Source of the DNA: Devosia ginsengisoli
Lineage (GTDB): Bacteria > Pseudomonadota > Alphaproteobacteria > Rhizobiales > Devosiaceae
Direction: 5' to 3'
Assembly: GCF_024707105.1 (NCBI RefSeq)
Contig: NZ_JANQAJ010000006.1
Coordinates: 744,001 to 808,000 of the forward strand
DNA length: 64,000 nucleotides
This document shows, piece after piece, positions 1 to 64,000 of the stretch. How positions within the stretch are numbered: position 1 is the stretch's first letter; each line of letters starts with the position of its first letter. The position numbers and the translations under genes were made by a program. The notes under the pieces were generated by a model. It saw only the letters and a program-made list of their open reading frames with translations. It made no database searches and was not told the DNA's origin.

Positions 1-27
1 CGCTCGGTCTACAGGGACCGGCGCGCG

Positions 28-2253
28 ATGTTGGCGGCTGCGTGGGGAACGGCGCTGGCAGCGGCGCTGAGCGCCTACAAGTCCCAATCATTGCCGCTTT
101 TCGCCATTGCCCTGGCCTTCATCATCATGGGCGTGCTGCGCTATGCCGATTCGCGCGCCTTCCAGCGGGCGGATATCGGCAGCGACGATGCCGAAGCGGC
201 CGAACACTGGGAAAACCGCGCCGTGGTTTCCGGTGCCCTGACGGGCATCGTCTATGGCGCGTGGTGCTTCATCTCCATGGTCGTCGTCAGGGATCCTTTC
301 GCCGCGCTGACCAGTGCCACGCTGACCACGGCCGCCATGGTGGGCCTGGTGGCCCGCAATTTCGGGCTGGATCGCCTGGTCACCATACAGATGGTGCTGG
401 TCATCCTGCCGCTGTCGGTCGGCTATGCCATGCATGGCGATATCTACCATATCGTGCTGGCCCTGCTGCTCGGCATCATGCTGGCGAGCTTCCGCAAACT
501 GGCCGCCGACACCCGCTCCATCCTGCTCAGCGCCGTGCATGGCCGCGTCGAGGCCTCGCGCCTGGCGGCAGAACTCGACATGGCCATGACCACGCTCGAG
601 CATGGCCTGTGCATGCTCGACGAGCGCGGCGTCATCTCGGTCGCCAATGAGCGGGCGGTGCGCCTGTTCAACCTCATGGGCCAGTCCGACCTGCTGGGCC
701 AGCCGGTCAGCGCCGTGCTCGGCACGCTGGGCGATAGCGGCGTGCTGCCACGCACCGCAGTCGATCGCCTGCTCGACGTCATCGGCAAGCATACGTCGGG
801 CAAGGTGCTGCTCTGCCTGCCGGCGGGCCGCTATTACGAAGTTTCGGTCAGCTCGCGCCTCGAGCGCAGCGTGCTGCTGTTCGAAGACATCAGCGAGCGC
901 ATCGCCTCGGAAGAGCGCATCAATTTCATGGCGCGCCACGATACGCTGACCGCGCTGCCCAACCGCACCTATTTCGGCGAATTGGCCACCGAGGACATGG
1001 AGGCCCGCCGCTTCGCCGGAGCCCGGCCGCGGCTGGTCTCGCTGATGATCATCGACATCGACGACTTCAAGCATGTCAACGACACGTTCGGCCATATCGT
1101 GGGCGACGAATTGCTGATGCAGGTGGCCAACCGCCTGCGCCAGACCGTGCCGGCCGAAGCCGTGCTGGCGCGGCTGGGCGGCGACGAATTCGTCATCTAT
1201 CGCGGCGCCGTGGGCGATGCGGCGCAGGCCCAGGCCGATGCCACCGCTATTCTCGGTGCGTTTTCCGAGCCATTCCGGCTCGAAGGGCTGACGCTGTCGG
1301 TTACGGTCAGCGTCGGGCTGACCACCAGTGCCATCGCCACCGAAGCCCTCGACGACCTGATGACCAAGGCCGACCTGGCGCTCTATTCGGCCAAGGGCGA
1401 CGGCAAGGCCCGCAGTCAGCTGTTCCACGCCCAGATGGATATCGACTACCACTATCGCCAGCGGCTCAAGGCCGATTTGCGCGATGCGGTGCGGGATGGC
1501 GCCCTGTCGCTTTCCTTCCAGCCGCTGTTGGACATCGCCACCCGCAAGGTGGTGACCTGCGAGGCGCTGGCCCGCTGGAACCATCCCGAACTGGGCCCGA
1601 TTCCGCCCTCGACCTTCATTCCGCTGGCCGAAGAAATGGGCCTGATCTCCACCATCACCTCCTGGGTGATCGGGCATGCGACCGAGCAATGCAGCCATTG
1701 GCCGGGCAATGTCGGCGTAGCCGTCAACATTTCGGCGCGCGATTTCCGTGGCAGCGACCTCGGCAACCTGGTGGAAGACGCGCTGGCCCGGTCCGGCCTC
1801 GATCCGGCGCGGCTCGAGATCGAAGTGACCGAGACGGCCGTGATCGAGGAGCGCGAGATCGCCCATCGTGTGCTCAGCGACCTGGCCGCCAAGGGCATTG
1901 CCATTGCGCTCGACGATTTCGGTACCGGCTATTCGTCATTGAGCTATCTCAATGCTTTGCCCTTCACCAAGCTCAAGATCGATCGCTCCTTCGTGGCCGA
2001 TATTGCCAGCAATCCGCGTTCGCTGCGCCTGCTGGCCAATGTGGCCCGGCTGGGCCGCGATCTCGACCTCACCGTCATCGCCGAAGGGGTCGAGACCGAA
2101 GAGCAGCTCAATACCATGCTGGCGCATACCGAGATCCAGCAGGTGCAGGGTTATTTCTTCAGCCGGCCGCTGCCCGAGCGCGATATCGGCGAGCTGATCG
2201 GCCGGCTCAATGCTGCCCAGGCCACGCCCCAGGCAAACCTTCGGCATGGTTAA
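28..2253 (+). CDS. Membrane-anchored diguanylate cyclase/phosphodiesterase (GGDEF-EAL)
   Basis: This protein should make and/or hydrolyse cyclic di-GMP at the inner membrane. About 165 N-terminal residues are hydrophobic membrane segments. A PAS-like linker follows (about 175-290), then a GGDEF domain with an intact GGDEF motif at residues 384-388, and an EAL domain with Glu-Ala-Leu at 512-514 and the loop DDFGTGYSS starting at 629. Both catalytic signatures are intact, so both activities are possible. I see no RxxD inhibitory site at the usual distance upstream of GGDEF. The frame stays open to the left edge of the window, so the true start may lie upstream and the first ATG may be internal. 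It stands alone, with 132 bp before the acyltransferase gene. Confidence 0.93.
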   Translation: MLAAAWGTALAAALSAYKSQSLPLFAIALAFIIMGVLRYADSRAFQRADIGSDDAEAAEHWENRAVVSGALTGIVYGAWCFISMVVVRDPFAALTSATLTTAAMVGLVARNFGLDRLVTIQMVLVILPLSVGYAMHGDIYHIVLALLLGIMLASFRKLAADTRSILLSAVHGRVEASRLAAELDMAMTTLEHGLCMLDERGVISVANERAVRLFNLMGQSDLLGQPVSAVLGTLGDSGVLPRTAVDRLLDVIGKHTSGKVLLCLPAGRYYEVSVSSRLERSVLLFEDISERIASEERINFMARHDTLTALPNRTYFGELATEDMEARRFAGARPRLVSLMIIDIDDFKHVNDTFGHIVGDELLMQVANRLRQTVPAEAVLARLGGDEFVIYRGAVGDAAQAQADATAILGAFSEPFRLEGLTLSVTVSVGLTTSAIATEALDDLMTKADLALYSAKGDGKARSQLFHAQMDIDYHYRQRLKADLRDAVRDGALSLSFQPLLDIATRKVVTCEALARWNHPELGPIPPSTFIPLAEEMGLISTITSWVIGHATEQCSHWPGNVGVAVNISARDFRGSDLGNLVEDALARSGLDPARLEIEVTETAVIEEREIAHRVLSDLAAKGIAIALDDFGTGYSSLSYLNALPFTKLKIDRSFVADIASNPRSLRLLANVARLGRDLDLTVIAEGVETEEQLNTMLAHTEIQQVQGYFFSRPLPERDIGELIGRLNAAQATPQANLRHG

Positions 2254-2385
2254 TCTGCATTAACACTTTGTAAACGAGTATTAATTCTTGCCCGACAGGT
2301 CTTCACGTCGGTGCGATCATCATTTTTTCCAATGCCGACATGCCTAACAAAAGATTAATATCCCCGCAGACTAGGGGACTTGGTA

Positions 2386-3144
2386 ATGAGTTCGGCATCC
2401 CAGCAAAGCAGTGCGCCCTCCCGTTTCGCCCTGACCTTGATCGATCTGCTCGACCGGGTGCAGTACCGGCGCGTCTCGGTGGAGGATCAGCTCGATCCGA
2501 TCTACCGGCTGCGCTACGAGGCCTATCGGCGGGAGGATTTCATCCCCGTCAATTCCGAGCAGATCACCCGCGACACCTATGACGAAGCGCCCAATTGCTA
2601 TGCTTTCGGCGTCTATATCGACGACAAGCTGGTGAGTTCGATCCGCCTGCATTTTGCCACGCAAGAGCAACGGACTTCGCCCAGCCTGGGCATCTGGCCC
2701 GACGTGCTGGGCGGCATTCTCGACAATGGCGAGACCTATCTCGACCCCAGCCGCTTCACTGCCGACCGCGACGCCACCCTCGCCTTCCCGGCTCTGCCCT
2801 ACCTGACGCTGCGTCTCGGCGTCATGGCCAGCGAGTATTTCGGCGCGACTTACTGTCTTTCTTCGGTTCGCCCCGAACATGCCCCTTTCTACAAAAGGGT
2901 GTTCGGTTCGACCCAGTTGGCCGGCGAGGGCCACTGGGGCGAACTGGCCTTTCCCGTCTGCCTCTATGCGACCTATCTGCCGGTGACGCTGCCCCGCATC
3001 ATCGAGCGCTATCCCTTCTTCATGTCGACGCCGGAAGAGCGGGAAATCCTGTTCGGCGCCGAACCCCGTGCGATCCAGGCCATTGCGCCCACGGCACGCC
3101 AGGCACACCGCCTGCGCCTGGTGGGCGCAACGGAAGAAGCCTGA
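2386..3144 (+). CDS. FeeM/LuxI-like N-acyltransferase (N-acyl amino acid synthase family)
   Basis: This 252-residue protein resembles the FeeM branch of the acyl-homoserine-lactone synthase/GNAT superfamily, which transfers a fatty acyl group to an amine. Visible family features are the Tyr-Arg-Leu-Arg-Tyr-Glu motif near residue 45 followed by a conserved D-x-Y, the DPSRF segment in mid-protein, and a C-terminal acyl-pocket region. The frame also has a TTG at 2380, but ATG 2386 is chosen because AGGGGA ends 7 bp before it. There is no LuxR-type regulator nearby, so a quorum-sensing role is not indicated. An N-acyl amino acid or ornithine-lipid-like product is as likely. Substrate unknown. Confidence 0.72.
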   Translation: MSSASQQSSAPSRFALTLIDLLDRVQYRRVSVEDQLDPIYRLRYEAYRREDFIPVNSEQITRDTYDEAPNCYAFGVYIDDKLVSSIRLHFATQEQRTSPSLGIWPDVLGGILDNGETYLDPSRFTADRDATLAFPALPYLTLRLGVMASEYFGATYCLSSVRPEHAPFYKRVFGSTQLAGEGHWGELAFPVCLYATYLPVTLPRIIERYPFFMSTPEEREILFGAEPRAIQAIAPTARQAHRLRLVGATEEA

Positions 3145-3157
3145 CGCTGAAGGGAAG

Positions 3158-3233
3158 TGGTGCCGCTTGCGTGACTCGAACACGCGACCCCATCATTACG
3201 AATGATGTGCTCTACCAACTGAGCTAAAGCGGC
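3158..3233 (-). tRNA. tRNA-Thr (anticodon CGT)
   Basis: Read on the minus strand this is a complete cloverleaf. The 7-bp acceptor stem is GCCGCTT/AAGCGGC, the D-loop contains AGTTGGTAGAGC, the anticodon arm is CATCA-TTCGTAA-TGATG with CGT in the loop, and the T-arm contains GTTCGAGTC. The 3' CCA is encoded (3158-3160). Anticodon CGT reads the Thr codon ACG. It lies between the convergent acyltransferase and hemY genes. Confidence 0.96.
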
Positions 3234-3246
3234 AACGGCTGGCCTT

Positions 3247-4614
3247 TTACGTTGGGTTTGCGGCCGGTGCAAGAGGCAAGGGGGCTTCCGCGGGCAATTG
3301 CGGTGGCAGGGGATCGGCGGCCGGGCGTCCGGTGACGGTCATGGGGATTTTCCACTCGAAGGCGTCGAGCTTGCCGGTGACCGGCGACATGGGTTCCCAT
3401 TCGTCGCTGACCAGGCCATCGGCGGTCCAGGCGGGGTCGCGCGGCGCGCGCACGGCGCGGGCCAGCCATTCGCGGGCCTTGCCCTGGTCGCCGCTCTGGC
3501 CCTCCTCGATTTCGGCCATGAGGCTCGCCACGCCCTGCGTCGCATCGGCGCCGATAAAGGGCGCCAGCGCCTTGCGGGCCAAAGGCCAGTCATAGGCGTC
3601 GATGGCTGATCGAGCCAGGACCATACCGGCGGCGCGATGGGGCGGCGGGGTCTGGATGATCTCGCCCAGGCGCTTGAGCCGTTCCACCGCCGAAGCGCCG
3701 GGCTGGGCATGGGCATAGAGCGTGGCCACATCCGGATGGCCGGTGGCGCGCCAGATGCGGCGCAGCAGGCTCATGGCCTTGCGCGTATCGCCCCTGTTGA
3801 TGTGGATGCGGGCGGCGATCAGTGCGGCGGGCACGAAATCGGGCAGCAGTTTCAGCGCGGTCAGGGCGTGGTCGAGCGCGGCCAGCGGATCGCTGGTTTC
3901 GGCCTCGCGGGCGCGGGCGGTTTCGATCACCGCCTGGCGGCGGCGCTTGCGGGCGCGGTCCTCGCGGCTCTGCGCCTGTTCGACATTGACCATGGCCACG
4001 GCGGCGGCCCATTGGCCGCGCCGCGCCAGGTCGTCGAACACGGCATCGGCCGCCCAGCCGCTTTGCGGCGCCAGCGCCAAAGCCTTGCGGGCAAAGGTCA
4101 GCGCCGCCTCGGGCCGGTGCTGGGCGCGCGCCTGGTCATAGAGTCCGGTGAGCGCCGCCACGGCGGTCTTTTCGCTGGCGATAAGGGCGCGGTAATGCTC
4201 GCGGGCGGCCGGCATGTCACCCAAAGCCAGGTCGGCACGGGCCTCGAGCAGACGTGCGGCGGCATTGGTCGGCAGGCGCGCTTGCGCATCTTGGGCCAGC
4301 ATGCGGGCGCGAGCCGGATCGCCCGCCTGCAGGGCCACGATGGCGTCGGACAGGGCTTCGACGCCCTGTTCACGTCGGCGTTCGCTGCGGCGACGGGCCA
4401 TGTTGCGTGGCGCCGAGAGAATGCGGCGGATTATCGCCCAGAGCCCGATGACCAGGATGGCGATGACGATGAAAATGACGATAGCGGCGCCCAAGCGCGG
4501 CTGCATGCGATAGCCGGCCGCTTCCAGCGTCAGCGTGCCAGGCAGCGAAATGAGCCAGGCCGCCAAGGCGGTGACGACGAGGCTGCCGGTTATCCACGAG
4601 GCGAGGCGGATCAT
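3247..4614 (-). CDS. hemY: HemY-like inner-membrane TPR protein
   Basis: This 455-residue protein belongs to the proteobacterial HemY family, tied to late heme synthesis by operon position but without a proven enzymatic role. It has two N-terminal membrane segments (about 5-27 and 40-65), a basic stretch rich in Arg, then a long alpha-helical tetratricopeptide-like region and a Pro/Ala-rich tail. ATG at 4614 overlaps the stop of the mic60-like gene by four bases (ATGA). The open frame continues upstream inside that gene, but the membrane anchor follows this ATG directly. It is last in the operon hemC-hemD-mic60-hemY. Confidence 0.88.
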   Translation of the reverse strand: MIRLASWITGSLVVTALAAWLISLPGTLTLEAAGYRMQPRLGAAIVIFIVIAILVIGLWAIIRRILSAPRNMARRRSERRREQGVEALSDAIVALQAGDPARARMLAQDAQARLPTNAAARLLEARADLALGDMPAAREHYRALIASEKTAVAALTGLYDQARAQHRPEAALTFARKALALAPQSGWAADAVFDDLARRGQWAAAVAMVNVEQAQSREDRARKRRRQAVIETARAREAETSDPLAALDHALTALKLLPDFVPAALIAARIHINRGDTRKAMSLLRRIWRATGHPDVATLYAHAQPGASAVERLKRLGEIIQTPPPHRAAGMVLARSAIDAYDWPLARKALAPFIGADATQGVASLMAEIEEGQSGDQGKAREWLARAVRAPRDPAWTADGLVSDEWEPMSPVTGKLDAFEWKIPMTVTGRPAADPLPPQLPAEAPLPLAPAANPT

Positions 4615-5822
4615 TGGCCGGCCTCGCCGGACAGGGCGCTGACGCGCAGATTGTCGAGGAAACGCGTGGCCTCGGCCTGGCCGGCGACCAGGGAAGGCAG
4701 GTCCTCGCCGGCTGCCAGCATCGGGGCGGGCAGCGAGGCGAGCAGGGTCTCGGCGGCGATGAAATCGCGCCGGGCAATGGCGCCTTCGAGGCGCGACATC
4801 ACCGCGTCGGGCGTGTCGCCCTCGATTTCGCCGGTAGGCCGAAGCGCAATGGCCGAGCGGAACCAGTCGAGCGCGCCATCCTGCCATTGGGCATTGGGGT
4901 CGGCCGGGCGCCCGGCCAGCATGGCTGGCAGCACGGTGGCGAAGCGGCTGGCAATGATGTCGGGTCGGGGGAGGCCGGTTTCGGCATTGTTGGCGATGGC
5001 TGACGGCACGGTTGCCGCGGGCAGCGCGGCGCGGAGGGCGCCGAGTTCGTTGGCATAGGGCCGGCCGGTGTCGAAGGCGGTTTCCAGCCCCGACAGGATC
5101 AGCGGCAATTGCAGTACCGCACCGATATCGCCGGGTTGCTCGGCGAGGGTCGCGGTGGCTGCCGACATCGTGGTGTCGAGCGTGCGCAAGCCGGCTTCGG
5201 CGGTGCCGAGGCGTGCGGCGACTTCATCGAGGCGTGCGGTCAGGGCCGCCAGGTCGGTGCGCAGCGTTTCCACTGCGCCGGTATCGGCGGCAGGCACCGG
5301 TGCGTTGGCGAGCCTGTCGATCCGCGCCGTCAATGCCGCAATGTCGCCCTCGATATTGCCGAGATCGACAGGAGCGGCGCTGGCCGTGGCGGGCGCTGCC
5401 GGCTCGGCCGATTCCAGTGCGCCGATGCGCTGATTGAGCGCCGCCAATTCGCTCTGCGTGGTCTGGGTCACCGTTTCGAGTTCGGGAATGGCGGTGGCGA
5501 ATTGCGCCAGGCGCGGGTCCGCGGCGGGGGTAGGGGCCGGCGTGGTCGGCCACAGGCCGAGCCAGGCCAGGCCATAGGCTGCGACGAGACCCAGCACGCC
5601 GCCCGCCACAGCGGCGCCAAAGGCAAAGCCGCCGGATGCCGGGGCAGTGTCGGCCGGCTTGGCGCGCGGGGGTGGTTCCTTCGCCGGGGCAGGCTTGCTT
5701 TCAGGCTTGGCTTCGGGCTTGCCGGCGCCGGTTTCGCGCGCCTTGAGGTCGAGCACCGGCGGCTTGACCGGGCCGGTCTTGCTCTCGGTCGGCTTGGGAT
5801 CACTGTCCTTGCTATCCGCCAT
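4611..5822 (-). CDS. Alphaproteobacterial Mic60/mitofilin-like membrane protein
   Basis: This 403-residue protein has the layout of bacterial Mic60 (COG4223). A charged Lys/Pro/Ala-rich cytoplasmic N-terminus (1-68) is followed by one membrane segment (about 70-95), a long coiled-coil periplasmic region (about 105-225) and a C-terminal helical mitofilin-type domain. In Alphaproteobacteria this gene commonly lies between hemD and hemY, as here. Related proteins shape intracytoplasmic or inner-membrane invaginations and contact the outer membrane; a similar role is inferred. The reading frame is 27 bp downstream of hemD and overlaps hemY by four bases. Confidence 0.85.
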   Translation of the reverse strand: MADSKDSDPKPTESKTGPVKPPVLDLKARETGAGKPEAKPESKPAPAKEPPPRAKPADTAPASGGFAFGAAVAGGVLGLVAAYGLAWLGLWPTTPAPTPAADPRLAQFATAIPELETVTQTTQSELAALNQRIGALESAEPAAPATASAAPVDLGNIEGDIAALTARIDRLANAPVPAADTGAVETLRTDLAALTARLDEVAARLGTAEAGLRTLDTTMSAATATLAEQPGDIGAVLQLPLILSGLETAFDTGRPYANELGALRAALPAATVPSAIANNAETGLPRPDIIASRFATVLPAMLAGRPADPNAQWQDGALDWFRSAIALRPTGEIEGDTPDAVMSRLEGAIARRDFIAAETLLASLPAPMLAAGEDLPSLVAGQAEATRFLDNLRVSALSGEAGQ

Positions 5823-5849
5823 TGCTGACTGTCCTCTTCTCGGAGCCGA

Positions 5850-6575
5850 TCATGGCCCAGTTTGCTCGCGGGCAAAAGCCAAAGCGAGCGACATCATGGC
5901 GTCTTCGTCGGGCCGATCAGCCAGGCTGATGCGGCTGAAGCGGGCTTCCAGCAGCGGTTCGGCCACCGCTTCGGACATGCACAGCATGGCCAGCCGGCTG
6001 CGGCGGGTGCGTGGCAGGGCGTCGGCCAGCCGGGCAAAGACCTCGGCCGAGCGCCGCGAATAGGCCAGCACCGCGCCGATTTCCTCGCCCAGCTCGGCCA
6101 GAACAGCATCAGGCAGGGCATCGGCCGCTACCATTTCGTAGACTTTTGCTGTCGCCACCATCACGCCCAGAGGGGCCAGCGCCTTGGCGAGGTCGGCGCT
6201 CTGGTGCTTGCCGGCGGGATAGAAGATCGGCCCTTTCATGCGGGCAATGGTCATGGCGTTGACCAGATCCTGAAAGGCTCCCGCCGCGCTGCTGACTCGC
6301 TCGAAGCCGGCTTCATTGGCTTCGCGCGCCGTATGGTCGCCCACGGCGAAAACCGGCAGGTGCCGATAGGGCGCCAGCATGTCCCGGTCGGCGAGGGCAC
6401 GGACGGCATTGGCTGATGTCAGCACCATGGCGGTGAAGCCATCGGGCGGCGGCAGGCTGGAATCGAGCGTCTGCCGTACCATGAGCGGCACGGCAACACC
6501 GGCGATGCCGAGCGCATCGAGCCGCGCCAGCGTCGCCTGTGCGTCGGGCTCGGGCCGTGTCACCAGCATTTTCAT
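5850..6575 (-). CDS. hemD: Uroporphyrinogen-III synthase
   Basis: HemD closes and isomerises hydroxymethylbilane to uroporphyrinogen III in tetrapyrrole synthesis. The 241-residue sequence begins [12 protein letters not shown], the usual N-terminal Arg-Pro signature of the family. It also has the conserved TSANAVRAL segment, the VGDHTAREA segment and AYSRRSAEVF near the C-terminal half. HemD sequences diverge strongly, so the assignment rests on these motifs and on the position right after hemC. ATG 6575 is chosen because it overlaps the hemC stop as ATGA; a start 15 bases further upstream would lie deeper in hemC. Confidence 0.92.
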   Translation of the reverse strand: MKMLVTRPEPDAQATLARLDALGIAGVAVPLMVRQTLDSSLPPPDGFTAMVLTSANAVRALADRDMLAPYRHLPVFAVGDHTAREANEAGFERVSSAAGAFQDLVNAMTIARMKGPIFYPAGKHQSADLAKALAPLGVMVATAKVYEMVAADALPDAVLAELGEEIGAVLAYSRRSAEVFARLADALPRTRRSRLAMLCMSEAVAEPLLEARFSRISLADRPDEDAMMSLALAFAREQTGP

Positions 6576-7516
6576 GAGCGTTGCGCCCATTGTGCCAGCC
6601 AGTCGGTGCCGGCCTGGGCGATCAGGTCGTCGCCCACCTGCCGGCCAAGCGCTTCGGGGTCGCTGCCGGTGGCGGCGCTGTTGAATTCGGTGCGGCCGTC
6701 CAGGCTCAATATCTGCCCCTTGAGGGTGAGGGTTGCGCCATCGAGCCGGGTCAGCGCGCCCACCGGCGTGCGGCAGGAGCCGTCGAGCACGGCCAGCATG
6801 GCGCGTTCGGCCGCGATAGAACGGTGGGTCGGCTCATGGTCGAGCGCCGCGACGAGTTCGGCCATGCGCGCGTCATCGCTGCGCACGGCCAGGCCGATAG
6901 CGCCCTGCGCCGGGGCCGGCATGAAGATTTCGGGGTCGAGCAAGGCGGTGGCGCGGTGGCCCTCGCCCAGGCGGTTGAGCCCGGCCATGGCCAGCATGGT
7001 GGCATCGGCCACGCCATCGAGCAGCTTCTGCAACCGCGTGCCGACATTGCCGCGGAAGGGTACGATGGTCAGGTCCGGCCGCGCCCGCAAAACCTGCGCG
7101 GCGCGGCGGATGGACGAGGTGCCGAACTTGCCGCGCTCGGGCAGGTAGTCGATATCCCGCGCCTTGACCGACAGGAAGGCGTCGCGCACGTCCTCGCGTT
7201 CGAGAAAGGCGACGAGCCGGATGCCGTCGGGCAGACGGGTCGCCACGTCCTTGGACGAATGCACGCCGATATCGACGCGCCCGGCCAGCATGGCCTCGTC
7301 GATTTCCTTGGTGAACAGGCCCTTGCCGCCGATTTCGATCAGGCTGGCATTGCTGGCCTGGCTGCGGTCGCCGCCGGTGGAAATCACCTCGATGGCGATA
7401 TCATCTTCGCTGACGCCATGGGCCTCCGACAGCAGGCGCCGCACCAGCCGCGCCTGGGCCAGAGCCAGCGGGCTGCCACGAGTTCCGATGCGGGCGAAGG
7501 GGGCGGGCGATTGCAA
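6572..7516 (-). CDS. hemC: Porphobilinogen deaminase (hydroxymethylbilane synthase)
   Basis: HemC polymerises four porphobilinogens to hydroxymethylbilane in the cytoplasm. The 314 residues show [13 protein letters not shown] at the N-terminus, [11 protein letters not shown] with the catalytic Asp loop, the [10 protein letters not shown] arginine cluster, and [10 protein letters not shown] carrying the Cys that holds the dipyrromethane cofactor. The start is a TTG at 7514-7516; an in-frame stop lies just upstream and no ATG fits. It is the first gene of a four-gene operon and diverges from tsaD with only 56 bp between start codons, so the two promoters must overlap. Confidence 0.96.
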
Positions 7517-7572
7517 TGTCTTTGCGTCCTATAGTAGGCAGAACCATCCCCAGAGGGAGTAACCAGTTCGTC

Positions 7573-8652
7573 GTGACCGGGCAAGCGCCAGCCATTATCC
7601 TCGGCATAGAGACCAGCTGCGACGAAACCGCGGCGGCGGTAGTCCTGCGCGACGAATCCGGCAGAGGCACGATTCGTTCCAATGTGGTGCGCAGCCAGCT
7701 CGATGAACATGCGGCATTCGGCGGCGTGGTGCCCGAACTGGCGGCGCGGGCCCATGTCACCTATCTCGACCACATCATCGCCCAGGCCTGCCGCGAGGCC
7801 GGCGTGACGCTTGGTGATGTCGACGCCATTGCGGCCACGGCCGGGCCGGGGCTGATCGGGGGCGTGCTGGTGGGCCTCACCACGGCCAAGGCGCTGGCGG
7901 CGGCGCTCGACAAGCCGCTGATCGCGGTCAATCATCTCGAAGCCCATGCGCTGACGGCGCGGCTGACCGATGGGGTGCAGTTTCCCTATCTCATGCTGCT
8001 GGTGAGCGGCGGGCACAGCCAGTTCGTGCTGGTGCGCGGCGTGGGTGACTACGAGCGCTGGGGTACGACGATAGACGATGCGCTGGGCGAAGCCTTCGAC
8101 AAGGTGGCCAAGCTCCTGAGCCTCGGCCATCCCGGCGGTCCGGCCGTCGAAGCCATCGCCAAATCGGGCGATCCGAAACGCTTCAAGTTTCCGCGCCCGC
8201 TGCTGCGCGAGGCCCGGCTCGATTTTTCCTTCTCCGGCCTCAAGACCGCGGTGCGGCTGCAGGCCGAGGCGCTGGCGCCGCTCAGCGACCGCGATGTGGC
8301 CGATATCGCCGCCAGCTTCCAGGCATCGGTGGCCGAAATTGTCGCCGTGCGGGCCGGGCAGGCTCTGGCGAAGTTCAAGGCCGAACTGCCGGAGGCCACG
8401 CCGCAACTGGTGGTGGCGGGTGGCGTCGCTGCCAATCAGGCCATCGGCGCGGCTTTGCGTGCCGCCTGTGCCGAGGCAGGTGCCGCGCTCATCGTGCCGC
8501 CCATCGCGCTCTGCACCGACAATGGCGCCATGGTCGCCTGGGCCGGGGCGGAACGTTTCGCTCTCGGCGTACATGACGGGCTCACCTTCACCGCGCGGCC
8601 GCGCTGGCCGCTCGATCTCGAAGACATGAAGGTTGCGCCCGATGCGGCTTGA
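7573..8652 (+). CDS. tsaD: tRNA N6-threonylcarbamoyladenosine synthase subunit TsaD
   Basis: TsaD, with TsaB and TsaE, transfers threonylcarbamoyl to A37 of ANN-reading tRNAs. The protein starts [19 protein letters not shown] and carries the Fe-binding HEAHAL motif, the GGHSQ motif, the nucleotide-binding LGEAFDKV segment, and GGVAANQAI followed by CTDNGAM. GTG 7573 is preferred, with AGGGAG 13 bp upstream. The frame also opens at ATG 7516, but that would overlap the hemC start region. The product is 359 residues, normal for the family. It overlaps gpsA by 11 bases and heads the tsaD-gpsA-yciI-EVE unit. Confidence 0.96.
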
Positions 8653-9628
8653 AACGGTATCGGTCATCGGCGGCGGCGCCTGGGGCACCGCGCTGGCACA
8701 GGCGGCCGCCATGGCGGGCCGAAGGGTGTCGCTGGTGGCGCGCGATGCGGCCCAGGTCGACGAAATCAATACCAGCCGCACCAATGTCCGCTATCTCGGG
8801 ACGCAGCAATTGCATCCCGCCATTACTGCCGCGACCAGTGCGAGCCTGGCCGATATCGTCATCCTCGCCGTGCCGGCGCAGGCGAGCCGCATGGCCCTGG
8901 GCGCGCTCGACCCGGCCTTGCTCACCGGCAAGCCGGTCGTGCTATCGGCCAAGGGGCTCGAAACCGGCACGCTGGAGCGGCAGAGCGAAATCCTGCTCGA
9001 CATGGCGCCCGAAGCCATTCCCTTTGTGCTGTCCGGCCCCAGCTTTGCTGCCGACGTGGCCGCGGGTCGACCGACCGCCGTGACGCTGGCGGGCGACGAT
9101 GCCAGTGAGACCTCGGCGCTGGCAGCGGCCCTGGCCGGCCCCAGCTTCCGCCCCTATGCCGCCGATGACCGGATCGGGGTCGAAATCGCCGGGGCGCTCA
9201 AGAATGTCTATGCCCTGGCCTGCGGTGCCGTCGAAGGCGCGGGGCTCGGCGCCTCCGCCCGTTCGGCGCTGATTGCCCGGGCCTATGCCGAAATGGCGCG
9301 CATGGTCGCGGCCATGGGCGGCTCGGCCACGACGCTCACCGGGCTGGCCGGGCTGGGGGACCTGACGCTGACCTGCACCTCGGTGCAGTCGCGCAATTAC
9401 CAGTTCGGCATGGCCTTGGGCCGCGGCCAGTCGGTCGAGGCAATCATGGCCGGCGGGGCCAAACTGGCCGAGGGCGTCGCCACCACGCCGGTTGCCGATG
9501 CGCTGGCCAGAAGCCTCGCTGTCGAGGCGCCACTGATCCAGGCGGTGCATGCCGTGCTCAGTGGCAGCGCCGATATTGCCACAGTCGTTGCGGGGCTGAT
9601 GTCCCGCCCACTCAAACGGGAGGATTGA
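8642..9628 (+). CDS. gpsA: Glycerol-3-phosphate dehydrogenase [NAD(P)+]
   Basis: GpsA reduces dihydroxyacetone phosphate to sn-glycerol-3-phosphate for phospholipid synthesis. The Rossmann signature [12 protein letters not shown] is at the N-terminus, GPSFAADVA in mid-protein, the catalytic-Lys segment [14 protein letters not shown], and the C-terminal signature [15 protein letters not shown] 8642 overlaps the end of tsaD by 11 bases. A TTG nine bases upstream is in frame but less likely. The product has 328 residues, the expected length. Confidence 0.96.
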
Positions 9629-9632
9629 TCCC

Positions 9633-9929
9633 ATGCCGCTCTTCGTCATGATCGCCAAGGACAAGCCGGGCACCGGCGACAAGCGTACCGCCACGCGTCC
9701 GGTGCATATGGATCACCTTGCCGCCATGGGCGAAAAGCTGGTCTTTGCCGGCGCGCTGATGGGGGATGATGGCAATCCGGAAGGTTCGCTGCTGGTGCTC
9801 GAAGCTGATAATCTCGAGGCGGCCAAGGCGGTGCTGCTGGCCGATCCCTTCGTCTCCGAGGGTATTTTCGGCTCGGTCGAGGTCAAGCCCTGGCGCATCG
9901 CTTTCAATCATAGCGGACGGGAGTTCTAG
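9633..9929 (+). CDS. YciI family protein
   Basis: This is a 98-residue protein of the YciI fold (dimeric ferredoxin-like alpha/beta). It carries the conserved pattern R-xx-H-xx-H/L near residues 22-30 (RPVHMDHL) and the DPFV segment near 72-76 that mark the family. No activity is established for most members; a few act as small hydrolases or dehalogenase-like enzymes. It starts four bases after the gpsA stop with GGGAGG upstream, and precedes the EVE gene by two bases, so it is co-transcribed. Confidence 0.88.
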   Translation: MPLFVMIAKDKPGTGDKRTATRPVHMDHLAAMGEKLVFAGALMGDDGNPEGSLLVLEADNLEAAKAVLLADPFVSEGIFGSVEVKPWRIAFNHSGREF

Positions 9930-9931
9930 CC

Positions 9932-10366
9932 ATGGCCTATTGGCTGATGAAATCAGAGCCTGATGTCTTCTCCTTCGACGACATGATGGCCAAGACGAAA
10001 CACGGCGAACCCGAGCAGTGGCATGGCGTGCGCAATTACACGGCGCGCAACAACATGATGGAAATGCAACTGGGGGACCTGGCCTTCTTCTACCATTCCA
10101 ATATCGGCAAGGAGATCGTTGGCATCATCAAGGTGATCGCCCTGGCCCATCCCGACACCACCGCCGAGCCCAATGACAAGGGCAAGGTGGTCTGGCAATG
10201 CGTGGATGTGGAAGCGGTGAAACCCTTGCCGCGGCCGGTGACCCTGGCCGAGGTCAAGGCGACGCCCGAACTCGCCAATCTCGAACTGGTCAGGCTCTCG
10301 CGCCTGTCGGTGTCGCGGGTCGGCGAGGATGAGTGGAAGCTGATCTGCAAGATGGGTGGGCTTTAG
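9932..10366 (+). CDS. EVE domain-containing protein
   Basis: The 144-residue protein is a stand-alone EVE domain, a PUA-like fold that reads modified bases. It opens with YWLMKSEPDVFSFDD and has the conserved WHGVRNYTARNNM segment, a GDLAFFYHSN strand, and an EWKLICKMGGL terminus close to the family consensus. Family members bind 5-methylcytosine derivatives or act with tRNA or restriction systems; the target here is unknown. It is the last gene of the tsaD operon and is followed by a repeat element. Confidence 0.93.
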   Translation: MAYWLMKSEPDVFSFDDMMAKTKHGEPEQWHGVRNYTARNNMMEMQLGDLAFFYHSNIGKEIVGIIKVIALAHPDTTAEPNDKGKVVWQCVDVEAVKPLPRPVTLAEVKATPELANLELVRLSRLSVSRVGEDEWKLICKMGGL

Positions 10367-10395
10367 GTTTCCTGGGGCTGGTGTTCGTGGCTTTA

Positions 10396-10518
10396 CCCCC
10401 ACCCTCATTCCCTCCCCACAAGGGGGAGGGAAGCCTGGCCGGTGGATGAGGTAGCATTGGACCACTGCCCTCGCCCATGCGCCTCCCTCCCCTTGATGGG
10501 GAGGGACTGAGGGTGGGG
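10396..10518. repeat. Dispersed palindromic repeat, family A, copy 1
   Basis: The 253-bp gap between the EVE gene and the DUF1761 gene is mostly this element. Its ends are inverted repeats of about 30 bp: CCCCACCCTCATTCCCTCCC at the left pairs with the rightmost GGGAGGGACTGAGGGTGGGG. A shorter palindrome (CCTCCCCACAAGGGGGAGG) is nested in the left arm. Related copies are at 24587-24694 and 27369-27485, with a fragment at 39066-39094. Every complete copy is intergenic. Confidence 0.8.
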
Positions 10519-10619
10519 TGACGGGGGCCACTGAGCCACGGTCGAGAGACGCTAGGCTATAGGCTCTTCGGGCGCTATCCTTCCCCCCTGCGCAAAACAG
10601 CGCTTCGGGGGAGAACATC

Positions 10620-11024
10620 ATGTCGCATTTCGCCGTCAACTGGCTGGCCGTGATCCTGGCCACTGTTGTGAGCTGGGGCTTCGGGGCCGGCTGGTACATG
10701 TTGCTGGCCAGGCAGTGGACCGCCGCCATCGGCAAGAAGCCGGAAGATATCAACAAGGCCGATTACACGCCCTATCTCTGGTCGGTGCTGTGCCTCGCCA
10801 TCATGGCCTATTTCATCGCCCTGTTGACGCCGCTGCTGACGGGCTCGCTCAGCGTCACCAATGGCCTCATCGTCGGTGCGCATATGTGGCTGGGCTTTAT
10901 CGTCACGTCGATGGTGCTCAATCACCGCTACCAGGGCGCGCGCTGGTCGCTGACGCTGATCGATAGCGGCTACCTGCTGGCGGTGCTGCTGATCGATGGC
11001 GCTATAATCGGGGTATTCGGTTGA
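10620..11024 (+). CDS. DUF1761 family membrane protein
   Basis: This 134-residue protein has four predicted membrane segments (about 6-28, 50-72, 80-100 and 110-132) and the DUF1761 layout: VNWLAVILATVVSWGFGAGWY near the start and a G-A-H-x-W-L-G-F segment in the third helix. The function of the family is unknown. ATG 10620 follows GGGGGAGAACATC. It stands alone behind a family A repeat and converges with yciB, with 12 bp between stops. Confidence 0.85.
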   Translation: MSHFAVNWLAVILATVVSWGFGAGWYMLLARQWTAAIGKKPEDINKADYTPYLWSVLCLAIMAYFIALLTPLLTGSLSVTNGLIVGAHMWLGFIVTSMVLNHRYQGARWSLTLIDSGYLLAVLLIDGAIIGVFG

Positions 11025-11036
11025 GGCGTTTGCGCC

Positions 11037-11666
11037 TCAGCTCTCCACCACGATGGGCGGCACATGCTTGGGCTCGGCCGGCGGGGCGTATTTGTTCAGC
11101 AGGCCGACCTGGGTGATGGAGAAGATCACGGTCAGCGGCATGACGCCCCAGACCTTGAAGGCCACCCAGATATCGGTCGAGAAGTTGCGCCACAGGATCT
11201 CGTTGATCACGGCGAGCACCACGAAGAACAGGCCCCAGTTGAGCGTCAGCCGGCTCCAGCCTTCGGGGCGCAGCTTGTAGACGTCGCCGAACACATATTT
11301 CAGCAGCGACTGGCCGAACAGCAAGCCGCCCAGCAGCACTGCCGCGAACAGCGAATTGGTGATGGTCGGCTTGATCTTGATGAATGTGTCGTCCTGCAGC
11401 CACAGCGTCAGCCCGCCGAAGATCAGCACGACGACGCCGGTCACCAGCGGCATGACGGCGATCTTCTTGAGGATGATCCAGGTCAGGACCAGCGAGATCA
11501 CCATGGCGCCCATGAACCAGGCGGTGGCGACGAAGATGTCGGCGCGCGCATTGGCGATGAAGAACACCACCAGCGGGCCCAGTTCGAGCGCCATCTTGGT
11601 GAGCTGCGGGCGCAACTCGTCCCAGTTGATTTCGGGCTCGGCTTTCTCGGTGGCTTTTTCGACCAT
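11037..11666 (-). CDS. yciB: Septation protein A / YciB family inner-membrane protein (3' part of the ftsY ORF)
   Basis: Read from ATG 11666 this is a 209-residue YciB (also called IspZ or septation protein A), with about five membrane segments. It has the family features [22 protein letters not shown], the region ending [11 protein letters not shown], and [20 protein letters not shown] with the conserved W-x-x-F-K. YciB proteins affect envelope and division processes; their mechanism is unsettled. The length from this ATG matches free-standing members. The gene lies directly downstream of ftsY, the usual alphaproteobacterial order, which supports an independent cistron even though the frame is open from ftsY. 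Confidence 0.82.
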
Positions 11667-12986
11667 GGGCAAGGCTTTCAGTTCGACGCGTTGCAATGTG
11701 AGGGCAAGCGCCGGGTGATGCAAGGCGGGATAGACCGCAAGCGTGGTGAGATTGGGGCTATTCCCCCCGGCAATGGCCCGAGCGAAGTCGCTGGCGGTAA
11801 ATGGTTCGAGATCGCCCACGCTTTCGCCCACGCCGATGAAATGCACCGGCAGGCCGAATTTCCGGGCGATGGCGACCAGAATCCCGCCGCGCGCCGTGCC
11901 GTCCAGCTTGGTCATGACCAGCCCGGTTACCCCGGCGCGCTGGCCGAAGATTTCCACCTGCCGCAACGCGTTCTGCCCCGTCGTGGCGTCGAGCGTCAGC
12001 AGGGTGGCATGGGGCGCCGTGGGGTCGACCTTCCTGATGACGCGGATGATCTTTTCGAGCTCGTTCATCAGCTCGTCGCGGTTCTGCAACCGGCCGGCGG
12101 TGTCGATGATCAGCACGTCGCGGCCTTCGGCCCGGGCCTGCGTCACGGCATCGAAGGCGAGCCCCGAGGCATCGGCGCCGGCCGGACGGCTGATGACAGG
12201 GGCATTGGTGCGCTGGCCCCAGACCTGCAATTGCTCGATCGCGGCGGCGCGGAACGTGTCGCCGGCCGCCAGCATCACCGACTTGCCCTCGGCGGCGAAT
12301 TTCTGCGCCAGCTTGCCGATCGTGGTGGTCTTGCCCGAGCCGTTGACGCCGATCATCAGGATGACGAAGGGCTTTTGCGTCGTATCGATTTCCAGCGGTC
12401 TGGCCACGGGGCCCAGCACTTTCTCGACCTCGGCGGCCAGCACGGCGCGCACATCCTCGCCTGATACATCGCGATCGAAGCGGTCGCGGCGCAGGGTTTC
12501 GGTGATTGCCATGGCCGTCTCGATGCCGAGATCGGCCTGAATCAGCACATCTTCCAGTTCGTCGAGCGTCGCCGCATCGAGCTTGCGCTTGGTGAAGACC
12601 GAGGTGATCGAGCCGGTGAGCTGGTCCGAGGAGCGTTTGAGGCCGGTGGCCAGCCGGGCAAACCAGCCCTGGCGCGGCGCTTCGACAGGCACTTCAACCA
12701 CGGCGGGCGGGTCGATGGCGACCGGGATGGTCTCGACGTCAGGCTCCGGTTCAGGCTGCGGCGCGGCGGCGGCTTCGTCCTCGATATCCTCGACATAGTC
12801 AGGCGTGGTCTCGGGCGGACCGGGGAATGGGACCGGCTCGGGCTCTGGCACCACGTCCGGCGGTGGCGCTGGCGTGGGCGGCACAGGGTCGGGCGCCGGG
12901 ACCGGCGTTTCCGGACGCGTTTCGGGCGGCGCCGGCGTATCGCCGCCAAACAGGCGCTTGAAAAATCCCGGCTTCTTGTCGGTCAT
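11037..12986 (-). CDS. ftsY: FtsY SRP receptor, read in frame into YciB (649-residue ORF)
   Basis: FtsY is the membrane receptor GTPase that docks SRP-ribosome complexes. From ATG 12986 the protein has an acidic Pro/Glu-rich A region (to about 125), the helical N domain, and the NG GTPase with [45 protein letters not shown] and the closing [16 protein letters not shown]. FtsY normally stops there. Here the frame runs on for about 28 residues of linker-like sequence into a complete YciB. A run of six C at 11763-11768 (G on the coding strand) sits exactly at the expected end. One more G would give Ala-Gly-Gly-Glu-stop at 11758. Separate genes with a homopolymer error are the simpler reading. 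Confidence 0.85.
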
Positions 12987-13010
12987 GCGTATGCCTTTGG
13001 TCCGTGCCAC

Positions 13011-13105
13011 GACCTCGTCCTTCGACAAGCTCAGGATGAGGTCTACTGGTTGGCTCGTTCTTTAAGTCGCCCTCATGGTGAGCCTGTCGAACCACGAGGG
13101 CGTGC
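13011..13105. repeat. Dispersed hairpin repeat, family C, copy 1
   Basis: This element fills the gap between ftsY and mtaB. It has two hairpin arms in opposite orientation, CTCGTCCTTCGACAAGCTC and CCTCATGGTGAGCCTGTCG. Related copies are at 28140-28227, 35098-35190 and 36424-36507, and a fragment is at 17729-17755. The left arm uses TCC/GGA in the stem and the right arm uses TGG/CCA, so pairing is kept although the sequence differs. Confidence 0.8.
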
Positions 13106-13110
13106 CCAGA

Positions 13111-14376
13111 TCAAGCCGCTTCGCGCAAAGCCTCGCCCACCAACCCGTCGGCGGCAATGCCGGTAATGCGAACGGCCAGCAGCTCGCCCGGTTGTGATCC
13201 CGCTACGGCCACCGGCACGAATTGTTCGGTCCGGCCCAGCCCGTTACGCTCGATCAGCACATTCTCGACCACGCCGACCCTGCTGGCGCAGAGTTTTGCG
13301 AATTGCCTGTCGCCCTCGGCGCGCAGCAGTGTCGCGCGGTCGCGGGCCACGCGCTTGCTGACCTGCGGCATGCGGGCGGCGGGGGTGCCTTCACGCGGGG
13401 AATAGGGGAAGACATGCAGATAGGTCAGGTCCGCCTCGGTGACGATAGCAAGCGTATTGGCGAACATGGCATCGGTTTCGGTGGGGAAGCCGGCGATGAT
13501 ATCGGCGCCGAATACCATGTCGGGGCGCAGCGCACGCAGCTTGCCGACAATGGCCAGCGCGTCGTCGCGGCTGTGCCGGCGCTTCATGCGCTTCAAAATC
13601 ATGTCGTCGCCCGATTGCAGGCTCAGATGCAGATGCGGCATCAGGCGCCGGTCTGACGCCACGGCGTCATAGAGCGCTTCGTCGGCCTCGATGGAATCGA
13701 TCGAGGAAATGCGCAGGCGCGGCAGGTCGGGCACATGGCGCAGGATGGCCTGGGTCAGCTTGCCGAGCGTCGGGCTGCCCGGCAGGTCGGGGCCGTAGGA
13801 GGTGATGTCGACGCCGGTCAGCACCACTTCGCGATAGCCATTGGCGACGAGCTTTTTCACCTGCTCCACCACCATGCCCATGGGCACGGATCGGGAAGGC
13901 CCGCGACCATAGGGGATAATGCAGAAGGTGCAGCGGTGGTCGCAGCCATTCTGTACCTGCACGAAGGCGCGGGCGCGGCCATCCATGCCCTCTATCAGGT
14001 GGCCGGCGGTTTCCCGCACGCTCATGATGTCGTTGACCTGCACCTTGTCGTTGAGCGGCGTGCCGAAGACCATGGGCGCATAGCTTTGCGCCTTCATCTT
14101 GTCGGCATTGCCGATGACGAGGTCGACCTCGGCCATGTCGCCGAAGCTGCGGGCCTCGGTCTGGGCGGCGCAGCCGGTGACGATGATGCGGGCTTCGGGA
14201 TTGTCGCGACGGGCCTTGCGCACGGCCTGCTTGGCCTGTTTCACCGCCTCTGCAGTGACAGCGCAGGTGTTGATGATGATGGCATTGTCGAGCCCGGCTT
14301 TCTGGGCCTCTGATTTCATCACCTCGGCTTCATAGGCGTTGAGCCGGCAGCCGAAAGTTACCGTTTCCACGGCCAT
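13111..14376 (-). CDS. mtaB: tRNA threonylcarbamoyladenosine methylthiotransferase MtaB
   Basis: MtaB is a radical-SAM enzyme that converts t6A37 of tRNA to ms2t6A. The 421 residues show the N-terminal UPF0004 domain with three Cys ligands for the auxiliary cluster (TFGCRLN, NTCAVT, VTGCAAQ), the radical-SAM motif CDHRCTFCIIP, and a C-terminal TRAM-like region. ATG 14376 is chosen because [16 protein letters not shown] is the family N-terminus; its A is shared with the dapF stop (TGATG). It is the second gene of dapF-mtaB-ftsY-yciB. It acts on the product of the t6A pathway that includes tsaD, also in this window. Confidence 0.95.
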   Translation of the reverse strand: MAVETVTFGCRLNAYEAEVMKSEAQKAGLDNAIIINTCAVTAEAVKQAKQAVRKARRDNPEARIIVTGCAAQTEARSFGDMAEVDLVIGNADKMKAQSYAPMVFGTPLNDKVQVNDIMSVRETAGHLIEGMDGRARAFVQVQNGCDHRCTFCIIPYGRGPSRSVPMGMVVEQVKKLVANGYREVVLTGVDITSYGPDLPGSPTLGKLTQAILRHVPDLPRLRISSIDSIEADEALYDAVASDRRLMPHLHLSLQSGDDMILKRMKRRHSRDDALAIVGKLRALRPDMVFGADIIAGFPTETDAMFANTLAIVTEADLTYLHVFPYSPREGTPAARMPQVSKRVARDRATLLRAEGDRQFAKLCASRVGVVENVLIERNGLGRTEQFVPVAVAGSQPGELLAVRITGIAADGLVGEALREAA

Positions 14377-15251
14377 CAGGCCGCCACCTCGTTGCGCGCC
14401 CAGATGCCGGTGGCCGGGTCCAGCGTGCCGGTCCATTCGCGCTCGGCGGGGCCGGTCAGCACGACATGGTCGTCGTCGCGCCATTCGATGAACAAATCGC
14501 CACCCGGCAGGGTGACGGTCGCCGCGCGCGCCGTGCGGCGGGTGCGGGCGCCATTGACCACGGCGGCGCAGGCCGCGGTGCCGCAGGCCTCGGTCAGGCC
14601 TGCGCCGCGTTCCCAGGTGCGCAGGATGATCCTGTCCGGCGCCATAACCTGGGCAATGGAGATATTGGCGCGTTCGGGGAAGATGGGGTGGTTTTCCAGC
14701 ATCGGCCCGAAGCGATCGAGCGCGTAATTCCACACATCGTCAAGCACCCAGAAGGTGGCATGCGGATTGCCCATTGAGGCGACCGAAGGCGAATGCAGCA
14801 CCGGCGCGTCGATCGGCCCGATCTGCAATTCGATCTTGCGGGTATCGGCGAATTCCTCGGCAAGCGGAATGTCGTACCAGGCGAATTTGGGCGTGCCCAT
14901 ATCGACGGTGATCATGCCATCGTCGCGGGTTTCGCCGAACAGGATCCCGGCCACGGTCTCGAAGGTGAAACGCTGCCGGCCCTGCTCTGACGTGAGAACC
15001 TGCACGACGCAGCGCATGCCATTGCCGCAGGCCTGGGCGATGGAGCCGTCCGAATTGATGATCTCGATATAGTTCGCGGTGCCCGGCGTACGCGGATCAT
15101 GCACGGCCATGATCTGGTCGAACTTGGTGCCCTCGGTGGCATTGATGGCGATGGCCGCTTCAGGCGTGACCCGGTCGGCGCGGCCGCGCATGTCGGCCAC
15201 GATGATCTGGTTGCCCAGCCCGTTCATCTTGAGAAACGGCACGCCGCTCAA
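14376..15251 (-). CDS. dapF: Diaminopimelate epimerase
   Basis: DapF interconverts LL- and meso-diaminopimelate for lysine and peptidoglycan synthesis. The two catalytic Cys motifs are present: ACGNGMRCV in the N-terminal half and [11 protein letters not shown] in the C-terminal half. The N-terminal signature [10 protein letters not shown] and the GNPHATFWV segment also fit. There is no ATG at the expected start. TTG 15251 (then SGVPFLKM) is my choice, and GTG 15242 or TTG 15278 are alternatives that do not change the domain. First gene of the dapF-mtaB-ftsY-yciB operon. Confidence 0.94.
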
Positions 15252-15532
15252 TGGTCTGCCTCGCCGGAGGTTTTGCAACGAATGGCCCTATATGGCGGAT
15301 AGCACGCGAAATTGCCAGTGGCCGGAATGAACAGCCGCCATGCAGCCCATCCGGCACGGCGCCATACGTACCGCGGAAAACCTAAAATTGTTCATATTCT
15401 GTAAGGGTTTCGCACTTCATGGCGCTTTAACCAGCATACCAGTCTGGGCGGGTCAAAGCCCGGCTTGTCGGTTATCTTCACCGCAGATGTTGAGGATCGA
15501 CCCATTCTGTCATCGCTTAGGAGCCCGGCCCC

Positions 15533-16492
15533 ATGAACATGACCATGCAGACCGACCAGATCATCACCGACTGGCAGCCGCATTTCCCGTCCCTGTGGGG
15601 CAATCATTCGCTGGCGCTGAGTCACCGCCTGGCCGCCTCGCCGCTGTTCAGCGATGACGCGCTGGCGCAGTTGATCGACAAGAGCCCGCGCGAGGCCTAC
15701 CACGTCAATTATTCGCAGAAGACGCCGGGCAACCCGCCCAAGCGCCGCGAGGGCGAGATCAAGGGTTTGTCCGGCAAGGAGGTGCTCGATGTCGTCAGGA
15801 ATGGCAATATCTGGGTCAATCTCACCGCGCCGGCCAGCGTCGATCCGGCCTATGGCGAGCTGCTCGACAGCCTCTATGCCGAATTCGAGGAGCGCGTCCC
15901 GGGTTTCAAGAGCTACAAGCGGAACCTCACCATCCTGATTTCTTCGCCCAATGTTTCGGTGAAGTATCATTCCGACGTGCCGGGCCAGAGCCTGTGGCAG
16001 GTGCGCGGCACCAAGAAGGTCTATGTCTATCCCGCCAATAAGCCCTTCATTTCCCAGCCGGCGCTGGAAAAGCTGATCCTGGGCCAGTTGCGCGAAACCG
16101 ACATGCCCTATGAGGGCTGGTATGACGACTATGCCGAAGTCCATATGCTGGAAGAAGGCAAGATGCTGCATTGGCCGCTCAACGGGCCGCATCGCGTGGT
16201 CAACGAGAACATGATGAATGTCTCTTTCACCACCGAGCACTGGACCGACGAGCTGCGCAAGCATTATGCGGTCAACTATGCCAATGGGTTCCTGCGCTCG
16301 AAGCTGGGGTTCAACAAGCTCAGCCAGCAGGTGACCGGCGCCTCGTATCTGGCCAAGCTGGGTCTGGCGGGTCTCGTCAAGTTCACCCCGCTCAATCCGC
16401 AGAAGAAGAAGGTCTATACGGTCGATTTCCAGGTCGATCCGGCCGCGCCCGAAGGCGTGCGCGACATCGAGGGCTATTCCTTCAGCAAATGA
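15533..16492 (+). CDS. Cupin/JmjC-like protein, putative Fe(II) oxygenase
   Basis: This 319-residue protein has a cupin-like core with a possible 2-His-1-carboxylate metal site: His146-x-Asp148 in the YHSDVPGQSLWQVRG stretch and His220 in NGPHRVVNE. The surrounding strand SLWQVRGTKKVYVYP resembles JmjC and aspartyl-hydroxylase-like folds. The C-terminal 80 residues are mostly helical. I do not recognise a named family. The last four bases overlap the next gene as ATGA, so the two are translationally coupled and probably act on the same substrate. A 254-bp gap upstream carries no gene. Confidence 0.8.
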   Translation: MNMTMQTDQIITDWQPHFPSLWGNHSLALSHRLAASPLFSDDALAQLIDKSPREAYHVNYSQKTPGNPPKRREGEIKGLSGKEVLDVVRNGNIWVNLTAPASVDPAYGELLDSLYAEFEERVPGFKSYKRNLTILISSPNVSVKYHSDVPGQSLWQVRGTKKVYVYPANKPFISQPALEKLILGQLRETDMPYEGWYDDYAEVHMLEEGKMLHWPLNGPHRVVNENMMNVSFTTEHWTDELRKHYAVNYANGFLRSKLGFNKLSQQVTGASYLAKLGLAGLVKFTPLNPQKKKVYTVDFQVDPAAPEGVRDIEGYSFSK

Positions 16493-17703
16493 CATCGCTC
16501 TCGGCTCTTCCCCGCACCGATGAACGGCGGCACTTTCATGCTGCCGACCGCATCGGTGCGGAGGTTTCCGCATTGCGTGCCGATGTGGTGCGGACGCGCG
16601 AGGCGTTCGATGCCATGGCCCATCAGTGGCAGGGGCTGGAGTGGCAGGCCGATGGCGCCGTGCTGTTCCAGGGCAGCGGCTGGGCCAGGGCGATCTTCGA
16701 TTTCGAGGCCGCGCGCGGCAATGCCGGTTTCGATCCGGTCGTGGTCACGCTCAGTGACGGGCAGCGGCTCGTCGCCGTGCTGCCGCTCGAACGCATCCGC
16801 ACCCGCGCCCGCACCGTGCTGGCGCCGCTCGGCCATGCCTTCAGCCAATATTCCGATGTGCTTGTTGGGGCCGGGCTGGAGCCGCGCGATGTGATCGCAC
16901 GGCTGCTGCGCACCGCCATCAAGGCCGCACCCTGCGACGCGGTGAGTTTCCTCAAGGTGCGCGGCGACAGCCTGCTGGCCAAGGGCATGCCGGACAATCA
17001 CCTGGTAACCGGCACCGAACAGGGCGCGCCCTATGTCGCGCTCAGCGCCTTTGCCGACTACGCCGCCTATTTCCAGACCATCAAGTCCAAGACGCGCAAG
17101 AATATGCGCAATGCGCGCAACCGACTGGAGCGCGACGGCGCGGTGACCCACCATATTGCCGAAAGTGCCGAGGAGACGCTTGATGTCATCGAGCGGACCC
17201 TCAGCGGCCGCGCCAATCGCCTCAAGGACCAGGGCCTGACCTCCCGCGCCTTCCGCGATACCGCCTTCACCAGTTTCTGCACTGCCATGGCCGCGCGAGC
17301 GGACCTGCCTGTGCTGGCCATGTCGCTGCGCCACAAGGACGAGCCCATTGCCGAGCAATGGGGCTTCATCCACAAGCAGCGCTACTATGCCTTCGTCGCT
17401 TCCCGGGATTTCTCCAATTCCGACGAAAGCCCCGGCAAGCTGCATCTGGGTGAAGTCATTCATGCCTGCGCCGAGCGCGGCCTTGCCGGTGCCGACCTCA
17501 TGGTGCCGGTCATGCCCTACAAGCTCACCTGGGCCACCGAAGTGGTGACGGTGCGCGACTATGCCCTGCCGGTCACCCCGCGCGGTATGCTGGTGCTCCA
17601 TATCTGGGACAAGACGATGCGGCCCCTGTTCAAGCAGACCGTATTGCGTATGCCGAAGGGGCTGCGCAGCCTGATGATGAAGCTGGCCGGCCGGGGGCTT
17701 TAG
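16489..17703 (+). CDS. BioF2/FemAB-like GNAT acyltransferase
   Basis: The 404 residues have the layout of the BioF2-like (CelD/FemAB-related) acetyltransferase family. A divergent N-terminal GNAT half covers about 30-190. The second half contains the basic KSKTRKNMRNARNRLERDG segment (about 200-220) and the core strand-helix region LRHKDEPIAEQWGFIHKQRYYA. Such proteins are usually linked to polysaccharide or cell-envelope modification. The start is ATG 16489, overlapping the cupin-like gene by four bases; the frame is open further upstream inside that gene but this is noncoding shadow. Substrate unknown. Confidence 0.8.
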   Translation: MTSLSALPRTDERRHFHAADRIGAEVSALRADVVRTREAFDAMAHQWQGLEWQADGAVLFQGSGWARAIFDFEAARGNAGFDPVVVTLSDGQRLVAVLPLERIRTRARTVLAPLGHAFSQYSDVLVGAGLEPRDVIARLLRTAIKAAPCDAVSFLKVRGDSLLAKGMPDNHLVTGTEQGAPYVALSAFADYAAYFQTIKSKTRKNMRNARNRLERDGAVTHHIAESAEETLDVIERTLSGRANRLKDQGLTSRAFRDTAFTSFCTAMAARADLPVLAMSLRHKDEPIAEQWGFIHKQRYYAFVASRDFSNSDESPGKLHLGEVIHACAERGLAGADLMVPVMPYKLTWATEVVTVRDYALPVTPRGMLVLHIWDKTMRPLFKQTVLRMPKGLRSLMMKLAGRGL

Positions 17704-17728
17704 TCCGGACTTGAACCAAACGTCTTGA

Positions 17729-17755
17729 GACCTCCTCACCATGAGGTCTACTGGT
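17729..17755. repeat. Family C repeat fragment
   Basis: CCTCCTCACCATGAGGTCTA followed by CTGG is one arm of the family C element. It ends eight bases before the methyltransferase start codon, so it occupies the place of that gene's leader. Confidence 0.7.
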
Positions 17756-17763
17756 TATTCGAC

Positions 17764-18267
17764 ATGCCGATTGCCCATAGACATAGCGCTGCCGTCTCGG
17801 CGCTTTCCCTGACCGGTACCGAATCCGTGCTCGAGATCGGCTGCGGTCATGGCGTCGCGGTGCGACTGGTGCTGGATCGGCTCACGTCAGGCACCATTAC
17901 CGCGCTCGACCGTTCGGCGAAGATGATCGATGCGGTCGCGGCCGGCAATGATGCCGCGCTGGCCACCGGTCGGCTGGTGACGCGGGCCGAAGCACTGGAA
18001 GATGCCGATTTCGGCGGCGCCACCTTCGACGCCATCTTCGCCGTCAATGTCGACCTCAACCTGCGGCTGGGCACGCGCTGGCCTTCCATGCTGAAAAACC
18101 TGCTGCGGCCCGGCGGGCGTATCGTCCTTGCTTTCGATCCGCCGCCCGACAGCAGCAAGGGCCATGCCTTTGCCACGAAGTCCCTCGACCGGCTGGCGGC
18201 GGTGGGTTTCAGGGCCACGTTGTTGCCGGCTCATGGCAAGGTCACGGTCATCCGGGCCGAGGCCTAG
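17764..18267 (+). CDS. Class I SAM-dependent methyltransferase
   Basis: The 167-residue protein has a class I methyltransferase core: motif I VLEIGCGHGVAVRLVL, the acidic ALDRSAKMID strand after it, a motif IV-like FDAIFAVNVDLN, and RPGGRIVLAFDPPPD before the last strands. It is short, with almost no N-terminal extension and no substrate domain. ATG 17764 is preferred; an in-frame TTG at 17725 would translate the family C repeat fragment. The repeat immediately upstream may have displaced the original leader. Substrate unknown. Confidence 0.82.
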   Translation: MPIAHRHSAAVSALSLTGTESVLEIGCGHGVAVRLVLDRLTSGTITALDRSAKMIDAVAAGNDAALATGRLVTRAEALEDADFGGATFDAIFAVNVDLNLRLGTRWPSMLKNLLRPGGRIVLAFDPPPDSSKGHAFATKSLDRLAAVGFRATLLPAHGKVTVIRAEA

Positions 18268-18276
18268 CGCCTTTTC

Positions 18277-18305
18277 TTGACTCTCCCGCGCCTTTCCCCT
18301 AAACG
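18277..18305 (+). promoter_or_regulatory. Candidate sigma70-type promoter for ffh-rpsP
   Basis: TTGACT at 18277-18282 and TAAACG at 18300-18305 are 17 bp apart. They lie just downstream of the methyltransferase stop, about 170 bp before the ffh start. The rest of the 207-bp gap holds no recognisable RNA gene; I looked for the 4.5S RNA core and did not see it. Confidence 0.4.
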
Positions 18306-18474
18306 CTGGCCCATTCATCAGGCACAAGTTCCTGACCAGCCGACCGGGACCCCCAGTGGTATAAACCGATCCCGGAGGCCACCATCCGCCAGCGCGTTGC
18401 GCCCGCGGGTGGGTTTGGCGTTTGGACCGATGGATCCTATGTCTCGCGGGTAACCCGCAGAGAAGGACCAGTTT

Positions 18475-20064
18475 ATGTTCGAGAGCCTTTCAGACCGGCT
18501 TGGCAAAATCTTCGATGGACTCCGCGGCCGCGGCGCGTTGAACGCTGCCGATGTCGAGGCAGCCATGCGCGAAATCCGCCGCGCGCTGATCGAGGCCGAC
18601 GTTTCCCTCGAAGTGGTCCGGGCCTTTGTCGAGCAGGTCAAGGAGCGCGCGGTTGGCGCCGAAGTCACCCGTTCGGTGACGCCGGGCCAGCAGGTGGTCA
18701 AGATCGTCCATGACGAGCTGGTCTCGGTGCTGGGCGACAGTGCCGTCGCCATCGACCTCAATGCCAAGGCGCCGGTGACCCTGCTCATGGTCGGCCTGCA
18801 GGGCTCGGGCAAGACCACCACTACCGCCAAGATCGCCAAGCGCCTCACCGACCGGCAGAAGAAGAAGGTCCTTCTCGCCTCGCTCGATACGCGCCGCCCC
18901 GCCGCCATGGAACAGTTGCGCGTACTGGGCGAACAGGTGGGCGTCGATACGCTGCCCATCGTCACGTCGGAAACCCCGGTCGAGATCGCCCGCCGCGCCG
19001 AGCGCGAAGGCCGTCTCGGCGGCTATGATGTGCTGATCCTCGATACGGCCGGCCGCACCCATATCGACGAAGAGCTGATGGCCGAAACGGCCGAGATCAA
19101 GGCCATCGCCAATCCGCATGAAATACTTCTTGTGGTTGACGCTCTCACTGGCCAGGACGCCATCAACGTTGCCCGCAGCTTCGACAGCCGGCTCGATGTG
19201 ACCGGCATCGTCATGACCCGCGTCGATGGCGACGGCCGTGGCGGCGCGGCGCTCTCCATGCGCGCGGCCACCGGCAAGCCGATCAAGCTGATCGGCGTCG
19301 GCGAAAAGATGGATGCGCTGGAGGATTTCCATCCCAGCCGCATCGCCGACCGCATCCTGGGCATGGGCGATATCGTCTCGCTGGTCGAAAAGGCCGCCGA
19401 GCACGTTTCGGCCGAAGACGCCCAGAAGATGGCGAAGAAGCTCAAGAAGGGCTCTTTCGACCTCGAGGATTTGCGTGCCCAGCTGCTGCAGATGAAGAAG
19501 ATGGGTGGCATGGGCGGGCTCATGGGCATGCTGCCCGGGGCCGGCCAGATCAAGAAGGCCATGGCCAATTCGAATGTCGACGAGAAGGTGTTCGATCGCC
19601 AGATCGCCATCATCAATTCGATGACCAGGAAGGAGCGGGCCAATCCCGACCTGCTCAATGCCAGCAGGCGCAAGCGCATCGCCGCCGGCGCGGGTGTGGA
19701 AGTCAGCGAGATCAACAAGCTGAGCAAGCAGCACCGCCAGATGGCCGACATGATGAAGAAGGTTGGCAAGGGCGGCATGGGTGCGCTGGGCGGCATGTTT
19801 GGCGGCAAGATGGGCAATATGCTCGGTGGCATGCCCGATCTGTCCAAGATGGACCCGGCCCAGCTCGAACAGATGGCCCGCCAGGCCGGCATCGACCCCA
19901 GCGCTCTCAAGGGCCTGCCCTCGGCAGACCTGCCTGCGCCCAAGGCATTGCCTGATAATGTCGGCGCCCTGCTCAAGAATTCCGGCAGCCCGCTGCTGCC
20001 CGGTCTCGGCGCCGGTGGCGCTCCCCGTTTCCCCGGCCTTCCCGGCCTGGGCAAGAAGAAATAG
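18475..20064 (+). CDS. ffh: Signal recognition particle protein Ffh
   Basis: Ffh with 4.5S RNA binds signal sequences and targets ribosomes to FtsY, also in this window. Its 529 residues comprise the N domain, the G domain (GLQGSGKTTTTAKIAKRL, DTRRPAAMEQL, DTAGRTHIDEELM, TRVDGDGRGGAALS, GVGEKMDALEDFHP) and a Met-rich M domain. The M domain carries the RNA-binding region with SRRKRIAAGAG. The C-terminus has a Gly/Met-rich stretch and a Pro/Gly tail. ATG 18475 follows AGAAGGACCAG. rpsP follows after 31 bp in the same direction. Confidence 0.97.
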   Translation: MFESLSDRLGKIFDGLRGRGALNAADVEAAMREIRRALIEADVSLEVVRAFVEQVKERAVGAEVTRSVTPGQQVVKIVHDELVSVLGDSAVAIDLNAKAPVTLLMVGLQGSGKTTTTAKIAKRLTDRQKKKVLLASLDTRRPAAMEQLRVLGEQVGVDTLPIVTSETPVEIARRAEREGRLGGYDVLILDTAGRTHIDEELMAETAEIKAIANPHEILLVVDALTGQDAINVARSFDSRLDVTGIVMTRVDGDGRGGAALSMRAATGKPIKLIGVGEKMDALEDFHPSRIADRILGMGDIVSLVEKAAEHVSAEDAQKMAKKLKKGSFDLEDLRAQLLQMKKMGGMGGLMGMLPGAGQIKKAMANSNVDEKVFDRQIAIINSMTRKERANPDLLNASRRKRIAAGAGVEVSEINKLSKQHRQMADMMKKVGKGGMGALGGMFGGKMGNMLGGMPDLSKMDPAQLEQMARQAGIDPSALKGLPSADLPAPKALPDNVGALLKNSGSPLLPGLGAGGAPRFPGLPGLGKKK

Positions 20065-20095
20065 TCGTTTCAACCAAACCTAGGATACCAAGAAA

Positions 20096-20551
20096 ATGGC
20101 CCTCAAGCTCCGTCTCGCCCGTGGTGGCACCAAGAAGCGCCCGTTCTACCACATCGTCGTTGCCGATGCCCGTTCGCCCCGCGACGGCCGCTTCATCGAA
20201 AAGCTCGGCACGTTCAACCCGCTGCTGGCCAAGGATGCGGAAAACCGCGTCGTGCTGAACACCGAGCGCGCCAAGCACTGGCTCGATGTCGGCGCCCAGC
20301 CGACCGACCGCGTGCTGCGTTTCCTCGATACCGCCGGTATTGCCAAGCGCGATGCCCGCAACAACCCGGAAAAGGCCAAGCCGGGCGAGAAGGCTACCCA
20401 GCGCGCTGAAGACAAGGCCGCCAAGGCTGCCGCCGTCGAAGAAGCCAAGAACGCTCCCAAGGAAGCTCCGGTCGAAGAAGCTCCTGTCGTTGAAGAAGTC
20501 GCTGAGGCTCCGGCTGCCGAGGAAGCTGCTGCGGAAACCACTGCCGAGTAA
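20096..20551 (+). CDS. rpsP: 30S ribosomal protein S16
   Basis: S16 is a structural protein of the small subunit body. Residues 1-80 match the family ([34 protein letters not shown]). Residues 95-151 form an Ala/Glu/Lys-rich, low-complexity tail seen in many alphaproteobacterial S16 proteins. A strong terminator begins 20 bp after the stop. The usual next genes rimM-trmD-rplS are absent, so the common ribosomal-maturation operon is split here. Confidence 0.97.
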
Positions 20552-20570
20552 GTCCGGCACCGAAAATACG

Positions 20571-20602
20571 AAAGCCCCGGTGCGCGAGCGCCGGGGCTTT
20601 TT
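20571..20602 (+). terminator. Rho-independent terminator of ffh-rpsP
   Basis: AAAGCCCCGG (20571-20580) and CCGGGGCTTT (20591-20600) form a perfect 10-bp stem with a 10-base loop, followed by more T. Confidence 0.9.
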
Positions 20603-20630
20603 GTTGTCTCGGAACTCTCCAACTCCTCGG

Positions 20631-20744
20631 TGTCATCCCGGCCTTGAGCCGGGATCCATCTCGATATTGCCGTTCTGCCGCAAGGTGGTCCGAGTGATCC
20701 ACCTTGCGGCTGTGGCCGCATCTCAGGATGGGCCCCGGGTGACA
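20631..20744. repeat. Dispersed repeat, family D (single copy here)
   Basis: The ends TGTCATCCCGG and CCCGGGTGACA are near-perfect inverted repeats. Inside is an 11-bp perfect hairpin, CCGCAAGGTGG (20678-20688) with CCACCTTGCGG (20699-20709). Similar TCATCCCGG...GGATCC sequences are scattered in many alphaproteobacterial genomes. It lies just downstream of leuB and could also act as its terminator on the minus strand. Confidence 0.65.
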
Positions 20745-20768
20745 TCGCGGGTGGGGAGGTGGCGGTGG

Positions 20769-21869
20769 CTAGGCCTTAAGCTTGGCCAGGATCGCCGCGC
20801 CCATTTCTTCCGTTCCCACCGTCTTGCGGTTGTCCTGGGCGATATCGCCGGTGCGCAACCCGTCTGACAGCACGGCCGAAATGGCATTCTCGATCTTGGT
20901 CGCCAGCTCGATCATGCCGAAGCTGTAGCGCAGGGCCATGGCGACCGAGGCGATCATGGCGATGGGGTTGGCAATGCCCTTGCCGGCAATGTCGGGGGCC
21001 GAGCCATGCACGGGCTCGTAGAAGGCCTTGCGCTTGCCGGTCACTGGGTCGGGTGCGCCGAGGCTGGCCGAGGGCAGCATGCCGAGCGAGCCGGTCAGCA
21101 TGGCGGCGACGTCCGAGAGGATGTCGCCGAACAGGTTGTCGGTCACCATGACGTCGAACTGCTTGGGATTGCGCACCAGTTGCATGGCGGCGTTATCGGC
21201 CAGGATGTGGTGCAGCTCGACATCGGCATAATCCTTGCCGACGCCCTTGACCACTTCGTCCCACAGCACGCCGGACTTCATCACATTCTTCTTGTCGGCC
21301 GAATGCACCTTGTTGTTGCGGGTGCGGGCCAGGTCGAAGGCGACGCGGGCAATGCGGTCGATTTCATAGGTCTCGTAGACCTGGGTATCGATGGCGCGCT
21401 TCTGGCCGTTTTCGAGGTCGGTAATGGTCTTGGGCTCGCCGAAATAGACGCCGCCGGTCAGTTCGCGCACGATCAGGATATCGAGGCCTTCCACCAGTTC
21501 GCGCTTGAGCGAGGAGGCATCGGCCAAAGCCGGGTAGCAGATGGCGGGACGCAGATTGGCGAAGACCGCCATTTCCTTGCGCAGGCGCAGCAGGGCGGCT
21601 TCCGGGCGATGCTCATAGGGCACATCGTCCCATTTCGGTCCGCCCACGGCGCCGAAGATCACCGCATCGGCGGCCTTGGCCTTTTCGGTATCCTCGTCCG
21701 ATATGGCCACCTGGTACTTGTCATAGGCCGAGCCGCCCGCCAGGCCGGAATCGGTCGAGAAATCGGTGAGCTGTTCGGAATTGGTCCATTTGATCAGCTT
21801 TTCCACCTCGAGCATGATCTCGGTGCCGATGCCGTCGCCGGGCAGCAGGAATAGGGAATGGGTGGCCAT
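20769..21869 (-). CDS. leuB: 3-isopropylmalate dehydrogenase
   Basis: LeuB oxidatively decarboxylates 3-isopropylmalate in leucine synthesis. The 366 residues show [12 protein letters not shown] at the N-terminus, the substrate loop [12 protein letters not shown], the catalytic [14 protein letters not shown] segment, [28 protein letters not shown], and [21 protein letters not shown] 21869 gives the family N-terminus [13 protein letters not shown]; the frame is open for 23 more codons upstream without homology. leuD lies 9 kb away and leuC is not in the window, so the leucine genes are dispersed. Confidence 0.97.
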
Positions 21870-21971
21870 GAAAATCCTCGCCGTACTGGTGGTTACGCCT
21901 TTGCCGCGCACATAGAGGCATTTTGGCCCGCTGTGCAAGGGTGTGCAGGGCGGATCGGTCCTGGCGGATAT

Positions 21972-21998
21972 GAAAAAGCCGGCCCGAGGGCCGGCTTT
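21972..21998 (-). terminator. Terminator of gdhA
   Basis: AAAGCCGGCCC and GGGCCGGCTTT form a perfect 11-bp stem with a two-base spacer (21975-21998). On the minus strand it is followed by TTTTTCA, right after the gdhA stop. Confidence 0.88.
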
Positions 21999-22022
21999 GC
22001 TCGTTCAGCGCTGCGGCCCGCT

Positions 22023-23288
22023 TCAGCCGGCGAAGAAGGGCTGGGTGCCGTGCGCCTCGATGGCGGTGGCCAGGCGCCCCAGCGCATGGATATAGGCGGC
22101 CGAGCGCACCGAGACGCTGCGGTCCTGGGCGATGGCCCAGACGGCGCGGCCTTCGCGTTCCATCATCTTCTTGAGGCGGGCATGGATCTCTTCGAGGTCC
22201 CAGTAGAAGCCCTGGCGGTTCTGCACCCATTCGAAATAGGACACGGTGACGCCGCCGGCATTGGCCAGGATATCGGGTAGGACGACAATGCCCTTGTCGG
22301 TCAGGATCTTGTCGGCTTCGGCGGTCACCGGGCCATTGGCCAGTTCCAGCACCACCTTGGCCTTGATCGAGGCGGCATTGTCCACCGTGATCATTTCTTC
22401 CAGCGCCGCGGGCACCAGCAGATCGGCATCGACGGCGATCAGGTCATCGGAGGGGATCACCGCGGCGCCCAGTTCAGCGGCCATGTCGGCGACGTGCCGG
22501 CCGGCATTCTTGCCCTCGATCAGCCGCGCCACGTCCAGCCCGTCGGGCTTGTGGATAGCGCCGGTGGAGTCGGACACGGCCACGATCTTGTTGCCATCCT
22601 CATCGGCCAACTGGGCGAAAAACTGGCCGGCATTGCCAAAGCCCTGGATGGCGACGGTGCGCGAACCGGACAGGCCCAGTTCCTGCGCCAGGTGCCGCAC
22701 CAGATAGAAGCCGCCGCGCGCGGTGGCATCGTTGCGGCCCAGCGAGCCGCCCAGGGCAATGGGCTTGCCGGTGATGACGGCGGGCGAAACCGAACCGGTG
22801 ATCTGGTTATATTCGTCGGCCATCCAGCCCATGATCATGGCATTGGTATAGACATCGGGCGCCGGAATATCGCGGTCGGGGCCGACCGTGCTGGCAAAGG
22901 CCTGCATATAGGCGCGCGACAGGCGCTCCAGCTCGGTCTTGGACAGAGCATGCGGGTCGACCCGCACGGCGCCCTTGCCGCCGCCATAGGGCAGGTTCAT
23001 CACGGCGCATTTGAAGGTCATCCAGAAGGCGAGCGTCTCGACTTCCTCGATCGTGCTGTCCGGATGGAAGCGGATGCCGCCCTTGGTGGGGCCGCGCGTA
23101 TCGTCATAGCGGCAGCGCCAGGCCAGGAACGACTTGCGCGAACCGTCATCCATGCGGATCAACAGGCGCGTCTTGGTGGTCTCGCGCGGATATTTGAGTT
23201 TCTCGATGACATCCTGGTCGATCTGAAGGTGGCTTGCAGCCTCTTCGAGCCGGATCAAGGCGCGGTCTAGCAGGGTGTCGTCGGTCAT
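22023..23288 (-). CDS. gdhA: Glu/Leu/Phe/Val dehydrogenase (glutamate dehydrogenase)
   Basis: This 421-residue enzyme interconverts glutamate and 2-oxoglutarate with NAD(P). It has the N-terminal region with GPTKGGIRFHPD, the catalytic-Lys motif MNLPYGGGKGAVRVDP, and the PAPDVYTN segment. A Rossmann signature IQGFGNAGQFFAQLA follows, then LANGPVTAEAD and PDILANAGGVTVSYFEW near the C-terminus. The length and motifs fit the hexameric 45-kDa class used for glutamate catabolism or assimilation; substrate preference cannot be read from sequence alone. It is a single-gene unit with its own terminator and diverges from a Rnk-like gene. Confidence 0.94.
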   Translation of the reverse strand: MTDDTLLDRALIRLEEAASHLQIDQDVIEKLKYPRETTKTRLLIRMDDGSRKSFLAWRCRYDDTRGPTKGGIRFHPDSTIEEVETLAFWMTFKCAVMNLPYGGGKGAVRVDPHALSKTELERLSRAYMQAFASTVGPDRDIPAPDVYTNAMIMGWMADEYNQITGSVSPAVITGKPIALGGSLGRNDATARGGFYLVRHLAQELGLSGSRTVAIQGFGNAGQFFAQLADEDGNKIVAVSDSTGAIHKPDGLDVARLIEGKNAGRHVADMAAELGAAVIPSDDLIAVDADLLVPAALEEMITVDNAASIKAKVVLELANGPVTAEADKILTDKGIVVLPDILANAGGVTVSYFEWVQNRQGFYWDLEEIHARLKKMMEREGRAVWAIAQDRSVSVRSAAYIHALGRLATAIEAHGTQPFFAG

Positions 23289-23310
23289 GGTTAGCCCTCA
23301 TGAGCGGAAA

Positions 23311-23338
23311 ATGTGCATAACGCATAAATATGCGGCAC
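23311..23338. promoter_or_regulatory. Candidate operator upstream of gdhA
   Basis: GCATAAATATGC (23322-23333) is a perfect dyad with a two-base centre. It sits inside a larger GTGC...GCAC interrupted dyad (23313-23338), 25-50 bp upstream of the gdhA start. AT-rich dyads at this position suit an Lrp/AsnC-type or other amino-acid-responsive regulator, but no regulator gene is adjacent. Confidence 0.4.
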
Positions 23339-23456
23339 TGATCTGCCATGACGGCGTGCTTAGGTCAATAAAGCTGACGCAAGTTGCTCAGATTTGATGC
23401 TTTTCGCCTATTGACGGTGCATTTTCTCGCCAGCAATGTCGTGATATGACGAACCC

Positions 23457-23852
23457 ATGAGCCCAGACGTGTTCCCCTCGCAGCCACTGCCCGAAATCCT
23501 GGTCAATTCAGACGATTACAATCGCGTCATGCTGCTCGCCGAGCGGGTGAGCATGACCATGCCCTATGTCTCGGCCTATCTGGAGCGCGAGCTGAACCGG
23601 GCCGAGGTCTGCCAGCCCTGGGACCCGGCGGGCGTTTCCATGGGCCAGCGCGTCATGTTCCGGCTCGACGAGGAGCCGCTGACCCGGATCGGGCGGCTGA
23701 TCTATCCCAACCGCGCTTTTGGCGAAAAGGGCAGTGTGCCGATCCTGGGCCCGGTCGGCGCCGCGCTGATCGGCATGCATCGCAATTCATCCATCGAATG
23801 GCTCGATGACGGCCGCACCCGCACGCTGACCGTGCTCGATTACGGCTGGTAG
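23457..23852 (+). CDS. GreA/GreB C-terminal domain protein (Rnk-like)
   Basis: The 131-residue protein resembles Rnk, which pairs a short N-terminal coiled segment with the FKBP-like GreA/GreB C-terminal domain. Features are EILVNSDDYNRVMLLAERV at the N-terminus, a central RVMFRLDEEPLTRIGRLIYPNRA, and ILGPVGAALIGMHRNSSIEW near the end. These match the Val-x-Leu-Val and SP(V/I)GxALLG core of the Gre fold. Such proteins touch RNA polymerase near the secondary channel. A role in polymerase modulation is inferred. It converges on the CPBP gene, with 13 bases of overlap. Confidence 0.82.
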   Translation: MSPDVFPSQPLPEILVNSDDYNRVMLLAERVSMTMPYVSAYLERELNRAEVCQPWDPAGVSMGQRVMFRLDEEPLTRIGRLIYPNRAFGEKGSVPILGPVGAALIGMHRNSSIEWLDDGRTRTLTVLDYGW

Positions 23853-24502
23853 CCGACCGCCGCCACGAAGCCATTGGTGTCGAACAGTACCCAGAAGGTC
23901 AGGGCGTTGGTCAGCACATGCGCCAGCGCCGTCCAGAAGATCGAGCCGGTGCGCCAGGCGATCCAGCTCCAGATCAGGCCCAGGCCCGCTGCGCCGCCGA
24001 CCAGGTAAAGCCAGCCACCGTCAAAGGCGATGTCGTGGCTCAGCGCCAGCGGTATATGCCAGGCGGTGAACAGCACCAGACTCAGCACGAAACCCAGTCG
24101 GGGTCGTTCGGCGAAACGGGTCAGGAAGCCGCCGCGCCAGGCCGCTTCCTCCAATGGTCCGTTGATCAGCGCCACCAGTCCCGCCAGCATGGCGGCATGC
24201 GTGGTCAGCAGGGCGGTATTGGGCACGAAGGCCACCATGGCCACCGCGCCGACCTGCAACAGCAGCAGGCCCGGTACGAACCAGTCGCGCCAGGCCAGTT
24301 TCTCGGAAAAAAGCCTCGGGCTTCGCCGCCCGCGCACATGCCAGAAAATCACCGGCAGGCAGAAGCCCAGCCAATAGACGAGCAGGGACAACAGAAAGCC
24401 CCGCGGTCCGCCCAGGGCTTCGGTCAGAACAGGCACGATAAAGACCAGCGCCGCGATCAGCACCAGCGCATGCAGGACAAGAGCAATTTGTGGGCGGGTC
24501 AT
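23840..24502 (-). CDS. CPBP family intramembrane metalloprotease
   Basis: This 220-residue membrane protein belongs to the CPBP (CAAX protease and bacteriocin-processing) family. About seven membrane segments are visible. The catalytic motifs are EEAAWRGGFL (Glu-Glu-x3-Arg), FTAWHIPLAL (Phe-x3-His) and ALAHVLTNAL (His-x3-Asn), all intact. ATG 24502 gives MTRPQIALVLHALV; an open frame extends 19 codons upstream but has no membrane character. The target is unknown, since the substrate is rarely encoded next door in proteobacteria. Confidence 0.88.
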   Translation of the reverse strand: MTRPQIALVLHALVLIAALVFIVPVLTEALGGPRGFLLSLLVYWLGFCLPVIFWHVRGRRSPRLFSEKLAWRDWFVPGLLLLQVGAVAMVAFVPNTALLTTHAAMLAGLVALINGPLEEAAWRGGFLTRFAERPRLGFVLSLVLFTAWHIPLALSHDIAFDGGWLYLVGGAAGLGLIWSWIAWRTGSIFWTALAHVLTNALTFWVLFDTNGFVAAVGYQP

Positions 24503-24586
24503 GGAGGCGGCTTGTTCCGGTGGAACCCGCATTGAGTCAGAAGATGGGGAATTGGGCAATGGCCCCAGATCGGTGTACCCGATTCC

Positions 24587-24694
24587 ACCCCACCCTCAAT
24601 CCCTCCCCATCAAAGGGGAGGGAGGCGCCAGCTCCGAAGCCCGTATTCATCGTCTTCCTCCCCCTTGTGGGGAGGGATCAAGGGTGGGGGTGGG
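24587..24694. repeat. Dispersed palindromic repeat, family A, copy 2
   Basis: The ends CACCCCACCCTCAATCCCTC and GGGAGGGATCAAGGGTGGGG are inverted repeats; CTCCCCATCAAAGGGGAG is nested in the left arm. The element fills the gap between the CPBP gene and the small minus-strand gene at 24731. Confidence 0.8.
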
Positions 24695-24730
24695 CCACAA
24701 GCACCAAGCTCGCGGCAGCAAGCAATGAAT

Positions 24731-25021
24731 TCAATTCGCCTGGCTGCGATCCACCAGTTCAAAGTCGTCTGCCGCCAGATCGACCTTGAGCGCCAGTTGC
24801 TGGCGGTCGAGTTCCGCCAGCCAGGCGGTCCAGGAGCAGGGGCTCATGCCGTCGTCCTGGCTGTCAATCTGTGGTTTGCGGCGCCGCTGGAAGCTCAGCT
24901 TGAGCTGGGCGCGCTCCTCGCCGAAGCGGTTGCGCACCCGAGCGATGGCCGGAATGCCGTGCCGGTCGGTCACCCAGTTCTGGATGTCCCGGTGGCGCGT
25001 AAGCGTGTGAATCTGGGTCAT
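24731..25021 (-). CDS. Small conserved hypothetical protein
   Basis: This 96-residue basic protein starts MTQIHTLTRHRDIQNWVTDR and continues HGIPAIARVRN, ending with LALKVDLAADDFELVDRS. The pattern of an (I/R)xxWVxxRxGxPA N-terminus and an FELV C-terminus resembles a family of short proteobacterial proteins without known function. ATG 25021 is used; there is no strong ribosome-binding site. Codon use is like that of its neighbours, with G/C in most third positions. It could be cotranscribed with the upstream pair at 25095-27247, since all run in the same direction. Confidence 0.62.
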   Translation of the reverse strand: MTQIHTLTRHRDIQNWVTDRHGIPAIARVRNRFGEERAQLKLSFQRRRKPQIDSQDDGMSPCSWTAWLAELDRQQLALKVDLAADDFELVDRSQAN

Positions 25022-25094
25022 GGCCTCCCCTCCAAAATATGGTTACTAACCTCGTAAAACGGGTCCGGTCCTCCGCCGGTTCCCCGCTCCGGGA

Positions 25095-25913
25095 TCAATT
25101 GTCGTCCAGTTGGGTGACAAGGTTGAGACGCGTCATCTCCTCGGGGTTGAAGTAATAGAGCCGGTCCGGCGGGGTCTCGAGCGCATGCAGCCAGAGCGCC
25201 GGGTCTACGCCCGTTTTCGTCAGGTGGCTGATGATCTCGGCGGTGGTGGTCTGGGCGTCGCTCATGGCGGTGCCGGCGACGCGCAAGGCATTCTGCGGCT
25301 CGCCCGACAAAGCGGCGGCATAGATCTGGTGGACGCCGATGGCGGATTCGGCGCTGGCGATGCGTTCCTTGCCCGAGGCGAAGATGATGGGGCAGGACGA
25401 GGCGCAAAGGGAGCCGGCAGCGACCTTGGTGGCAAGGCCCTTTTCATGGATCAGACTGCCTATGGCGAGTGCATCCACGACCGATCCTCCAGGCGAATCG
25501 AGAACCACAGTTTCCACGTATTCGCCCCGCGCCGCAATCTCGGCGGCAAAGCGCTCGGCCGAACCGAGGTCGATCGAGCCGGTCAGGCGCAGTTCTCCAC
25601 CGGGTGCTAGGGCGATTTCCAGCGGCTGTTCAAGCACTTCCGGGCTGGTGGTTACATGTGGCGCATTTGCGTCGCCCGGTCCTGCCGGGTTGAATGGCGG
25701 CAGGATGGGCCGGGTAGGAATGGCCAGGGCCGCGCCCTCATTGGCGGTCAGTTCGCGATAATCGACATAGAGCACCGAGGCCGTACCGGCGAGCAGGGCG
25801 AAAAACGCCACCCGCAGGATGGCGCCATCCTCGATGGCGGCGACGGCGCGGATGGCCCGCTGGTAGAATGAACCGCTCTCGCTTGCCGCGGGGGCATTGG
25901 CCTCGGTCTTCAT
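25095..25913 (-). CDS. ClpP/SppA-like periplasmic serine protease (COG3904)
   Basis: This 272-residue protein has one N-terminal membrane anchor (about 32-52) and a ClpP-crotonase-fold domain on the periplasmic side. Visible motifs are TGSIDLGSAERF, VVLDSPGGSVVDALAIG (the oxyanion-side GG), LCASSCPIIFASG with the likely nucleophile Ser, and a GVHQIY segment with the likely catalytic His. These make up the COG3904 signature, a group often linked to stress or envelope processes. ATG 25913 overlaps the stop of the upstream membrane gene as ATGA, so the two proteins are probably partners. Confidence 0.85.
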   Translation of the reverse strand: MKTEANAPAASESGSFYQRAIRAVAAIEDGAILRVAFFALLAGTASVLYVDYRELTANEGAALAIPTRPILPPFNPAGPGDANAPHVTTSPEVLEQPLEIALAPGGELRLTGSIDLGSAERFAAEIAARGEYVETVVLDSPGGSVVDALAIGSLIHEKGLATKVAAGSLCASSCPIIFASGKERIASAESAIGVHQIYAAALSGEPQNALRVAGTAMSDAQTTTAEIISHLTKTGVDPALWLHALETPPDRLYYFNPEEMTRLNLVTQLDDN

Positions 25914-27247
25914 GCCGGGCGCGGCGTATCGGTGCGCTTGCGTTGTGCCGCGTCGATCGGGGTTACCGTGCCATCCTCGGCCGGCGCTTCGGCCACTTCC
26001 TCCACCGGCTCCGGCTCGGCTGGTTCGGGCTTGGGCCGCCCCGTCGTCACGTCGATGCCGGCGGCTTCCATCTGGCGATAGAGCGCCATGGCGCGCAGCA
26101 TTTCGGCGGCGGTGATGTTCTCGGCCTCTTCCAGCGAGGCGGAATCCCGGCGCATGGCGTCATGCACGATCATCAGCACCAGGACCAGCACGACCGGCAG
26201 CAGGTCGATGGAAATGGCGCCGGCCCAGCTCGGGATGAAATCCTGCCAGTAGCGGATCACCGCCTCGGCGCTGGACAGCGGCACGAAGCGGCGCTGTTCC
26301 ACCGCCGGATTGGCGAGGATTTCGTCGGCCGCCGTGGTCAGCGCCAGCGATTGCGAGGCCACCGAGACGCGCACGGTTTCCATCACCTGGTCCTGCCGCA
26401 GGGCCAGGTCGCCCGAGCGGCCATCGGCCACCGGGGCGATGAAGCCGGCGCTGAGATCGGCCGAGGCGCGCTTCACCGAAGCGGCCACATCGGTCTGCTG
26501 CAGGGCGGCGATAACGGCGGAAAGCTGCACGGCTTCGGCCTGGAAACTGTCCGAGCGCGGCTCGATGGCGCCCGGCGTCGAGACCAGTTCGCGCATCGTG
26601 GCGAGCCGCGCGGAACCCTGTTCGAACAGCAAGGCCACCTCTTCGCGGCTGCCGGTTATGGTGGCGGCGAGCTGGTTCATCTGTGCGCTCATCTGCGTCA
26701 GCAACTGCACCACGCTGCCCGAGCCCTGCGTGCCGGTCAGCGCCCCGCTTTCGCGCTCGTCGGCGGCCAGCCCGGCAAAGCGCTCGGCCGCCCGTTCCAC
26801 ATCGGGCAGCAGGCTTTGGCTGGCCAAAGCATTGGCATGGGCCTGGTCGAGATCCTCGGCATAGCCCTGCAGGGTCACGGCCATATGCTGTTCCAGCGCG
26901 GCCGAGCCGGCCAAAGCCGCCGCATTGAGCCAACTCGACATGGCGATGATCATGGCGCAGCCTACCGCCATGGTGAGGAACAGCGCGATGCGCTGCACGC
27001 CTGATGTGACCAGCGGCACGAAGCGCAGCATGAAGCTCCAGAAGGCATAGATGGCGACCGATACGGCGGCCGAATAGATCACTGCCGCGAAGAAGACGAA
27101 GCTGGCCGAGCCATCAAGCAGGCCGCGCACGCCCAGATAGGTATAGACGCCCGAAGCCAGCGCCAGCACGGCCAGGGCAAAGCGCGACATCGTCTCGACG
27201 CCCTTGACGGTTTCGTTGAGGCGGTAAGCGTTTGGCTTGAGCTGCAT
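25910..27247 (-). CDS. Membrane protein with long periplasmic coiled-coil-like region, partner of the ClpP-like protease
   Basis: I do not recognise a named family for this 445-residue protein. Three membrane segments lie near the N-terminus (about 20-42, 48-72, 85-108). A long Ala/Gln/Glu-rich helical stretch (about 115-340) follows, then one more membrane segment (about 350-372) and an acidic Pro/Glu-rich tail. This resembles a scaffold or sensor with a periplasmic helical domain. It is coupled to the ClpP-like gene by a four-base overlap. A CtrA-like box sits 20 bp upstream of the start, so the pair may be tied to the cell cycle. Confidence 0.75.
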   Translation of the reverse strand: MQLKPNAYRLNETVKGVETMSRFALAVLALASGVYTYLGVRGLLDGSASFVFFAAVIYSAAVSVAIYAFWSFMLRFVPLVTSGVQRIALFLTMAVGCAMIIAMSSWLNAAALAGSAALEQHMAVTLQGYAEDLDQAHANALASQSLLPDVERAAERFAGLAADERESGALTGTQGSGSVVQLLTQMSAQMNQLAATITGSREEVALLFEQGSARLATMRELVSTPGAIEPRSDSFQAEAVQLSAVIAALQQTDVAASVKRASADLSAGFIAPVADGRSGDLALRQDQVMETVRVSVASQSLALTTAADEILANPAVEQRRFVPLSSAEAVIRYWQDFIPSWAGAISIDLLPVVLVLVLMIVHDAMRRDSASLEEAENITAAEMLRAMALYRQMEAAGIDVTTGRPKPEPAEPEPVEEVAEAPAEDGTVTPIDAAQRKRTDTPRPA

Positions 27248-27266
27248 GTGTTCCGGGCCCCGACTG

Positions 27267-27282
27267 TTAAGAGGAGGTTAAC
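27267..27282. promoter_or_regulatory. CtrA-like binding box TTAA-N7-TTAAC
   Basis: TTAAgaggaggTTAAC is an exact match to the alphaproteobacterial CtrA consensus. It lies 20 bp upstream of the membrane protein start at 27247. Confidence 0.6.
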
Positions 27283-27368
27283 ACAGCGATGGCGGCAAGA
27301 TGTAGGCGGAGAGCGTGCGGGGTTAATGACGGTAGCGTGAGAAGGAACCGCCGATATTGCAGTCGTCC

Positions 27369-27485
27369 TTCCCTCCCCTTGTGGGGAGGGATCGAGGGTG
27401 GGGGTACACACGCGCCGGACTCGCGGAGAGGACCCCCACCCGACCCCTTCGGGGCCACCCTCCCCACAAGGGGGAGGGAGAGGGG
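27369..27485. repeat. Dispersed palindromic repeat, family A, copy 3 (inside-out)
   Basis: The two arms TCCCTCCCCTTGTGGGGAGG (27370 region) and CACCCTCCCCACAAGGGGGAG (27456 region) are present in the reverse order relative to copies 1 and 2. They bracket CGAGGGTGGGGG and CCCCCACCCGACCCCTTCGG. The element fills most of the 249-bp gap between the membrane protein gene and the HEAT-like gene. Confidence 0.75.
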
Positions 27486-27496
27486 CCGGTGGCCAA

Positions 27497-28042
27497 TTAC
27501 CCATTCAGCTTCCGCAGCAGTTTCTCCACGCGCTTGCGCTTGCTGTCCTGCCCGATCCTGCCCAGCCTGTCCTTGAGCACCGCCAGAAATCCCGGCTTCT
27601 GCTCCGGCGTCAGCACCGTCGCCGTCTGCTCGGCATAGGTGGGGAACTGGTTGGGCGCGGCATGTTTCAGCCGCTCCACCAGGATGGGCACGGCCTTGTC
27701 GCCATAGCCAGCCCGCGCCAGCTTCACCAGGATCGAATTGCAATGATCCTTGGCGATGACAGAGCCACGGTCGGCCGCTTCGATAATGGCGGGAAGTTCC
27801 GCCACCAGGGTCGCAGCGCGCTGTTCGGCCACCGCGTCCAAAGCGGTCATGGCGCCCCAGACCTTGCGGTTGTTGGAGCTTTTCAACGCCTCGATGAAAA
27901 CAGGGCATTGCCCGCCCACCAGAGCCGGATTGCGCGCGCCGACCTCGTAAAGCACCTTGAGCGCATCATTGGCCTGCCGCGCCGGCCCCGATCGCACGGC
28001 TTCCGCCAGTTCGGCCACGGCCGCCTTGTCCTCGCGGGCCAC
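27497..28042 (-). CDS. HEAT-like alpha-helical protein, N-terminus probably frameshifted
   Basis: This is a 181-residue, all-helical Ala/Leu-rich protein with HEAT-like periodic helices (helix pairs near 25-75 and 80-130) and a basic C-terminus (KRKRVEKLLRKLNG). Function unknown. The only start in this frame is GTG 28042. An ATG at 28121 is followed in another frame by MTVLDRLSR. Removing one base from 28093-28100 would join it to ALDRRDEQPNVDLAEDIV and continue directly into this protein. So either the gene is truncated to a GTG start or a base was wrongly added. Confidence 0.65.
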   Translation of the reverse strand: MAREDKAAVAELAEAVRSGPARQANDALKVLYEVGARNPALVGGQCPVFIEALKSSNNRKVWGAMTALDAVAEQRAATLVAELPAIIEAADRGSVIAKDHCNSILVKLARAGYGDKAVPILVERLKHAAPNQFPTYAEQTATVLTPEQKPGFLAVLKDRLGRIGQDSKRKRVEKLLRKLNG

Positions 28043-28139
28043 GATATCCTCGGCCAGATCAACATTGGGTTGTTCATCGCGCCGGTCCAGCGCGCCGGGA
28101 GAGTCGGTCGAGTACGGTCATGGCAACCTGTTCTGTAAG

Positions 28140-28227
28140 CCCTCATGGTGAGCTTGTCGAACCACGAGGGCGGGCACACAGATATTGCCATGACCTCGTG
28201 GTTCGACAAGCTCACCATGAGGTCTAT
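28140..28227. repeat. Dispersed hairpin repeat, family C, copy 3
   Basis: Two arms in opposite orientation, CCTCATGGTGAGCTTGTCG and GTGGTTCGACAAGCTCACC, face each other. Both use the TGG/CCA stem. It lies between the HEAT-like gene and deoD. Confidence 0.8.
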
Positions 28228-28234
28228 TGAGGGT

Positions 28235-28945
28235 TCAGGCCTCCACCGCCACATCCAGCGCCAGCGTCACCATCTCCTTGAGCGAGGTCTGCCGCTCATT
28301 GGCGTCGATTTCCTCATGGGTGATCAGGCAATCGGTCATGGTGCAGATGGTCAGCGCCCTGACCCCGAAACGCGCCGCCAGCGTATAGAGTGCCGCCGCC
28401 TCCATTTCGACGCCGATCACGCCATGGTCGGGCAGCTTGTCGTAACCGGCAAAGCCGTCGGCATGGTAGAAGATGTCGCTGCTCAGCATATTGCCGGCAT
28501 GAAAGCGCATGCCCGCCGCCTCGGCCTTTTCCGCCGCGGCGCGCAGCAGGCCGAAATCGGCGATGGGCGCGAAATTATACGGCCCGAAGCGGTCGCGCAC
28601 GATGGCGCTGTCAGTCGAAGCGGCCTGCGCCAGGATCAGGTCGCGCACCTTCACCCTGGCATTGAGCCCGCCACAGGTGCCGACGCGGATCAGCGTCTTG
28701 AGGCCATAGGTGTTGATCAGCTCATGCACATAGATGGAGAGCGAGGGCTGGCCCATGCCCGTGGCCTGCACGGAAACCCGCTTGCCCTTCCATGTCCCGG
28801 TATAGCCCAGGCAATTGCGCACCGAATTGACCAGCTTGGCATCATCGAGGAACGTCTCGGCGATCCACTTGGCGCGCAGCGGGTCGCCCGGCAGCAGCAC
28901 GGCTTCGGCATAGTCGCCTTGCTTGGCGTGGTTATGGGGGGTCAT
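28235..28945 (-). CDS. deoD: Purine-nucleoside phosphorylase DeoD
   Basis: DeoD phosphorolyses purine (deoxy)nucleosides for salvage. The 236 residues show the family features GDPLRAKWIAETFL at the phosphate loop, GTCGGLNARVKVRDL, the catalytic VEMEAAALYTLA and TMTDCLITHEEID, which has the Asp-containing base-recognition loop. ATG 28945 follows GAGGAGCC. The length is typical for the hexameric DeoD type. It is a single-gene unit next to an SRPBCC gene transcribed divergently. Confidence 0.95.
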   Translation of the reverse strand: MTPHNHAKQGDYAEAVLLPGDPLRAKWIAETFLDDAKLVNSVRNCLGYTGTWKGKRVSVQATGMGQPSLSIYVHELINTYGLKTLIRVGTCGGLNARVKVRDLILAQAASTDSAIVRDRFGPYNFAPIADFGLLRAAAEKAEAAGMRFHAGNMLSSDIFYHADGFAGYDKLPDHGVIGVEMEAAALYTLAARFGVRALTICTMTDCLITHEEIDANERQTSLKEMVTLALDVAVEA

Positions 28946-28994
28946 GGCGGCTCCTCGTTTTTGTCCACTTGGTCAAATCAATGCCATTGCCCCG

Positions 28995-29048
28995 GCGGAA
29001 CGGCAAGCGTCCGCGGGAACGGCAAGGTCGGCGGGAACGGCAAGCGCC
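28995..29048. repeat. Three 18-bp tandem repeats in the deoD/SRPBCC intergenic gap
   Basis: Three 18-bp units in a row, GCGGAACGGCAAGCGTCC (28995-29012), GCGGGAACGGCAAGGTCG (29013-29030) and GCGGGAACGGCAAGCGCC (29031-29048), lie between divergent start codons. Direct repeats like this can be operator iterons or slippage products. Confidence 0.75.
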
Positions 29049-29086
29049 GCGCTTCGTTTGCCTTCCAGACACCAAGGAGGCCTCTC

Positions 29087-29539
29087 ATGTCCGACACGGT
29101 CGAAGCCAAGGTCACCCACCGCTTCGCGGCCAGCCCCGAGCGGGTCTATGACACGTTTCTCGATCCCGACAGGGTGCGTGACTGGCAGGCGGCGTGGCTC
29201 CGCCATGGCGGCATGGGCGGCGATGTCACGGCGAGCGAACTCAACCCCATCGTCGGCGGCACCTTCCTTTTCGCCGACAAGCGCGAGGATGGCGAGGCGC
29301 GCCATTGGGGCATGTTCCTCGATCTGGAGCGGCCGACCAGGATCGCGTTTACCTGGATCGTCGACGAGAGCGAGGAGGATGACCCTTCCGAGGTCACGCT
29401 GATCATCGAGCCGGAACCTGACGGGCCGGGCGCCATTGCCACGCTCTATCACGCCATGGATGCGCAATGGGCCGACTATGTCCCGCAGACGGAAAAAGGC
29501 TGGCAAGCCATGCTCGAAGGCCTCGATTCGGTGCTTTAG
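29087..29539 (+). CDS. SRPBCC (AHSA1-type) domain protein
   Basis: The 150-residue protein has the START/SRPBCC fold of the AHSA1 group: TVEAKVTHRFAASPERVYD at the N-terminus, DPDRVRDWQAAWLRHG, GGTFLFAD and a C-terminal helix KGWQAMLEGLDSV. These proteins bind hydrophobic ligands; a specific function cannot be inferred. ATG 29087 is preceded by AAGGAGG (29074-29080), an ideal ribosome-binding site, which decides the start against the much longer open frame upstream. argC follows after 65 bp. Confidence 0.85.
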   Translation: MSDTVEAKVTHRFAASPERVYDTFLDPDRVRDWQAAWLRHGGMGGDVTASELNPIVGGTFLFADKREDGEARHWGMFLDLERPTRIAFTWIVDESEEDDPSEVTLIIEPEPDGPGAIATLYHAMDAQWADYVPQTEKGWQAMLEGLDSVL

Positions 29540-29604
29540 CCGCTCCGGTCTTGACCCGGTCATGCCGGAGGTCCATTTACGCTGCCGCATCTGGAGATAG
29601 ATCA

Positions 29605-30555
29605 ATGGTCGCGAAGATTTTCATCGATGGCGAAGCTGGAACCACGGGTCTGCAGATCCGCGAGCGCCTGGCCGGCCGGCGTGATCTCGAAGTGCTCTCC
29701 ATATCAGCCGACAAGCGCAAGGATCAGGACGAGCGCAAGCGCCTGCTCAATGCGGCCGATATCGCCATTCTCTGCCTGCCCGACGATGCGGCCAGGGAAA
29801 GCGTCAGCCTGATCGAGAATGGCACGACGCGCGTCATCGACGCTTCTACCGCTTTCCGGGTCGATCCGGACTGGGCCTATGGCTTTGCCGAAATGGACAA
29901 GGGCCAGAGCGAGAAGATCGCCACGGCGCGCTTCGTCGCCAATCCCGGCTGCTGGCCGCAGGGCCTCATCGCCACGGTGCGGCCGCTGGTGGAAGCCGGA
30001 CTGCTGCCGGCTGATACTGCCGTCACCTATAACGGCATTTCCGGCTATTCGGGCGGCGGCAAGCAGATGATTTCAGAATATGAGGCGGCCGGCAGCGCTG
30101 CCAGCCATTTCATGCCCTATGCGCTGACCTTCAATCACAAGCATGTGCCGGAAATGACCAAATATACCGGTCTCGCCGGCGCGCCGCTTTTCGTGCCCAC
30201 CGTCGGCGATTTCGCCCAGGGCATGACCACTTTCGTGTCGCTGCAGCTCGGCCAGTTGGCCAAGGTGCCCACGGGCCGTGACCTGCACGCCGCCATTGCC
30301 GATCACTTCGCCGGTATCAGGGACAGCTTTGTTACCGTCGCGCCCTATGAAGAGATCGCCAAGACGCCTGATCTGGACCCCGAGATGCATAACGGCACCA
30401 ACACGATGACGCTGCACGTCTTCGCCAATGACGCCCGCGCCCAGGCCGTGCTGGTGGCGGTCTACGACAATCTGGGCAAGGGCGCCTCCGGCGCCGCGGT
30501 GCAGAATCTCAACCTGATGCTGGGCGTGAGCGCCAAAGAGAGCCTGGCGGCCTGA
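29605..30555 (+). CDS. argC: N-acetyl-gamma-glutamyl-phosphate reductase (type 2)
   Basis: ArgC reduces N-acetylglutamyl-phosphate in arginine synthesis. The 316 residues match the short type-2 subfamily: IFIDGEAGTTGLQI at the NADP site, VANPGCWPQG with the catalytic Cys, and YNGISGYSGGGKQM. HKHVPEM and HNGTNTMTLHVFAN lie near the C-terminus. ATG 29605 follows GGAGATAG. The open frame upstream is noncoding. Other arginine genes are not in the window. Confidence 0.94.
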   Translation: MVAKIFIDGEAGTTGLQIRERLAGRRDLEVLSISADKRKDQDERKRLLNAADIAILCLPDDAARESVSLIENGTTRVIDASTAFRVDPDWAYGFAEMDKGQSEKIATARFVANPGCWPQGLIATVRPLVEAGLLPADTAVTYNGISGYSGGGKQMISEYEAAGSAASHFMPYALTFNHKHVPEMTKYTGLAGAPLFVPTVGDFAQGMTTFVSLQLGQLAKVPTGRDLHAAIADHFAGIRDSFVTVAPYEEIAKTPDLDPEMHNGTNTMTLHVFANDARAQAVLVAVYDNLGKGASGAAVQNLNLMLGVSAKESLAA

Positions 30556-30573
30556 TCGCTGTCCACCCACCGG

Positions 30574-30730
30574 CTCCCCCTCGCCCCTTGTGGGAGAGGG
30601 GGCAATTTCCTCGTTCAGAGGAAATTGCGGGTGAGGGGTCTGCGCCATCCCATGCTTCAATGCTGGTGGATGGCTCTGCGCCCCCTCATCCGCCCCCTTC
30701 GGGGCACCTTCTCCCACGAGGGGAGAAGGG
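30574..30730. repeat. Structured repeat (MITE-like), family B, copy 1
   Basis: Most of the 280-bp gap between argC and leuD is one element. Its ends are inverted copies of a CCCTCTCCCCTCGTGGGAG-like sequence (here CCCTCGCCCCTTGTGGGAGA and CTTCTCCCACGAGGGGAGAA). An inner hairpin has an 11-bp stem GCAATTTCCTC-GTTCA-GAGGAAATTGC (30602-30628), followed by GGGTGAGGGG. Related copies are at 33156-33304, 42859-43031 and 59187-59410. Confidence 0.85.
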
Positions 30731-30835
30731 GAGCACTGGCTGCGGCATCCCCAGCCGAACGCTTTCACCCTATCCCGACTTGACCCAAACCCTGCTTTCG
30801 CGCGATGAACCGCCCCAAAGCGAGGTTTTCCAGCC

Positions 30836-31441
30836 ATGGACAAGTTCACCAGCCTGACCGGTGTCGCGGCGCCCCTGCCGATCATCAATATCGACACCGA
30901 CATGATCATCCCGAAGCAGTACCTCAAGACCATCAAGCGGACGGGTCTGGGCACGGCGCTGTTTTCCGAGATGCGCTACAATGAGGACGGCACGGAGAAT
31001 CCGGATTTCGTGCTGAACAAGCCGGGTTACCGCAAGGCCTCCATCATCGTGGCCGGCGACAATTTCGGCTGCGGCTCTTCCCGCGAGCATGCCCCCTGGG
31101 CGCTGCTCGATTTCGGCGTGCGCTGCGTCATCTCCACCAGCTTCGCCGATATCTTCTACAATAACTGCTTCAAGAACGGCATCCTGCCGGTCGTGGTCAC
31201 GCCTGAGCAGCTCAAGCTGCTGCTCGACGATGCCGAGCGCGGCTCCAATGCCACGCTGACCGTCGATCTCGAAAGCCAGACCATCAAGGGTCCGGATGGC
31301 GGTACCATCCATTTCGATATCGACCCCAGCCGCAAGCAGATTCTGCTCGAAGGCCTCGACGATATCGCCGGCACGCTGAAATCCGATCCGTCCATCACGT
31401 CCTTCGAGACGAAGATGGCCGCCGACCGCCCCTGGCTTTAA
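30836..31441 (+). CDS. leuD: 3-isopropylmalate dehydratase small subunit
   Basis: LeuD with LeuC isomerises isopropylmalate in leucine synthesis. The 201 residues show the N-terminal [27 protein letters not shown], the catalytic swivel loop [17 protein letters not shown], and a C-terminal [16 protein letters not shown]. It is the only small-subunit gene in the window. leuC is absent. It runs directly into a RidA gene nine bases later, so the two are co-transcribed. Confidence 0.96.
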
Positions 31442-31450
31442 AGGCAAAAC

Positions 31451-31840
31451 ATGGTCCAGCGCGTTTCCACCGGTTCGCCCTTCGAGGCGACTTTCGGCTA
31501 TTCCCGTGCCGTCAGGCACGAGGATACGGTCTATGTGTCGGGCACGACGGGCTATGACTATGCCAGCATGACCATGCCCGACGATATCGGCCAGCAGGCA
31601 AGCAATGCGCTGGCCACCATCGACAAGGCGCTCCGCGAGGCCGGTTCGTCCATCCAGGATACGGTGCGCGTGGTCTATTATGTCGGCGACCGCAATGATG
31701 TGGATGCGGTGGTCAAGGCCGTGGGTCCGGTGTTCAAAGATATCCGCCCGGCCGCCTCGATGCTGATCGTCTCGATGATCGAGCCCGGCATGAAGATCGA
31801 GATCGAGGTCACCGCCCGCATCGGCGCGGCCAATTCCTGA
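31451..31840 (+). CDS. RidA family enamine/imine deaminase
   Basis: RidA proteins hydrolyse reactive 2-aminoacrylate and related imines. This 129-residue member shows SRAVRHEDTVYVSGTTGYD, the QASNALATIDKALREAG helix with the usual Asn-Ile-like core, and RPAASMLIVSMIEPGMKIEIEV. The final segment has the M-x-(I/V)-E-(I/V)-E terminus, while the canonical catalytic Arg appears as RPAAS. It starts nine bases after leuD, linking imine clean-up to branched-chain synthesis. Ordinary length. Confidence 0.9.
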   Translation: MVQRVSTGSPFEATFGYSRAVRHEDTVYVSGTTGYDYASMTMPDDIGQQASNALATIDKALREAGSSIQDTVRVVYYVGDRNDVDAVVKAVGPVFKDIRPAASMLIVSMIEPGMKIEIEVTARIGAANS

Positions 31841-33061
31841 TCAGTCGCGCTGGCGCGAGCCCTGCCGGCGTTCGCCATAGGGCAGGGCCGCCGGCGGCAT
31901 TTCCGCGTCGGGCTCCGAGACGCAGACCCGGTCGCGCCCGCCTTTCTTGGCCTCGTAAAGCGCCGCATCGGTGCGGCGCAGCAGGTCTGACAGGCTGTCC
32001 CCGGCCTTGAGCGAAGCGACGCCGAAGCTGGCGCTGACGCGGCAGTCCGGCCCCAGATTGGCGATGGAGAGGCTGGAAAAGCCTGATCGTACGCTTTCGG
32101 CATAGAGCCGTGCCGTGGGCAGGTTGGTGCCTGGAATGAACACGGCGAATTCCTCCCCGCCCAGCCGGCCGATCACGGCGCGTTCGTCGGCGGTGGCGCC
32201 CAGCATGTCGGCAAAGGCGCGGATCACCCGGTCGCCCGCCTCGTGGCCATGGCTGTCATTGATGGTCTTGAAGTGATCGAGATCGGCCACGACCATGGCG
32301 CCGGGTATGCCGGTGCGCAGGGCGGTGGCCAGCAGGCTTTCGGCCCGTTCCTCGAAGCCGCGCCGGTTGAGCAGGCCGCTGAGCGTATCGGTTTCCGAGC
32401 GCGCGGTGATTTCGGCCATGGCATCGCGCACGATGATCAGCAGCATGAGCAGGCCATTGGCGATCAGCAGCATCGCGCCCGAACTCTGCGACAGGGCAGC
32501 GTAGGTGGTGCCGATATAGGCCTGGGCGCTGTCGCCCGAGCCCAGCAGCACGGCCGCAAAGGGCTTGAGCAGGAATTGCAGGCTGGACAGGCCGAACAGC
32601 ACCGCCAGCCAGACATCGAGCACCTTGCGGCGCCTGAAGCGCAGCACGATCGCCAGGCACATCAGGGACGCGATGGAATAGGGCAACTGGTAGGCCAGGC
32701 CACGCAGGATGGAGTCGCGCGGCATGGAGATGGTCTGGCTGTTGATGAGCAGCGCGACGACGACAAGGGCGCCCAGCGCAGACCAGGGCGGGGTGAGGCG
32801 ATAGTGCCGCGCCAGCCCGACGACGATGAAGTTGGCGGCAAAGAGGTAGGCGGCGAAGATGCCGAACTGCACCAGCCAGGGGTCTTGCTGCAGGGGCAGG
32901 ATGAGCTCGAGCAGCGGATTGAGCATGCCCACGCCATAGGCCAGCGCCAGCCAGCGCGCACCGACCGAGGAGCGCGCATAGGCCGCCACCACGCCAAATG
33001 CGGTGGCGAAGACCCCGGCGATGAAGAGATTGATTGCCAGAACGAAGGCAGCAGCGCTCAT
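31841..33061 (-). CDS. Membrane diguanylate cyclase (GGDEF)
   Basis: The 406-residue protein has six to seven predicted membrane segments in residues 1-215 and a C-terminal GGDEF domain with a GGEEF active-site motif at 301-305. The variant GGEEF is catalytically competent in other cyclases. The second-messenger Asp (VVADLDHFKTIND) is intact. I see no RxxD inhibitory site at the standard distance. Its neighbour on the plus strand, ridA, ends at 31840, so the two genes converge without a gap. Confidence 0.92.
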   Translation of the reverse strand: MSAAAFVLAINLFIAGVFATAFGVVAAYARSSVGARWLALAYGVGMLNPLLELILPLQQDPWLVQFGIFAAYLFAANFIVVGLARHYRLTPPWSALGALVVVALLINSQTISMPRDSILRGLAYQLPYSIASLMCLAIVLRFRRRKVLDVWLAVLFGLSSLQFLLKPFAAVLLGSGDSAQAYIGTTYAALSQSSGAMLLIANGLLMLLIIVRDAMAEITARSETDTLSGLLNRRGFEERAESLLATALRTGIPGAMVVADLDHFKTINDSHGHEAGDRVIRAFADMLGATADERAVIGRLGGEEFAVFIPGTNLPTARLYAESVRSGFSSLSIANLGPDCRVSASFGVASLKAGDSLSDLLRRTDAALYEAKKGGRDRVCVSEPDAEMPPAALPYGERRQGSRQRD

Positions 33062-33155
33062 GGCCCGACCCGAAACGTCAACTGCCGCAATGGTAGCGAC
33101 AGGGGCGAAACGTGAGGTTAACGGGGCAAAGTTGGGGCGGTCGAGCCACCGGACC

Positions 33156-33304
33156 TACCCTCTCCCCTCGTGGGAGAGGGTGGAAATCCGCGTCCAGCGG
33201 ATTTCCGGGTGAGGGGCTGCGCTCGCCCATGCTCCAATATTGAGGGAGAGCTCAGTGCCCCCTCATCCGCCCTTCGGGCCCCTTCTCCCACGAGGGGAGA
33301 AGGG
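33156..33304. repeat. Structured repeat (MITE-like), family B, copy 2
   Basis: The gap of about 290 bp between the GGDEF gene and the LLM oxidoreductase holds this element. Terminal arms are CCCTCTCCCCTCGTGGGAGA and CTTCTCCCACGAGGGGAGAA. The inner hairpin is GGAAATCCGC-GTCCA-GCGGATTTCC (33182-33206), different in sequence from copy 1 but with the same pairing. Confidence 0.85.
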
Positions 33305-33354
33305 AAGACGCCAAAGTCACCCCTCCTCAAGGGAGAGGGGAGACGACTGAAGGT

Positions 33355-34368
33355 TCAGCGTCCCGCCACCCCGAACGCCTCTGATATCAGCGCGTAGCTG
33401 CGCCGCCGCAGCTCGTAGCTGTGCATGGTCGTCGTGATCATCACCTCGTCGGCCGCGCAGCTCTCTGCCTTTTCGGCAATGGCATCGCGTACCGTCTCGG
33501 GCGAGCCGACGATCCACAGCGTCGATTGATGGTCGATGACGCTCTGCTGCTGCGGCGTCAGCACGCGGGCATGGGCTTCCTCCGGGCTCATCAGCTTGCG
33601 CTGCTCGCCCGTGGTGAACAGGGCCCAGCTCACCGCCTGCGAATGCGACAGGTACTGCGCTTCATCGTCCGTCGGGGCGCAGACCACCGAAAGGCAGAGC
33701 ATGGTTTTCGGCTTCGGGAAGGCCTCATTTCCCTTGAAGCCATAGCGATAGGCCTCGAAGGCCGGGGCAGGGGGTGTATGGCTGAAATGGGCGGCAAAGG
33801 CATAGCCCATGCCCAACTGGCCGGCGGCCTGGGCGCTGGCGCCCGACGAGCCGAGCAGCCACATGGGCGGCAGCCTGATCCCGCCGGGCGAGACGGGCAC
33901 CCGCGAAAACGGGTGGTCCTGGGGAAAGCCATCCTCGTCGAAGGCCATCAGTTCGGCCAGATAGGCCGAAAATTCCTCGCCGCCGCCGCTGCGCAGGGCC
34001 CGCATGGCATGGCCGTCGCCGCCCGGCGCGCGGCCGATGCCGAGATCGATGCGGCCGGGAAACAGCCCTTCGAGCGTGCGATAGGCCTCGGCGATGCGGA
34101 GCGGCGCATGGTTGAGCAGCATGACGCCGCCCGAGCCGATGCGGATATCTTTGGTATGCGCCGCGGCGCTGCCGATGAGGATTTCCGGCACCGAGGAGGC
34201 GATGGAGGGCATGCCGTGATGCTCGGCATACCACAGCCGCGTATAGCCCAGCCGGTCGGCTTCCTGCGCCAGCAGGATGGTTTCGGCCATGGCCTGGGCC
34301 GTCGTGGTGCCTTCGGCAATGGGGGCAAGGTCCTGCAGCGACAGGGCGAAGGGAGCGGCCATGGTCAT
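33355..34368 (-). CDS. LLM class flavin-dependent oxidoreductase (luciferase-like monooxygenase)
   Basis: The 337-residue protein is a bacterial-luciferase-like TIM-barrel flavoenzyme. It opens PFALSLQDLAPIAEG, followed by YTRLWYAEHHGMPSIASS, a GVMLLNHAPLRIAE segment, and the family signature FPGRIDLGIGRAPGGD. The group-1 members reduce FMN or act as monooxygenases on varied substrates; no partner reductase is adjacent. Its start could also be the ATG two codons downstream of 34368. A family B repeat separates it from the next minus-strand gene. Confidence 0.92.
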   Translation of the reverse strand: MTMAAPFALSLQDLAPIAEGTTTAQAMAETILLAQEADRLGYTRLWYAEHHGMPSIASSVPEILIGSAAAHTKDIRIGSGGVMLLNHAPLRIAEAYRTLEGLFPGRIDLGIGRAPGGDGHAMRALRSGGGEEFSAYLAELMAFDEDGFPQDHPFSRVPVSPGGIRLPPMWLLGSSGASAQAAGQLGMGYAFAAHFSHTPPAPAFEAYRYGFKGNEAFPKPKTMLCLSVVCAPTDDEAQYLSHSQAVSWALFTTGEQRKLMSPEEAHARVLTPQQQSVIDHQSTLWIVGSPETVRDAIAEKAESCAADEVMITTTMHSYELRRRSYALISEAFGVAGR

Positions 34369-34521
34369 ATCCTTATGCGGCGATTCCGGCTTCTTCTATC
34401 GGCAAAATGCGATGAAAGCGAGATATCTGCGTTAGCGTCTGGTTCATTACAATTTTACTCAAATCTTGCCGAGGGACCGCCCCCTCCCTTCAATCGAAGA
34501 TTGACGGCAAGGAGCCAGCCC

Positions 34522-35082
34522 ATGCGCAGCCTGATTTCCCGACTGAGCCTTGTCCTGGCGCTGCTGCTCGCCGCTGCACCAGCCGCCCAGGCCCAGTTCA
34601 ATTTCCTGCCCGAGGTGCGGGCCGGCATCTCGGCACGCGGCGTCGATGGCGGCGGCAACCTGCTCGATCCCGCCAGGATCGGCGATGCCAATGTGGAATT
34701 GCTGTTCACCGCGCCCGACCTCAATGCCTGGTCGGTCATTGGCGAGCTCCGGCCGCATCTGGGCGCCACGATGAGTTTTCGCGGCCAGGACAGCTACGGC
34801 TATGCCGGGTTGAGCTGGACCTTCCAGGCGCCGATCCTGCCCGTCTTCGTCGAGGCCAGCGCCGGCGGTGTGGTGCGCAGTTCGATGTTCAACGCGCCGC
34901 AAAACGATCCGGCCCGCAATTTCGGCTGTGGCGTGGGGGTGCGCGTCGCCGGCAGCGTGGGCGTCAACCTGCCGCTGGGCGCGTCACTGATCGGCACGGT
35001 GGAACACCTGCCCGATTTCGGCGCCTGCGGGGCGACCAGGGCCAATACCAATGTCGGGATGCGGCTGGGTTTCAGGTTTTAG
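34522..35082 (+). CDS. PagL-like acyloxyacyl hydrolase family beta-barrel protein, active site altered
   Basis: This 186-residue protein has a signal peptide (1-24, cleavage near AQA) and resembles outer-membrane lipid A 3-O-deacylase PagL. The shape fits: AGLSWTFQAPILPVFVEAS in mid-protein and a C-terminal beta-signature MRLGFRF ending in Phe. PagL active sites read His-x-Ser-Asn. Here the equivalent site reads Glu161-His162-Leu-Pro164-Asp, so the Ser is replaced by Pro. It may therefore be structural rather than catalytic. ATG 34522 follows AAGGAG and gives a clean signal peptide. Lies 120 bp from the BaiN-type gene. Confidence 0.72.
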   Translation: MRSLISRLSLVLALLLAAAPAAQAQFNFLPEVRAGISARGVDGGGNLLDPARIGDANVELLFTAPDLNAWSVIGELRPHLGATMSFRGQDSYGYAGLSWTFQAPILPVFVEASAGGVVRSSMFNAPQNDPARNFGCGVGVRVAGSVGVNLPLGASLIGTVEHLPDFGACGATRANTNVGMRLGFRF

Positions 35083-35097
35083 GCGGTAGTAGCAGTA

Positions 35098-35190
35098 GAC
35101 CTCATCCTGAGCCTGTCGAAGGACGAGGTCGTGGCTGGAAGGTACAGCGTGCCCGCCCTCGTGGTTCGACAAGCTCACCATGAGGTCTAA
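35098..35190. repeat. Dispersed hairpin repeat, family C, copy 4
   Basis: Two arms, CCTCATCCTGAGCCTGTCG (TCC/GGA stem) and GTGGTTCGACAAGCTCACC (CCA/TGG stem), lie on either side of a short variable middle. It occupies the gap between the PagL-like gene and the convergent BaiN-type gene. Confidence 0.8.
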
Positions 35191-35201
35191 TGGCTTGTCG
35201 T

Positions 35202-36392
35202 TTAAGCCACCTGTCCGGCAGCCCAGCCGGACGCCCAGGCCCATTGGAAATTATACCCGCCGAGCCAGCCGGTCACATCAGCCACTTCGCCAATGAAATA
35301 CAGCCCCGGCACATCCCGCGCTGCCATGGTTTTCGCATCAAGATCGCGCGTATCGACCCCGCCCAGCGTCACCTCCGCCGTGCGATAGCCTTCCGAACCC
35401 ACCGGCTTCAGCGTCCAGGCCTTCAGCATGGCCTCCACCACAGCCAGTTTCTTGTCGGAAAAATCCCCGATCATGCCACCCATATCCAGCTCGTCGCCGA
35501 GCAATTGCGCCAGCTTTTTCGGCAGTACATTGCCCAATACCGTCTGCACCTGCAGCTTGGGCGTCGCCTTGCGGGCCGCTCGCAGCATGTCGCCGGCATC
35601 GCGATGCGGCAACAGGTCCACCGCAATGGCGTCGCCTTCGCGCCAATAGGACGAGATCTGCAGAATTGCCGGCCCACTGAGCCCGCGATGGGTGAAGAGC
35701 AAAGCCTCCTCGAATGCCGTCCGGCCATGGCTGACAATGGCTGGTGTGGCGATGCCGGAAAGCGGTTTGAGCTTTTCCAGCGCCCCCGCCTCGAAGGTCA
35801 GCGGCACCAGAGCCGGGCGCGTTTCGGTCAGCCGCAGACCGAATTGCGTCGCCAGCTGATAGCCCAGCCCGCTCGCCCCCATCTTGGGAATGGATTTGCC
35901 GCCGGTCGCGACGATGAGGCTCTCTGCCGTCACCGACGCGGTCGAAAGCTGCACCGCAAAGCCGCTCTCGTCCCGGCTCACGGATTCAACGCTGGTTTCC
36001 AGCACCAGCGTCACGCCAGCCTTGCGCATCTCGCCCAGAAGCATGGTGATGATCTGTGTCGCCGGTCCGTCGCAGAACAATTGCCCCAGCGTCTTCTCGT
36101 GGAAGGTGATGCCATGTTCGCGCACCAGGGCGATGAACATGTCGGGCGTATAGCGGCTCAGGGCGGAGAGCGCGAAACGCGGATTGGCGCTCAGGAACCG
36201 GTCGCGACCCTTGTCCACAGTAGCGTTGATATTGGTGAAGTTGCAGCGTCCGCCGCCCGAGATGCGGATTTTCTCGCCGGCATATCTGGCGTGGTCCACC
36301 AGCAGCACCGAGCGCCCACGCCGGCCGGCCTCGATCGCCGCCATCATGCCGGCGGCACCGGCACCCAGGATCACGACATCATAATGGGGCAT
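35202..36392 (-). CDS. NAD(P)/FAD-dependent oxidoreductase, BaiN/HI0933 family
   Basis: This 396-residue flavoprotein opens with the Rossmann motif VVILGAGAAGMMAAIEAGRRGRSVLL, followed by KIRISGGGRCNFTN, both typical of the HI0933/BaiN group. The C-terminal FAD motif is PGLYFIGEVADVTGWLGGYNFQWA. Physiological substrate in proteobacteria is unknown. It is a single-gene unit with family C repeats on both sides. Confidence 0.93.
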   Translation of the reverse strand: MPHYDVVILGAGAAGMMAAIEAGRRGRSVLLVDHARYAGEKIRISGGGRCNFTNINATVDKGRDRFLSANPRFALSALSRYTPDMFIALVREHGITFHEKTLGQLFCDGPATQIITMLLGEMRKAGVTLVLETSVESVSRDESGFAVQLSTASVTAESLIVATGGKSIPKMGASGLGYQLATQFGLRLTETRPALVPLTFEAGALEKLKPLSGIATPAIVSHGRTAFEEALLFTHRGLSGPAILQISSYWREGDAIAVDLLPHRDAGDMLRAARKATPKLQVQTVLGNVLPKKLAQLLGDELDMGGMIGDFSDKKLAVVEAMLKAWTLKPVGSEGYRTAEVTLGGVDTRDLDAKTMAARDVPGLYFIGEVADVTGWLGGYNFQWAWASGWAAGQVA

Positions 36393-36423
36393 GGCTGGTC
36401 CTGTTCATTGAGCGACCAGGAGT

Positions 36424-36507
36424 AGACCTCATCCTGAGCTTGTCGAAGGACGAGGTCGTGGTGAGATCGTGCCACGCCTCGTGGTTCGACAGGCTCACCA
36501 TGAGGCT
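36424..36507. repeat. Dispersed hairpin repeat, family C, copy 5
   Basis: Arms CCTCATCCTGAGCTTGTCG (TCC/GGA) and GTGGTTCGACAGGCTCACC (CCA/TGG) show the same mixed-stem layout as copy 4. It fills the gap between the BaiN-type and beta-barrel genes. Confidence 0.8.
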
Positions 36508-36529
36508 GTTGGTGGCTTGATGCCCGCTC

Positions 36530-37618
36530 TTAGTCGAAGTGATGCACCAGGCCAAGGGTGACCTTGGTTGTCGGTATGGAATAGCGCTTGGTGCTGGGAC
36601 CGGGAACGCCATCCATCCGACCCAGCAGCAGCGCTTCACCGCGCAAGGCACTCTTGCCCCAGAGCGCATATTCAACGCCCCCGCCAAAGGCATAGGCGCC
36701 TGACGCCTCCACCAGCCCCACGCCGCCTGCGGCATAGGCCAGCACGCCCGGCGCCGGCACCACGCCGATGCGGGCCAGCGCCAGCGCATCGAGCCCGGCA
36801 TCGCCCGATGTGTCGAAATTGGCCCCGAGCTGCACTTCGACGCCGGCCCGCATCATATCGCCCAGCGCATGATTATAGCCGGCCAGCCCTCCCATTTCGA
36901 AGCGGCTCAGGTGCCAGCCATGGCCGTAATCGTCGTAGAAGTTGAACTGCGGATCGGTCAGCCCGCCGATATTGATGCCGGCATAGAGTCCGGAAAAATC
37001 GGTCACCGGACCCGTATTGAATGTCGTCGCAGCCGGTCCGCCATCGAGCTGCCATATGGCCCCCGACGTCACCCGCATGGCCGAAATGGCCGGGATGTCA
37101 TTGCCATTGGGCACCGGGCCGAGCTGGCCGATGCCGGCCGCTTCCAGCCGCAGGGCCATATTTGACGTCACCATCACCTCGGCGCCCATGCCGGCCTCGA
37201 AGGCCCAGCCTTCGCCCATGCGGCCGGCGCCGCCGAGCAGGTAGAACAGCGTATTGTCGCCGGCGGCAAAGCCCAGCCGGGCCAGGGCCATGGCGCGCAG
37301 ATAGGCCGAGCTGGAAAAATCGGTGGCCACCGTCGCCTGCAATTCGGCGCCCACGACCACGCCCGGCGCGACGGGCTGGTTCCAGCCGATAACGGCGCCG
37401 ATTTCGGGGCGGATTTCCCAGCCGGTGGTGTTGAAATTGTTCTTGCGCGCCGAGATCGGGCCGAGCAGCACGCCGGCATAGAGCCCGTCAAAGGCGCTGG
37501 GCGCGGTGAATTCTGCAGTGATGTCGGGGCTGAAATAAAGCGCGGTATCCTGTGCTACCGCGCCGCCCGTCAGCGCCAACAGACCCGCCCAAACCCCCAC
37601 ACATACGCCAGCACGCAT
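36530..37618 (-). CDS. Outer-membrane beta-barrel protein with internally duplicated domain
   Basis: This 362-residue protein has a signal peptide (1-22) and two halves of similar design. Each half opens with FDGLYAGVLLGP or FSGLYAGINIGG and continues with alternating strands; the first half ends near residue 190 and the second at the C-terminal VHHFD. The strands, Gly-rich turns and terminal aromatic fit an outer-membrane Opa/OmpA-like barrel or a two-barrel fusion. I cannot name a family. A CtrA-like box lies 64 bp upstream. ATG 37618 gives the signal peptide; the upstream open frame is not coding. Confidence 0.78.
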   Translation of the reverse strand: MRAGVCVGVWAGLLALTGGAVAQDTALYFSPDITAEFTAPSAFDGLYAGVLLGPISARKNNFNTTGWEIRPEIGAVIGWNQPVAPGVVVGAELQATVATDFSSSAYLRAMALARLGFAAGDNTLFYLLGGAGRMGEGWAFEAGMGAEVMVTSNMALRLEAAGIGQLGPVPNGNDIPAISAMRVTSGAIWQLDGGPAATTFNTGPVTDFSGLYAGINIGGLTDPQFNFYDDYGHGWHLSRFEMGGLAGYNHALGDMMRAGVEVQLGANFDTSGDAGLDALALARIGVVPAPGVLAYAAGGVGLVEASGAYAFGGGVEYALWGKSALRGEALLLGRMDGVPGPSTKRYSIPTTKVTLGLVHHFD

Positions 37619-37681
37619 GACCAATCCCCCGTCTCGCGCTATTGCCGCGCGAAGACCTTCACAGCGCAATAATCTAAACCC

Positions 37682-37697
37682 TTAATGGCGTCTTAAC
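37682..37697. promoter_or_regulatory. CtrA-like binding box TTAA-N7-TTAAC
   Basis: TTAAtggcgtcTTAAC is an exact consensus match, 64 bp upstream of the beta-barrel protein start. Confidence 0.6.
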
Positions 37698-37749
37698 ATA
37701 GTCCTTGTTGCAATGGCGCATCACCGATGCTGGCGGTGTGGCAATTTCA

Positions 37750-37777
37750 TTGACTCTTTCCTATTTGGGCGTATGAG
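37750..37777 (+). promoter_or_regulatory. Candidate sigma70-type promoter for asd
   Basis: TTGACT (37750-37755) and TATGAG (37772-37777) are 16 bp apart. They lie about 230 bp upstream of asd, so the transcript would include the leader ORF and hairpins described below. Confidence 0.45.
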
Positions 37778-37809
37778 AAGTCCTGCTTTTCAACCGAAGC
37801 AGTCATTCG

Positions 37810-37905
37810 ATGCGCAGCCTTTTCGATAGTGCGGACCTCGCAACCACCCGGCGTTTCGCCGGTGGCGTCGCTGTGTCGATGACCAAAACCACCAAAACCG
37901 CCTGA
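37810..37905 (+). promoter_or_regulatory. Putative asd leader peptide (Met-Thr-Lys-rich) with attenuator
   Basis: A 31-codon ORF runs from ATG 37810, and its last eight codons (ATG 37879 to TGA 37905) encode MTKTTKTA. Four are Thr (ACC) and two Lys (AAA), preceded by Met. Thr, Lys and Met are end products of the pathway fed by Asd. Just after the stop, TCTCCC-GACG-GGGAGA (37923-37938) can fold, and CCCCGG-GTCG with CGAC-GGGG (about 37914-37935) is an alternative, competing fold. This layout matches ribosome-mediated attenuation. A 5' copy of ATG 37810 or only ATG 37879 could be the true start; the ribosome-binding sites are weak. Confidence 0.5.
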
Positions 37906-38009
37906 CGCTTTTCCCCGGGTCGTCTCCCGACGGGGAGAGGCTCAAAGCACTGACCGCGATGGATAGCCATCGCGCGGGGGCGGAAATGGCAAGGGACTGG
38001 AGTTCCAAA

Positions 38010-39050
38010 ATGGGTTATCGCGTCGCTGTCGTCGGTGCCACAGGCAATGTGGGCCGGGAAGTTCTCAATATTCTGGCCGAACGCAAGTTCCCCGCCGACG
38101 AGGTGATTGCCCTGGCGTCGTCCCGCTCGATCGGCCGGGAAATTTCCTATGGCGACAAGATCCTCAAGGCCAAGAATCTAGACGATTTCGATTTCAAGGG
38201 CGTCGATTTCGCCATCATGTCGGCGGGTGGTTCCATCTCCAAGGACTGGGCCCCGCGCATCGCCGCCTCGGGCTGCATCGTCATCGATAATTCCAGCTAC
38301 TGGCGCTACAATTCGGACGTGCCGCTGATCGTGCCGGAAGTGAACGGGCAGGTGCTCGACCGCTGGCTGGCCGATCCCAAGCGCGGCAATATCATTGCCA
38401 ATCCCAATTGCTCGACGGCCCAGCTCGTGGTGGCGCTCAAGCCGCTGCATGATGCCGCAAAGATCAAGCGCATCGTCGTCTCGACCTATCAGTCGGTCTC
38501 CGGCGCCGGCAAGGAGGGCGTGGACGAGCTCTGGAACCAGACCAAGGGCATTTTCGTCAACGATACGGCGACGCCCGGCAAGTTCCCCAAGCAGATCGCC
38601 TTCAACGTCATCCCGCATATCGATGTGTTCATGGAAGACGGCTACACCAAGGAAGAGTGGAAGGTGCTGGCCGAAACCAAGAAGATTCTCGATCCCAAGA
38701 TCAAGGTGACCTGCACTGCCGTGCGCGTGCCGGTCTTCGTGGGTCATTCCGAAGCGGTCAATATCGAATTCGAGAACCCGATTTCGGCCGACGAGGCGCG
38801 CGACATCCTGCGCGAGGCACCGGGCATTTCGGTCGTCGACAAGCGCGAGCCGGGCGGTTACGCCACCCCGGTCGAGTCAGTGGGCGAATACGACACCTTC
38901 GTCTCCCGCATCCGCGAGGACAATACGGTCGAAAACGGTCTGGCCATCTGGGTCGTTTCCGACAATCTGCGCAAGGGCGCCGCGCTCAATACGATCCAGA
39001 TCGCCGAAGAACTCATTGCGCGCGGGCTGAAGGCGCGCCTGGCGGCGTAG
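38010..39050 (+). CDS. asd: Aspartate-semialdehyde dehydrogenase
   Basis: Asd reduces aspartyl-phosphate to aspartate semialdehyde, the branch point for Lys/DAP, Thr and Met synthesis. The 346 residues show the NADP motif VVGATGNVGREVL, the catalytic Cys134 in NPNCSTAQLV, YQSVSGAGKEGVDEL, and a C-terminal GLAIWVVSDNLRKGAALNTIQIAE. ATG 38010 is chosen because the family starts here (MGYRVAVVGATG); GGAGTTCC precedes it. The 391-bp gap upstream holds the promoter and attenuator features. dapF of the Lys/peptidoglycan branch is also in this window. Confidence 0.97.
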   Translation: MGYRVAVVGATGNVGREVLNILAERKFPADEVIALASSRSIGREISYGDKILKAKNLDDFDFKGVDFAIMSAGGSISKDWAPRIAASGCIVIDNSSYWRYNSDVPLIVPEVNGQVLDRWLADPKRGNIIANPNCSTAQLVVALKPLHDAAKIKRIVVSTYQSVSGAGKEGVDELWNQTKGIFVNDTATPGKFPKQIAFNVIPHIDVFMEDGYTKEEWKVLAETKKILDPKIKVTCTAVRVPVFVGHSEAVNIEFENPISADEARDILREAPGISVVDKREPGGYATPVESVGEYDTFVSRIREDNTVENGLAIWVVSDNLRKGAALNTIQIAEELIARGLKARLAA

Positions 39051-39065
39051 GGTCCGCACCAGACT

Positions 39066-39094
39066 GCCCCCCCCCCCTTGTGGGGAGGGAGCCA
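39066..39094. repeat. Family A repeat fragment with a long C run
   Basis: A run of 11 C (39067-39077) followed by TTGTGGGGAGGGA is one arm of a family A element, truncated. It lies between asd and EamA-1. Confidence 0.6.
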
Positions 39095-39136
39095 GATCGA
39101 GCGCCTGCCGCCTCGCACTCCAAACTGCAAGTACCC

Positions 39137-40013
39137 ATGCCCCTCCGCGACATAGCCCTGGCCCTCGGCGTCGTCCTCATCTGGGGGCTCAATTTCGTCG
39201 CCATCAAATGGGGCGTCGACGAGATTTCGCCCTTCCTGCTGACCGCGTTGCGTTATCTCGGCTGCGCCCTGCCGGCCGTCTTCTTCATCCGCAAGCCCAA
39301 AGTGAGCTGGGGGCTGCTCGTCGCCTATGGAATGACCGTCGGCGTGCTGCAATTCGGCTTCCTGTTCACCGCCGTCGGGCTGGGCATGCCGGCCGGGCTG
39401 GCGAGCCTGGTCATGCAGATGCAGGTGTTTTTCACCATGGCGCTGGCCGTGCTGCTGCTGGGCGACCGGCCGACCATGCTGCATCTGGCAGGTGCCGCCA
39501 TTGCCCTTGTCGGCCTCGGCACGATCGGGGCCGAGCATATCGGCGGGGCCGTGCTGGTGCCGCTGCTGCTGACACTGGTCGCCGCCGGTTTCTGGGCCAT
39601 TTCCAATATCCTCACCAAGCAGGCCGGCCAGGTCGACATGCTGGGTTTCGTGGTCTGGGGGAGCCTGGTGCCACCGCTGCCCATGCTGGCCCTGTCGCTG
39701 CTGGCCGAAGGGCCGCAGGCCGTCGCCGGGCTTCTCACCATCAGCCCGCAGGCCATCTTTTTCGGTGCTGTTCATCGCCTATGGCTCGACCCTGGTCGGC
39801 TATGGCTGCTGGGCGGTGCTGCTGGGCCGGCACAAGGCCAGCGTCATCGCGCCCTTCTCGCTGCTGGTGCCGGTGGTCGGCTTTGCCGCCGCCTTCGTCT
39901 TCCTGGGCGAACAGGTCAGCGCGTTGGAAGTGGCGGGAAGCCTGCTGATCTTTGCCGGCCTTGTCCTCAATGTGTTCGGGCCGCGCCTGCTGGCGCGGTT
40001 GCGGGTGGCCTGA
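39137..40013 (+). pseudogene. EamA/DMT family transporter 1, frameshifted
   Basis: An EamA exporter of about 291 residues is read from ATG 39137 with the expected ten membrane segments and the LLGDRPTMLHLAG internal repeat signature. The frame is good to QAIFF at 39757 and is then lost: the C-terminal 83 codons lie one frame over and end at TGA 40013. The break is at a run of five T (39758-39762). Four T would read Ile-Phe-Ser-Val-Leu-Phe-Ile-Ala-Tyr-Gly and continue to the stop. In the unshifted frame the ORF runs on into EamA-2. Its stop overlaps EamA-2 as TGATG, so the two genes normally form one unit. Confidence 0.8.
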
Positions 40014-40894
40014 TGCCCATCCGCCACGTTCTGCTCGCCTTGCTCGTCGTCGTCATCTGGGGCTTCAACTTCGTCATCATCAAGCTCAGCGTCGAGGCGC
40101 TGCCGCCCATTCTGGCCGCCGGCCTGCGCTTCGTGGCAGCGGCTTTGCCGGCGGTGTTCTTCATCCGGCCGCCCAAAACGCAGTGGTATTATGTGGTGGG
40201 GTTCGGGCTGGCCTTCGGCTTTGCGCTCTATGGCTTCCTCAACCTCGCCATCGCCTGGGGCATGTCGGCGGGGCTGAGTTCGCTGGTGCTGCAGACGCAG
40301 GCCTTTTTCACCATGGCGCTGGCCTTCCTGCTGCTGGGCGAACGGCCCAGCCGCTTCCAGGTCATCGGCGCGCTGATCGCCTTTGCCGGCATCGGCGTCA
40401 TCGCCATCGAGCGGCTGGCCGCCACCGCGCTGCTGCCTCTGGGCATGGTGCTGCTGGCGGCGCTGAGCTGGGGCATGGCCAATGTGCTGACCAAGAAAGC
40501 CGGCCGCGTCAATGCGCTGGCCTTCACCGTCTGGGGCGCGCTGGCCGCGCCGGTGCCGCTGATCGGCCTGTCGCTGCTGGTCGAGGGGCAGCAGGTGGTG
40601 CTCGATGCGCTGGCCGGCTTCGGCTGGAGCGATGCGGGGCTGATCGCCTTCCTCGCCTATCCGGCGACGCTGTTGGGCGGGGGCATCTGGAGCTGGCTGC
40701 TGGGCCGGCATCCGGCCTCGGTCGTGGCGCCCTTTACCCTGCTGGTGCCGATCACCGGGCTGCTGTCGGGCTATCTGGTGCTGGGCGAGACCATTACCTG
40801 GATCGAGATCGGCGGCGCCGCGCTGGTCATTGCCGGACTGGTCGTCACGGTATTGCGCGGCCGGGCAGCCGAGCCGGCTATCCGGCTCGACTGA
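40013..40894 (+). CDS. EamA/DMT family transporter 2
   Basis: The 293-residue paralogue of EamA-1 has ten membrane segments in two five-helix repeats. Shared motifs are VVIWGFNFVIIKL, LLLGERPSRFQVIG and FTLLVPITGLLSGYLVLGE. The start ATG overlaps the preceding stop (TGATG). Two similar transporters side by side may form a heterodimer or represent a duplication; they are about equally long and share the L-G-D/E-R-P-x-x-x-x-x-x-G pattern. Substrate unknown. A gene caller that ignores the T-run frameshift would fuse both. Confidence 0.88.
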   Translation: MPIRHVLLALLVVVIWGFNFVIIKLSVEALPPILAAGLRFVAAALPAVFFIRPPKTQWYYVVGFGLAFGFALYGFLNLAIAWGMSAGLSSLVLQTQAFFTMALAFLLLGERPSRFQVIGALIAFAGIGVIAIERLAATALLPLGMVLLAALSWGMANVLTKKAGRVNALAFTVWGALAAPVPLIGLSLLVEGQQVVLDALAGFGWSDAGLIAFLAYPATLLGGGIWSWLLGRHPASVVAPFTLLVPITGLLSGYLVLGETITWIEIGGAALVIAGLVVTVLRGRAAEPAIRLD

Positions 40895-40902
40895 GGGCGG
40901 GC

Positions 40903-41157
40903 CTATTCGGCCGGCGTTGCCGGCAGGGTGGTCGGCTGCAGCGCATTGAGCTCGTCGGGGGTCAGGCCCCCGCTGGCATCGGCATCGGCACTGTCGAACT
41001 CTTCCTGCGTCAGGTCGGTCCAGATCACCTGCAGCTCGGCAAAGCTCAGTTCGCCATTGGCGTCGGTATCGACATCGGCAAAGCTGGTGGGCGTCTGGGC
41101 CAGGGTGGCCGTGGTGGCCAGACCGAGAACGGCCAGGCTCAGGACAAGTTTGTGCAT
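40903..41157 (-). CDS. Small secreted EF-hand protein 1
   Basis: This 84-residue protein has a signal peptide (1-22, cleavage near LAQ) and two EF-hand loops, DTDANGELSFAE and DADASGGLTPDE. Each has Asp at positions 1, 3, 5 and Glu at 12, so both should bind Ca2+. The ATG at 41157 gives the signal peptide. The gene lies right after its paralogue in the same direction, with a terminator between them, so each has its own transcript end. Confidence 0.85.
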   Translation of the reverse strand: MHKLVLSLAVLGLATTATLAQTPTSFADVDTDANGELSFAELQVIWTDLTQEEFDSADADASGGLTPDELNALQPTTLPATPAE

Positions 41158-41195
41158 GGGATAACTCCACTGGAGGGTCGCAGGGTGCGACCGGG

Positions 41196-41234
41196 TATAA
41201 AAGAAGCCACCCCAGGGAGGCATGGGGTGGCTTC
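41196..41234 (-). terminator. Terminator between the two EF-hand genes
   Basis: GAAGCCACCCCA (41203-41214) and TGGGGTGGCTTC (41223-41234) form a perfect 12-bp stem with an 8-base loop. On the minus strand TTTTATA follows. Confidence 0.88.
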
Positions 41235-41265
41235 ATTGGGCGCCCAGGAACTGGGCGTTAGCGGC

Positions 41266-41514
41266 TTAGTTCGCCGGGGCGGCCAGGGAGGCGACCAGGG
41301 CGTCATACTCTTCAGCCGACAGATCGCCATTGGCGTCGGTATCGGCGGCCGTGAAGGCCTCTTCGGTCAGGTCGGGCCAGGCAACCTGGGCTTCGGCCAG
41401 GGTCACGCCGCCGCTCGCATCGGCATCGACGGAAGCGAAATCGGTGGCAGCCTGGGCGAACGCGGCAGTCGAGAGACCGAGAACGACGAGGGACGACAGG
41501 ATGATCTTCTTCAT
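41266..41514 (-). CDS. Small secreted EF-hand protein 2
   Basis: This 82-residue paralogue of the previous protein has a signal peptide (1-21) and two EF-hand loops, DADASGGVTLAE and DTDANGDLSAEE. Their order is the mirror of protein 1, where the DTDANG-type loop comes first. ATG 41514 fits the signal peptide. A terminator-like hairpin lies 25 bp upstream of the start, so expression may be attenuated. Confidence 0.85.
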   Translation of the reverse strand: MKKIILSSLVVLGLSTAAFAQAATDFASVDADASGGVTLAEAQVAWPDLTEEAFTAADTDANGDLSAEEYDALVASLAAPAN

Positions 41515-41885
41515 GGGAGGTAAGCTCCAATGTTGGGGAGAAAAACGGTGACCGGTTAGCCAGTCTCCGACGAGCCGCTCTCCTGCGGCCCGTGGGACAG
41601 ACATTGCTGGTCCATCATGGCCCTCGCGGGTCGGCTCCTTGGCCGGGCTGGATCGATGTCGGGGCATTTTCCGGGCAGGGCTAACCCCCCGGTTTCCGGG
41701 CCTTTCAAGAAGAAAAGCCGGGCCTGCACGCCGCTTGAATGCATATCATTTACCGTATCCGTTCACGATTACGGCAGGGCCGGTACAGATTCCCGGCAAA
41801 AAAGAGGCGATTGATCACGGCGAAGTGATCGACCCTCCATGGCTCGTGTCAGGCCGGCTGAAATCGGCGGAAAGACTGGGGGCGC
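41515..41885. other. 371-bp intergenic region between EF-hand 2 and carbonic anhydrase
   Basis: Apart from the hairpin at 41541-41565 I see no gene here. I compared it with cobalamin-type riboswitch and other leader architectures without a match. There is a direct repeat of CCGGGCC (about 41697 and 41719) around an A-rich spacer. A GTGAAC/TATGCA pair near 41750-41780 on the minus strand is a weak promoter candidate for the EF-hand gene. Confidence 0.4.
41541..41565 (-). promoter_or_regulatory. Terminator-like hairpin upstream of the EF-hand 2 start
   Basis: GACTGG-CTAA-CCGGTC (41550-41565) forms a 6-bp stem with one G-U pair. On the minus strand ACCGTTTTT follows. It lies between the promoter region and the gene, as in an attenuator. 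A short ORF in the leader (MDQQCLSHGPQESGSSETG) ends inside the loop, but coincidence is likely. Confidence 0.35.
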
Positions 41886-42527
41886 TCAGATATTGGGGCG
41901 CTGGAAATCGCCGCTCTTGGCGTCCATGATCCACAGCTCGCCGGTCGAAATGTCGAACCAGGCGCCGTGCAGCAGGAGCTTCCCCGCCTTTTCCAGCTCG
42001 GCGATATAGGGGAAGGTGCGCAGGTTGCGCAGCGAGTTGCGAATCGAGATGCGCTCGAGTGCGGTCTGGCGTTCGGCCTGCGTCATCAGGCCGTTCTTGC
42101 CAAGCTGGCCGGGCAGTTCGCCCAGCATGGCCATCCATTTGCCGATGAAGTCGCCTTCGTCGAGCGGGGCCTGGTTGGGGGCCAGGGCCGCCTTGATGCC
42201 GCCGCAGCGGCCGTGGCCCATCACCACGATATTCTCGATCTCCAGCGCCTTGACCGCGAATTCGATGCCGGCCGAGGTACCATGCTGGCCGCCGTCGGGC
42301 TGGTAGGTCGGCACCAGGTTGGCCACGTTGCGCAGCACGAAGAGTTCGCCCGGCCCCGCATCGAAGATCATTTCGGGCGCCGCGCGGCTGTCGCAGCAGG
42401 CGATGATCATGGTGGACGGGTTCTGGCCCTCGCTGGCCAGGTCCCGAATCCGGTCCTTTTCACGCATGTAGCGGCCCGCCATGAAGTTGGCGTGGCCCTG
42501 GAGCAGGTGTTCGGGAAAGGTGTGCAT
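41886..42527 (-). CDS. Beta-class carbonic anhydrase
   Basis: This enzyme interconverts CO2 and bicarbonate. The 213 residues carry the Zn ligands of the beta class: the Cys-Asp-Ser-Arg motif in CCDSRAAPE and the GHGRCGG segment with His and Cys. The C-terminal AWFDISTGELWIMDA is also typical. ATG 42527 gives MHTFPEHLLQGHANF; 25 upstream codons are open without homology. It diverges from the DUF1737 gene across 73 bp. Confidence 0.94.
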   Translation of the reverse strand: MHTFPEHLLQGHANFMAGRYMREKDRIRDLASEGQNPSTMIIACCDSRAAPEMIFDAGPGELFVLRNVANLVPTYQPDGGQHGTSAGIEFAVKALEIENIVVMGHGRCGGIKAALAPNQAPLDEGDFIGKWMAMLGELPGQLGKNGLMTQAERQTALERISIRNSLRNLRTFPYIAELEKAGKLLLHGAWFDISTGELWIMDAKSGDFQRPNI

Positions 42528-42600
42528 GGCTTTTCGATTAGCGCTAAGCTTGGCCGAGATCAACTGTTTGCGCATCTGTCGGCGCGCATTGGGGCCTTGC

Positions 42601-42807
42601 ATGCTTATCTATCGTTTCCTCACCGGCGAGGATGATTCCAGTTTCTGCCACAAGGTCACCAAGGCCCTGAGCGAAGGCTGGCAGCTCTACGGCTCCCCCA
42701 CCTATGCCTATGATGCCGTCGCCAAGAAAATGAAGGCCGGCCAGGCCGTCACCCGCAATGCCAAGGACCAGCCCTACGATCCGGACAGGAAGCTGGTGGA
42801 TTACTAG
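42601..42807 (+). CDS. DUF1737 family protein
   Basis: This 68-residue protein has the DUF1737 pattern: LIYRFLTGEDDSSFCHKVTKAL, LSEGWQLYGSPTY and VTRNAKDQPYDP. The function is unknown; the family is thought to be a small ferredoxin-like fold. ATG 42601 has only a weak ribosome-binding site. It diverges from the carbonic anhydrase gene. Confidence 0.8.
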   Translation: MLIYRFLTGEDDSSFCHKVTKALSEGWQLYGSPTYAYDAVAKKMKAGQAVTRNAKDQPYDPDRKLVDY

Positions 42808-42858
42808 CCAAGCTGCTTCATAAGAGAGGGCCTCAATGATCGCCCCCGAGTGGAGCCA

Positions 42859-43031
42859 CCCCTCGCCCCTTGTGGGAGAGGGTGTAATTTCCTCGTTCAG
42901 AGGAAATTACGGGTGAGAAGGCCATGAGGGCTACGCCCGAATGGCGCGCCCTCCCATGCATCAATGTAAGTGGATAGCGCGGCGCCCCCTCATCCGCCCT
43001 TCGGGCACCTTCTCCCACGAGGGGAGAAGGG
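42859..43031. repeat. Structured repeat (MITE-like), family B, copy 3
   Basis: Terminal arms CCCTCGCCCCTTGTGGGAGA and CTTCTCCCACGAGGGGAGAA bracket a hairpin GTAATTTCCTC-GTTCA-GAGGAAATTAC (42884-42910). A segment reading GAGAAGGCCATGAGGGCTAC is shared with copy 4. It fills the gap between the DUF1737 and NUDIX genes. Confidence 0.85.
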
Positions 43032-43073
43032 ATTCGGTCTCGCGGCCGGGACACGAGGGCTGGGAGCCTACCC

Positions 43074-43661
43074 CTAAACCTCTTCCCCAGCCGCCAGCCG
43101 GAGCGCCAGCGCCTGCAGCATCATTATCGTCTTGGCGTCGCTGATCATGCCGCTGCCCACCATGGCCAGCGCTTCGTCCAGTCCCAGTTCGAACACTTCG
43201 ATATCCTCGCCCTCTTCGGTCAGGCCCCCGCCGGCACTCACCTGCCGGCCCGGCGTATAGCGGCCCAGGAAGCAGGCGCATTTCTCGGTCAGCGAGCCGG
43301 GGCTCATATAGGCGTCGAACAGGAAGATCATGGCTTCCGGCTCATAGCCGGTTTCCTCCACGGCCTCGCGCCGGGCGGCAGTTTCGATATCCTCGCCATC
43401 GGTCAGCCCCGCCGGGGCTTCGATCAGCCAGGCCGGATCGCCATTGAGATGGGCGGGCAGGCGGAACTGGCGCGTCAGGATCAGCGTGCTTGTGGCCGGG
43501 GCATAGAGCAGCACCGCGGCGGCGCTGCCATGGTCATAGACCTCGCGCTGCACGGTTTGCCGCGTGCCGTCGCGGCGGGCGTGGTCCACCTCGTAGCGGT
43601 CCAGCTTGCCCCAGCCATGCGCCAGCGGAGTGGTGCTCAGTATCGTCACGCGGTCGGTCAT
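43074..43661 (-). CDS. NUDIX hydrolase (ADP-ribose/GDP-mannose pyrophosphatase type)
   Basis: This 195-residue NUDIX protein opens RVTILSTTPLAHGWGKLDRYEV and contains the NUDIX box: Gly at GLTDGED, then ETAARREAVEETGY, with the R-E-x-x-E-E catalytic motif intact. The sub-family layout (AYMSPGSLTEKC with Pro-Gly-Ser) is that of ADP-ribose or GDP-mannose pyrophosphatases. ATG 43661 is used; 19 upstream codons are open without homology. The substrate cannot be fixed from sequence. Confidence 0.9.
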   Translation of the reverse strand: MTDRVTILSTTPLAHGWGKLDRYEVDHARRDGTRQTVQREVYDHGSAAAVLLYAPATSTLILTRQFRLPAHLNGDPAWLIEAPAGLTDGEDIETAARREAVEETGYEPEAMIFLFDAYMSPGSLTEKCACFLGRYTPGRQVSAGGGLTEEGEDIEVFELGLDEALAMVGSGMISDAKTIMMLQALALRLAAGEEV

Positions 43662-43831
43662 GCGGGCTCCTTTGTCGGTCCGTCTTCTGCCCCAAAGCGC
43701 CGTCCCGGGCCAGCCCACAATCCTGAATGCCAGCTAAACGCGCAGTTCACGCCGGAGTGAAGTGGGGCTCGCTAGAAGGCGCCCCATCAGCGGCGACCAC
43801 AACGGCGCCGCACGCTTCAAGGGAATAAATC

Positions 43832-44302
43832 ATGTCCAACAAGACTTTCGCCATTGCCTTCGCCATCGCCTCGTTTGCCGGCCTCGCTGCCGCCATTCCG
43901 GCCCAGGCCGCCACCCGCGCGGTCGATATCCATGCCGAGCTGTTCGCCAACCGCTGTATCGCCCAGGGCGGCGTGGTGACCGCCGCCAGCCCTGCCGTGG
44001 CCTGCCAGACGCCCGATACGGTCATCGTCTGCAGCTTCGTGACGCTCAACCGCGCCCATTGCCAGTGGCCGGGCATCGAAGGCCAGGTCGCGGTCAACCG
44101 CATCATCGGCATGCAGCCCGCCCATTCGGTCGGCGGCGGCGCCGGCGGCCCGGTCAAGAAGGATGGCGGCATCGATCTGCCCGACCTGCCGCTCGACAAT
44201 GGTGGTGGCGGCGGTGGCATCGACCTGCCGGACCTGCCGTTCGACAATGGTGGCGGCGGTGGCGGTATCGACCTGCCGGACCTGCCGCTCAACAACGGCT
44301 GA
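43832..44302 (+). CDS. Secreted protein with Gly-rich IDLPDLP tandem repeats
   Basis: I do not recognise this 156-residue protein. A signal peptide (1-27, cleavage near AQA) is followed by a domain with four Cys (residues 42-77 region), which may form two disulfides. After it come three near-identical repeats of about 16-17 residues, each reading GGIDLPDLPxDNG or similar, joined by Gly runs. The 3' end is a strong terminator. The coupling of a Cys domain to a Gly/Asp-Leu-Pro repeat tail suggests a surface or matrix protein. Confidence 0.78.
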   Translation: MSNKTFAIAFAIASFAGLAAAIPAQAATRAVDIHAELFANRCIAQGGVVTAASPAVACQTPDTVIVCSFVTLNRAHCQWPGIEGQVAVNRIIGMQPAHSVGGGAGGPVKKDGGIDLPDLPLDNGGGGGGIDLPDLPFDNGGGGGGIDLPDLPLNNG

Positions 44303-44322
44303 GCCACACCCATCGCGTCATG

Positions 44323-44356
44323 CTGCCCTCGGATACATCCGGGGGCAGTTCTGTTT
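44323..44356 (+). terminator. Terminator after the Gly-rich repeat protein
   Basis: CTGCCCTCGG (44323-44332) and CCGGGGGCAG (44339-44348) form a 10-bp stem with one G-U pair and a 6-base loop. TTCTGTTT follows. Confidence 0.8.
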
Positions 44357-44357
44357 C

Positions 44358-44783
44358 CTATGCCTGCGCCAGATGCTCGTCCCGCAGCGCCGCCATCTGT
44401 CGCTCCACCGCACCGGGCCCACCGCGGTCGCGCGCTTCGCCCGTCGCCGCCATTGCCGGGTCGACCGGCATGTATTTGCGGCTCCAGCGGCTGATCTGGG
44501 CGATGACAGGCAGCAGGTCGATCCCCTTTTCGGTCAGCGAATAGATGGCCTTGAGCCGGTGGTTCGGGTCATCAGCCTTGCTCAGGATGCCGGCATCCAC
44601 CAGCATGGCCAGCCGGTCGGCCAGGATATTGCTCGAAATGCCTTCATCCGAGGCCAGGAATTCGCGGTAATGGCGTTTGCCGGCGAACATCATGTCGCGA
44701 ATGATCAGCAGGGACCATTTGTCCCCGAAAATTTCCAAACCCAGATTGATGGGGCAGCCGGAGCGATAGGTACGATCAGTCAT
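44358..44783 (-). CDS. HxlR-type winged-helix regulator
   Basis: The 141-residue protein has the HxlR signature: CPINLGLEIFGDKWSLLIIRDMMFAGKRHYREFLASDEGISSNILADRLAMLVDAG read as helix-turn-helix and wing. Position 10 is Cys, as in redox-sensing members. It is transcribed divergently from an alpha/beta hydrolase gene. Two TTGC-N5-GCAA dyads lie between them and are good candidates for its operators. The C-terminus (about 110-141) extends as a helix. Confidence 0.92.
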   Translation of the reverse strand: MTDRTYRSGCPINLGLEIFGDKWSLLIIRDMMFAGKRHYREFLASDEGISSNILADRLAMLVDAGILSKADDPNHRLKAIYSLTEKGIDLLPVIAQISRWSRKYMPVDPAMAATGEARDRGGPGAVERQMAALRDEHLAQA

Positions 44784-44805
44784 GGCTTGACTCTAAGATG
44801 AATGC

Positions 44806-44835
44806 TTGCGAAAAGCAATCACTTGCATTTTGCAA
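44806..44835. promoter_or_regulatory. Two dyads for the HxlR-family regulator
   Basis: TTGCGAAAAGCAA (44806-44818) and TTGCATTTTGCAA (44823-44835) are the same TTGC-N5-GCAA dyad twice, 17 bp centre to centre. They lie between the divergent HxlR and hydrolase genes, directly upstream of the hydrolase ribosome-binding site. Confidence 0.7.
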
Positions 44836-44850
44836 TCAAAGGAGGAGCCA

Positions 44851-45516
44851 ATGTCGACCTTTGTCATCGTACACGGCGCATGGGCGGGCAGTTGGGGCTG
44901 GGATCCGGTGGCCGAGCGGCTGCGGGCCAGCGGGCACCGCGTGCATGTGCCGACGCTCAGCGGTCTGGGCGAGCGCTCGCATCTGGCCCATCTGCCGATC
45001 GACCTGATCACCCATATCGACGACATCGTCAACGAGATGGTCTGGCATGCGCTTGATGATGTCGTGCTGGTGGCCCATTCCTATGGCGGCTTTGTCGCCA
45101 CCGGCGTCGTCGAGCGCGCCGCCGACCGGATCGCCTCGATCGTCTATCTCGACGCCTTCATCCCCGAAGATGGCCAGTCCTTCGCGGACATTATCGGCGA
45201 GAAGCTCACCGGTCCTGTCGTGCCGGCCCCCGAGATCGGCGGCAACGAATATCCCACCGAGGCCGAGCGCGACCGCATCGCCGCGCTTGCCACGGCCCAG
45301 CCCACCGGCACCTTCACCGAACGCCTCAGGCATAGCGGGGCCTATCGTCAGGTCGCGCGCAAGACCTACATTCTGGCCACCGGCTGGGAGGGGTTCCAGC
45401 AGGTCGCGTCGCCCTTGCGGGACGATCCGGCCTGGACGGTTCATGAATTGCCCTGCGGTCACGACGTGCCCCTGCTCATGCCGGACGAACTGGCGGCCTT
45501 GCTGGAACAGGCGTGA
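44851..45516 (+). CDS. Alpha/beta hydrolase (divergent partner of HxlR regulator)
   Basis: The 221-residue protein starts MSTFVIVHGAWAGSWGWD and has a nucleophile elbow at AHSYGGF with the Ser, an Asp at LYLDAFIPEDG, and a His near CGHDVPLLMPDEL. This arrangement fits the salicylate esterase/hydroxynitrile lyase-like group of alpha/beta hydrolases. ATG 44851 follows AGGAGGAGCCA. It is probably repressed by the HxlR-type regulator transcribed away from it. The substrate is not known. Confidence 0.88.
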   Translation: MSTFVIVHGAWAGSWGWDPVAERLRASGHRVHVPTLSGLGERSHLAHLPIDLITHIDDIVNEMVWHALDDVVLVAHSYGGFVATGVVERAADRIASIVYLDAFIPEDGQSFADIIGEKLTGPVVPAPEIGGNEYPTEAERDRIAALATAQPTGTFTERLRHSGAYRQVARKTYILATGWEGFQQVASPLRDDPAWTVHELPCGHDVPLLMPDELAALLEQA

Positions 45517-45546
45517 GGCGGCCGCAGCGACATTCCAGACCGAGAA

Positions 45547-46221
45547 CTAGGTAGCGTGGTTCATGATCGAAAGCGCCACCATCGTCAGGCCGGCGAGGAT
45601 CACGGCGAAGCCGAGCAGGATATTGCCTGCCACTTCGAGGATGGCCCGGAGCCTGCGGGTTTCGCCCTGGCTCTCGACCCAGGCGACTTCGACCGAGAAA
45701 TACCAGGCCAGACCGGCCAGAAAGATCAGTATGGCCGCGATCGTCGTTGCGGTCGTGCCGTGCTGGCTGACGATTAGCGCCAGATCGAGCGCCAGGACGA
45801 ATGGCACCGTCGCATAGCATTGGCTGTAGAAGGCCGGCTTCAGGACCTGCTTGGTGACCCTGGCGCCACGCTGCCTGACATCGCGCAGCGCGAGAATGAG
45901 TGGAAAGAGGCTGAAGGCCACCGCGCGGGAAAACAGCAGGTTCTGCTCACTGTCGAAGAATCCGCCGAGCGGGGGAGACGGCCCTTCGACGATCAGTTGC
46001 AGCAGATAGGCGAAGAACATGGTGAGCAGCAGGAAGATCGGCGGGCTGAGCGCATCATCGAACCGCCCCACGCCGTCGTCCTGGAGTTCGGTCTTGGCGT
46101 AATTCATCATGTTGTGCGGATGCCGAAGGCAGCGCCAGAGCGTTATCGGATAGAACAGAGCCCAGGAGACGATCTCGTAAAGCAGCTCTTCGATCGATTT
46201 GAGCAGCTTCATGAAGTCCAT
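45547..46221 (-). CDS. Multi-pass membrane protein (permease-like, unknown family)
   Basis: I do not recognise a named family. The 224-residue protein has about five membrane segments (centres near 18, 60, 105, 145, 195) and starts MDFMKLLKSIEELLYEIV. Its topology resembles Yip1-like or DUF-type permeases. ATG 46221 is used because the first hydrophobic stretch follows. It is a single-gene unit; 176 bp with no recognised gene separate it from the hydrolase at 46398. Confidence 0.68.
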   Translation of the reverse strand: MDFMKLLKSIEELLYEIVSWALFYPITLWRCLRHPHNMMNYAKTELQDDGVGRFDDALSPPIFLLLTMFFAYLLQLIVEGPSPPLGGFFDSEQNLLFSRAVAFSLFPLILALRDVRQRGARVTKQVLKPAFYSQCYATVPFVLALDLALIVSQHGTTATTIAAILIFLAGLAWYFSVEVAWVESQGETRRLRAILEVAGNILLGFAVILAGLTMVALSIMNHAT

Positions 46222-46397
46222 GCGTGATCTCCCAATGCCATGCCGCAGACCATAATATAGCTGGCTGCGAGCACTATGCGTAGCCGGGCGCCGTTTGATG
46301 GCGATCATTCGCCTGCGCCGGCAGCCAGCTAATTTGCCGGGCGTGTCGATTTCTCTCCCTGCTGCTCGTCGTCAAGGCAGAGAAGAGGAGATTTCCC

Positions 46398-47308
46398 ATG
46401 CTGAGACGCACCTTCCTGTCCCTGACCGCCGCGCTGGCTTCGCTCATGGCGCTGCCCGCAACCGCCCAGCAATCCGACCAACCCGCTCCAGGAGCCGCCA
46501 TGTTGCCCGCCCCGTCGAAATCCGGCTACGCCCCCGTCAACGGCGTCGAAGTCTATTATGCCGTTTATGGCGAGGGCGATCCGCTCGTCCTGCTGCATGG
46601 GGGCCTGGCCAATATCGACATGTTCGGGCCCAATGTCGCCCTGCTGGCGCAAGGCCGTCAGGTCATCGCCATCGACCTGCAGGGCCATGGCCACACTTTG
46701 CCCTTCGATCGCCCGATGAGCTACGAGGCCATGGCCGACGACGTCGCCGGCGTGATCCAGTATCTCGGCTTCGAAAAGGCCGACCTCATGGGCTATTCGC
46801 TGGGCGGCGGTACGGCCCTGCGCGTGGCGATCCAGCATCCGGAGCTGGTGGACCGGCTGGTCGCCGTCTCCGCCCCCTATGCCTGGGCGGGCTGGCACGA
46901 TTACAATCAGCAGGGCATGCGCTCGATGACGCCCGACATGGCCGAAGGCATGAAGGGCACGCCGCTCTATGAATCCTATGCGGCGGTCGCGCCCGATGTG
47001 AACAACTTCCCGGTCCTGATCGAGCAGGTCACGGCGATGATGATGCATGATTTCGACTGGGCCGCCGAGGTCAGGGAGATCGAGGCGCCGACTCTTCTGA
47101 TGTTCGCCGACTGGGATGCGGTGCGCACCAGCCATGTCGCCAGCTTTTTCGAACTGCTTGGTGGCGGGTTGCAGGATGCGCTCTGGGACGGCTCGGGCAT
47201 GAATGCCAATCGCCTCGCATCATCCCCAATGCCACTCATTACAACATCTTCAACGACACCCGTCCCGGCGAAGCCGCCATCGCCTTCCTCGATGCCGCCG
47301 CGCAATAG
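46398..47308 (+). CDS. Secreted alpha/beta hydrolase, C-terminus probably frameshifted
   Basis: The protein has a signal peptide (1-24), then an alpha/beta hydrolase core with LLHGGLANIDMF, the nucleophile elbow MGYSLGGGTA, and a later Asp at FADWDAV. In the raw frame it runs to 47570, but the tail after LAS is low-quality (SSPMPLITTSST...). One missing C at 47218 would restore Ile-Ile-Pro-Asn-Ala-Thr-His-Tyr-Asn, which carries the catalytic His. The protein would then end AAIAFLDAAAQ at TAG 47308. A terminator lies 19 bp after that stop. I give the end of the restored gene. Confidence 0.8.
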
Positions 47309-47327
47309 ACCCCGGCGCGATTCCTCG

Positions 47328-47350
47328 AAAGCCCGGCATTGCCGGGCTTT
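47328..47350. terminator. Bidirectional terminator between hydrolase and EamA-3
   Basis: AAAGCCCGGCATTGCCGGGC and TTT form a near-perfect hairpin (AAAGCCCGGC-ATT-GCCGGGCTTT). It serves the hydrolase (plus) and the EamA gene (minus), which converge here. Confidence 0.9.
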
Positions 47351-48214
47351 CTATTGGGCGAACCTGCGAGCCCCGATAACGCACAGGATGACCGCGACCG
47401 TAACCAGCAGCATGATCGGGGTCACCTCTTCGCGCAGCAATGTGGCGGCCAGCGCCAGGCCGAAGAACGGCTGCAGCAATTGCAACTGGCCGACCGCGGC
47501 AATGCCGCCCTGGGCAAGGCCGCGATACCAGAAGACGAAGCCGATCAACATGCTGAAGAGCGAGACATAGGCCAGGCTGATCCAGGCCGGTGCGGCGACA
47601 TCGGCAAATGAGCCGGGCCAGTAGAGCAGCGTCAGCAACCCCATCAGCGGCAGCGACAGCACGAGCGCCCAGCAGATCACCTGCCAGCCGCCGAGCCTGC
47701 GCGAGAGCCTGGCGCCTTCGGCATAGCCCAGCCCGCAAACGACGATTGCGCCAAGCATCAGCGCATCGCCGACCGGCGAAGCCGTCAGCCCCTGCGACAG
47801 GGCGAACCCGGCCACGAGGGCACTGCCGAGCAGCGAGAAAGCCCAGAAGGCGGCCCTTGGACGTTCCCCGCCCCGGACGACGCCGAAGATTGCCGTCGCC
47901 AGCGGCAGCAGACCGATGAAGACGATGGAATGCGCCGAAGTGACATGCTGCAAGGCGAGGGCGGTCAGCAGCGGGAAGCCGACGACGACACCCAGGGCCA
48001 CGATGGTCAGTGATGCCAGGTCGCCACGGGCCGGCCGGCGCTCCCGGAACAGCAGCAACAGTGCCAGGCTCAGGATACCGGCAATGGCGGCGCGGGCCAC
48101 CGTGAGGAATACCGGATCGAAGGCCTGTACGGCCACACGGGTGGCAGGCAGCGACCCGCTGAAGATGATGACCCCGATCAACCCGTTGATCCAGCCGCTT
48201 CTTGCCTGTTCCAT
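47351..48214 (-). CDS. EamA/DMT family transporter 3
   Basis: This 287-residue exporter has ten membrane segments in two EamA halves. Motifs are FSGSLPATRVAV at the first helix and ATRVAVQAFDP, with LLQPFFGLALAATLLREEVTP near the end. It diverges from the MocR-type regulator across an 83-bp gap. MocR/PdxR genes next to EamA exporters are a common pair, so its expression is probably controlled by that regulator. The substrate may be an amine or amino acid. Confidence 0.88.
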   Translation of the reverse strand: MEQARSGWINGLIGVIIFSGSLPATRVAVQAFDPVFLTVARAAIAGILSLALLLLFRERRPARGDLASLTIVALGVVVGFPLLTALALQHVTSAHSIVFIGLLPLATAIFGVVRGGERPRAAFWAFSLLGSALVAGFALSQGLTASPVGDALMLGAIVVCGLGYAEGARLSRRLGGWQVICWALVLSLPLMGLLTLLYWPGSFADVAAPAWISLAYVSLFSMLIGFVFWYRGLAQGGIAAVGQLQLLQPFFGLALAATLLREEVTPIMLLVTVAVILCVIGARRFAQ

Positions 48215-48297
48215 GACCCGCTCCCTGTCGCGGGCCCTTATCCGTTGCCGCTGGCGAAAGTGCCAGCTACAGTGCGGTACGGTTTGAGCGAACTGTT

Positions 48298-49722
48298 ATG
48301 GCCACTGAAGCAATACAGACAGAGCCGGTAAGCCGCATCGGCATGGTGATGGCGACCATTCGCCAGCGGATTGCCGCCCGGACCTTGGTCGCCGGCTCCA
48401 AGCTGCCATCGGTGCGGGCGCTGGCGCGATCCATGCAGGTCTCGGTGTCCACCGTGGTGGAGGCCTATAACCGGCTCGTCGCCGAAGGGGCGATCCTCTC
48501 CCGTCCGGGATCGGGCTTCTATGTCGCCTCCCAGGTTGCCCCGATGGAGTTGTCGGCGCTGGAGCCGAAGCTGGACCGCGCCATCGATCCGCTCTGGATA
48601 TCCCGGCAATCGCTGGAAGGGGACGAGGCCGTGCTGAAGCCGGGCTGCGGCTGGATGCCGGCATCGTGGTTGCCGCAGCAGGTTATCCGCAAGGCTCTGC
48701 GTACCGTATCGCGGGGCCGTGCCGAAGCGCTGGCGAATTATGGCTCGCCACTGGGATTGCCGCCGCTCCGCCAGTTGATCAGCCGGCGGCTGGGCGAGCG
48801 TGGTGTGGAAGCATCTCCCGATCAGATCATGCTGACCGAAAGCGGCACGCAGGCCATCGATCTGCTGTGTCGATACCTGCTCGAGCCGGGCGACACCGTG
48901 CTGGTGGACGATCCATGCTATTTCAATTTCCAGGCCCTGTTGCGGGCGCATCGCATCAGGATGGTCAGCGTGCCCTACACGCCGACCGGGCCGGATATCG
49001 ACGCCTTCGCCGCCATTCTCGCCGAGCGGCACCCGCGGCTCTACATCACCAATTCCGCCGTGCACAATCCGACAGGGGCCATCCTGTCGCCGGTCACCGC
49101 GCACCGCGTCCTCAAGCTGGCCGACCAGCATGGGCTGATCATCATCGAGGACGACATCTTCGCTGACTTCGAGCATGTGCCGGCGCCGCGGCTTGCCGGG
49201 TTCGACGGGCTCAATCGGGTGATCCAGATCGGCAGCTTCTCGAAGACCCTGTCGGCATCGGCCCGCTGCGGCTTCGTTGCGGCCCGGCCGGAATGGATCG
49301 AGGGGCTGATCGATCTCAAGATCGCGACCATGTTCGGCGGGGCGCGGCTGAACGAGGAACTCATGCATGCCGTGCTGAGCGATAGCGGCTTTCGCAAACA
49401 TGCCGCCGCCCTGCGGGTCAGGCTCGAACGCGCGCGCCGCGAAGTGGGGGAGCGTCTCCGCGAGATCGGCGTCATGCCCTGGATTGAGCCGCGCGCCGGC
49501 ATATTCCTCTGGTGCCGCCTGCCCGCCGGCATGGATTCTGCCGAGGTGGCGCGCCTTGCTCTGGCTTCGGGGCTCGTTCTCGCACCGGGCAACGCCTTCA
49601 GCGTCGCACAGACTGCGGGCGCCTATATGCGCTTCAACGTTGCGCAGATGGACGAACGTGTATTCGACATCTTGCAGTCCTGCATCCGACAAGGCCTGCT
49701 TTCGCCTTCCACCCGACAATAA
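48298..49722 (+). CDS. MocR/PdxR-type transcription factor (GntR HTH plus aminotransferase domain)
   Basis: The 474-residue protein joins an N-terminal GntR winged helix (about 14-75) to a fold-type I aminotransferase domain. The latter has LTESGTQAIDLLCRYLL, the PLP-binding Lys in the GSFSKTLSASARCGFVAA region, and a YITNSAVHNPTGAILS segment. MocR proteins bind PLP and respond to amino acids or vitamin B6-type signals. It is transcribed away from EamA-3, its likely target. The length is normal. Confidence 0.93.
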   Translation: MATEAIQTEPVSRIGMVMATIRQRIAARTLVAGSKLPSVRALARSMQVSVSTVVEAYNRLVAEGAILSRPGSGFYVASQVAPMELSALEPKLDRAIDPLWISRQSLEGDEAVLKPGCGWMPASWLPQQVIRKALRTVSRGRAEALANYGSPLGLPPLRQLISRRLGERGVEASPDQIMLTESGTQAIDLLCRYLLEPGDTVLVDDPCYFNFQALLRAHRIRMVSVPYTPTGPDIDAFAAILAERHPRLYITNSAVHNPTGAILSPVTAHRVLKLADQHGLIIIEDDIFADFEHVPAPRLAGFDGLNRVIQIGSFSKTLSASARCGFVAARPEWIEGLIDLKIATMFGGARLNEELMHAVLSDSGFRKHAAALRVRLERARREVGERLREIGVMPWIEPRAGIFLWCRLPAGMDSAEVARLALASGLVLAPGNAFSVAQTAGAYMRFNVAQMDERVFDILQSCIRQGLLSPSTRQ

Positions 49723-49755
49723 ACGCCGCCGCCCGAACCGATGCGGCAGCAGCGT

Positions 49756-50241
49756 TCAGCCATCCAGCCAGGTGGCAAGGCCGTCCAGGGTCTGCAGTCC
49801 ATATTCCACCGCGCCGAAGTCGATGACCGCCTGCCGCCGCTCGCGACTTGGGTGAAGCTGGCGCATGGTCAGCACGGTCTTGCCGTCGGCCTGTTCATCG
49901 AAGGTAATGGTCATGTAGAAGCGCTCGGGATCGTCGGGCTCCGGAGTGCCGTAATCCACCACGATCAGTTCGCCGGGCACGATCTTGAGGAAGCGCATCA
50001 TGTTGGGGAAGCGCTGCTGCTGGCCTTCGAACTCGCCCACCATGTCGAAGCGCCACACGCCACCCTCGCGGATATCGGCCTCATGATTCTCGATGACGAG
50101 GCCGGCCGGACCATACCATTGGGCCAGCGCCTCCGGATCCATCCAGGCGGCGAAGACCTTGCGGCGCGGATGCTTCAGCACCTTGACCAGAACGATCTCG
50201 CGATCGAGCGACCAGGTCTCGAACAGCTTTTCCATGCTCAT
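49756..50241 (-). CDS. SRPBCC (AHSA1-type) domain protein
   Basis: The 161-residue protein has the AHSA1/SRPBCC fold (EIVLVKVLKHPRRKVFAAWMDP, WYGPAGLVIENHEADIREGGVW, and a C-terminal GLQTLDGLATWL helix). ATG 50241 overlaps the stop of the ArsR-type regulator as ATGA, so both are translated together. ArsR-SRPBCC operons are frequent; the regulator probably controls its own operon and the divergent reductase gene. Ligand unknown. Confidence 0.88.
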   Translation of the reverse strand: MSMEKLFETWSLDREIVLVKVLKHPRRKVFAAWMDPEALAQWYGPAGLVIENHEADIREGGVWRFDMVGEFEGQQQRFPNMMRFLKIVPGELIVVDYGTPEPDDPERFYMTITFDEQADGKTVLTMRQLHPSRERRQAVIDFGAVEYGLQTLDGLATWLDG

Positions 50242-50570
50242 TCTCTTTCCGTCCTGTCCAGATAGGCTTCCAGCCGGTCGAGCCGCTCGGCCCAGCCGCG
50301 GCGCTCCGCTTCCATCCAGTTTGCCGCCTCGTCGAAGCGCGCCCGCTCCAGCCGGCACCAGCGGCTGCGCCCGCGCTTCTCGCTGGCAATCAGCCCGCAC
50401 TCTTCCAGCACTTTGAGATGCTGGGCGAAGGAGGGCAGCGCCATGTCGAAGGGCTCGGCCAGAACAGTCACAGGCATCTCCCCTTCGGCAAGCCGTGACA
50501 CCACGGCGCGGCGGGTGGGGTCGCTGAGGGCGTGAAAGGCAAGGTCGAGCGGGGTCGAATGATAAGGCAT
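50238..50570 (-). CDS. ArsR-family helix-turn-helix regulator
   Basis: This 110-residue regulator starts MPYHSTPLDLAFHALSDPTRRAVVSRL and continues LPSFAQHLKVLEECGLIASEKRGRSRWCRLE, the winged-helix DNA-binding core of the ArsR group. There is no clear metal site (Cys-Val-Cys is absent), so the signal is not metal. ATG 50570 is used; 36 upstream codons are open. Operators are proposed at 50613 and 50647 in the gap to the divergent reductase gene. Confidence 0.9.
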   Translation of the reverse strand: MPYHSTPLDLAFHALSDPTRRAVVSRLAEGEMPVTVLAEPFDMALPSFAQHLKVLEECGLIASEKRGRSRWCRLERARFDEAANWMEAERRGWAERLDRLEAYLDRTERE

Positions 50571-50612
50571 GCGCCACGGTAAGGTGGATCGTGCAGTTGC
50601 GTCAACAACAAT

Positions 50613-50660
50613 AAGGCACTTGCCTTTGTATTCCATCTGAATTATTAAGGCATCTACCTT
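50613..50660. promoter_or_regulatory. Two ArsR-type operator dyads
   Basis: AAGGCACTTGCCTT (50613-50626) is a perfect palindrome with a two-base centre. AAGGCATCTACCTT (50647-50660) is the same with one mismatch. Centres are 34 bp apart in the 107-bp gap between the ArsR gene and the divergent reductase gene. A third, weaker AAGGCATG is over the ArsR start. Confidence 0.65.
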
Positions 50661-50677
50661 ACTATCAGGAGGCGCCA

Positions 50678-51588
50678 ATGGCCGTTCGTGTCGATCTCAA
50701 CATTTCCCTGGACGGTTTCGCGACCACCACGGATCAGACGCCCGACAATCCGTTCGGCGATGACTGGCCGCGTCTGGTTGCTGCCTATGCCGCCACCCGA
50801 ACGGTGCGTGAGCGCGTGTTCAAGGACAGGTCCGGAGCAGGCACTACCGGCATCGACGAGCAATATGCCCAGGCCTATTTCTCAACTATCGGAGCCGAGA
50901 TTATCGGCGCGGCATGTTCGGGCTTCACGCGCATCCCAACGATCCCGACTGGCGCGGCTGGTGGGGAGAAGAGCCGCCCTTCCGCGTTCCGGTCTTCGTT
51001 CTCACGCACAAGCCGCGGCCCCCCATCGAAATGGAAGGGGGCACCACGTTTCATTTTCTCAGCACCGCGCTCGCCGATGCGCTCCAGCAGGCGGCGCGCG
51101 TCGCCAATGGCAAGGATATACGCATTGGCGGCGGCCTCACCATCGTTCGCGACGCTCTCAAGGCCGGTCTTGTCGACAGGCTGCATGTCGCCATCACACC
51201 CATCCTGCTCGGACGCGGCATCCGTCTGTGGGACGACCTGCGCGGGCTGGAAGCCGGTTACACCGTCAAGGCAGAAACCGCCGAGAGCGGGACCGTGCAC
51301 CTCACTTTCCAGCGCCAGCCGGGGGCCGGCGATCTACGGTGGTCATGGGCCGCCCGGTCGGTGGCTTCTTTCTGGTTAGCTGACCGAAACATGCCGACCG
51401 CTCGCCCCGCGAGAGTGATGGCAGCCGAGCGGACCGGCTGCCTCCGGGATTGTGCCGGATTGCCCGATGTCCCCAGGGTCCAAACCACCACCGCAGGCCA
51501 CTTCGTCCGTTCCGCGCACACCTCGTGCGCTCCACGAACAAAGTGCGGAATGCGCCAAAAGTTGCAGTCCGGCGCTTTGATTTTGTAA
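50678..51588 (+). pseudogene. Dihydrofolate reductase-like (RibD C-terminal) protein, frameshifted
   Basis: The first 78 codons read MAVRVDLNISLDGFATTTDQ and onward in frame 1 to a break at 50911. The remainder is one frame over: MFGLHAHPNDPDWRGWWGEE, the strand TTFHFLSTALADAL, GKDIRIGGGLTIVRDAL and ITPILLGRGIRLWDDL, as expected for the RibD-C/DHFR-like fold. Adding one G at 50911-50912 gives Gly-Ala-Gly-Met-Phe-Gly and joins the two halves. After VHLTFQR, where relatives stop, the frame continues about 85 residues to TAA 51588, perhaps another lost stop. It is the divergent target of the ArsR pair. Confidence 0.75.
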
Positions 51589-51657
51589 CCTTTGGGCGCT
51601 AGAAGTCTCAAACCATTCCAAACTGCGAGCGGCAGAGCCGCGCGCCAGCGAGGCTTC

Positions 51658-52044
51658 ATGACGGTTCGCTCCCGCCCCCTTTCGCCGCATCTGCAAATCT
51701 ACCGCTGGACCATCACGATGACGATGTCGATCGTCCATCGGGCTACCGGCATCGCCAATTATGCCGGCACGGTGCTGCTGGTCGCCTGGCTGGTCGCCGC
51801 CGCCAGCGGGCAGGAAGCGCTCAATGTGGTCAATGCCATCTATGGCTCCTGGTTCGGCCAATTGGTGCTGTTCGGCTTCACCTGGTCGCTGATCCATCAC
51901 ATGCTGGGCGGCATCCGCCATTTCATCTGGGATTTCATCATCGGCATGGAGCCGGGGCAGCGCGAGGCGCTGGCCTGGGCCAATCTGATCGCTTCCATCG
52001 TCCTGACCCTCCTGGTCTGGACCGTTTTCGTCTGGATGGCATGA
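51658..52044 (+). CDS. sdhC: Succinate dehydrogenase cytochrome b556 subunit
   Basis: SdhC anchors SDH to the membrane and helps bind heme b and quinone. The 128 residues start RSRPLSPHLQIYRWTITMTMSIVHRATG, the conserved N-terminal motif of the family, with a heme-ligand His in HHMLGGIRHFIWDFI. Three membrane segments follow. ATG 51658 is used. The stop overlaps sdhD by four bases (ATGA). First gene of the sdhCDA-(two small genes)-sdhB operon. Confidence 0.95.
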   Translation: MTVRSRPLSPHLQIYRWTITMTMSIVHRATGIANYAGTVLLVAWLVAAASGQEALNVVNAIYGSWFGQLVLFGFTWSLIHHMLGGIRHFIWDFIIGMEPGQREALAWANLIASIVLTLLVWTVFVWMA

Positions 52045-52436
52045 TGCGCGACACCGTCATTACCCGCGACATGGTCGCCAATCCCAAGACCAAATACGGC
52101 AATGCGCGGGCCTCGACCCGGCATTTCATCACCCAGCGGGTGACCGGGGCGATCAATATCGCCTTTCTGATCTTTCTGCTGTTCGTGGTGGTGCGGCTGG
52201 CCGGGCAGGATCGGCCGGACATGGTCTCCGTGCTGGGCAATGCCTGGATCGGCCTGCCGTTGGCGGCGCTTTTGGTCGTGGTGACAGTGCATATGCGCAA
52301 CGGCATGCGCGATACGCTCGAAGATTATTTCGCGGGCAGAATCTATCGCCTGCTGATGCTGCTCAACACCTTGTTCTGCATTCTCGTCGCGGTGGCCGGG
52401 GTCGCCGCGCTTCTCAAGCTCGTCTTCTGGGGTTAA
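52041..52436 (+). CDS. sdhD: Succinate dehydrogenase hydrophobic membrane anchor subunit
   Basis: SdhD completes the membrane domain of complex II. The 131 residues have three membrane segments and the heme-site-like [15 protein letters not shown]. The start ATG overlaps the sdhC stop; sdhA begins five bases after the end. The arrangement is the standard order. Confidence 0.94.
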
Positions 52437-52440
52437 CGCA

Positions 52441-54252
52441 ATGGCGCAATACGAACTCATCGACCACGAATTCGACGTGGTCGTGGTTGGCGCCGGCGGC
52501 GCGGGTCTGCGCGCCACGCTCGGCATGGCCGAGCAGGGCTTCAACACCGCCTGCATCACCAAGGTCTTCCCCACCCGGTCACACACCGTGGCGGCGCAGG
52601 GCGGCATCGCCGCCTCGCTGCAGAATATGGGGCCGGATTCCTGGCAGTGGCACATGTATGACACCGTCAAGGGGTCGGACTGGCTGGGCGACAATGACGC
52701 CATGGAGTACCTGGCCCGCGAGGCGCCGGCGGCGATCTATGAGCTCGAACATTACGGCGTTCCCTTCAGCCGCACCAATGAGGGCAAGATCTACCAGCGC
52801 CCGTTCGGCGGCCACATGACCGAATTCGGCGAAGGCCCGCCGGTGCAGCGCACCTGCGCCGCCGCCGACCGTACCGGCCACGCCATCCTCCACACGCTTT
52901 ACGGCCAGAGCCTGCGCAACAATGCGCAATTCTATATCGAATATTTCGCCCTCGACCTGATCATGGGCGAGGATGGCTCCTGCCAGGGCGTCATTGCCTG
53001 GAAGCTCGACGACGGCACCCTGCACCGCTTCCGCGCCAAACTGGTCGTGCTGGGCACGGGCGGCTATGGCCGCACCTATTTCTCGGCCACTTCAGCCCAT
53101 ACCTGCACCGGCGACGGCAATGGCATGGTGGCCCGCGCCGGCCTGCCTTTGCAGGACATGGAATTCGTGCAGTTCCACCCCACCGGCATCTATGGCGCCG
53201 GCGTCCTCATCACCGAAGGCGCGCGCGGCGAGGGCGGCTATCTGACCAATTCGGAAGGCGAGCGCTTCATGGAGCGCTATGCCCCCAATGCCAAGGACCT
53301 TGCCAGCCGCGACGTGGTCTCCCGCTGCATGACGCTCGAGATCCGCGAGGGCAGGGGCGTGGGTCCCAAGAAGGACCATATCTACCTCCATCTCGACCAT
53401 CTCGACCCCAAGGTGCTCCATGAGCGCCTGCCGGGCATCACGGAGTCGGCCAAGATTTTCGCCGGCGTCGACCTCACCCGCGAGCCCATCCCGGTGCTGC
53501 CGACGGTGCACTATAATATGGGCGGCATTCCCGCCAATTATCACGGCGAGGTGCTGAATCCCACGCCGGACAATCCCGATCGCGTCGTGCCGGGCCTGAT
53601 GGCCGTCGGCGAAGCCGCCTGCGCCTCGGTGCATGGCGCCAACCGGCTGGGCTCCAATTCGCTGACCGACCTCGTGGTCTTCGGTCGCGCCGCCGCTTTG
53701 CGCGCCGGCAAGGTGCTCGACAAGGCCGCGCCCGTTCCCGGCATCAACAAGGCGCAGGACGACAGGATTCTCGCCCGCTTCGACCGGTTGCGCAACGCGT
53801 CGGGCAGCCAGCCCACGGCCAAGCTGCGCGACGAGATGCAGCGCACCATGCAGGCCGATGCCGCCGTGTTCCGCACCGACGAGTCGCTCAAGAGTGGCGT
53901 CAAGGGCATGACCGAGATCTATGGCCGCCTCGCCGATGTGCAGGTCACCGACCGCAGCCTGATCTGGAATACCGATCTGGTCGAAACGCTCGAGCTCGAA
54001 AATCTCATGGCCAATGCCATGGTGACCGTGGTTTCGGCCGAGGCGCGCCACGAATCGCGCGGCGCCCACGCGCATGAGGATTATCCCAGCCGCGACGACG
54101 AGAACTGGCGCAAGCATACGCTGAGCTGGATCGACACCGATACCGGCGCCGTGCGGCTGGGCTATCGCCCGGTCCATGTCGATCCGCTGACCCCCCAGAG
54201 CGAAGGCGGCATCGATTTGAAGAAGATCGCGCCCAAGGCGCGCGTGTATTGA
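52441..54252 (+). CDS. sdhA: Succinate dehydrogenase flavoprotein subunit
   Basis: SdhA oxidises succinate to fumarate with covalent FAD. The 603 residues show [21 protein letters not shown] at the FAD site, the FAD-linking His in [13 protein letters not shown], the active-site region in [15 protein letters not shown] and [21 protein letters not shown], and [19 protein letters not shown] near the C-terminus. It ends two bases before a small exported-protein gene, so the operon continues. Confidence 0.97.
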
Positions 54253-54253
54253 G

Positions 54254-54715
54254 ATGAAGCCTCTGGCACTCGCGATTGCAGCAATGCTGGCGGGAGCCTC
54301 GGCTCCCGCCCATGCCGTATCGGAGACCGCCGAAGGCTTTGCCGCGGCCATGCAGGGCTGCTGGAACCGCGCCAGCTGGAGCGCCGATATCGACGCGCAA
54401 CGGGCCGATCCCGGCTATTCCATATCCAGCCAGATGTGCCTGTCGGGCGGCGTCGAAGGCGCGTTGACCCTGCTCGATTGTGGCGGCGTCAACAACCTGG
54501 TCGAGTGTAACCAGGCCGGCGGGCGCTATGTGTTCGCCGCCGAAAAATTCCAGCGCATCTATGACGATGGCCTGCTGGCCGGGGGCAGCGACAGTTGCGA
54601 CGTGTTCCTCGAGGCGGGGCGTCAATTCACCCTGCGCAACTGCCAATGGGTGGTCGCGCCGGCTGCGGCCGAAGCCATCGGCGACGTGGTCTATGAGCGG
54701 GCGATCGGGCAATGA
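54254..54715 (+). CDS. Exported Cys-rich protein in the sdh operon
   Basis: This 153-residue protein has a signal peptide (1-21, cleavage near AHA) and six Cys (residues around 36, 57, 76, 84, 116, 133), which may form three disulfides in the periplasm. I recognise no family. It starts one base after sdhA and runs 25 bp before the next small gene. Such an insert between sdhA and sdhB is unusual. A role with complex II is inferred only from position. Confidence 0.75.
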   Translation: MKPLALAIAAMLAGASAPAHAVSETAEGFAAAMQGCWNRASWSADIDAQRADPGYSISSQMCLSGGVEGALTLLDCGGVNNLVECNQAGGRYVFAAEKFQRIYDDGLLAGGSDSCDVFLEAGRQFTLRNCQWVVAPAAAEAIGDVVYERAIGQ

Positions 54716-54740
54716 GCAAGGTCATTCGCAAGGAGCTGAG

Positions 54741-55028
54741 ATGAGATTTTTCGCCATTCTGGCCGCCTTGGGCCTGCTGACCGTCCCGGCTCTCGCCGCG
54801 CCCAGCCAGGCGCAGAAGGATGAATTCTATGCCGTCTGCATGGGCATCGCGCAGGATGCGCAGCTCTGCGGCTGCAAGGCCGATGCGGCCATGACGCTGA
54901 TCGACGAGCGCTTCATGGGTGTGGTCATCGCCGCGATGAAGGGCACTGCCTCGCCGGCATCGGGCGATTACAACGCCTACAATACCTACGTCGCCAAATC
55001 GAACCAGATCTGCAAGCCGAACTACTAG
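54741..55028 (+). CDS. Small exported protein in the sdh operon
   Basis: This 95-residue protein has a signal peptide (1-20, cleavage near ALA) and four Cys near 33, 43, 45 and 91. The CGCK segment recalls small periplasmic redox or metal proteins, but I do not recognise a family. AAGGAGCTG precedes ATG 54741. sdhB starts 47 bp later. It belongs to the same transcript as sdhCDAB. Confidence 0.75.
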   Translation: MRFFAILAALGLLTVPALAAPSQAQKDEFYAVCMGIAQDAQLCGCKADAAMTLIDERFMGVVIAAMKGTASPASGDYNAYNTYVAKSNQICKPNY

Positions 55029-55075
55029 AATTTCGCGCCGGTTGAGCGGCGTGTGTTGAGAAGGAAGACCGACCC

Positions 55076-55858
55076 ATGGTCGAACTGATGCTCCCCAAGG
55101 CCGATCGCCCCACCAAGGGCAAGACCTGGCCCAAGCCCGCCAATGCTAACAGGCTGCGCGAGTATCACATCTATCGCTACGATCCCGACCAGGGCGCCAA
55201 TCCGCGCATCGATACCTATTTCGTCGATCTCGACGATTGTGGCCCGATGATCCTCGATGGCCTGCTGTGGATCAAGAACAAGGTCGATCCGACCCTCACC
55301 CTGCGCCGCTCCTGCCGCGAGGGCATTTGCGGTTCGTGCTCGATGAATATCAACGGGCTCAACACGCTGGCCTGCACCAAGGGCATGGATGACTCCACCG
55401 GCCCGATCAAGATCTACCCGCTGCCGCATATGCCTGTCGTGAAGGACCTCGTTCCCGACCTCAGCACCTTCTATGCCCAGCACCGCGCCATCGAGCCCTG
55501 GCTCAAGACCACTTCGCCCACGCCGGAAAAGGAATGGACCCAGTCGGTGCCGCAGCGCGCCAAGCTCGACGGGCTCTATGAGTGCATTCTCTGCGCCTGC
55601 TGCTCCACCTCCTGCCCGAGCTATTGGTGGAATGGCGAAAAATATCTCGGCCCGGCGGCCCTACTGCAAGCCTATCGCTGGCTGATCGATTCGCGCGACG
55701 AGACCACGCAGGAGCGGCTCGATGACCTCGAAGATCCGTTCAAGCTCTATCGCTGCCACACGATCATGAACTGCGCCAAGGTCTGCCCCAAGGGGCTGAA
55801 CCCGGCCAAGGCCATCGCCGAAATCAAGAAGATGATGGTGGAGCGCAAGGCGGCCTGA
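55076..55858 (+). CDS. sdhB: Succinate dehydrogenase iron-sulfur subunit
   Basis: SdhB passes electrons from FAD to quinone through three Fe-S clusters. The 260 residues show the 2Fe-2S motif [14 protein letters not shown], the 4Fe-4S motif [12 protein letters not shown], and the 3Fe-4S motif [17 protein letters not shown]. All twelve expected Cys are present. A ribosome-binding site (AGAAGGAAGAC) precedes ATG 55076. Its stop is 11 bases from the convergent cytochrome c stop. Confidence 0.97.
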
Positions 55859-55869
55859 GCCGCCTTGCT

Positions 55870-56310
55870 TTAACGCCGCATGAAGTCCTTTTCGATATAG
55901 GTCACCAGCGCCTCGAGTTCCTCGAGCGTGAAGGCGCCGTTGACCTGGACGCCTGCGGGGATCGGCCCCAGCTCTTCGCCGAAGCAGGACACGTCAGTAT
56001 AGGCGCCCTTGAGCCAGCCCGGCATGCGCGTTCCGGGCAGGCCGCAGCTGATGATGTCGAGCATGGTCTGCCGGTCCAGCGCGCTGGTGCGCAGGTTGGG
56101 GCCCTTGGGGAAGTCGACGCTCACCCCGCCGGCGCCCTTGGGACCATGGCAATTGGCGCAGCTGCCTTCGACATAGACGCGGCGGCCCTCCTTGAGCATG
56201 TCGGCATCGGTATTGTCCTGGGCCAGCGTGGCTGGCCCCGCTGCGGCGAACAGTGCCGCCCCGCCCAGGACGGCAAGCCAGAGCTTTCGGCCCCCTTTCA
56301 CTGAAGTCAT
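55870..56310 (-). CDS. Exported c-type cytochrome
   Basis: This 146-residue protein has a signal peptide (about 1-30) and one heme c site, CANCH, near residue 52 with the axial His. The second ligand is probably the Met in LPGTRMPGWLKG. Layout and length fit a class I monoheme cytochrome c. ATG 56310 is favoured by AGGGAGA. It is directly downstream of the Tat flavoprotein gene and in the same direction, so it is the likely electron partner of that flavoprotein. Confidence 0.93.
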   Translation of the reverse strand: MTSVKGGRKLWLAVLGGAALFAAAGPATLAQDNTDADMLKEGRRVYVEGSCANCHGPKGAGGVSVDFPKGPNLRTSALDRQTMLDIISCGLPGTRMPGWLKGAYTDVSCFGEELGPIPAGVQVNGAFTLEELEALVTYIEKDFMRR

Positions 56311-56367
56311 CGTTCTCCCTTCCATTGGTGGAACCCGGCGGCATGGCTGCCGCCGGGACAGGCATGA

Positions 56368-58422
56368 TCAGATCAGCGGTTCCTGCACGATATTGGTCGC
56401 GGCCATATAGCCGGTGACCGTGGCCCGGCCGATGCCGTGCTGGCGGCCGCCGCCGCTGGCTTCGCCGCCGGCATAGAGGCCGGGTATGGCCTGCCCGTTC
56501 ATGTCCATCACCTGGGCCTTGCCGTTGATGCGCAGCCCGCCATAGGAATCGTTGACCGCCAGCGGGATGATCGCGGCATAGAAGGGGCCGGTCTCGATCT
56601 TGTGCATGACGGGTTTTTCGAACTCGTCGTCCACGCCCGCTTCGGCGGCAGCGTTATACTTGGCCACCGTCTCCTCGAGATATTTGAGCGGCATATGCTG
56701 GTAGGGGTTCTCGGTGACCTTGCGGGCCAGTTCGGCCAGCGTGTCCGCCTTGTGGAAGAACCCGTCCGGCGGCTCGGCGATATAGGGGTGGCGCAGGTCC
56801 CAGCCATTGGCGTCCACCGCATTCTGGTCGAAGATCGCCCAGACCGGTCCCGAGGCATAGTCCGGCCCGCGCGAGCCTTCATTCATGGCCAGGGCCGCAT
56901 CGGCCGCCGCGCCCTTGTTATAGGTGTCGCGCACATGCTCGACGCTGCTGTTGCGCCAGTCGAGCGGGGTGAACGGGTTGTTCGTCCCCGACGAGCCGGG
57001 CGGATAGGCGGCATGGGTATCGGCATTGGCCGCGATCGAGCTCTCGTTGTAGAAGCGCTTGCCCACCTGGTTGACGGCGATGACATGTTCCCAGCCGCCC
57101 CCGCCGATCGGAATGCCGAAGGCGCGGATGAACTTGAAGACCGGGTGTCCCGGCATCACGGCGTCATAGACGGCGCGCGTGCCGATCGTGCCGACCAGGT
57201 GCGGCGTGCCCAGGCTATAGCCATAGGGCTGCAGCATGCCGGCCAGGTTGGCACCCACCCGCATGCTGGCGACGATGCCGCTGGCATCCTCATGGCGCAC
57301 GCCCATCAGCCCGTCGCCATACTGGATGGATGGCTCGCTCATGCGCGGGTCGAACATGGTGCGGAACGGGATATTGCCCATATAGCCGCCCGTGCCGATG
57401 ATGACGCCGCGGCGCGCCCTTATATTGATGACCTCCTTGGTCTCGTCGATATTGCCGTCGCTCCACCAGCTTTCCAGGCGCTCGCCGGTTTCGGGGTCGA
57501 AGCGCGGCGTATAGCTCGCCTTGACGCCGAGCACGCGGCCCGAAAACTGCTGCTCGCGGATCACCTCGTCCAGGTGCCGGTTGACCATGAAGCGCACGCC
57601 CTTCTTGCGCGCGCTGTATTCGAGCGAGCGGGCGATGACGAAGCCGCCATAGATCCAGCCCGGCGCGCCGAAGCCGGTGGCCGAGGGTGCCGGGCCCATG
57701 GACTGGTGGTTGAAGGGCGAACTGCGTTCCTCCTCGGTGCTGCCGGCATCCTCGGTGGTGATGGTGCCTGCCTCGATATCGGTGACGTCGCCCAGCTTGA
57801 TCATCGCCCAGGGCGCGCGGGCCCGGCTCACGCCGCCGCCGTAATGGGTGCCGGCAATGCGGCTGAAGCGGATATGGTTGTCCATCAGGAACTGCCGCAC
57901 GGCAGGGGCATTGTCGGCCCAGGCGCGGTGCAGTTCGCGGTCGTTGTAGCGATATTCGGCCACCGCGCCGTCATTGACCACCGACCAGTCGGTCATGTCG
58001 GTGAAGAGGCGCTCCGGGTCGTCCTCGAAATCCTCGGACGGATGCAGCGGGGCGGTCAGGCCCAGCCCGTCGGGGTCCAGTCCGAGCCGATCGCGCTCCT
58101 GGATGGCGTCGCCGCCGCCCAGCGAGGTCCAGCCGCCGCTATGGGCCAGCTTGCCGCCCAGGTCGTAATTCTGCTCGACCACCAGCACCGAGGCGCCCAG
58201 GTCGCGTGCCCGCACCGCCGCGGTGAGGCCTACGCCGCCGCCGCCGAGAATGACCACGTCGACCTCGTAGTCCCATTCGGTATCGTTGGCGTCGGCCGCC
58301 TGCGCGCCCGTGGCGCCGATGGCGGTGAGGCCCACGGCTCCCACGCCGGCCGCGGCGCCCTGCTTGAAGAATTCGCGCCGGCTCAGCGCATTGTCGTCGT
58401 CGTCATCCGGTTTTTTGGACAT
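56368..58422 (-). CDS. Tat-exported fumarate reductase/FAD-binding flavoprotein
   Basis: The 684 residues start with a twin-arginine signal (SRREFFK at 14-20) and a hydrophobic stretch, so the folded flavoprotein should reach the periplasm. The FAD-binding Rossmann motif is VVILGGGGVGLTAAVRARDLG, then HSGGWTSLGGG near the isoalloxazine site, and PGLYAGGEASGGGRQHGIGR near the C-terminus. It belongs to the FAD_binding_2 family with fumarate reductase, urocanate reductase and 3-ketosteroid dehydrogenase-like members. The substrate is unknown. It is transcribed with the cytochrome c gene (57 bp apart) and divergently from a MarR regulator. Confidence 0.9.
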   Translation of the reverse strand: MSKKPDDDDDNALSRREFFKQGAAAGVGAVGLTAIGATGAQAADANDTEWDYEVDVVILGGGGVGLTAAVRARDLGASVLVVEQNYDLGGKLAHSGGWTSLGGGDAIQERDRLGLDPDGLGLTAPLHPSEDFEDDPERLFTDMTDWSVVNDGAVAEYRYNDRELHRAWADNAPAVRQFLMDNHIRFSRIAGTHYGGGVSRARAPWAMIKLGDVTDIEAGTITTEDAGSTEEERSSPFNHQSMGPAPSATGFGAPGWIYGGFVIARSLEYSARKKGVRFMVNRHLDEVIREQQFSGRVLGVKASYTPRFDPETGERLESWWSDGNIDETKEVINIRARRGVIIGTGGYMGNIPFRTMFDPRMSEPSIQYGDGLMGVRHEDASGIVASMRVGANLAGMLQPYGYSLGTPHLVGTIGTRAVYDAVMPGHPVFKFIRAFGIPIGGGGWEHVIAVNQVGKRFYNESSIAANADTHAAYPPGSSGTNNPFTPLDWRNSSVEHVRDTYNKGAAADAALAMNEGSRGPDYASGPVWAIFDQNAVDANGWDLRHPYIAEPPDGFFHKADTLAELARKVTENPYQHMPLKYLEETVAKYNAAAEAGVDDEFEKPVMHKIETGPFYAAIIPLAVNDSYGGLRINGKAQVMDMNGQAIPGLYAGGEASGGGRQHGIGRATVTGYMAATNIVQEPLI

Positions 58423-58526
58423 GCCTTCTCCTCCAGCCGGCACGTTGTGTGCGCGGCTCCCTAAACAACTCATGCTGATGACTTTTCCTCCACCCGACTG
58501 TTGCTCAGTTCTTATGGGGGTCGTCA

Positions 58527-58577
58527 GCTAGTATCCTAGCATACGATTATGCCGGCGCAAGTTTGTATGCATGCATA
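58527..58577. promoter_or_regulatory. Palindromic operator candidates for the MarR regulator
   Basis: GCTAG-TATC-CTAGC (58527-58540) and TATGCATGCATA (58566-58577, perfect palindrome) are in the 225-bp gap between the divergent flavoprotein and MarR genes. GTAT-CCTAGC-ATAC (58531-58544) overlaps the first dyad. Confidence 0.55.
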
Positions 58578-58647
58578 TTTTTCTCTGTTTGAATCGGGCA
58601 GGAACAGGATGCATAAGGTGCGCCTTGCGTGATGCGGGAGACCTCTC

Positions 58648-59142
58648 ATGGCCAAACAGGCGGAACAGGACCCGGCCGGGTCGGTTGGCGCGGCGATCCG
58701 ATCGATGACCGACACGACCTATCGGCAGCATTCCGATGTGCTCTATTCCATCCACGAAGTGTCGCGACTGGTCTCGACCCTGTCCGACCGCGGCCTGGGC
58801 GCCCATGGCATCACTCACGCGCAATGGTGGGGCCTGATGCATATCTACGAGCATGAAGGGGCCACCCAGACCGAACTGGCCGAGATCTTCCATATGGGCC
58901 GGGCCGCCGCGGGCAAGCTGCTGGAACGGCTCGAAGCCAAGAACTGGGTGGAGCGCCGCCCCGATGCCAATGACAGCCGCGTGCGCCGCGTCTATCTGCG
59001 CCACGAGGTGGTGCCGGTCTTCCGCCACATGACCGACCAGGGCTGGCGCCTGTTTCGCTCCCTGCTCGAAGGCATTTCCGATGCCGACGAACAGGTCATC
59101 CTTGCCGGCCTGCGCCGCATCAAGGCCAATGCCGAGCGCTGA
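58648..59142 (+). CDS. MarR-family regulator
   Basis: This 164-residue protein carries the MarR winged helix: THAQWWGLMHIYEHEGATQTELAEIFHMGRAAAGKLLERLEAKNWVERRPDANDSRVRRVYL. The last segment has the wing Asp-Asp-Ser/Arg pattern (DANDSRVRRV). N- and C-terminal helices for dimerisation are present. It diverges from the flavoprotein-cytochrome unit and probably represses it until a ligand binds. ATG 58648 is used with a plausible GGAGACC ribosome-binding site. Confidence 0.9.
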   Translation: MAKQAEQDPAGSVGAAIRSMTDTTYRQHSDVLYSIHEVSRLVSTLSDRGLGAHGITHAQWWGLMHIYEHEGATQTELAEIFHMGRAAAGKLLERLEAKNWVERRPDANDSRVRRVYLRHEVVPVFRHMTDQGWRLFRSLLEGISDADEQVILAGLRRIKANAER

Positions 59143-59186
59143 GCCTGTTTCGCGTTAGGCTCGATCTTGCCCCAGGCGCGGAGCCA

Positions 59187-59410
59187 CCCCTCGCCCCTTG
59201 TGGGAGAGGGTGGTTTTCCGCGTTCAGCGGAAAACCGGGTGAGGGGCTTCGAACCGGCCGAAGGCAAAATCGCTCCAGCGGAGCGATTTTAGGTGAGAAG
59301 GCCATGAGGGCTACGCCCGAATGGTGCGCCATCCCATGCTTCAATGCTGGCGGGTAGCTCAAAGCCCCCTCATCCGCCCTTCGGGCACCTTCTCCCACGA
59401 GGGGAGAAGG
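59187..59410. repeat. Structured repeat (MITE-like), family B, copy 4 (longest)
   Basis: This element fills most of the 404-bp gap between the MarR gene and the repeat-protein gene. Terminal arms are CCCTCGCCCCTTGTGGGAGA and CTTCTCCCACGAGGGGAGAA. Inside are hairpin 1, GGTTTTCCGC-GTTCA-GCGGAAAACC (59212-59236), and hairpin 2, AAAATCGCTCC-AGC-GGAGCGATTTT (59266-59290). The segment GAGAAGGCCATGAGGGCTAC is shared with copy 3. Confidence 0.85.
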
Positions 59411-59490
59411 GAAACGGGAGTTGCGGCCCCATCCCACCTCGGTCCCACCCCTCAAAGGGCGAGGTGGGCAGGAGCCGAGAATGCCACCCT

Positions 59491-59523
59491 AAAACGAAAA
59501 CGGCGGGGCTTTCATCCCGCCGT
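59491..59523 (-). terminator. Terminator of the seven-repeat protein gene
   Basis: ACGGCGGG (59500-59507) and CCCGCCGT (59516-59523) pair. On the minus strand TTTTCGTTTTAGG follows the stem. Confidence 0.8.
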
Positions 59524-59546
59524 CCATAAATCCCGCTGCTGCCGAA

Positions 59547-61037
59547 TTACTCGGCTTCGCTGCTCAGGATGACCGTGCCGGCCTCATAGGCGGCCTTGCA
59601 GTCATTGGCATCGTGATATTCGTCGCTGTCCAGCAGCACCGAGGCGGCGTCCGGGCCTTCGAAGCGCGGGTCGTCGCATTGGTCGTCATTGGCATAGCTC
59701 GACTTGTTGTCGCCAAATTCGATGTGGCTGCTGTCATAGGGCGCGCCGGCGGCATATTCGGGCGAATAGACCATGCGGATCGATACCTGTCCGGCTTCTT
59801 CCAGCGTGCGGCAGTCGGTGGCATCGCCATACATGTCGTCGGTCATCAGCTTCTTGTCGGTGCCGGGGCCCTGGAAACGCAGGTCGTCGCATTCCCCGTC
59901 ATTGGCCCATTTGCTCCAGTCGCTGCCATAGTCGAAGGCGGCGGTGGATGCGAGGGACGTGGCGGAGCCGCCAAAGGTGGCGGTGCCCGCTTCCACGGCG
60001 GCGCGGCAATCGTCGGCATCGTGGCCCATATCGGCGTCGAGCAGTTCGCTGGCAACGCCTGACCCCGAGAAGCGCGGATCGTCGCATTCGCCGTCATTGG
60101 CCCATTCGCTGGTATTGTCGCCATAGTCGATATCGGCGCTGTCACCCACGAAGGTCACCGTGCCGAGGTCATAGGCGGACTGGCAGTCATTGGCATCCTT
60201 GAGGATGTCGGCATCGACCAGCTCGGCGGCGGAACCGGTGCCCTGGAAACGCGGATCGTCGCATTCGCCATCATTGGCCCACTCGCTGGAATTGTCGCCG
60301 AAGTCGATATCTTCCGCCGTGGCGGCCGGTGTGTCGCCATCGCCCACGAAGGTCACCGTGCCGGTGTTATAGGCGGCCTGGCAGTCGGTGGCGTCCTTGA
60401 GGATATCGTCATCGACCAGTTCGGCGGCCGTGCCCGAACCCTCGAAGCGCGGATCGTCGCATTCGCCGTCATTGGCCCATTCGCTCGAATCATCGCCGAA
60501 GTCGATATCGGCTTCCGTGACATCAGGCGTGTCGCCATCGCCCACGAACTGGACCGTGCCGGCCTCATAGGCGGCGCGGCAGTCGGTAGCGTCCTTGAGA
60601 ATGTCGTCATCGACCAGTTCGCTGGCCGAGCCGGTGCCGGCAAAGCGCGGGTCGTCGCATTCCCTGTCATTGGTCCACTGGCCGGAATCGTCGCCGAAGT
60701 CGATATCGGCAGCGCTGGTGGCGGCTGCCCCGCCCTCGACCAGGGTCACGGTGCCGGCCGCAAAGGCGGCGCGGCAGTCGGTGGCGTCTTTGAGAATATC
60801 GCTGTCGACCAGCTCGGCAGCCGAGCCGGAGCCTTCGAAGCGGGGATCGTCGCATTCCCCGTCATTGGCCCAGGGGCTCGAATCATCGCCGAAGTCGATA
60901 TCGCCGGTCACGGCGGTGGTTGTGGCTGGCGGATTCTTCTTGTTGTCGAGCTTCTGCGCCATGGCTGGCGCGGCAAGCCCACCGGCCAGGACCAGGGCGA
61001 GCACGGCTCCGCCCAGAACCTTTTGGAATGCGTTCAT
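59547..61037 (-). CDS. Secreted protein with seven Cys-Asp-Asp-Pro-Arg-Phe repeats
   Basis: This 496-residue protein has a signal peptide (1-27, cleavage at AMA-Q) and then seven tandem repeats of about 60-70 residues, from about residue 46 to the end. The repeat core is D-I-D-F-G-D-D-S-x-x-W-A-N-D-G-E-C-D-D-P-R-F, a Gly-rich gap, E-L-(V/L)-D-x-D-I-L-K-D-A-(T/N)-D-C-x-x-A, and A-G-T-V. Each repeat has exactly two Cys (GEC and TDC), 14 in all, so one disulfide per repeat is likely. Repeats 1-4 are nearly identical; 5-7 diverge. The Asp-rich core suggests Ca2+ binding. I do not recognise a named family. ATG 61037 is set by the signal peptide. Confidence 0.88.
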   Translation of the reverse strand: MNAFQKVLGGAVLALVLAGGLAAPAMAQKLDNKKNPPATTTAVTGDIDFGDDSSPWANDGECDDPRFEGSGSAAELVDSDILKDATDCRAAFAAGTVTLVEGGAAATSAADIDFGDDSGQWTNDRECDDPRFAGTGSASELVDDDILKDATDCRAAYEAGTVQFVGDGDTPDVTEADIDFGDDSSEWANDGECDDPRFEGSGTAAELVDDDILKDATDCQAAYNTGTVTFVGDGDTPAATAEDIDFGDNSSEWANDGECDDPRFQGTGSAAELVDADILKDANDCQSAYDLGTVTFVGDSADIDYGDNTSEWANDGECDDPRFSGSGVASELLDADMGHDADDCRAAVEAGTATFGGSATSLASTAAFDYGSDWSKWANDGECDDLRFQGPGTDKKLMTDDMYGDATDCRTLEEAGQVSIRMVYSPEYAAGAPYDSSHIEFGDNKSSYANDDQCDDPRFEGPDAASVLLDSDEYHDANDCKAAYEAGTVILSSEAE

Positions 61038-61123
61038 CGGTTGTCCCTTCCCAGATGTCTGCCGCAAGTCGTGGCTGGACATTACAGCGGCTTTGCGGCG
61101 GCCAAAAGCCGTCGGCAAAAGAT

Positions 61124-62068
61124 TCAGCCCGTTGCGCCACGCGCCCGGCGCTCGGCACGGGTGAACAGCACCGATCCTAGCAGGACCAGCGCCGTGCCCA
61201 CCCCATGAAACAGGGTGAAAGGTTCGGAAAGCACGATGACGGCAATGACAATTGTCACGATAGGCCCGAAGGCGGCAGTGGAGGAAGTGGCCCGCGCCCC
61301 GATCCGTGCCATGCCAGCATTCATCAGGAAGCTGGGCAGCACCGTGCCGAGCACGCCCAAAGCCAGGCCATAGGTCCAGAGCTGCGGCGTCAGGGCCAGA
61401 TAGCTTTGTGGTCCCGCGATGATCAGGTTCTGCAGAATCGCGCAGATGGCGGCGGTGGACATGCCGATGCAGGTGAACAGCGCCGAACCCAGCATCAGCA
61501 TCTGCCTTTTGGCCAGGTGCTGATAGAGCGCGAAGGTAATGGCCGAGCCCAGCACCAGCAGTGTGCCGATCACGATGCCATCAGGATCGACCGCCAGGTT
61601 CCAGCCGAAAATCACCAAGAGGCCCCCGTAGCTCACCAGCATGGCGGGAACCACGCCCCAAACCATGCGGTCGCCGAAGAACCAGACGCCGAACAGCACG
61701 ACGAAGAAGGGATAGGTGAACAGCACCAGCCGCTCATATTGTGCGGTGAGGAAATTGAGCCCGAGAAAATCGAGATAGCTCGACAGGTAATAACCCAGAA
61801 TGCCGATGGCCATGCTCGATAGCACCAGCTTCGGGCTGAGCCCGGCGCGCAATCTGGGCTCTCGGCTCAATATGGTGACGAGAATGACCAGATAGACCGG
61901 CAGGGCCACCAGCATGCGCAGGCTCAGCAGCATTTCGGTCGAGACGCCCTCGCCATAGGCGAGCTTGATGAAGATGCCCTTGGTGGAAAACAGAATCGCG
62001 CCGCACACGGCAAGGCCGTAACCGATGGGGTCGTTGCGGGCGGGAGCGGTTGGTGCGGTCGAGGTCAT
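61124..62068 (-). CDS. EamA/DMT family transporter 4
   Basis: The 314-residue protein has ten membrane segments in two EamA halves (first helix ICGAILFSTKGIFIKLAY-like, IGRAT/IGARATSSTAAFGPIVT near the end). Relatives with an ILFSTKGIFIK start are exporters of unknown substrate. AGGAGGAGCC is not directly before it, but GGACCCTTCC precedes the ATG. It is a single-gene unit. Confidence 0.88.
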   Translation of the reverse strand: MTSTAPTAPARNDPIGYGLAVCGAILFSTKGIFIKLAYGEGVSTEMLLSLRMLVALPVYLVILVTILSREPRLRAGLSPKLVLSSMAIGILGYYLSSYLDFLGLNFLTAQYERLVLFTYPFFVVLFGVWFFGDRMVWGVVPAMLVSYGGLLVIFGWNLAVDPDGIVIGTLLVLGSAITFALYQHLAKRQMLMLGSALFTCIGMSTAAICAILQNLIIAGPQSYLALTPQLWTYGLALGVLGTVLPSFLMNAGMARIGARATSSTAAFGPIVTIVIAVIVLSEPFTLFHGVGTALVLLGSVLFTRAERRARGATG

Positions 62069-62316
62069 GGAAGGGTCCTGGGAGGAGCCGCCATGCCAGT
62101 CACCGGAGCGCCAGAATGGCGGGCCGGTGAGACGAAGGGCTGGACGTCAGCGCTCGTTCCGGTCCCTGATGGGGCCGGTAAGAAGGATCGCGGAAATGAG
62201 GATCGCGGTGGCGTGCATGCCAGTTTGATAGGACCGGCGCGACGGTTCGGCAAGGCCGATATCGCCAAATGCGTTCGCACCTTCTTCTTCGCGTCGATGC
62301 TAACAGTCCGTTAACA

Positions 62317-63267
62317 TTAGCCCCGCGGATGCGCCTTGCGGTAGCTCTCCAGCAAGCGGTCCGTATCGACGGCCGTATAGATCTGCGTGGTGGAGAGGCT
62401 GGCATGGCCCAGCAGTTCCTGGATGGCCCGCAGGTCGCCGCCGCGACCCAGTAAATGCGTTGCAAATGAATGCCTTAGCGCATGCGGCGTGGCCGAGGGT
62501 GGCAGTTGCAATGCACTGCGCAACTGCACCATCCGTTGCTGGATCAGCCGCGGCGACAGCACCCCGCCCTTGACCCCGCGAAACAAAGGCTCCTCCGGCC
62601 AGGATTTGAACGGGCAGAGCTCGATATAGAGGTCGATCGCCTTGCGCACTGGTTCGATGACAGGCACCAGCCGCACCTTGCCGCCCTTGCCGGTCACCCG
62701 CAGAACCTGGCTTTCGAGATCGCCCGAGGTCAGCGCCAGAGCCTCGGAAATACGCAGGCCCGCGCCATAACACAGCGACAGCACCGCCATGTCGCGCGCC
62801 GCCACCCAAGGGCGCTCCTCCATGTCAGCAGTCGTGGTGATGGTCTGCCGCGCCTCGATCACGGTCAGCGCCTTGGGCAGGCTCTTGGGCAGTTTGGGTG
62901 TGCGGATCACGTTGAGCGCCTCGGTCGCCACCACGCCTTCGCGTTCGAGGAAGCGGAAGAAGCTCTTGAGCGCCGACAGCACCCGCGCCAGCGAGCGCGA
63001 GCCCAGGCTTTCCGCGCGCCTCTGCGCCATGAAGGCGCGAATATCGGCGCCGCGCAGCTCCTTCAGCGTTGCCAGCGTCACCGGCCCGCCGGTATGGCCG
63101 GCGAGAAAGCTCAGGAACTGGCCGACATCGCGGCTGTAGGCTTCGAGCGTATTGGGTGCCAGCCGGCGCACCGAGCCGAGCTCGCGCTGCCAGCCGGCAA
63201 GCTGGGCGCGGATGAATTCGTCACTGGCAAAGGCGGAATCGACCATGGCTGCAGTCTGGTCCGGCAT
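62317..63267 (-). CDS. xerC: Tyrosine recombinase XerC
   Basis: XerC (with XerD) resolves chromosome dimers at dif during division. The 316 residues show the core-binding SAM-like N-terminal domain and the tyrosine recombinase catalytic residues: Arg in GAGLRISEALAL, Lys in TGKGGKVRLVP, His-x-x-Arg in HALRHSFATHLL, His in LGHASLSTTQIYT, and the Tyr there. ATG 63267 is used, giving MPDQTAAMVDSAFASDEF; 39 upstream codons are open without homology. The gap of 248 bp toward EamA-4 contains no gene. Confidence 0.93.
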   Translation of the reverse strand: MPDQTAAMVDSAFASDEFIRAQLAGWQRELGSVRRLAPNTLEAYSRDVGQFLSFLAGHTGGPVTLATLKELRGADIRAFMAQRRAESLGSRSLARVLSALKSFFRFLEREGVVATEALNVIRTPKLPKSLPKALTVIEARQTITTTADMEERPWVAARDMAVLSLCYGAGLRISEALALTSGDLESQVLRVTGKGGKVRLVPVIEPVRKAIDLYIELCPFKSWPEEPLFRGVKGGVLSPRLIQQRMVQLRSALQLPPSATPHALRHSFATHLLGRGGDLRAIQELLGHASLSTTQIYTAVDTDRLLESYRKAHPRG

Positions 63268-63322
63268 GGTAAACCCAACCTTAACCCGGCTCGGCCATGG
63301 TTGTTGCAAAGGAGACAGGCCG

Positions 63323-64000
63323 ATGCGCATTTCATTCATTCCCGCCCTCGGCATTCTGGCGTCGCTCGGGTCCGGAACCGCCATGGCCCAGTCTCCCGAT
63401 ATGTGGCGGCAGGACCCCTATTGGGGCGGCGGCGCCACGGTGAACTACGCTCCCGACGATACGGTGCGCGCCAATGCCAGCCTCGGCGTCATGTATCTTG
63501 AAGGCAACGAAAAGGTGCTCAGCGGCGACTATACGGTCAGCCACCTGATCTGGCAGACCCTGACGCCGGTGCTGCGTGGCAGCATTGCCGTGGATTTCGG
63601 TGGCGGCCTCAGCGCCAGCCTCGAAGGCAGCATGGCCGGTTTCGGCAGCGGCTATATGGAAGATTACGACTGGCTCAAGGGCGACGATACCTTTGCCGAC
63701 TGGTCCCATCGCAGCCAGCATCCCGATACAAGGCTCGACCATTATTTCACCGGCGCGGCCGCGCTGGGCTACGAACTGGTCAATGACGGCAGCGCGGTCA
63801 TCCGGGCGCATGGCGGCATCAAATATTCCGATGTGCAATGGACCGCCTATGGCGGCACCTACACCTATTCCAGCGGCGGCGGCTTCCGCGACATTGCCGG
63901 CAGCATTCCCGATGGTGTGGCGGGCATCACCTATCGCCAGCAACTCCCGGAGCTGTTCCTGGGCGTCGACGGCGAGGAGCATTACGGCAATTTCCGCGTC
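63323..64000 (+). CDS. Omptin-family outer-membrane protease (partial, runs off the right edge)
   Basis: The 226 visible codons start with a signal peptide (MRISFIPALGILASLGSGTAMAQ). The barrel then matches OmpT-type omptins: a GYMEDYDW strand with the catalytic Asp114-x-Asp116, DWSHRSQHPDTRLDHYF, and AYGGTYTYSSGGGFRDIAGSIPDGVAGITY. Omptins cleave between basic residues and act on antimicrobial peptides or surface proteins. The second catalytic pair (Asp-x-His) would lie past the window end. AGGAGA precedes ATG 63323. Omptins are best known from gammaproteobacteria. Confidence 0.85.
   Translation, partial: MRISFIPALGILASLGSGTAMAQSPDMWRQDPYWGGGATVNYAPDDTVRANASLGVMYLEGNEKVLSGDYTVSHLIWQTLTPVLRGSIAVDFGGGLSASLEGSMAGFGSGYMEDYDWLKGDDTFADWSHRSQHPDTRLDHYFTGAAALGYELVNDGSAVIRAHGGIKYSDVQWTAYGGTYTYSSGGGFRDIAGSIPDGVAGITYRQQLPELFLGVDGEEHYGNFRV

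Follow-up and report, generated by a model that had tools for sequence, protein, structure and literature searches.

How a single enzyme is adjusted to several end products is an old question for the aspartate pathway, in which asd feeds the branches toward lysine (and the diaminopimelate of the cell wall), threonine and methionine, and for which multivalent control of asd is known in E. coli. The asd locus of Devosia ginsengisoli raises this question in a specific form, as the gene is preceded by a short open reading frame (ORF) of which the last eight codons comprise four Thr codons, two Lys codons and one Met codon. An original prediction, made from the sequence of the 64,000-nt stretch of DNA that contains the locus (the window), proposed that this ORF controls asd by ribosome-mediated attenuation. 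Here we ask whether such a leader is present, which amino acids it would sense, and at which level it would act.

The predicted elements of the locus were readily identified (Table 1). The leader ORF, which starts with ATG, comprises 31 codons and ends in M-T-K-T-T-K-T-A-stop, as well as its codon counts, were confirmed, and the gene that starts 104 nt behind it was identified as asd by the NCBIfam model TIGR01296 (456.9 bits vs. a cut-off of 324.2). The promoter-like TTGACT/TATGAG motif is present as described and its block recurs in the genus, though it is absent from the output of a stricter consensus scan of the region. Transcription from this motif would start near position 37785, placing the ORF and the hairpins that follow it in the transcript. 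Within the ORF, the part upstream of the control codons has an uninterrupted stem of at least six pairs in 56 of 72 congeneric loci, vs. 33% of mononucleotide shuffles. The pattern ACNAARACNACNAARACN occurs a single time in the genome (4.37 Mb, 98.6% complete), at the asd leader; its reversed-pattern control has zero occurrences in the same genome, and no second copy of the control-codon run is found elsewhere in it.

Table 1. Features of the asd locus; positions are those of the window.
Feature	Position	Strand	Sequence or description	Support
Promoter-like block	37750–37777	+	TTGACT (37750–37755), 16-nt spacer, TATGAG (37772–37777)	TTGA...TATG block in 68/72 congeneric loci
Leader ORF	37810–37905	+	MRSLFDSADLATTRRFAGGVAVSMTKTTKTA-stop	Upstream ATG and open frame in 72/72 congeneric loci
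GC-rich hairpin inside the ORF	37844–37865	+	5' of the control codons	In the minimum-energy fold
Putative control codons	37882–37902	+	ACC AAA ACC ACC AAA ACC (Thr-Lys-Thr-Thr-Lys-Thr), then GCC (Ala)	KTTKT in 66/72 congeneric loci
Candidate helix D, 5' strand	37898–37902	+	CCGCC (final bases of the sixth control codon, Thr, plus the Ala codon)	Partner 37979–37983
Hairpin B	37907–37941	+	GCTTTTCCCC...GGGGAGAGGC, one base after the stop codon	Fold and comparison
Hairpin C	37955–37974	+	CGCGATGG...CCATCGCG	6/8 pairs with two-sided changes, 95% of cells paired (genus)
Candidate helix D, 3' strand	37979–37983	+	GGCGG	27–31 nt 5' of the asd ATG
Hairpin E	37993–38006	+	GGGAC-TGGA-GTTCC, holds the asd Shine-Dalgarno GGAG (37999–38002)	
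asd, aspartate-semialdehyde dehydrogenase, 346 aa	38010–39050, including the stop codon	+		TIGR01296 and NF011456 above cut-off

Two neighbors of the locus were recorded in passing. Downstream of asd (39137–40010), an EamA-type transporter gene is split over two frames at approximately 39763–39765, with PF00892 matches in both pieces, reflecting either a frameshift or a sequencing error. On the minus strand, divergent from asd (36533–37669), lies a gene for what looks like an outer-membrane beta-barrel protein (PF13505).

We analyzed the conservation of the leader in the genus. The asd gene was detected in all 75 congeneric genomes, and leader DNA in 72 of them; the other three (G041, G048, and G054), in which the asd match begins only at residue 100 or later, were left out. 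At all 72 loci an ORF with a Thr/Lys tail ends 100–110 nt upstream of the asd ATG, and each leader has at least three Thr and at least one Lys within its last eight codons. The conservation of the cluster in relatives with aligned flanks, on which the original prediction had staked its case, is thereby borne out. The six leaders without KTTKT read KTSKT (2), KTSTKT (2), KSTKT (1), and KTTTT (1). An ATG 29–34 codons upstream of the stop, followed by an open frame, is found at every locus (of the two alternative frames, one is open at 6 loci and the other at 48). The N-terminal part of the peptide drifts, while the Thr/Lys tail next to the stop stays; in genomes G012 and G024, whose asd is the least similar (83%), the stretch that matches by BLAST is limited to the control codons and the next hairpin (query 183–242 and 184–237, respectively).

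Among 39 distinct 31-codon ORFs, the differences at codon positions 1, 2, and 3 are 0.337, 0.274, and 0.388, and the synonymous share of codons with a single difference is 0.417 in frame vs. 0.336 and 0.210 in the shifted frames, an excess that speaks modestly for coding. Taken alone, the leader has a folding energy that is no more than mildly unusual (z of -1.96, with 9 of 200 shuffles as good). As judged from these comparisons, it is conservation, rather than folding energy, that carries the case for the leader being real. The observation itself is real and beyond chance.

How far the leader extends was addressed with a covariance model built from 40 genus leaders. It matched 120 of the 136 genomes of the family, and of the 49 family matches outside the genus (L152–L200) all except one have asd behind them, the exception being a weak second match in genome G116. 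In the order sample 19 of 297 genomes were matched, including six genomes of another family (f22), and in the class sample two of 289, one of which is the source genome itself and the other (G507) has no adjoining asd. The second G116 match (E 0.006) and the G507 match (E 0.0009) were taken as chance, since the surrounding DNA contains no asd.

Because the covariance model is tied to the Devosia structure, the regions upstream of asd were then inspected directly. By thresholds of our choosing, a leader was called present with at least five K or T in the last 10 codons, at least three T, at least one K, and a stop codon 60–170 nt upstream of asd. An ORF with a Thr/Lys tail precedes asd at 42 of 72 named loci outside the Devosiaceae, which are the best 80 of 589 matches minus eight judged to be Devosiaceae. 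Leader-bearing loci belong to Rhizobium, Sinorhizobium, Neorhizobium, Agrobacterium, Brucella/Ochrobactrum, Mesorhizobium, Aminobacter, Roseibium, Hoeflea, Kaistia, Chthonobacter, Aestuariivirga, and others. The thresholds were passed by 14 of 40 order loci, hand-picked at one or a few per family among the matches listed; loci L204 and L208 (interrupted runs) and L303 (a Bartonella MAG, too few T) fall just outside. No leader was found by these thresholds at 30 of the 72 named loci, including those of Bradyrhizobium, Hyphomicrobium, Ancylobacter, Bartonella, Aureimonas, Methyloligella, Rhodovulum, and Sneathiella.

The leaderless loci include four of Bradyrhizobium (L273, L284, L311, and L314), two of Bartonella (L312 and L315), and two of Hyphomicrobium (L258 and L267). 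Bartonella is leaderless although it is near leader-bearing families, and the Bartonella MAG has a weak version. Absence at these loci could reflect either loss or another control.

In a scoring of amino-acid pairs at the 72 named loci that did not presuppose Thr and Lys, Lys+Thr ranks first among all 190 pairs. At least seven of the last 10 codons belong to this pair at 34 loci, with T+V next at 8 and the best reverse-strand pair at 2. The lead is less clear at a cut of at least six of 10 (Lys+Thr 42, T+V 30, A+T 27, best reverse-strand pair 6), as V or A is the final residue of many tails. The 40 picked order loci again place Lys+Thr first, with 11 at seven or more, followed by A+T with 4. 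Across the order, this sequence evidence strongly supports a predicted leader peptide upstream of asd whose control codons are those for Thr and Lys.

The third proposed signal fared differently. The Thr/Lys cluster is conserved across the order, and Met is unsupported beyond the genus: 62 of the 72 genus leaders have a Met codon among their last 10, vs. 16 of 109 others, so that Met as a control signal was rejected outside the genus. The Met codon of the genus leaders could equally well be an internal start.

The choice of codons in the tails was examined as well. For Lys, the 72 genus leaders use AAA 145 times and AAG not once within their last 10 codons; D. ginsengisoli asd itself has 23 AAG and no AAA. 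Outside the genus, the tails of the 109 leaders contain 225 AAA and 32 AAG, and 73 named asd genes contain 221 AAA and 1347 AAG. The genome encodes tRNA-Lys with the anticodons UUU and CUU and tRNA-Thr with GGU, UGU, and CGU. The AAA codons may have been kept either for sensing or for the RNA fold. For Thr, the codons vary outside the genus (ACC 308, ACG 145, ACA 22, ACT 19) while the amino acid is kept, which points to selection on the amino acid and not on the RNA alone.

A comparable element has been described in a rhizobium. In the available part of the report, SEP5 of Sinorhizobium meliloti is a translated short ORF in which six Thr codons and three Lys codons are found close to the 3' end, located in the 5' UTR of a gene named 'aspartate dehydrogenase', suggested to encode a leader peptide, and called conserved in Sinorhizobium only (PMC10117765). 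The asd leader of S. americanum has six T and three K in its last 12 codons, and two Sinorhizobium loci of our set (L276 and L287) match SEP5 as described there; we therefore take SEP5 to be the same element and its gene to be asd. The Devosia leader has the same defining features, a Thr/Lys cluster in a short ORF within the asd 5' UTR, the latter placement being deduced from the promoter block. While SEP5 is called Sinorhizobium-only in that part of the report, which presents neither an RNA structure nor a response to amino acids, the leaders found here belong to many families and have RNA helices, with a version of its own in Devosia. No other papers on an asd leader of this kind were found in the open-access library that was searched, and the available parts of PMC4117421 and PMC12218461 hold nothing on one.

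SEP5 also bears on the possibility that the peptide has a function of its own, or that the ORF is a constitutive upstream ORF, with a Thr/Lys tail that is no sensor. Translation of SEP5, and the recovery of its tagged form solely in the soluble fraction (PMC10117765), would suit such a peptide. We give this explanation scarcely any credence, as the N-terminal part drifts and the length differs while the tail at the stop is kept, and as this tail spells out end products of the pathway that asd serves.

The arrangement of a control-codon ORF followed immediately by a strong GC-rich hairpin is what classical attenuation of the thr, his, or leu type, with an intrinsic terminator and with Met, Thr, and Lys as signals, would predict. 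The combination of a GC-rich hairpin and a U-run typical of those attenuators is, however, not seen in the asd leader. No terminator-like site was detected in 37600–38100, a result that is weak for one region as shuffles average 0.7, and none of the 72 genus leaders has an 8-nt window with at least five T from 20 nt past the stop codon onward. Such windows are rare in relatives too, with 5 of 54 leaders in the family and f22, 0 of 14 in the order sample, and 7 of 49 among the named loci. Since neither the asd leader nor, as a rule, its relatives have a U-run terminator, textbook transcription attenuation does not fit. With the scarcity of tail Met codons outside the genus counting against it as well, the standard form put forward in the original prediction appears very unlikely.

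A trpE-like gene of the same genome (PF04715, locus L323), considered as a positive control for the terminator search, lies closely behind another reading frame. In contrast to the trp attenuator known from Sinorhizobium, it has no Trp-rich leader in the stretch examined, and so did not serve as a control. The asd leader is matched by no Rfam 15 family: a search of 36500–39500 gave two matches, both far below their gathering scores and neither within 37750–38010.

The two hairpins predicted after the stop codon exist (B and C in Table 1), but they are not mutually exclusive as had been claimed, both being part of the same minimum-energy fold. The alternative pairings that do exist use other segments, in which either the last codons pair with 37979–37983 (helix D) or an inner GGG/CCC pairing forms. 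Covariation was assessed in an alignment of 40 of the 72 genus leaders, from which near-duplicates had been removed. Covariation within the genus is concentrated in hairpin C; hairpin B has 98% of its cells paired and is nearly invariant, with one pair showing a two-sided change. Neither helix D (90% of cells paired) nor hairpin E (95.5%) has a two-sided change in the genus. For all proposed helices together, 93.7% of cells are paired vs. 88.1% in shuffles, and 75 cells have two-sided changes vs. 23.9; the number of helix pairs with any two-sided change is 7 vs. 6.1, a value of 7 being reached by 164 of 500 shuffles. Sliding the partner strands by 1–3 columns reduces pairing to 37–53%.

A second, structure-fitted alignment comprised 55 loci of our choosing from the genus, the family, and f22. 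Two-sided changes are found there in 8 of the 10 pairs of hairpin B and in all five pairs of hairpin E (82% of cells paired). Those of helix D appear solely in this alignment (e.g., GC 13, CG 10, GU 5 at one pair), with approximately 80% of cells paired. An alignment-free swap test, in which the control codons of each leader were paired with its own vs. others' pre-Shine-Dalgarno (pre-SD) region, gave p 0.004 over 88 of the 181 leaders (near-duplicates removed), and p 0.04 for the family with f22, 0.14 for the genus, and 0.16 for the rest; own pairing exceeds the column mean for no more than 51 of the 88. Compared with dinucleotide shuffles, the codon/pre-SD pairing has a mean z of -1.12 within the genus; in the other groups, with -0.27 to -0.36, it scarcely surpasses the shuffles. 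Helix D, whose strands show weak co-evolution, is on these grounds plausible, not proven, in Devosia and its kin. For pairing of the tract after the stop codon with the pre-SD region, the swap test gave p 0.057 over the 88 leaders and 0.08 to 0.44 in subgroups, and the mean z against shuffles is -0.11 for the genus, -0.76 for the remaining Devosiaceae, and -0.67 for f22. For the other families, among them the Rhizobiaceae, it is +0.06, so that pairing there does not surpass composition-preserving shuffles.

We lean toward the view that the asd leader is a ribosome-operated sensor of the supply of Thr-tRNA and Lys-tRNA, acting near the asd ribosome binding site (RBS). When Thr or Lys is short, the ribosome translating the leader would slow at the codons ACC AAA ACC ACC AAA ACC and would cover a strand otherwise paired with the region just upstream of the asd RBS, leading to expression of asd. 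When the ribosome finishes and leaves, the RNA would close and asd would be lowered. We infer that the ribosome stalls here, that Thr and Lys are the signals, and that the switch has this direction; it would act mainly on translation of asd, not on transcription.

Such a switch was modeled for 36 of the 72 genus loci by folding only the RNA downstream of the ribosome edge. As the edge advances from 30 nt ahead of the stop codon to the stop codon itself, the expected number of codon/pre-SD pairs falls from 7.9 to 0, and the unpaired share of the GGAG increases from 0.52 to 0.68; with 90 nt of upstream RNA, this share is already 0.59. The -20..+3 window of asd is flat as the ribosome advances (0.45–0.51 in the genus), and ranges over 0.52–0.57 in the family and f22, 0.49–0.59 in the order sample, and 0.47–0.58 at the named loci. 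In this edge folding of genus leaders, a ribosome on the control codons would break helix D, and exposure of the RBS changes little.

From the Rhizobiaceae, Phyllobacteriaceae, and Brucellaceae, 32 leaders were picked, 27 aligned, and 15 of Rhizobiaceae type folded. The consensus fold of these 15 pairs a GCUCUCU soon after the stop codon with an AGAGAGC just before the asd ATG, a helix that is nearly invariant and has no two-sided change among them. The RBS motif searched for was present in 15 of 15 and 8 of 11 leaders in the ribosome-edge folding. At equilibrium, the Rhizobiaceae-type RBS is closed (unpaired share 0.10–0.21) until the ribosome edge is approximately 21 nt past the stop codon, and therefore no switch at the Thr/Lys codons is reproduced. 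The modeled fold would fit control at the RBS, and co-transcriptional folding may matter. Overall, a ribosome-position switch in the asd leader is weakly supported by these models.

A more specific form of the sensor can be offered tentatively. It would be a widespread attenuator of asd translation that responds to two amino acids and needs no terminator, in which the RBS region is closed by the codon run in Devosia or by the tract after the stop codon in the Rhizobiaceae, with RNA wiring that differs by family around one kind of peptide. The same peptide and codon evidence would fit equally well if translation of the leader governed access of Rho, or of another factor, with transcription stopping before asd when Thr and Lys are plentiful. 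The pyrimidine-rich RNA downstream of the leader stop codon, the lack of a general U-run terminator, and the weakness of the RBS switch in folding are all in line with this possibility; yet the conserved elements at the asd RBS (hairpin E and the Rhizobiaceae RBS pairing) would be needless for a purely transcriptional switch, and we regard this possibility, the main rival of the sensor acting at the RBS, as rather unlikely.

The ribosome-operated sensor that we favor can be placed beside known systems. The thrL leader of the enteric thr operon has Thr and Ile codons and an intrinsic terminator with a U-run; the asd leader resembles it in that RNA hairpins follow a short ORF enriched in codons for end products of the pathway, and differs in using Thr and Lys, without a general U-run. 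The translation attenuators of erm genes respond to antibiotics. Like these, the asd leader would open a downstream RBS through the position of a ribosome on the leader ORF, whereas its codons are those of amino acids and the opening of the RBS is weakly reproduced by folding. The trpL/rnTrpL leader of S. meliloti has Trp codons and acts by transcription attenuation that yields a small RNA. It shares with the asd leader that it is an alphaproteobacterial amino-acid leader peptide (PMC10117765).

The kind of system is known, and a rhizobial example was already suspected. The present analysis adds the leader of Devosia and of many other families of the order together with its RNA elements, finds no general terminator, and rejects Met as a signal outside the genus. 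These loci provide a natural collection of leaders with a conserved peptide tail and changing RNA wiring. If the proposed function is true, one leader would integrate the supply of two branch products at asd, the shared branch-point enzyme, and a leader that reads Thr and Lys at the ribosome would be a simple answer to the control of one enzyme by several end products for many Hyphomicrobiales, including rhizobia.
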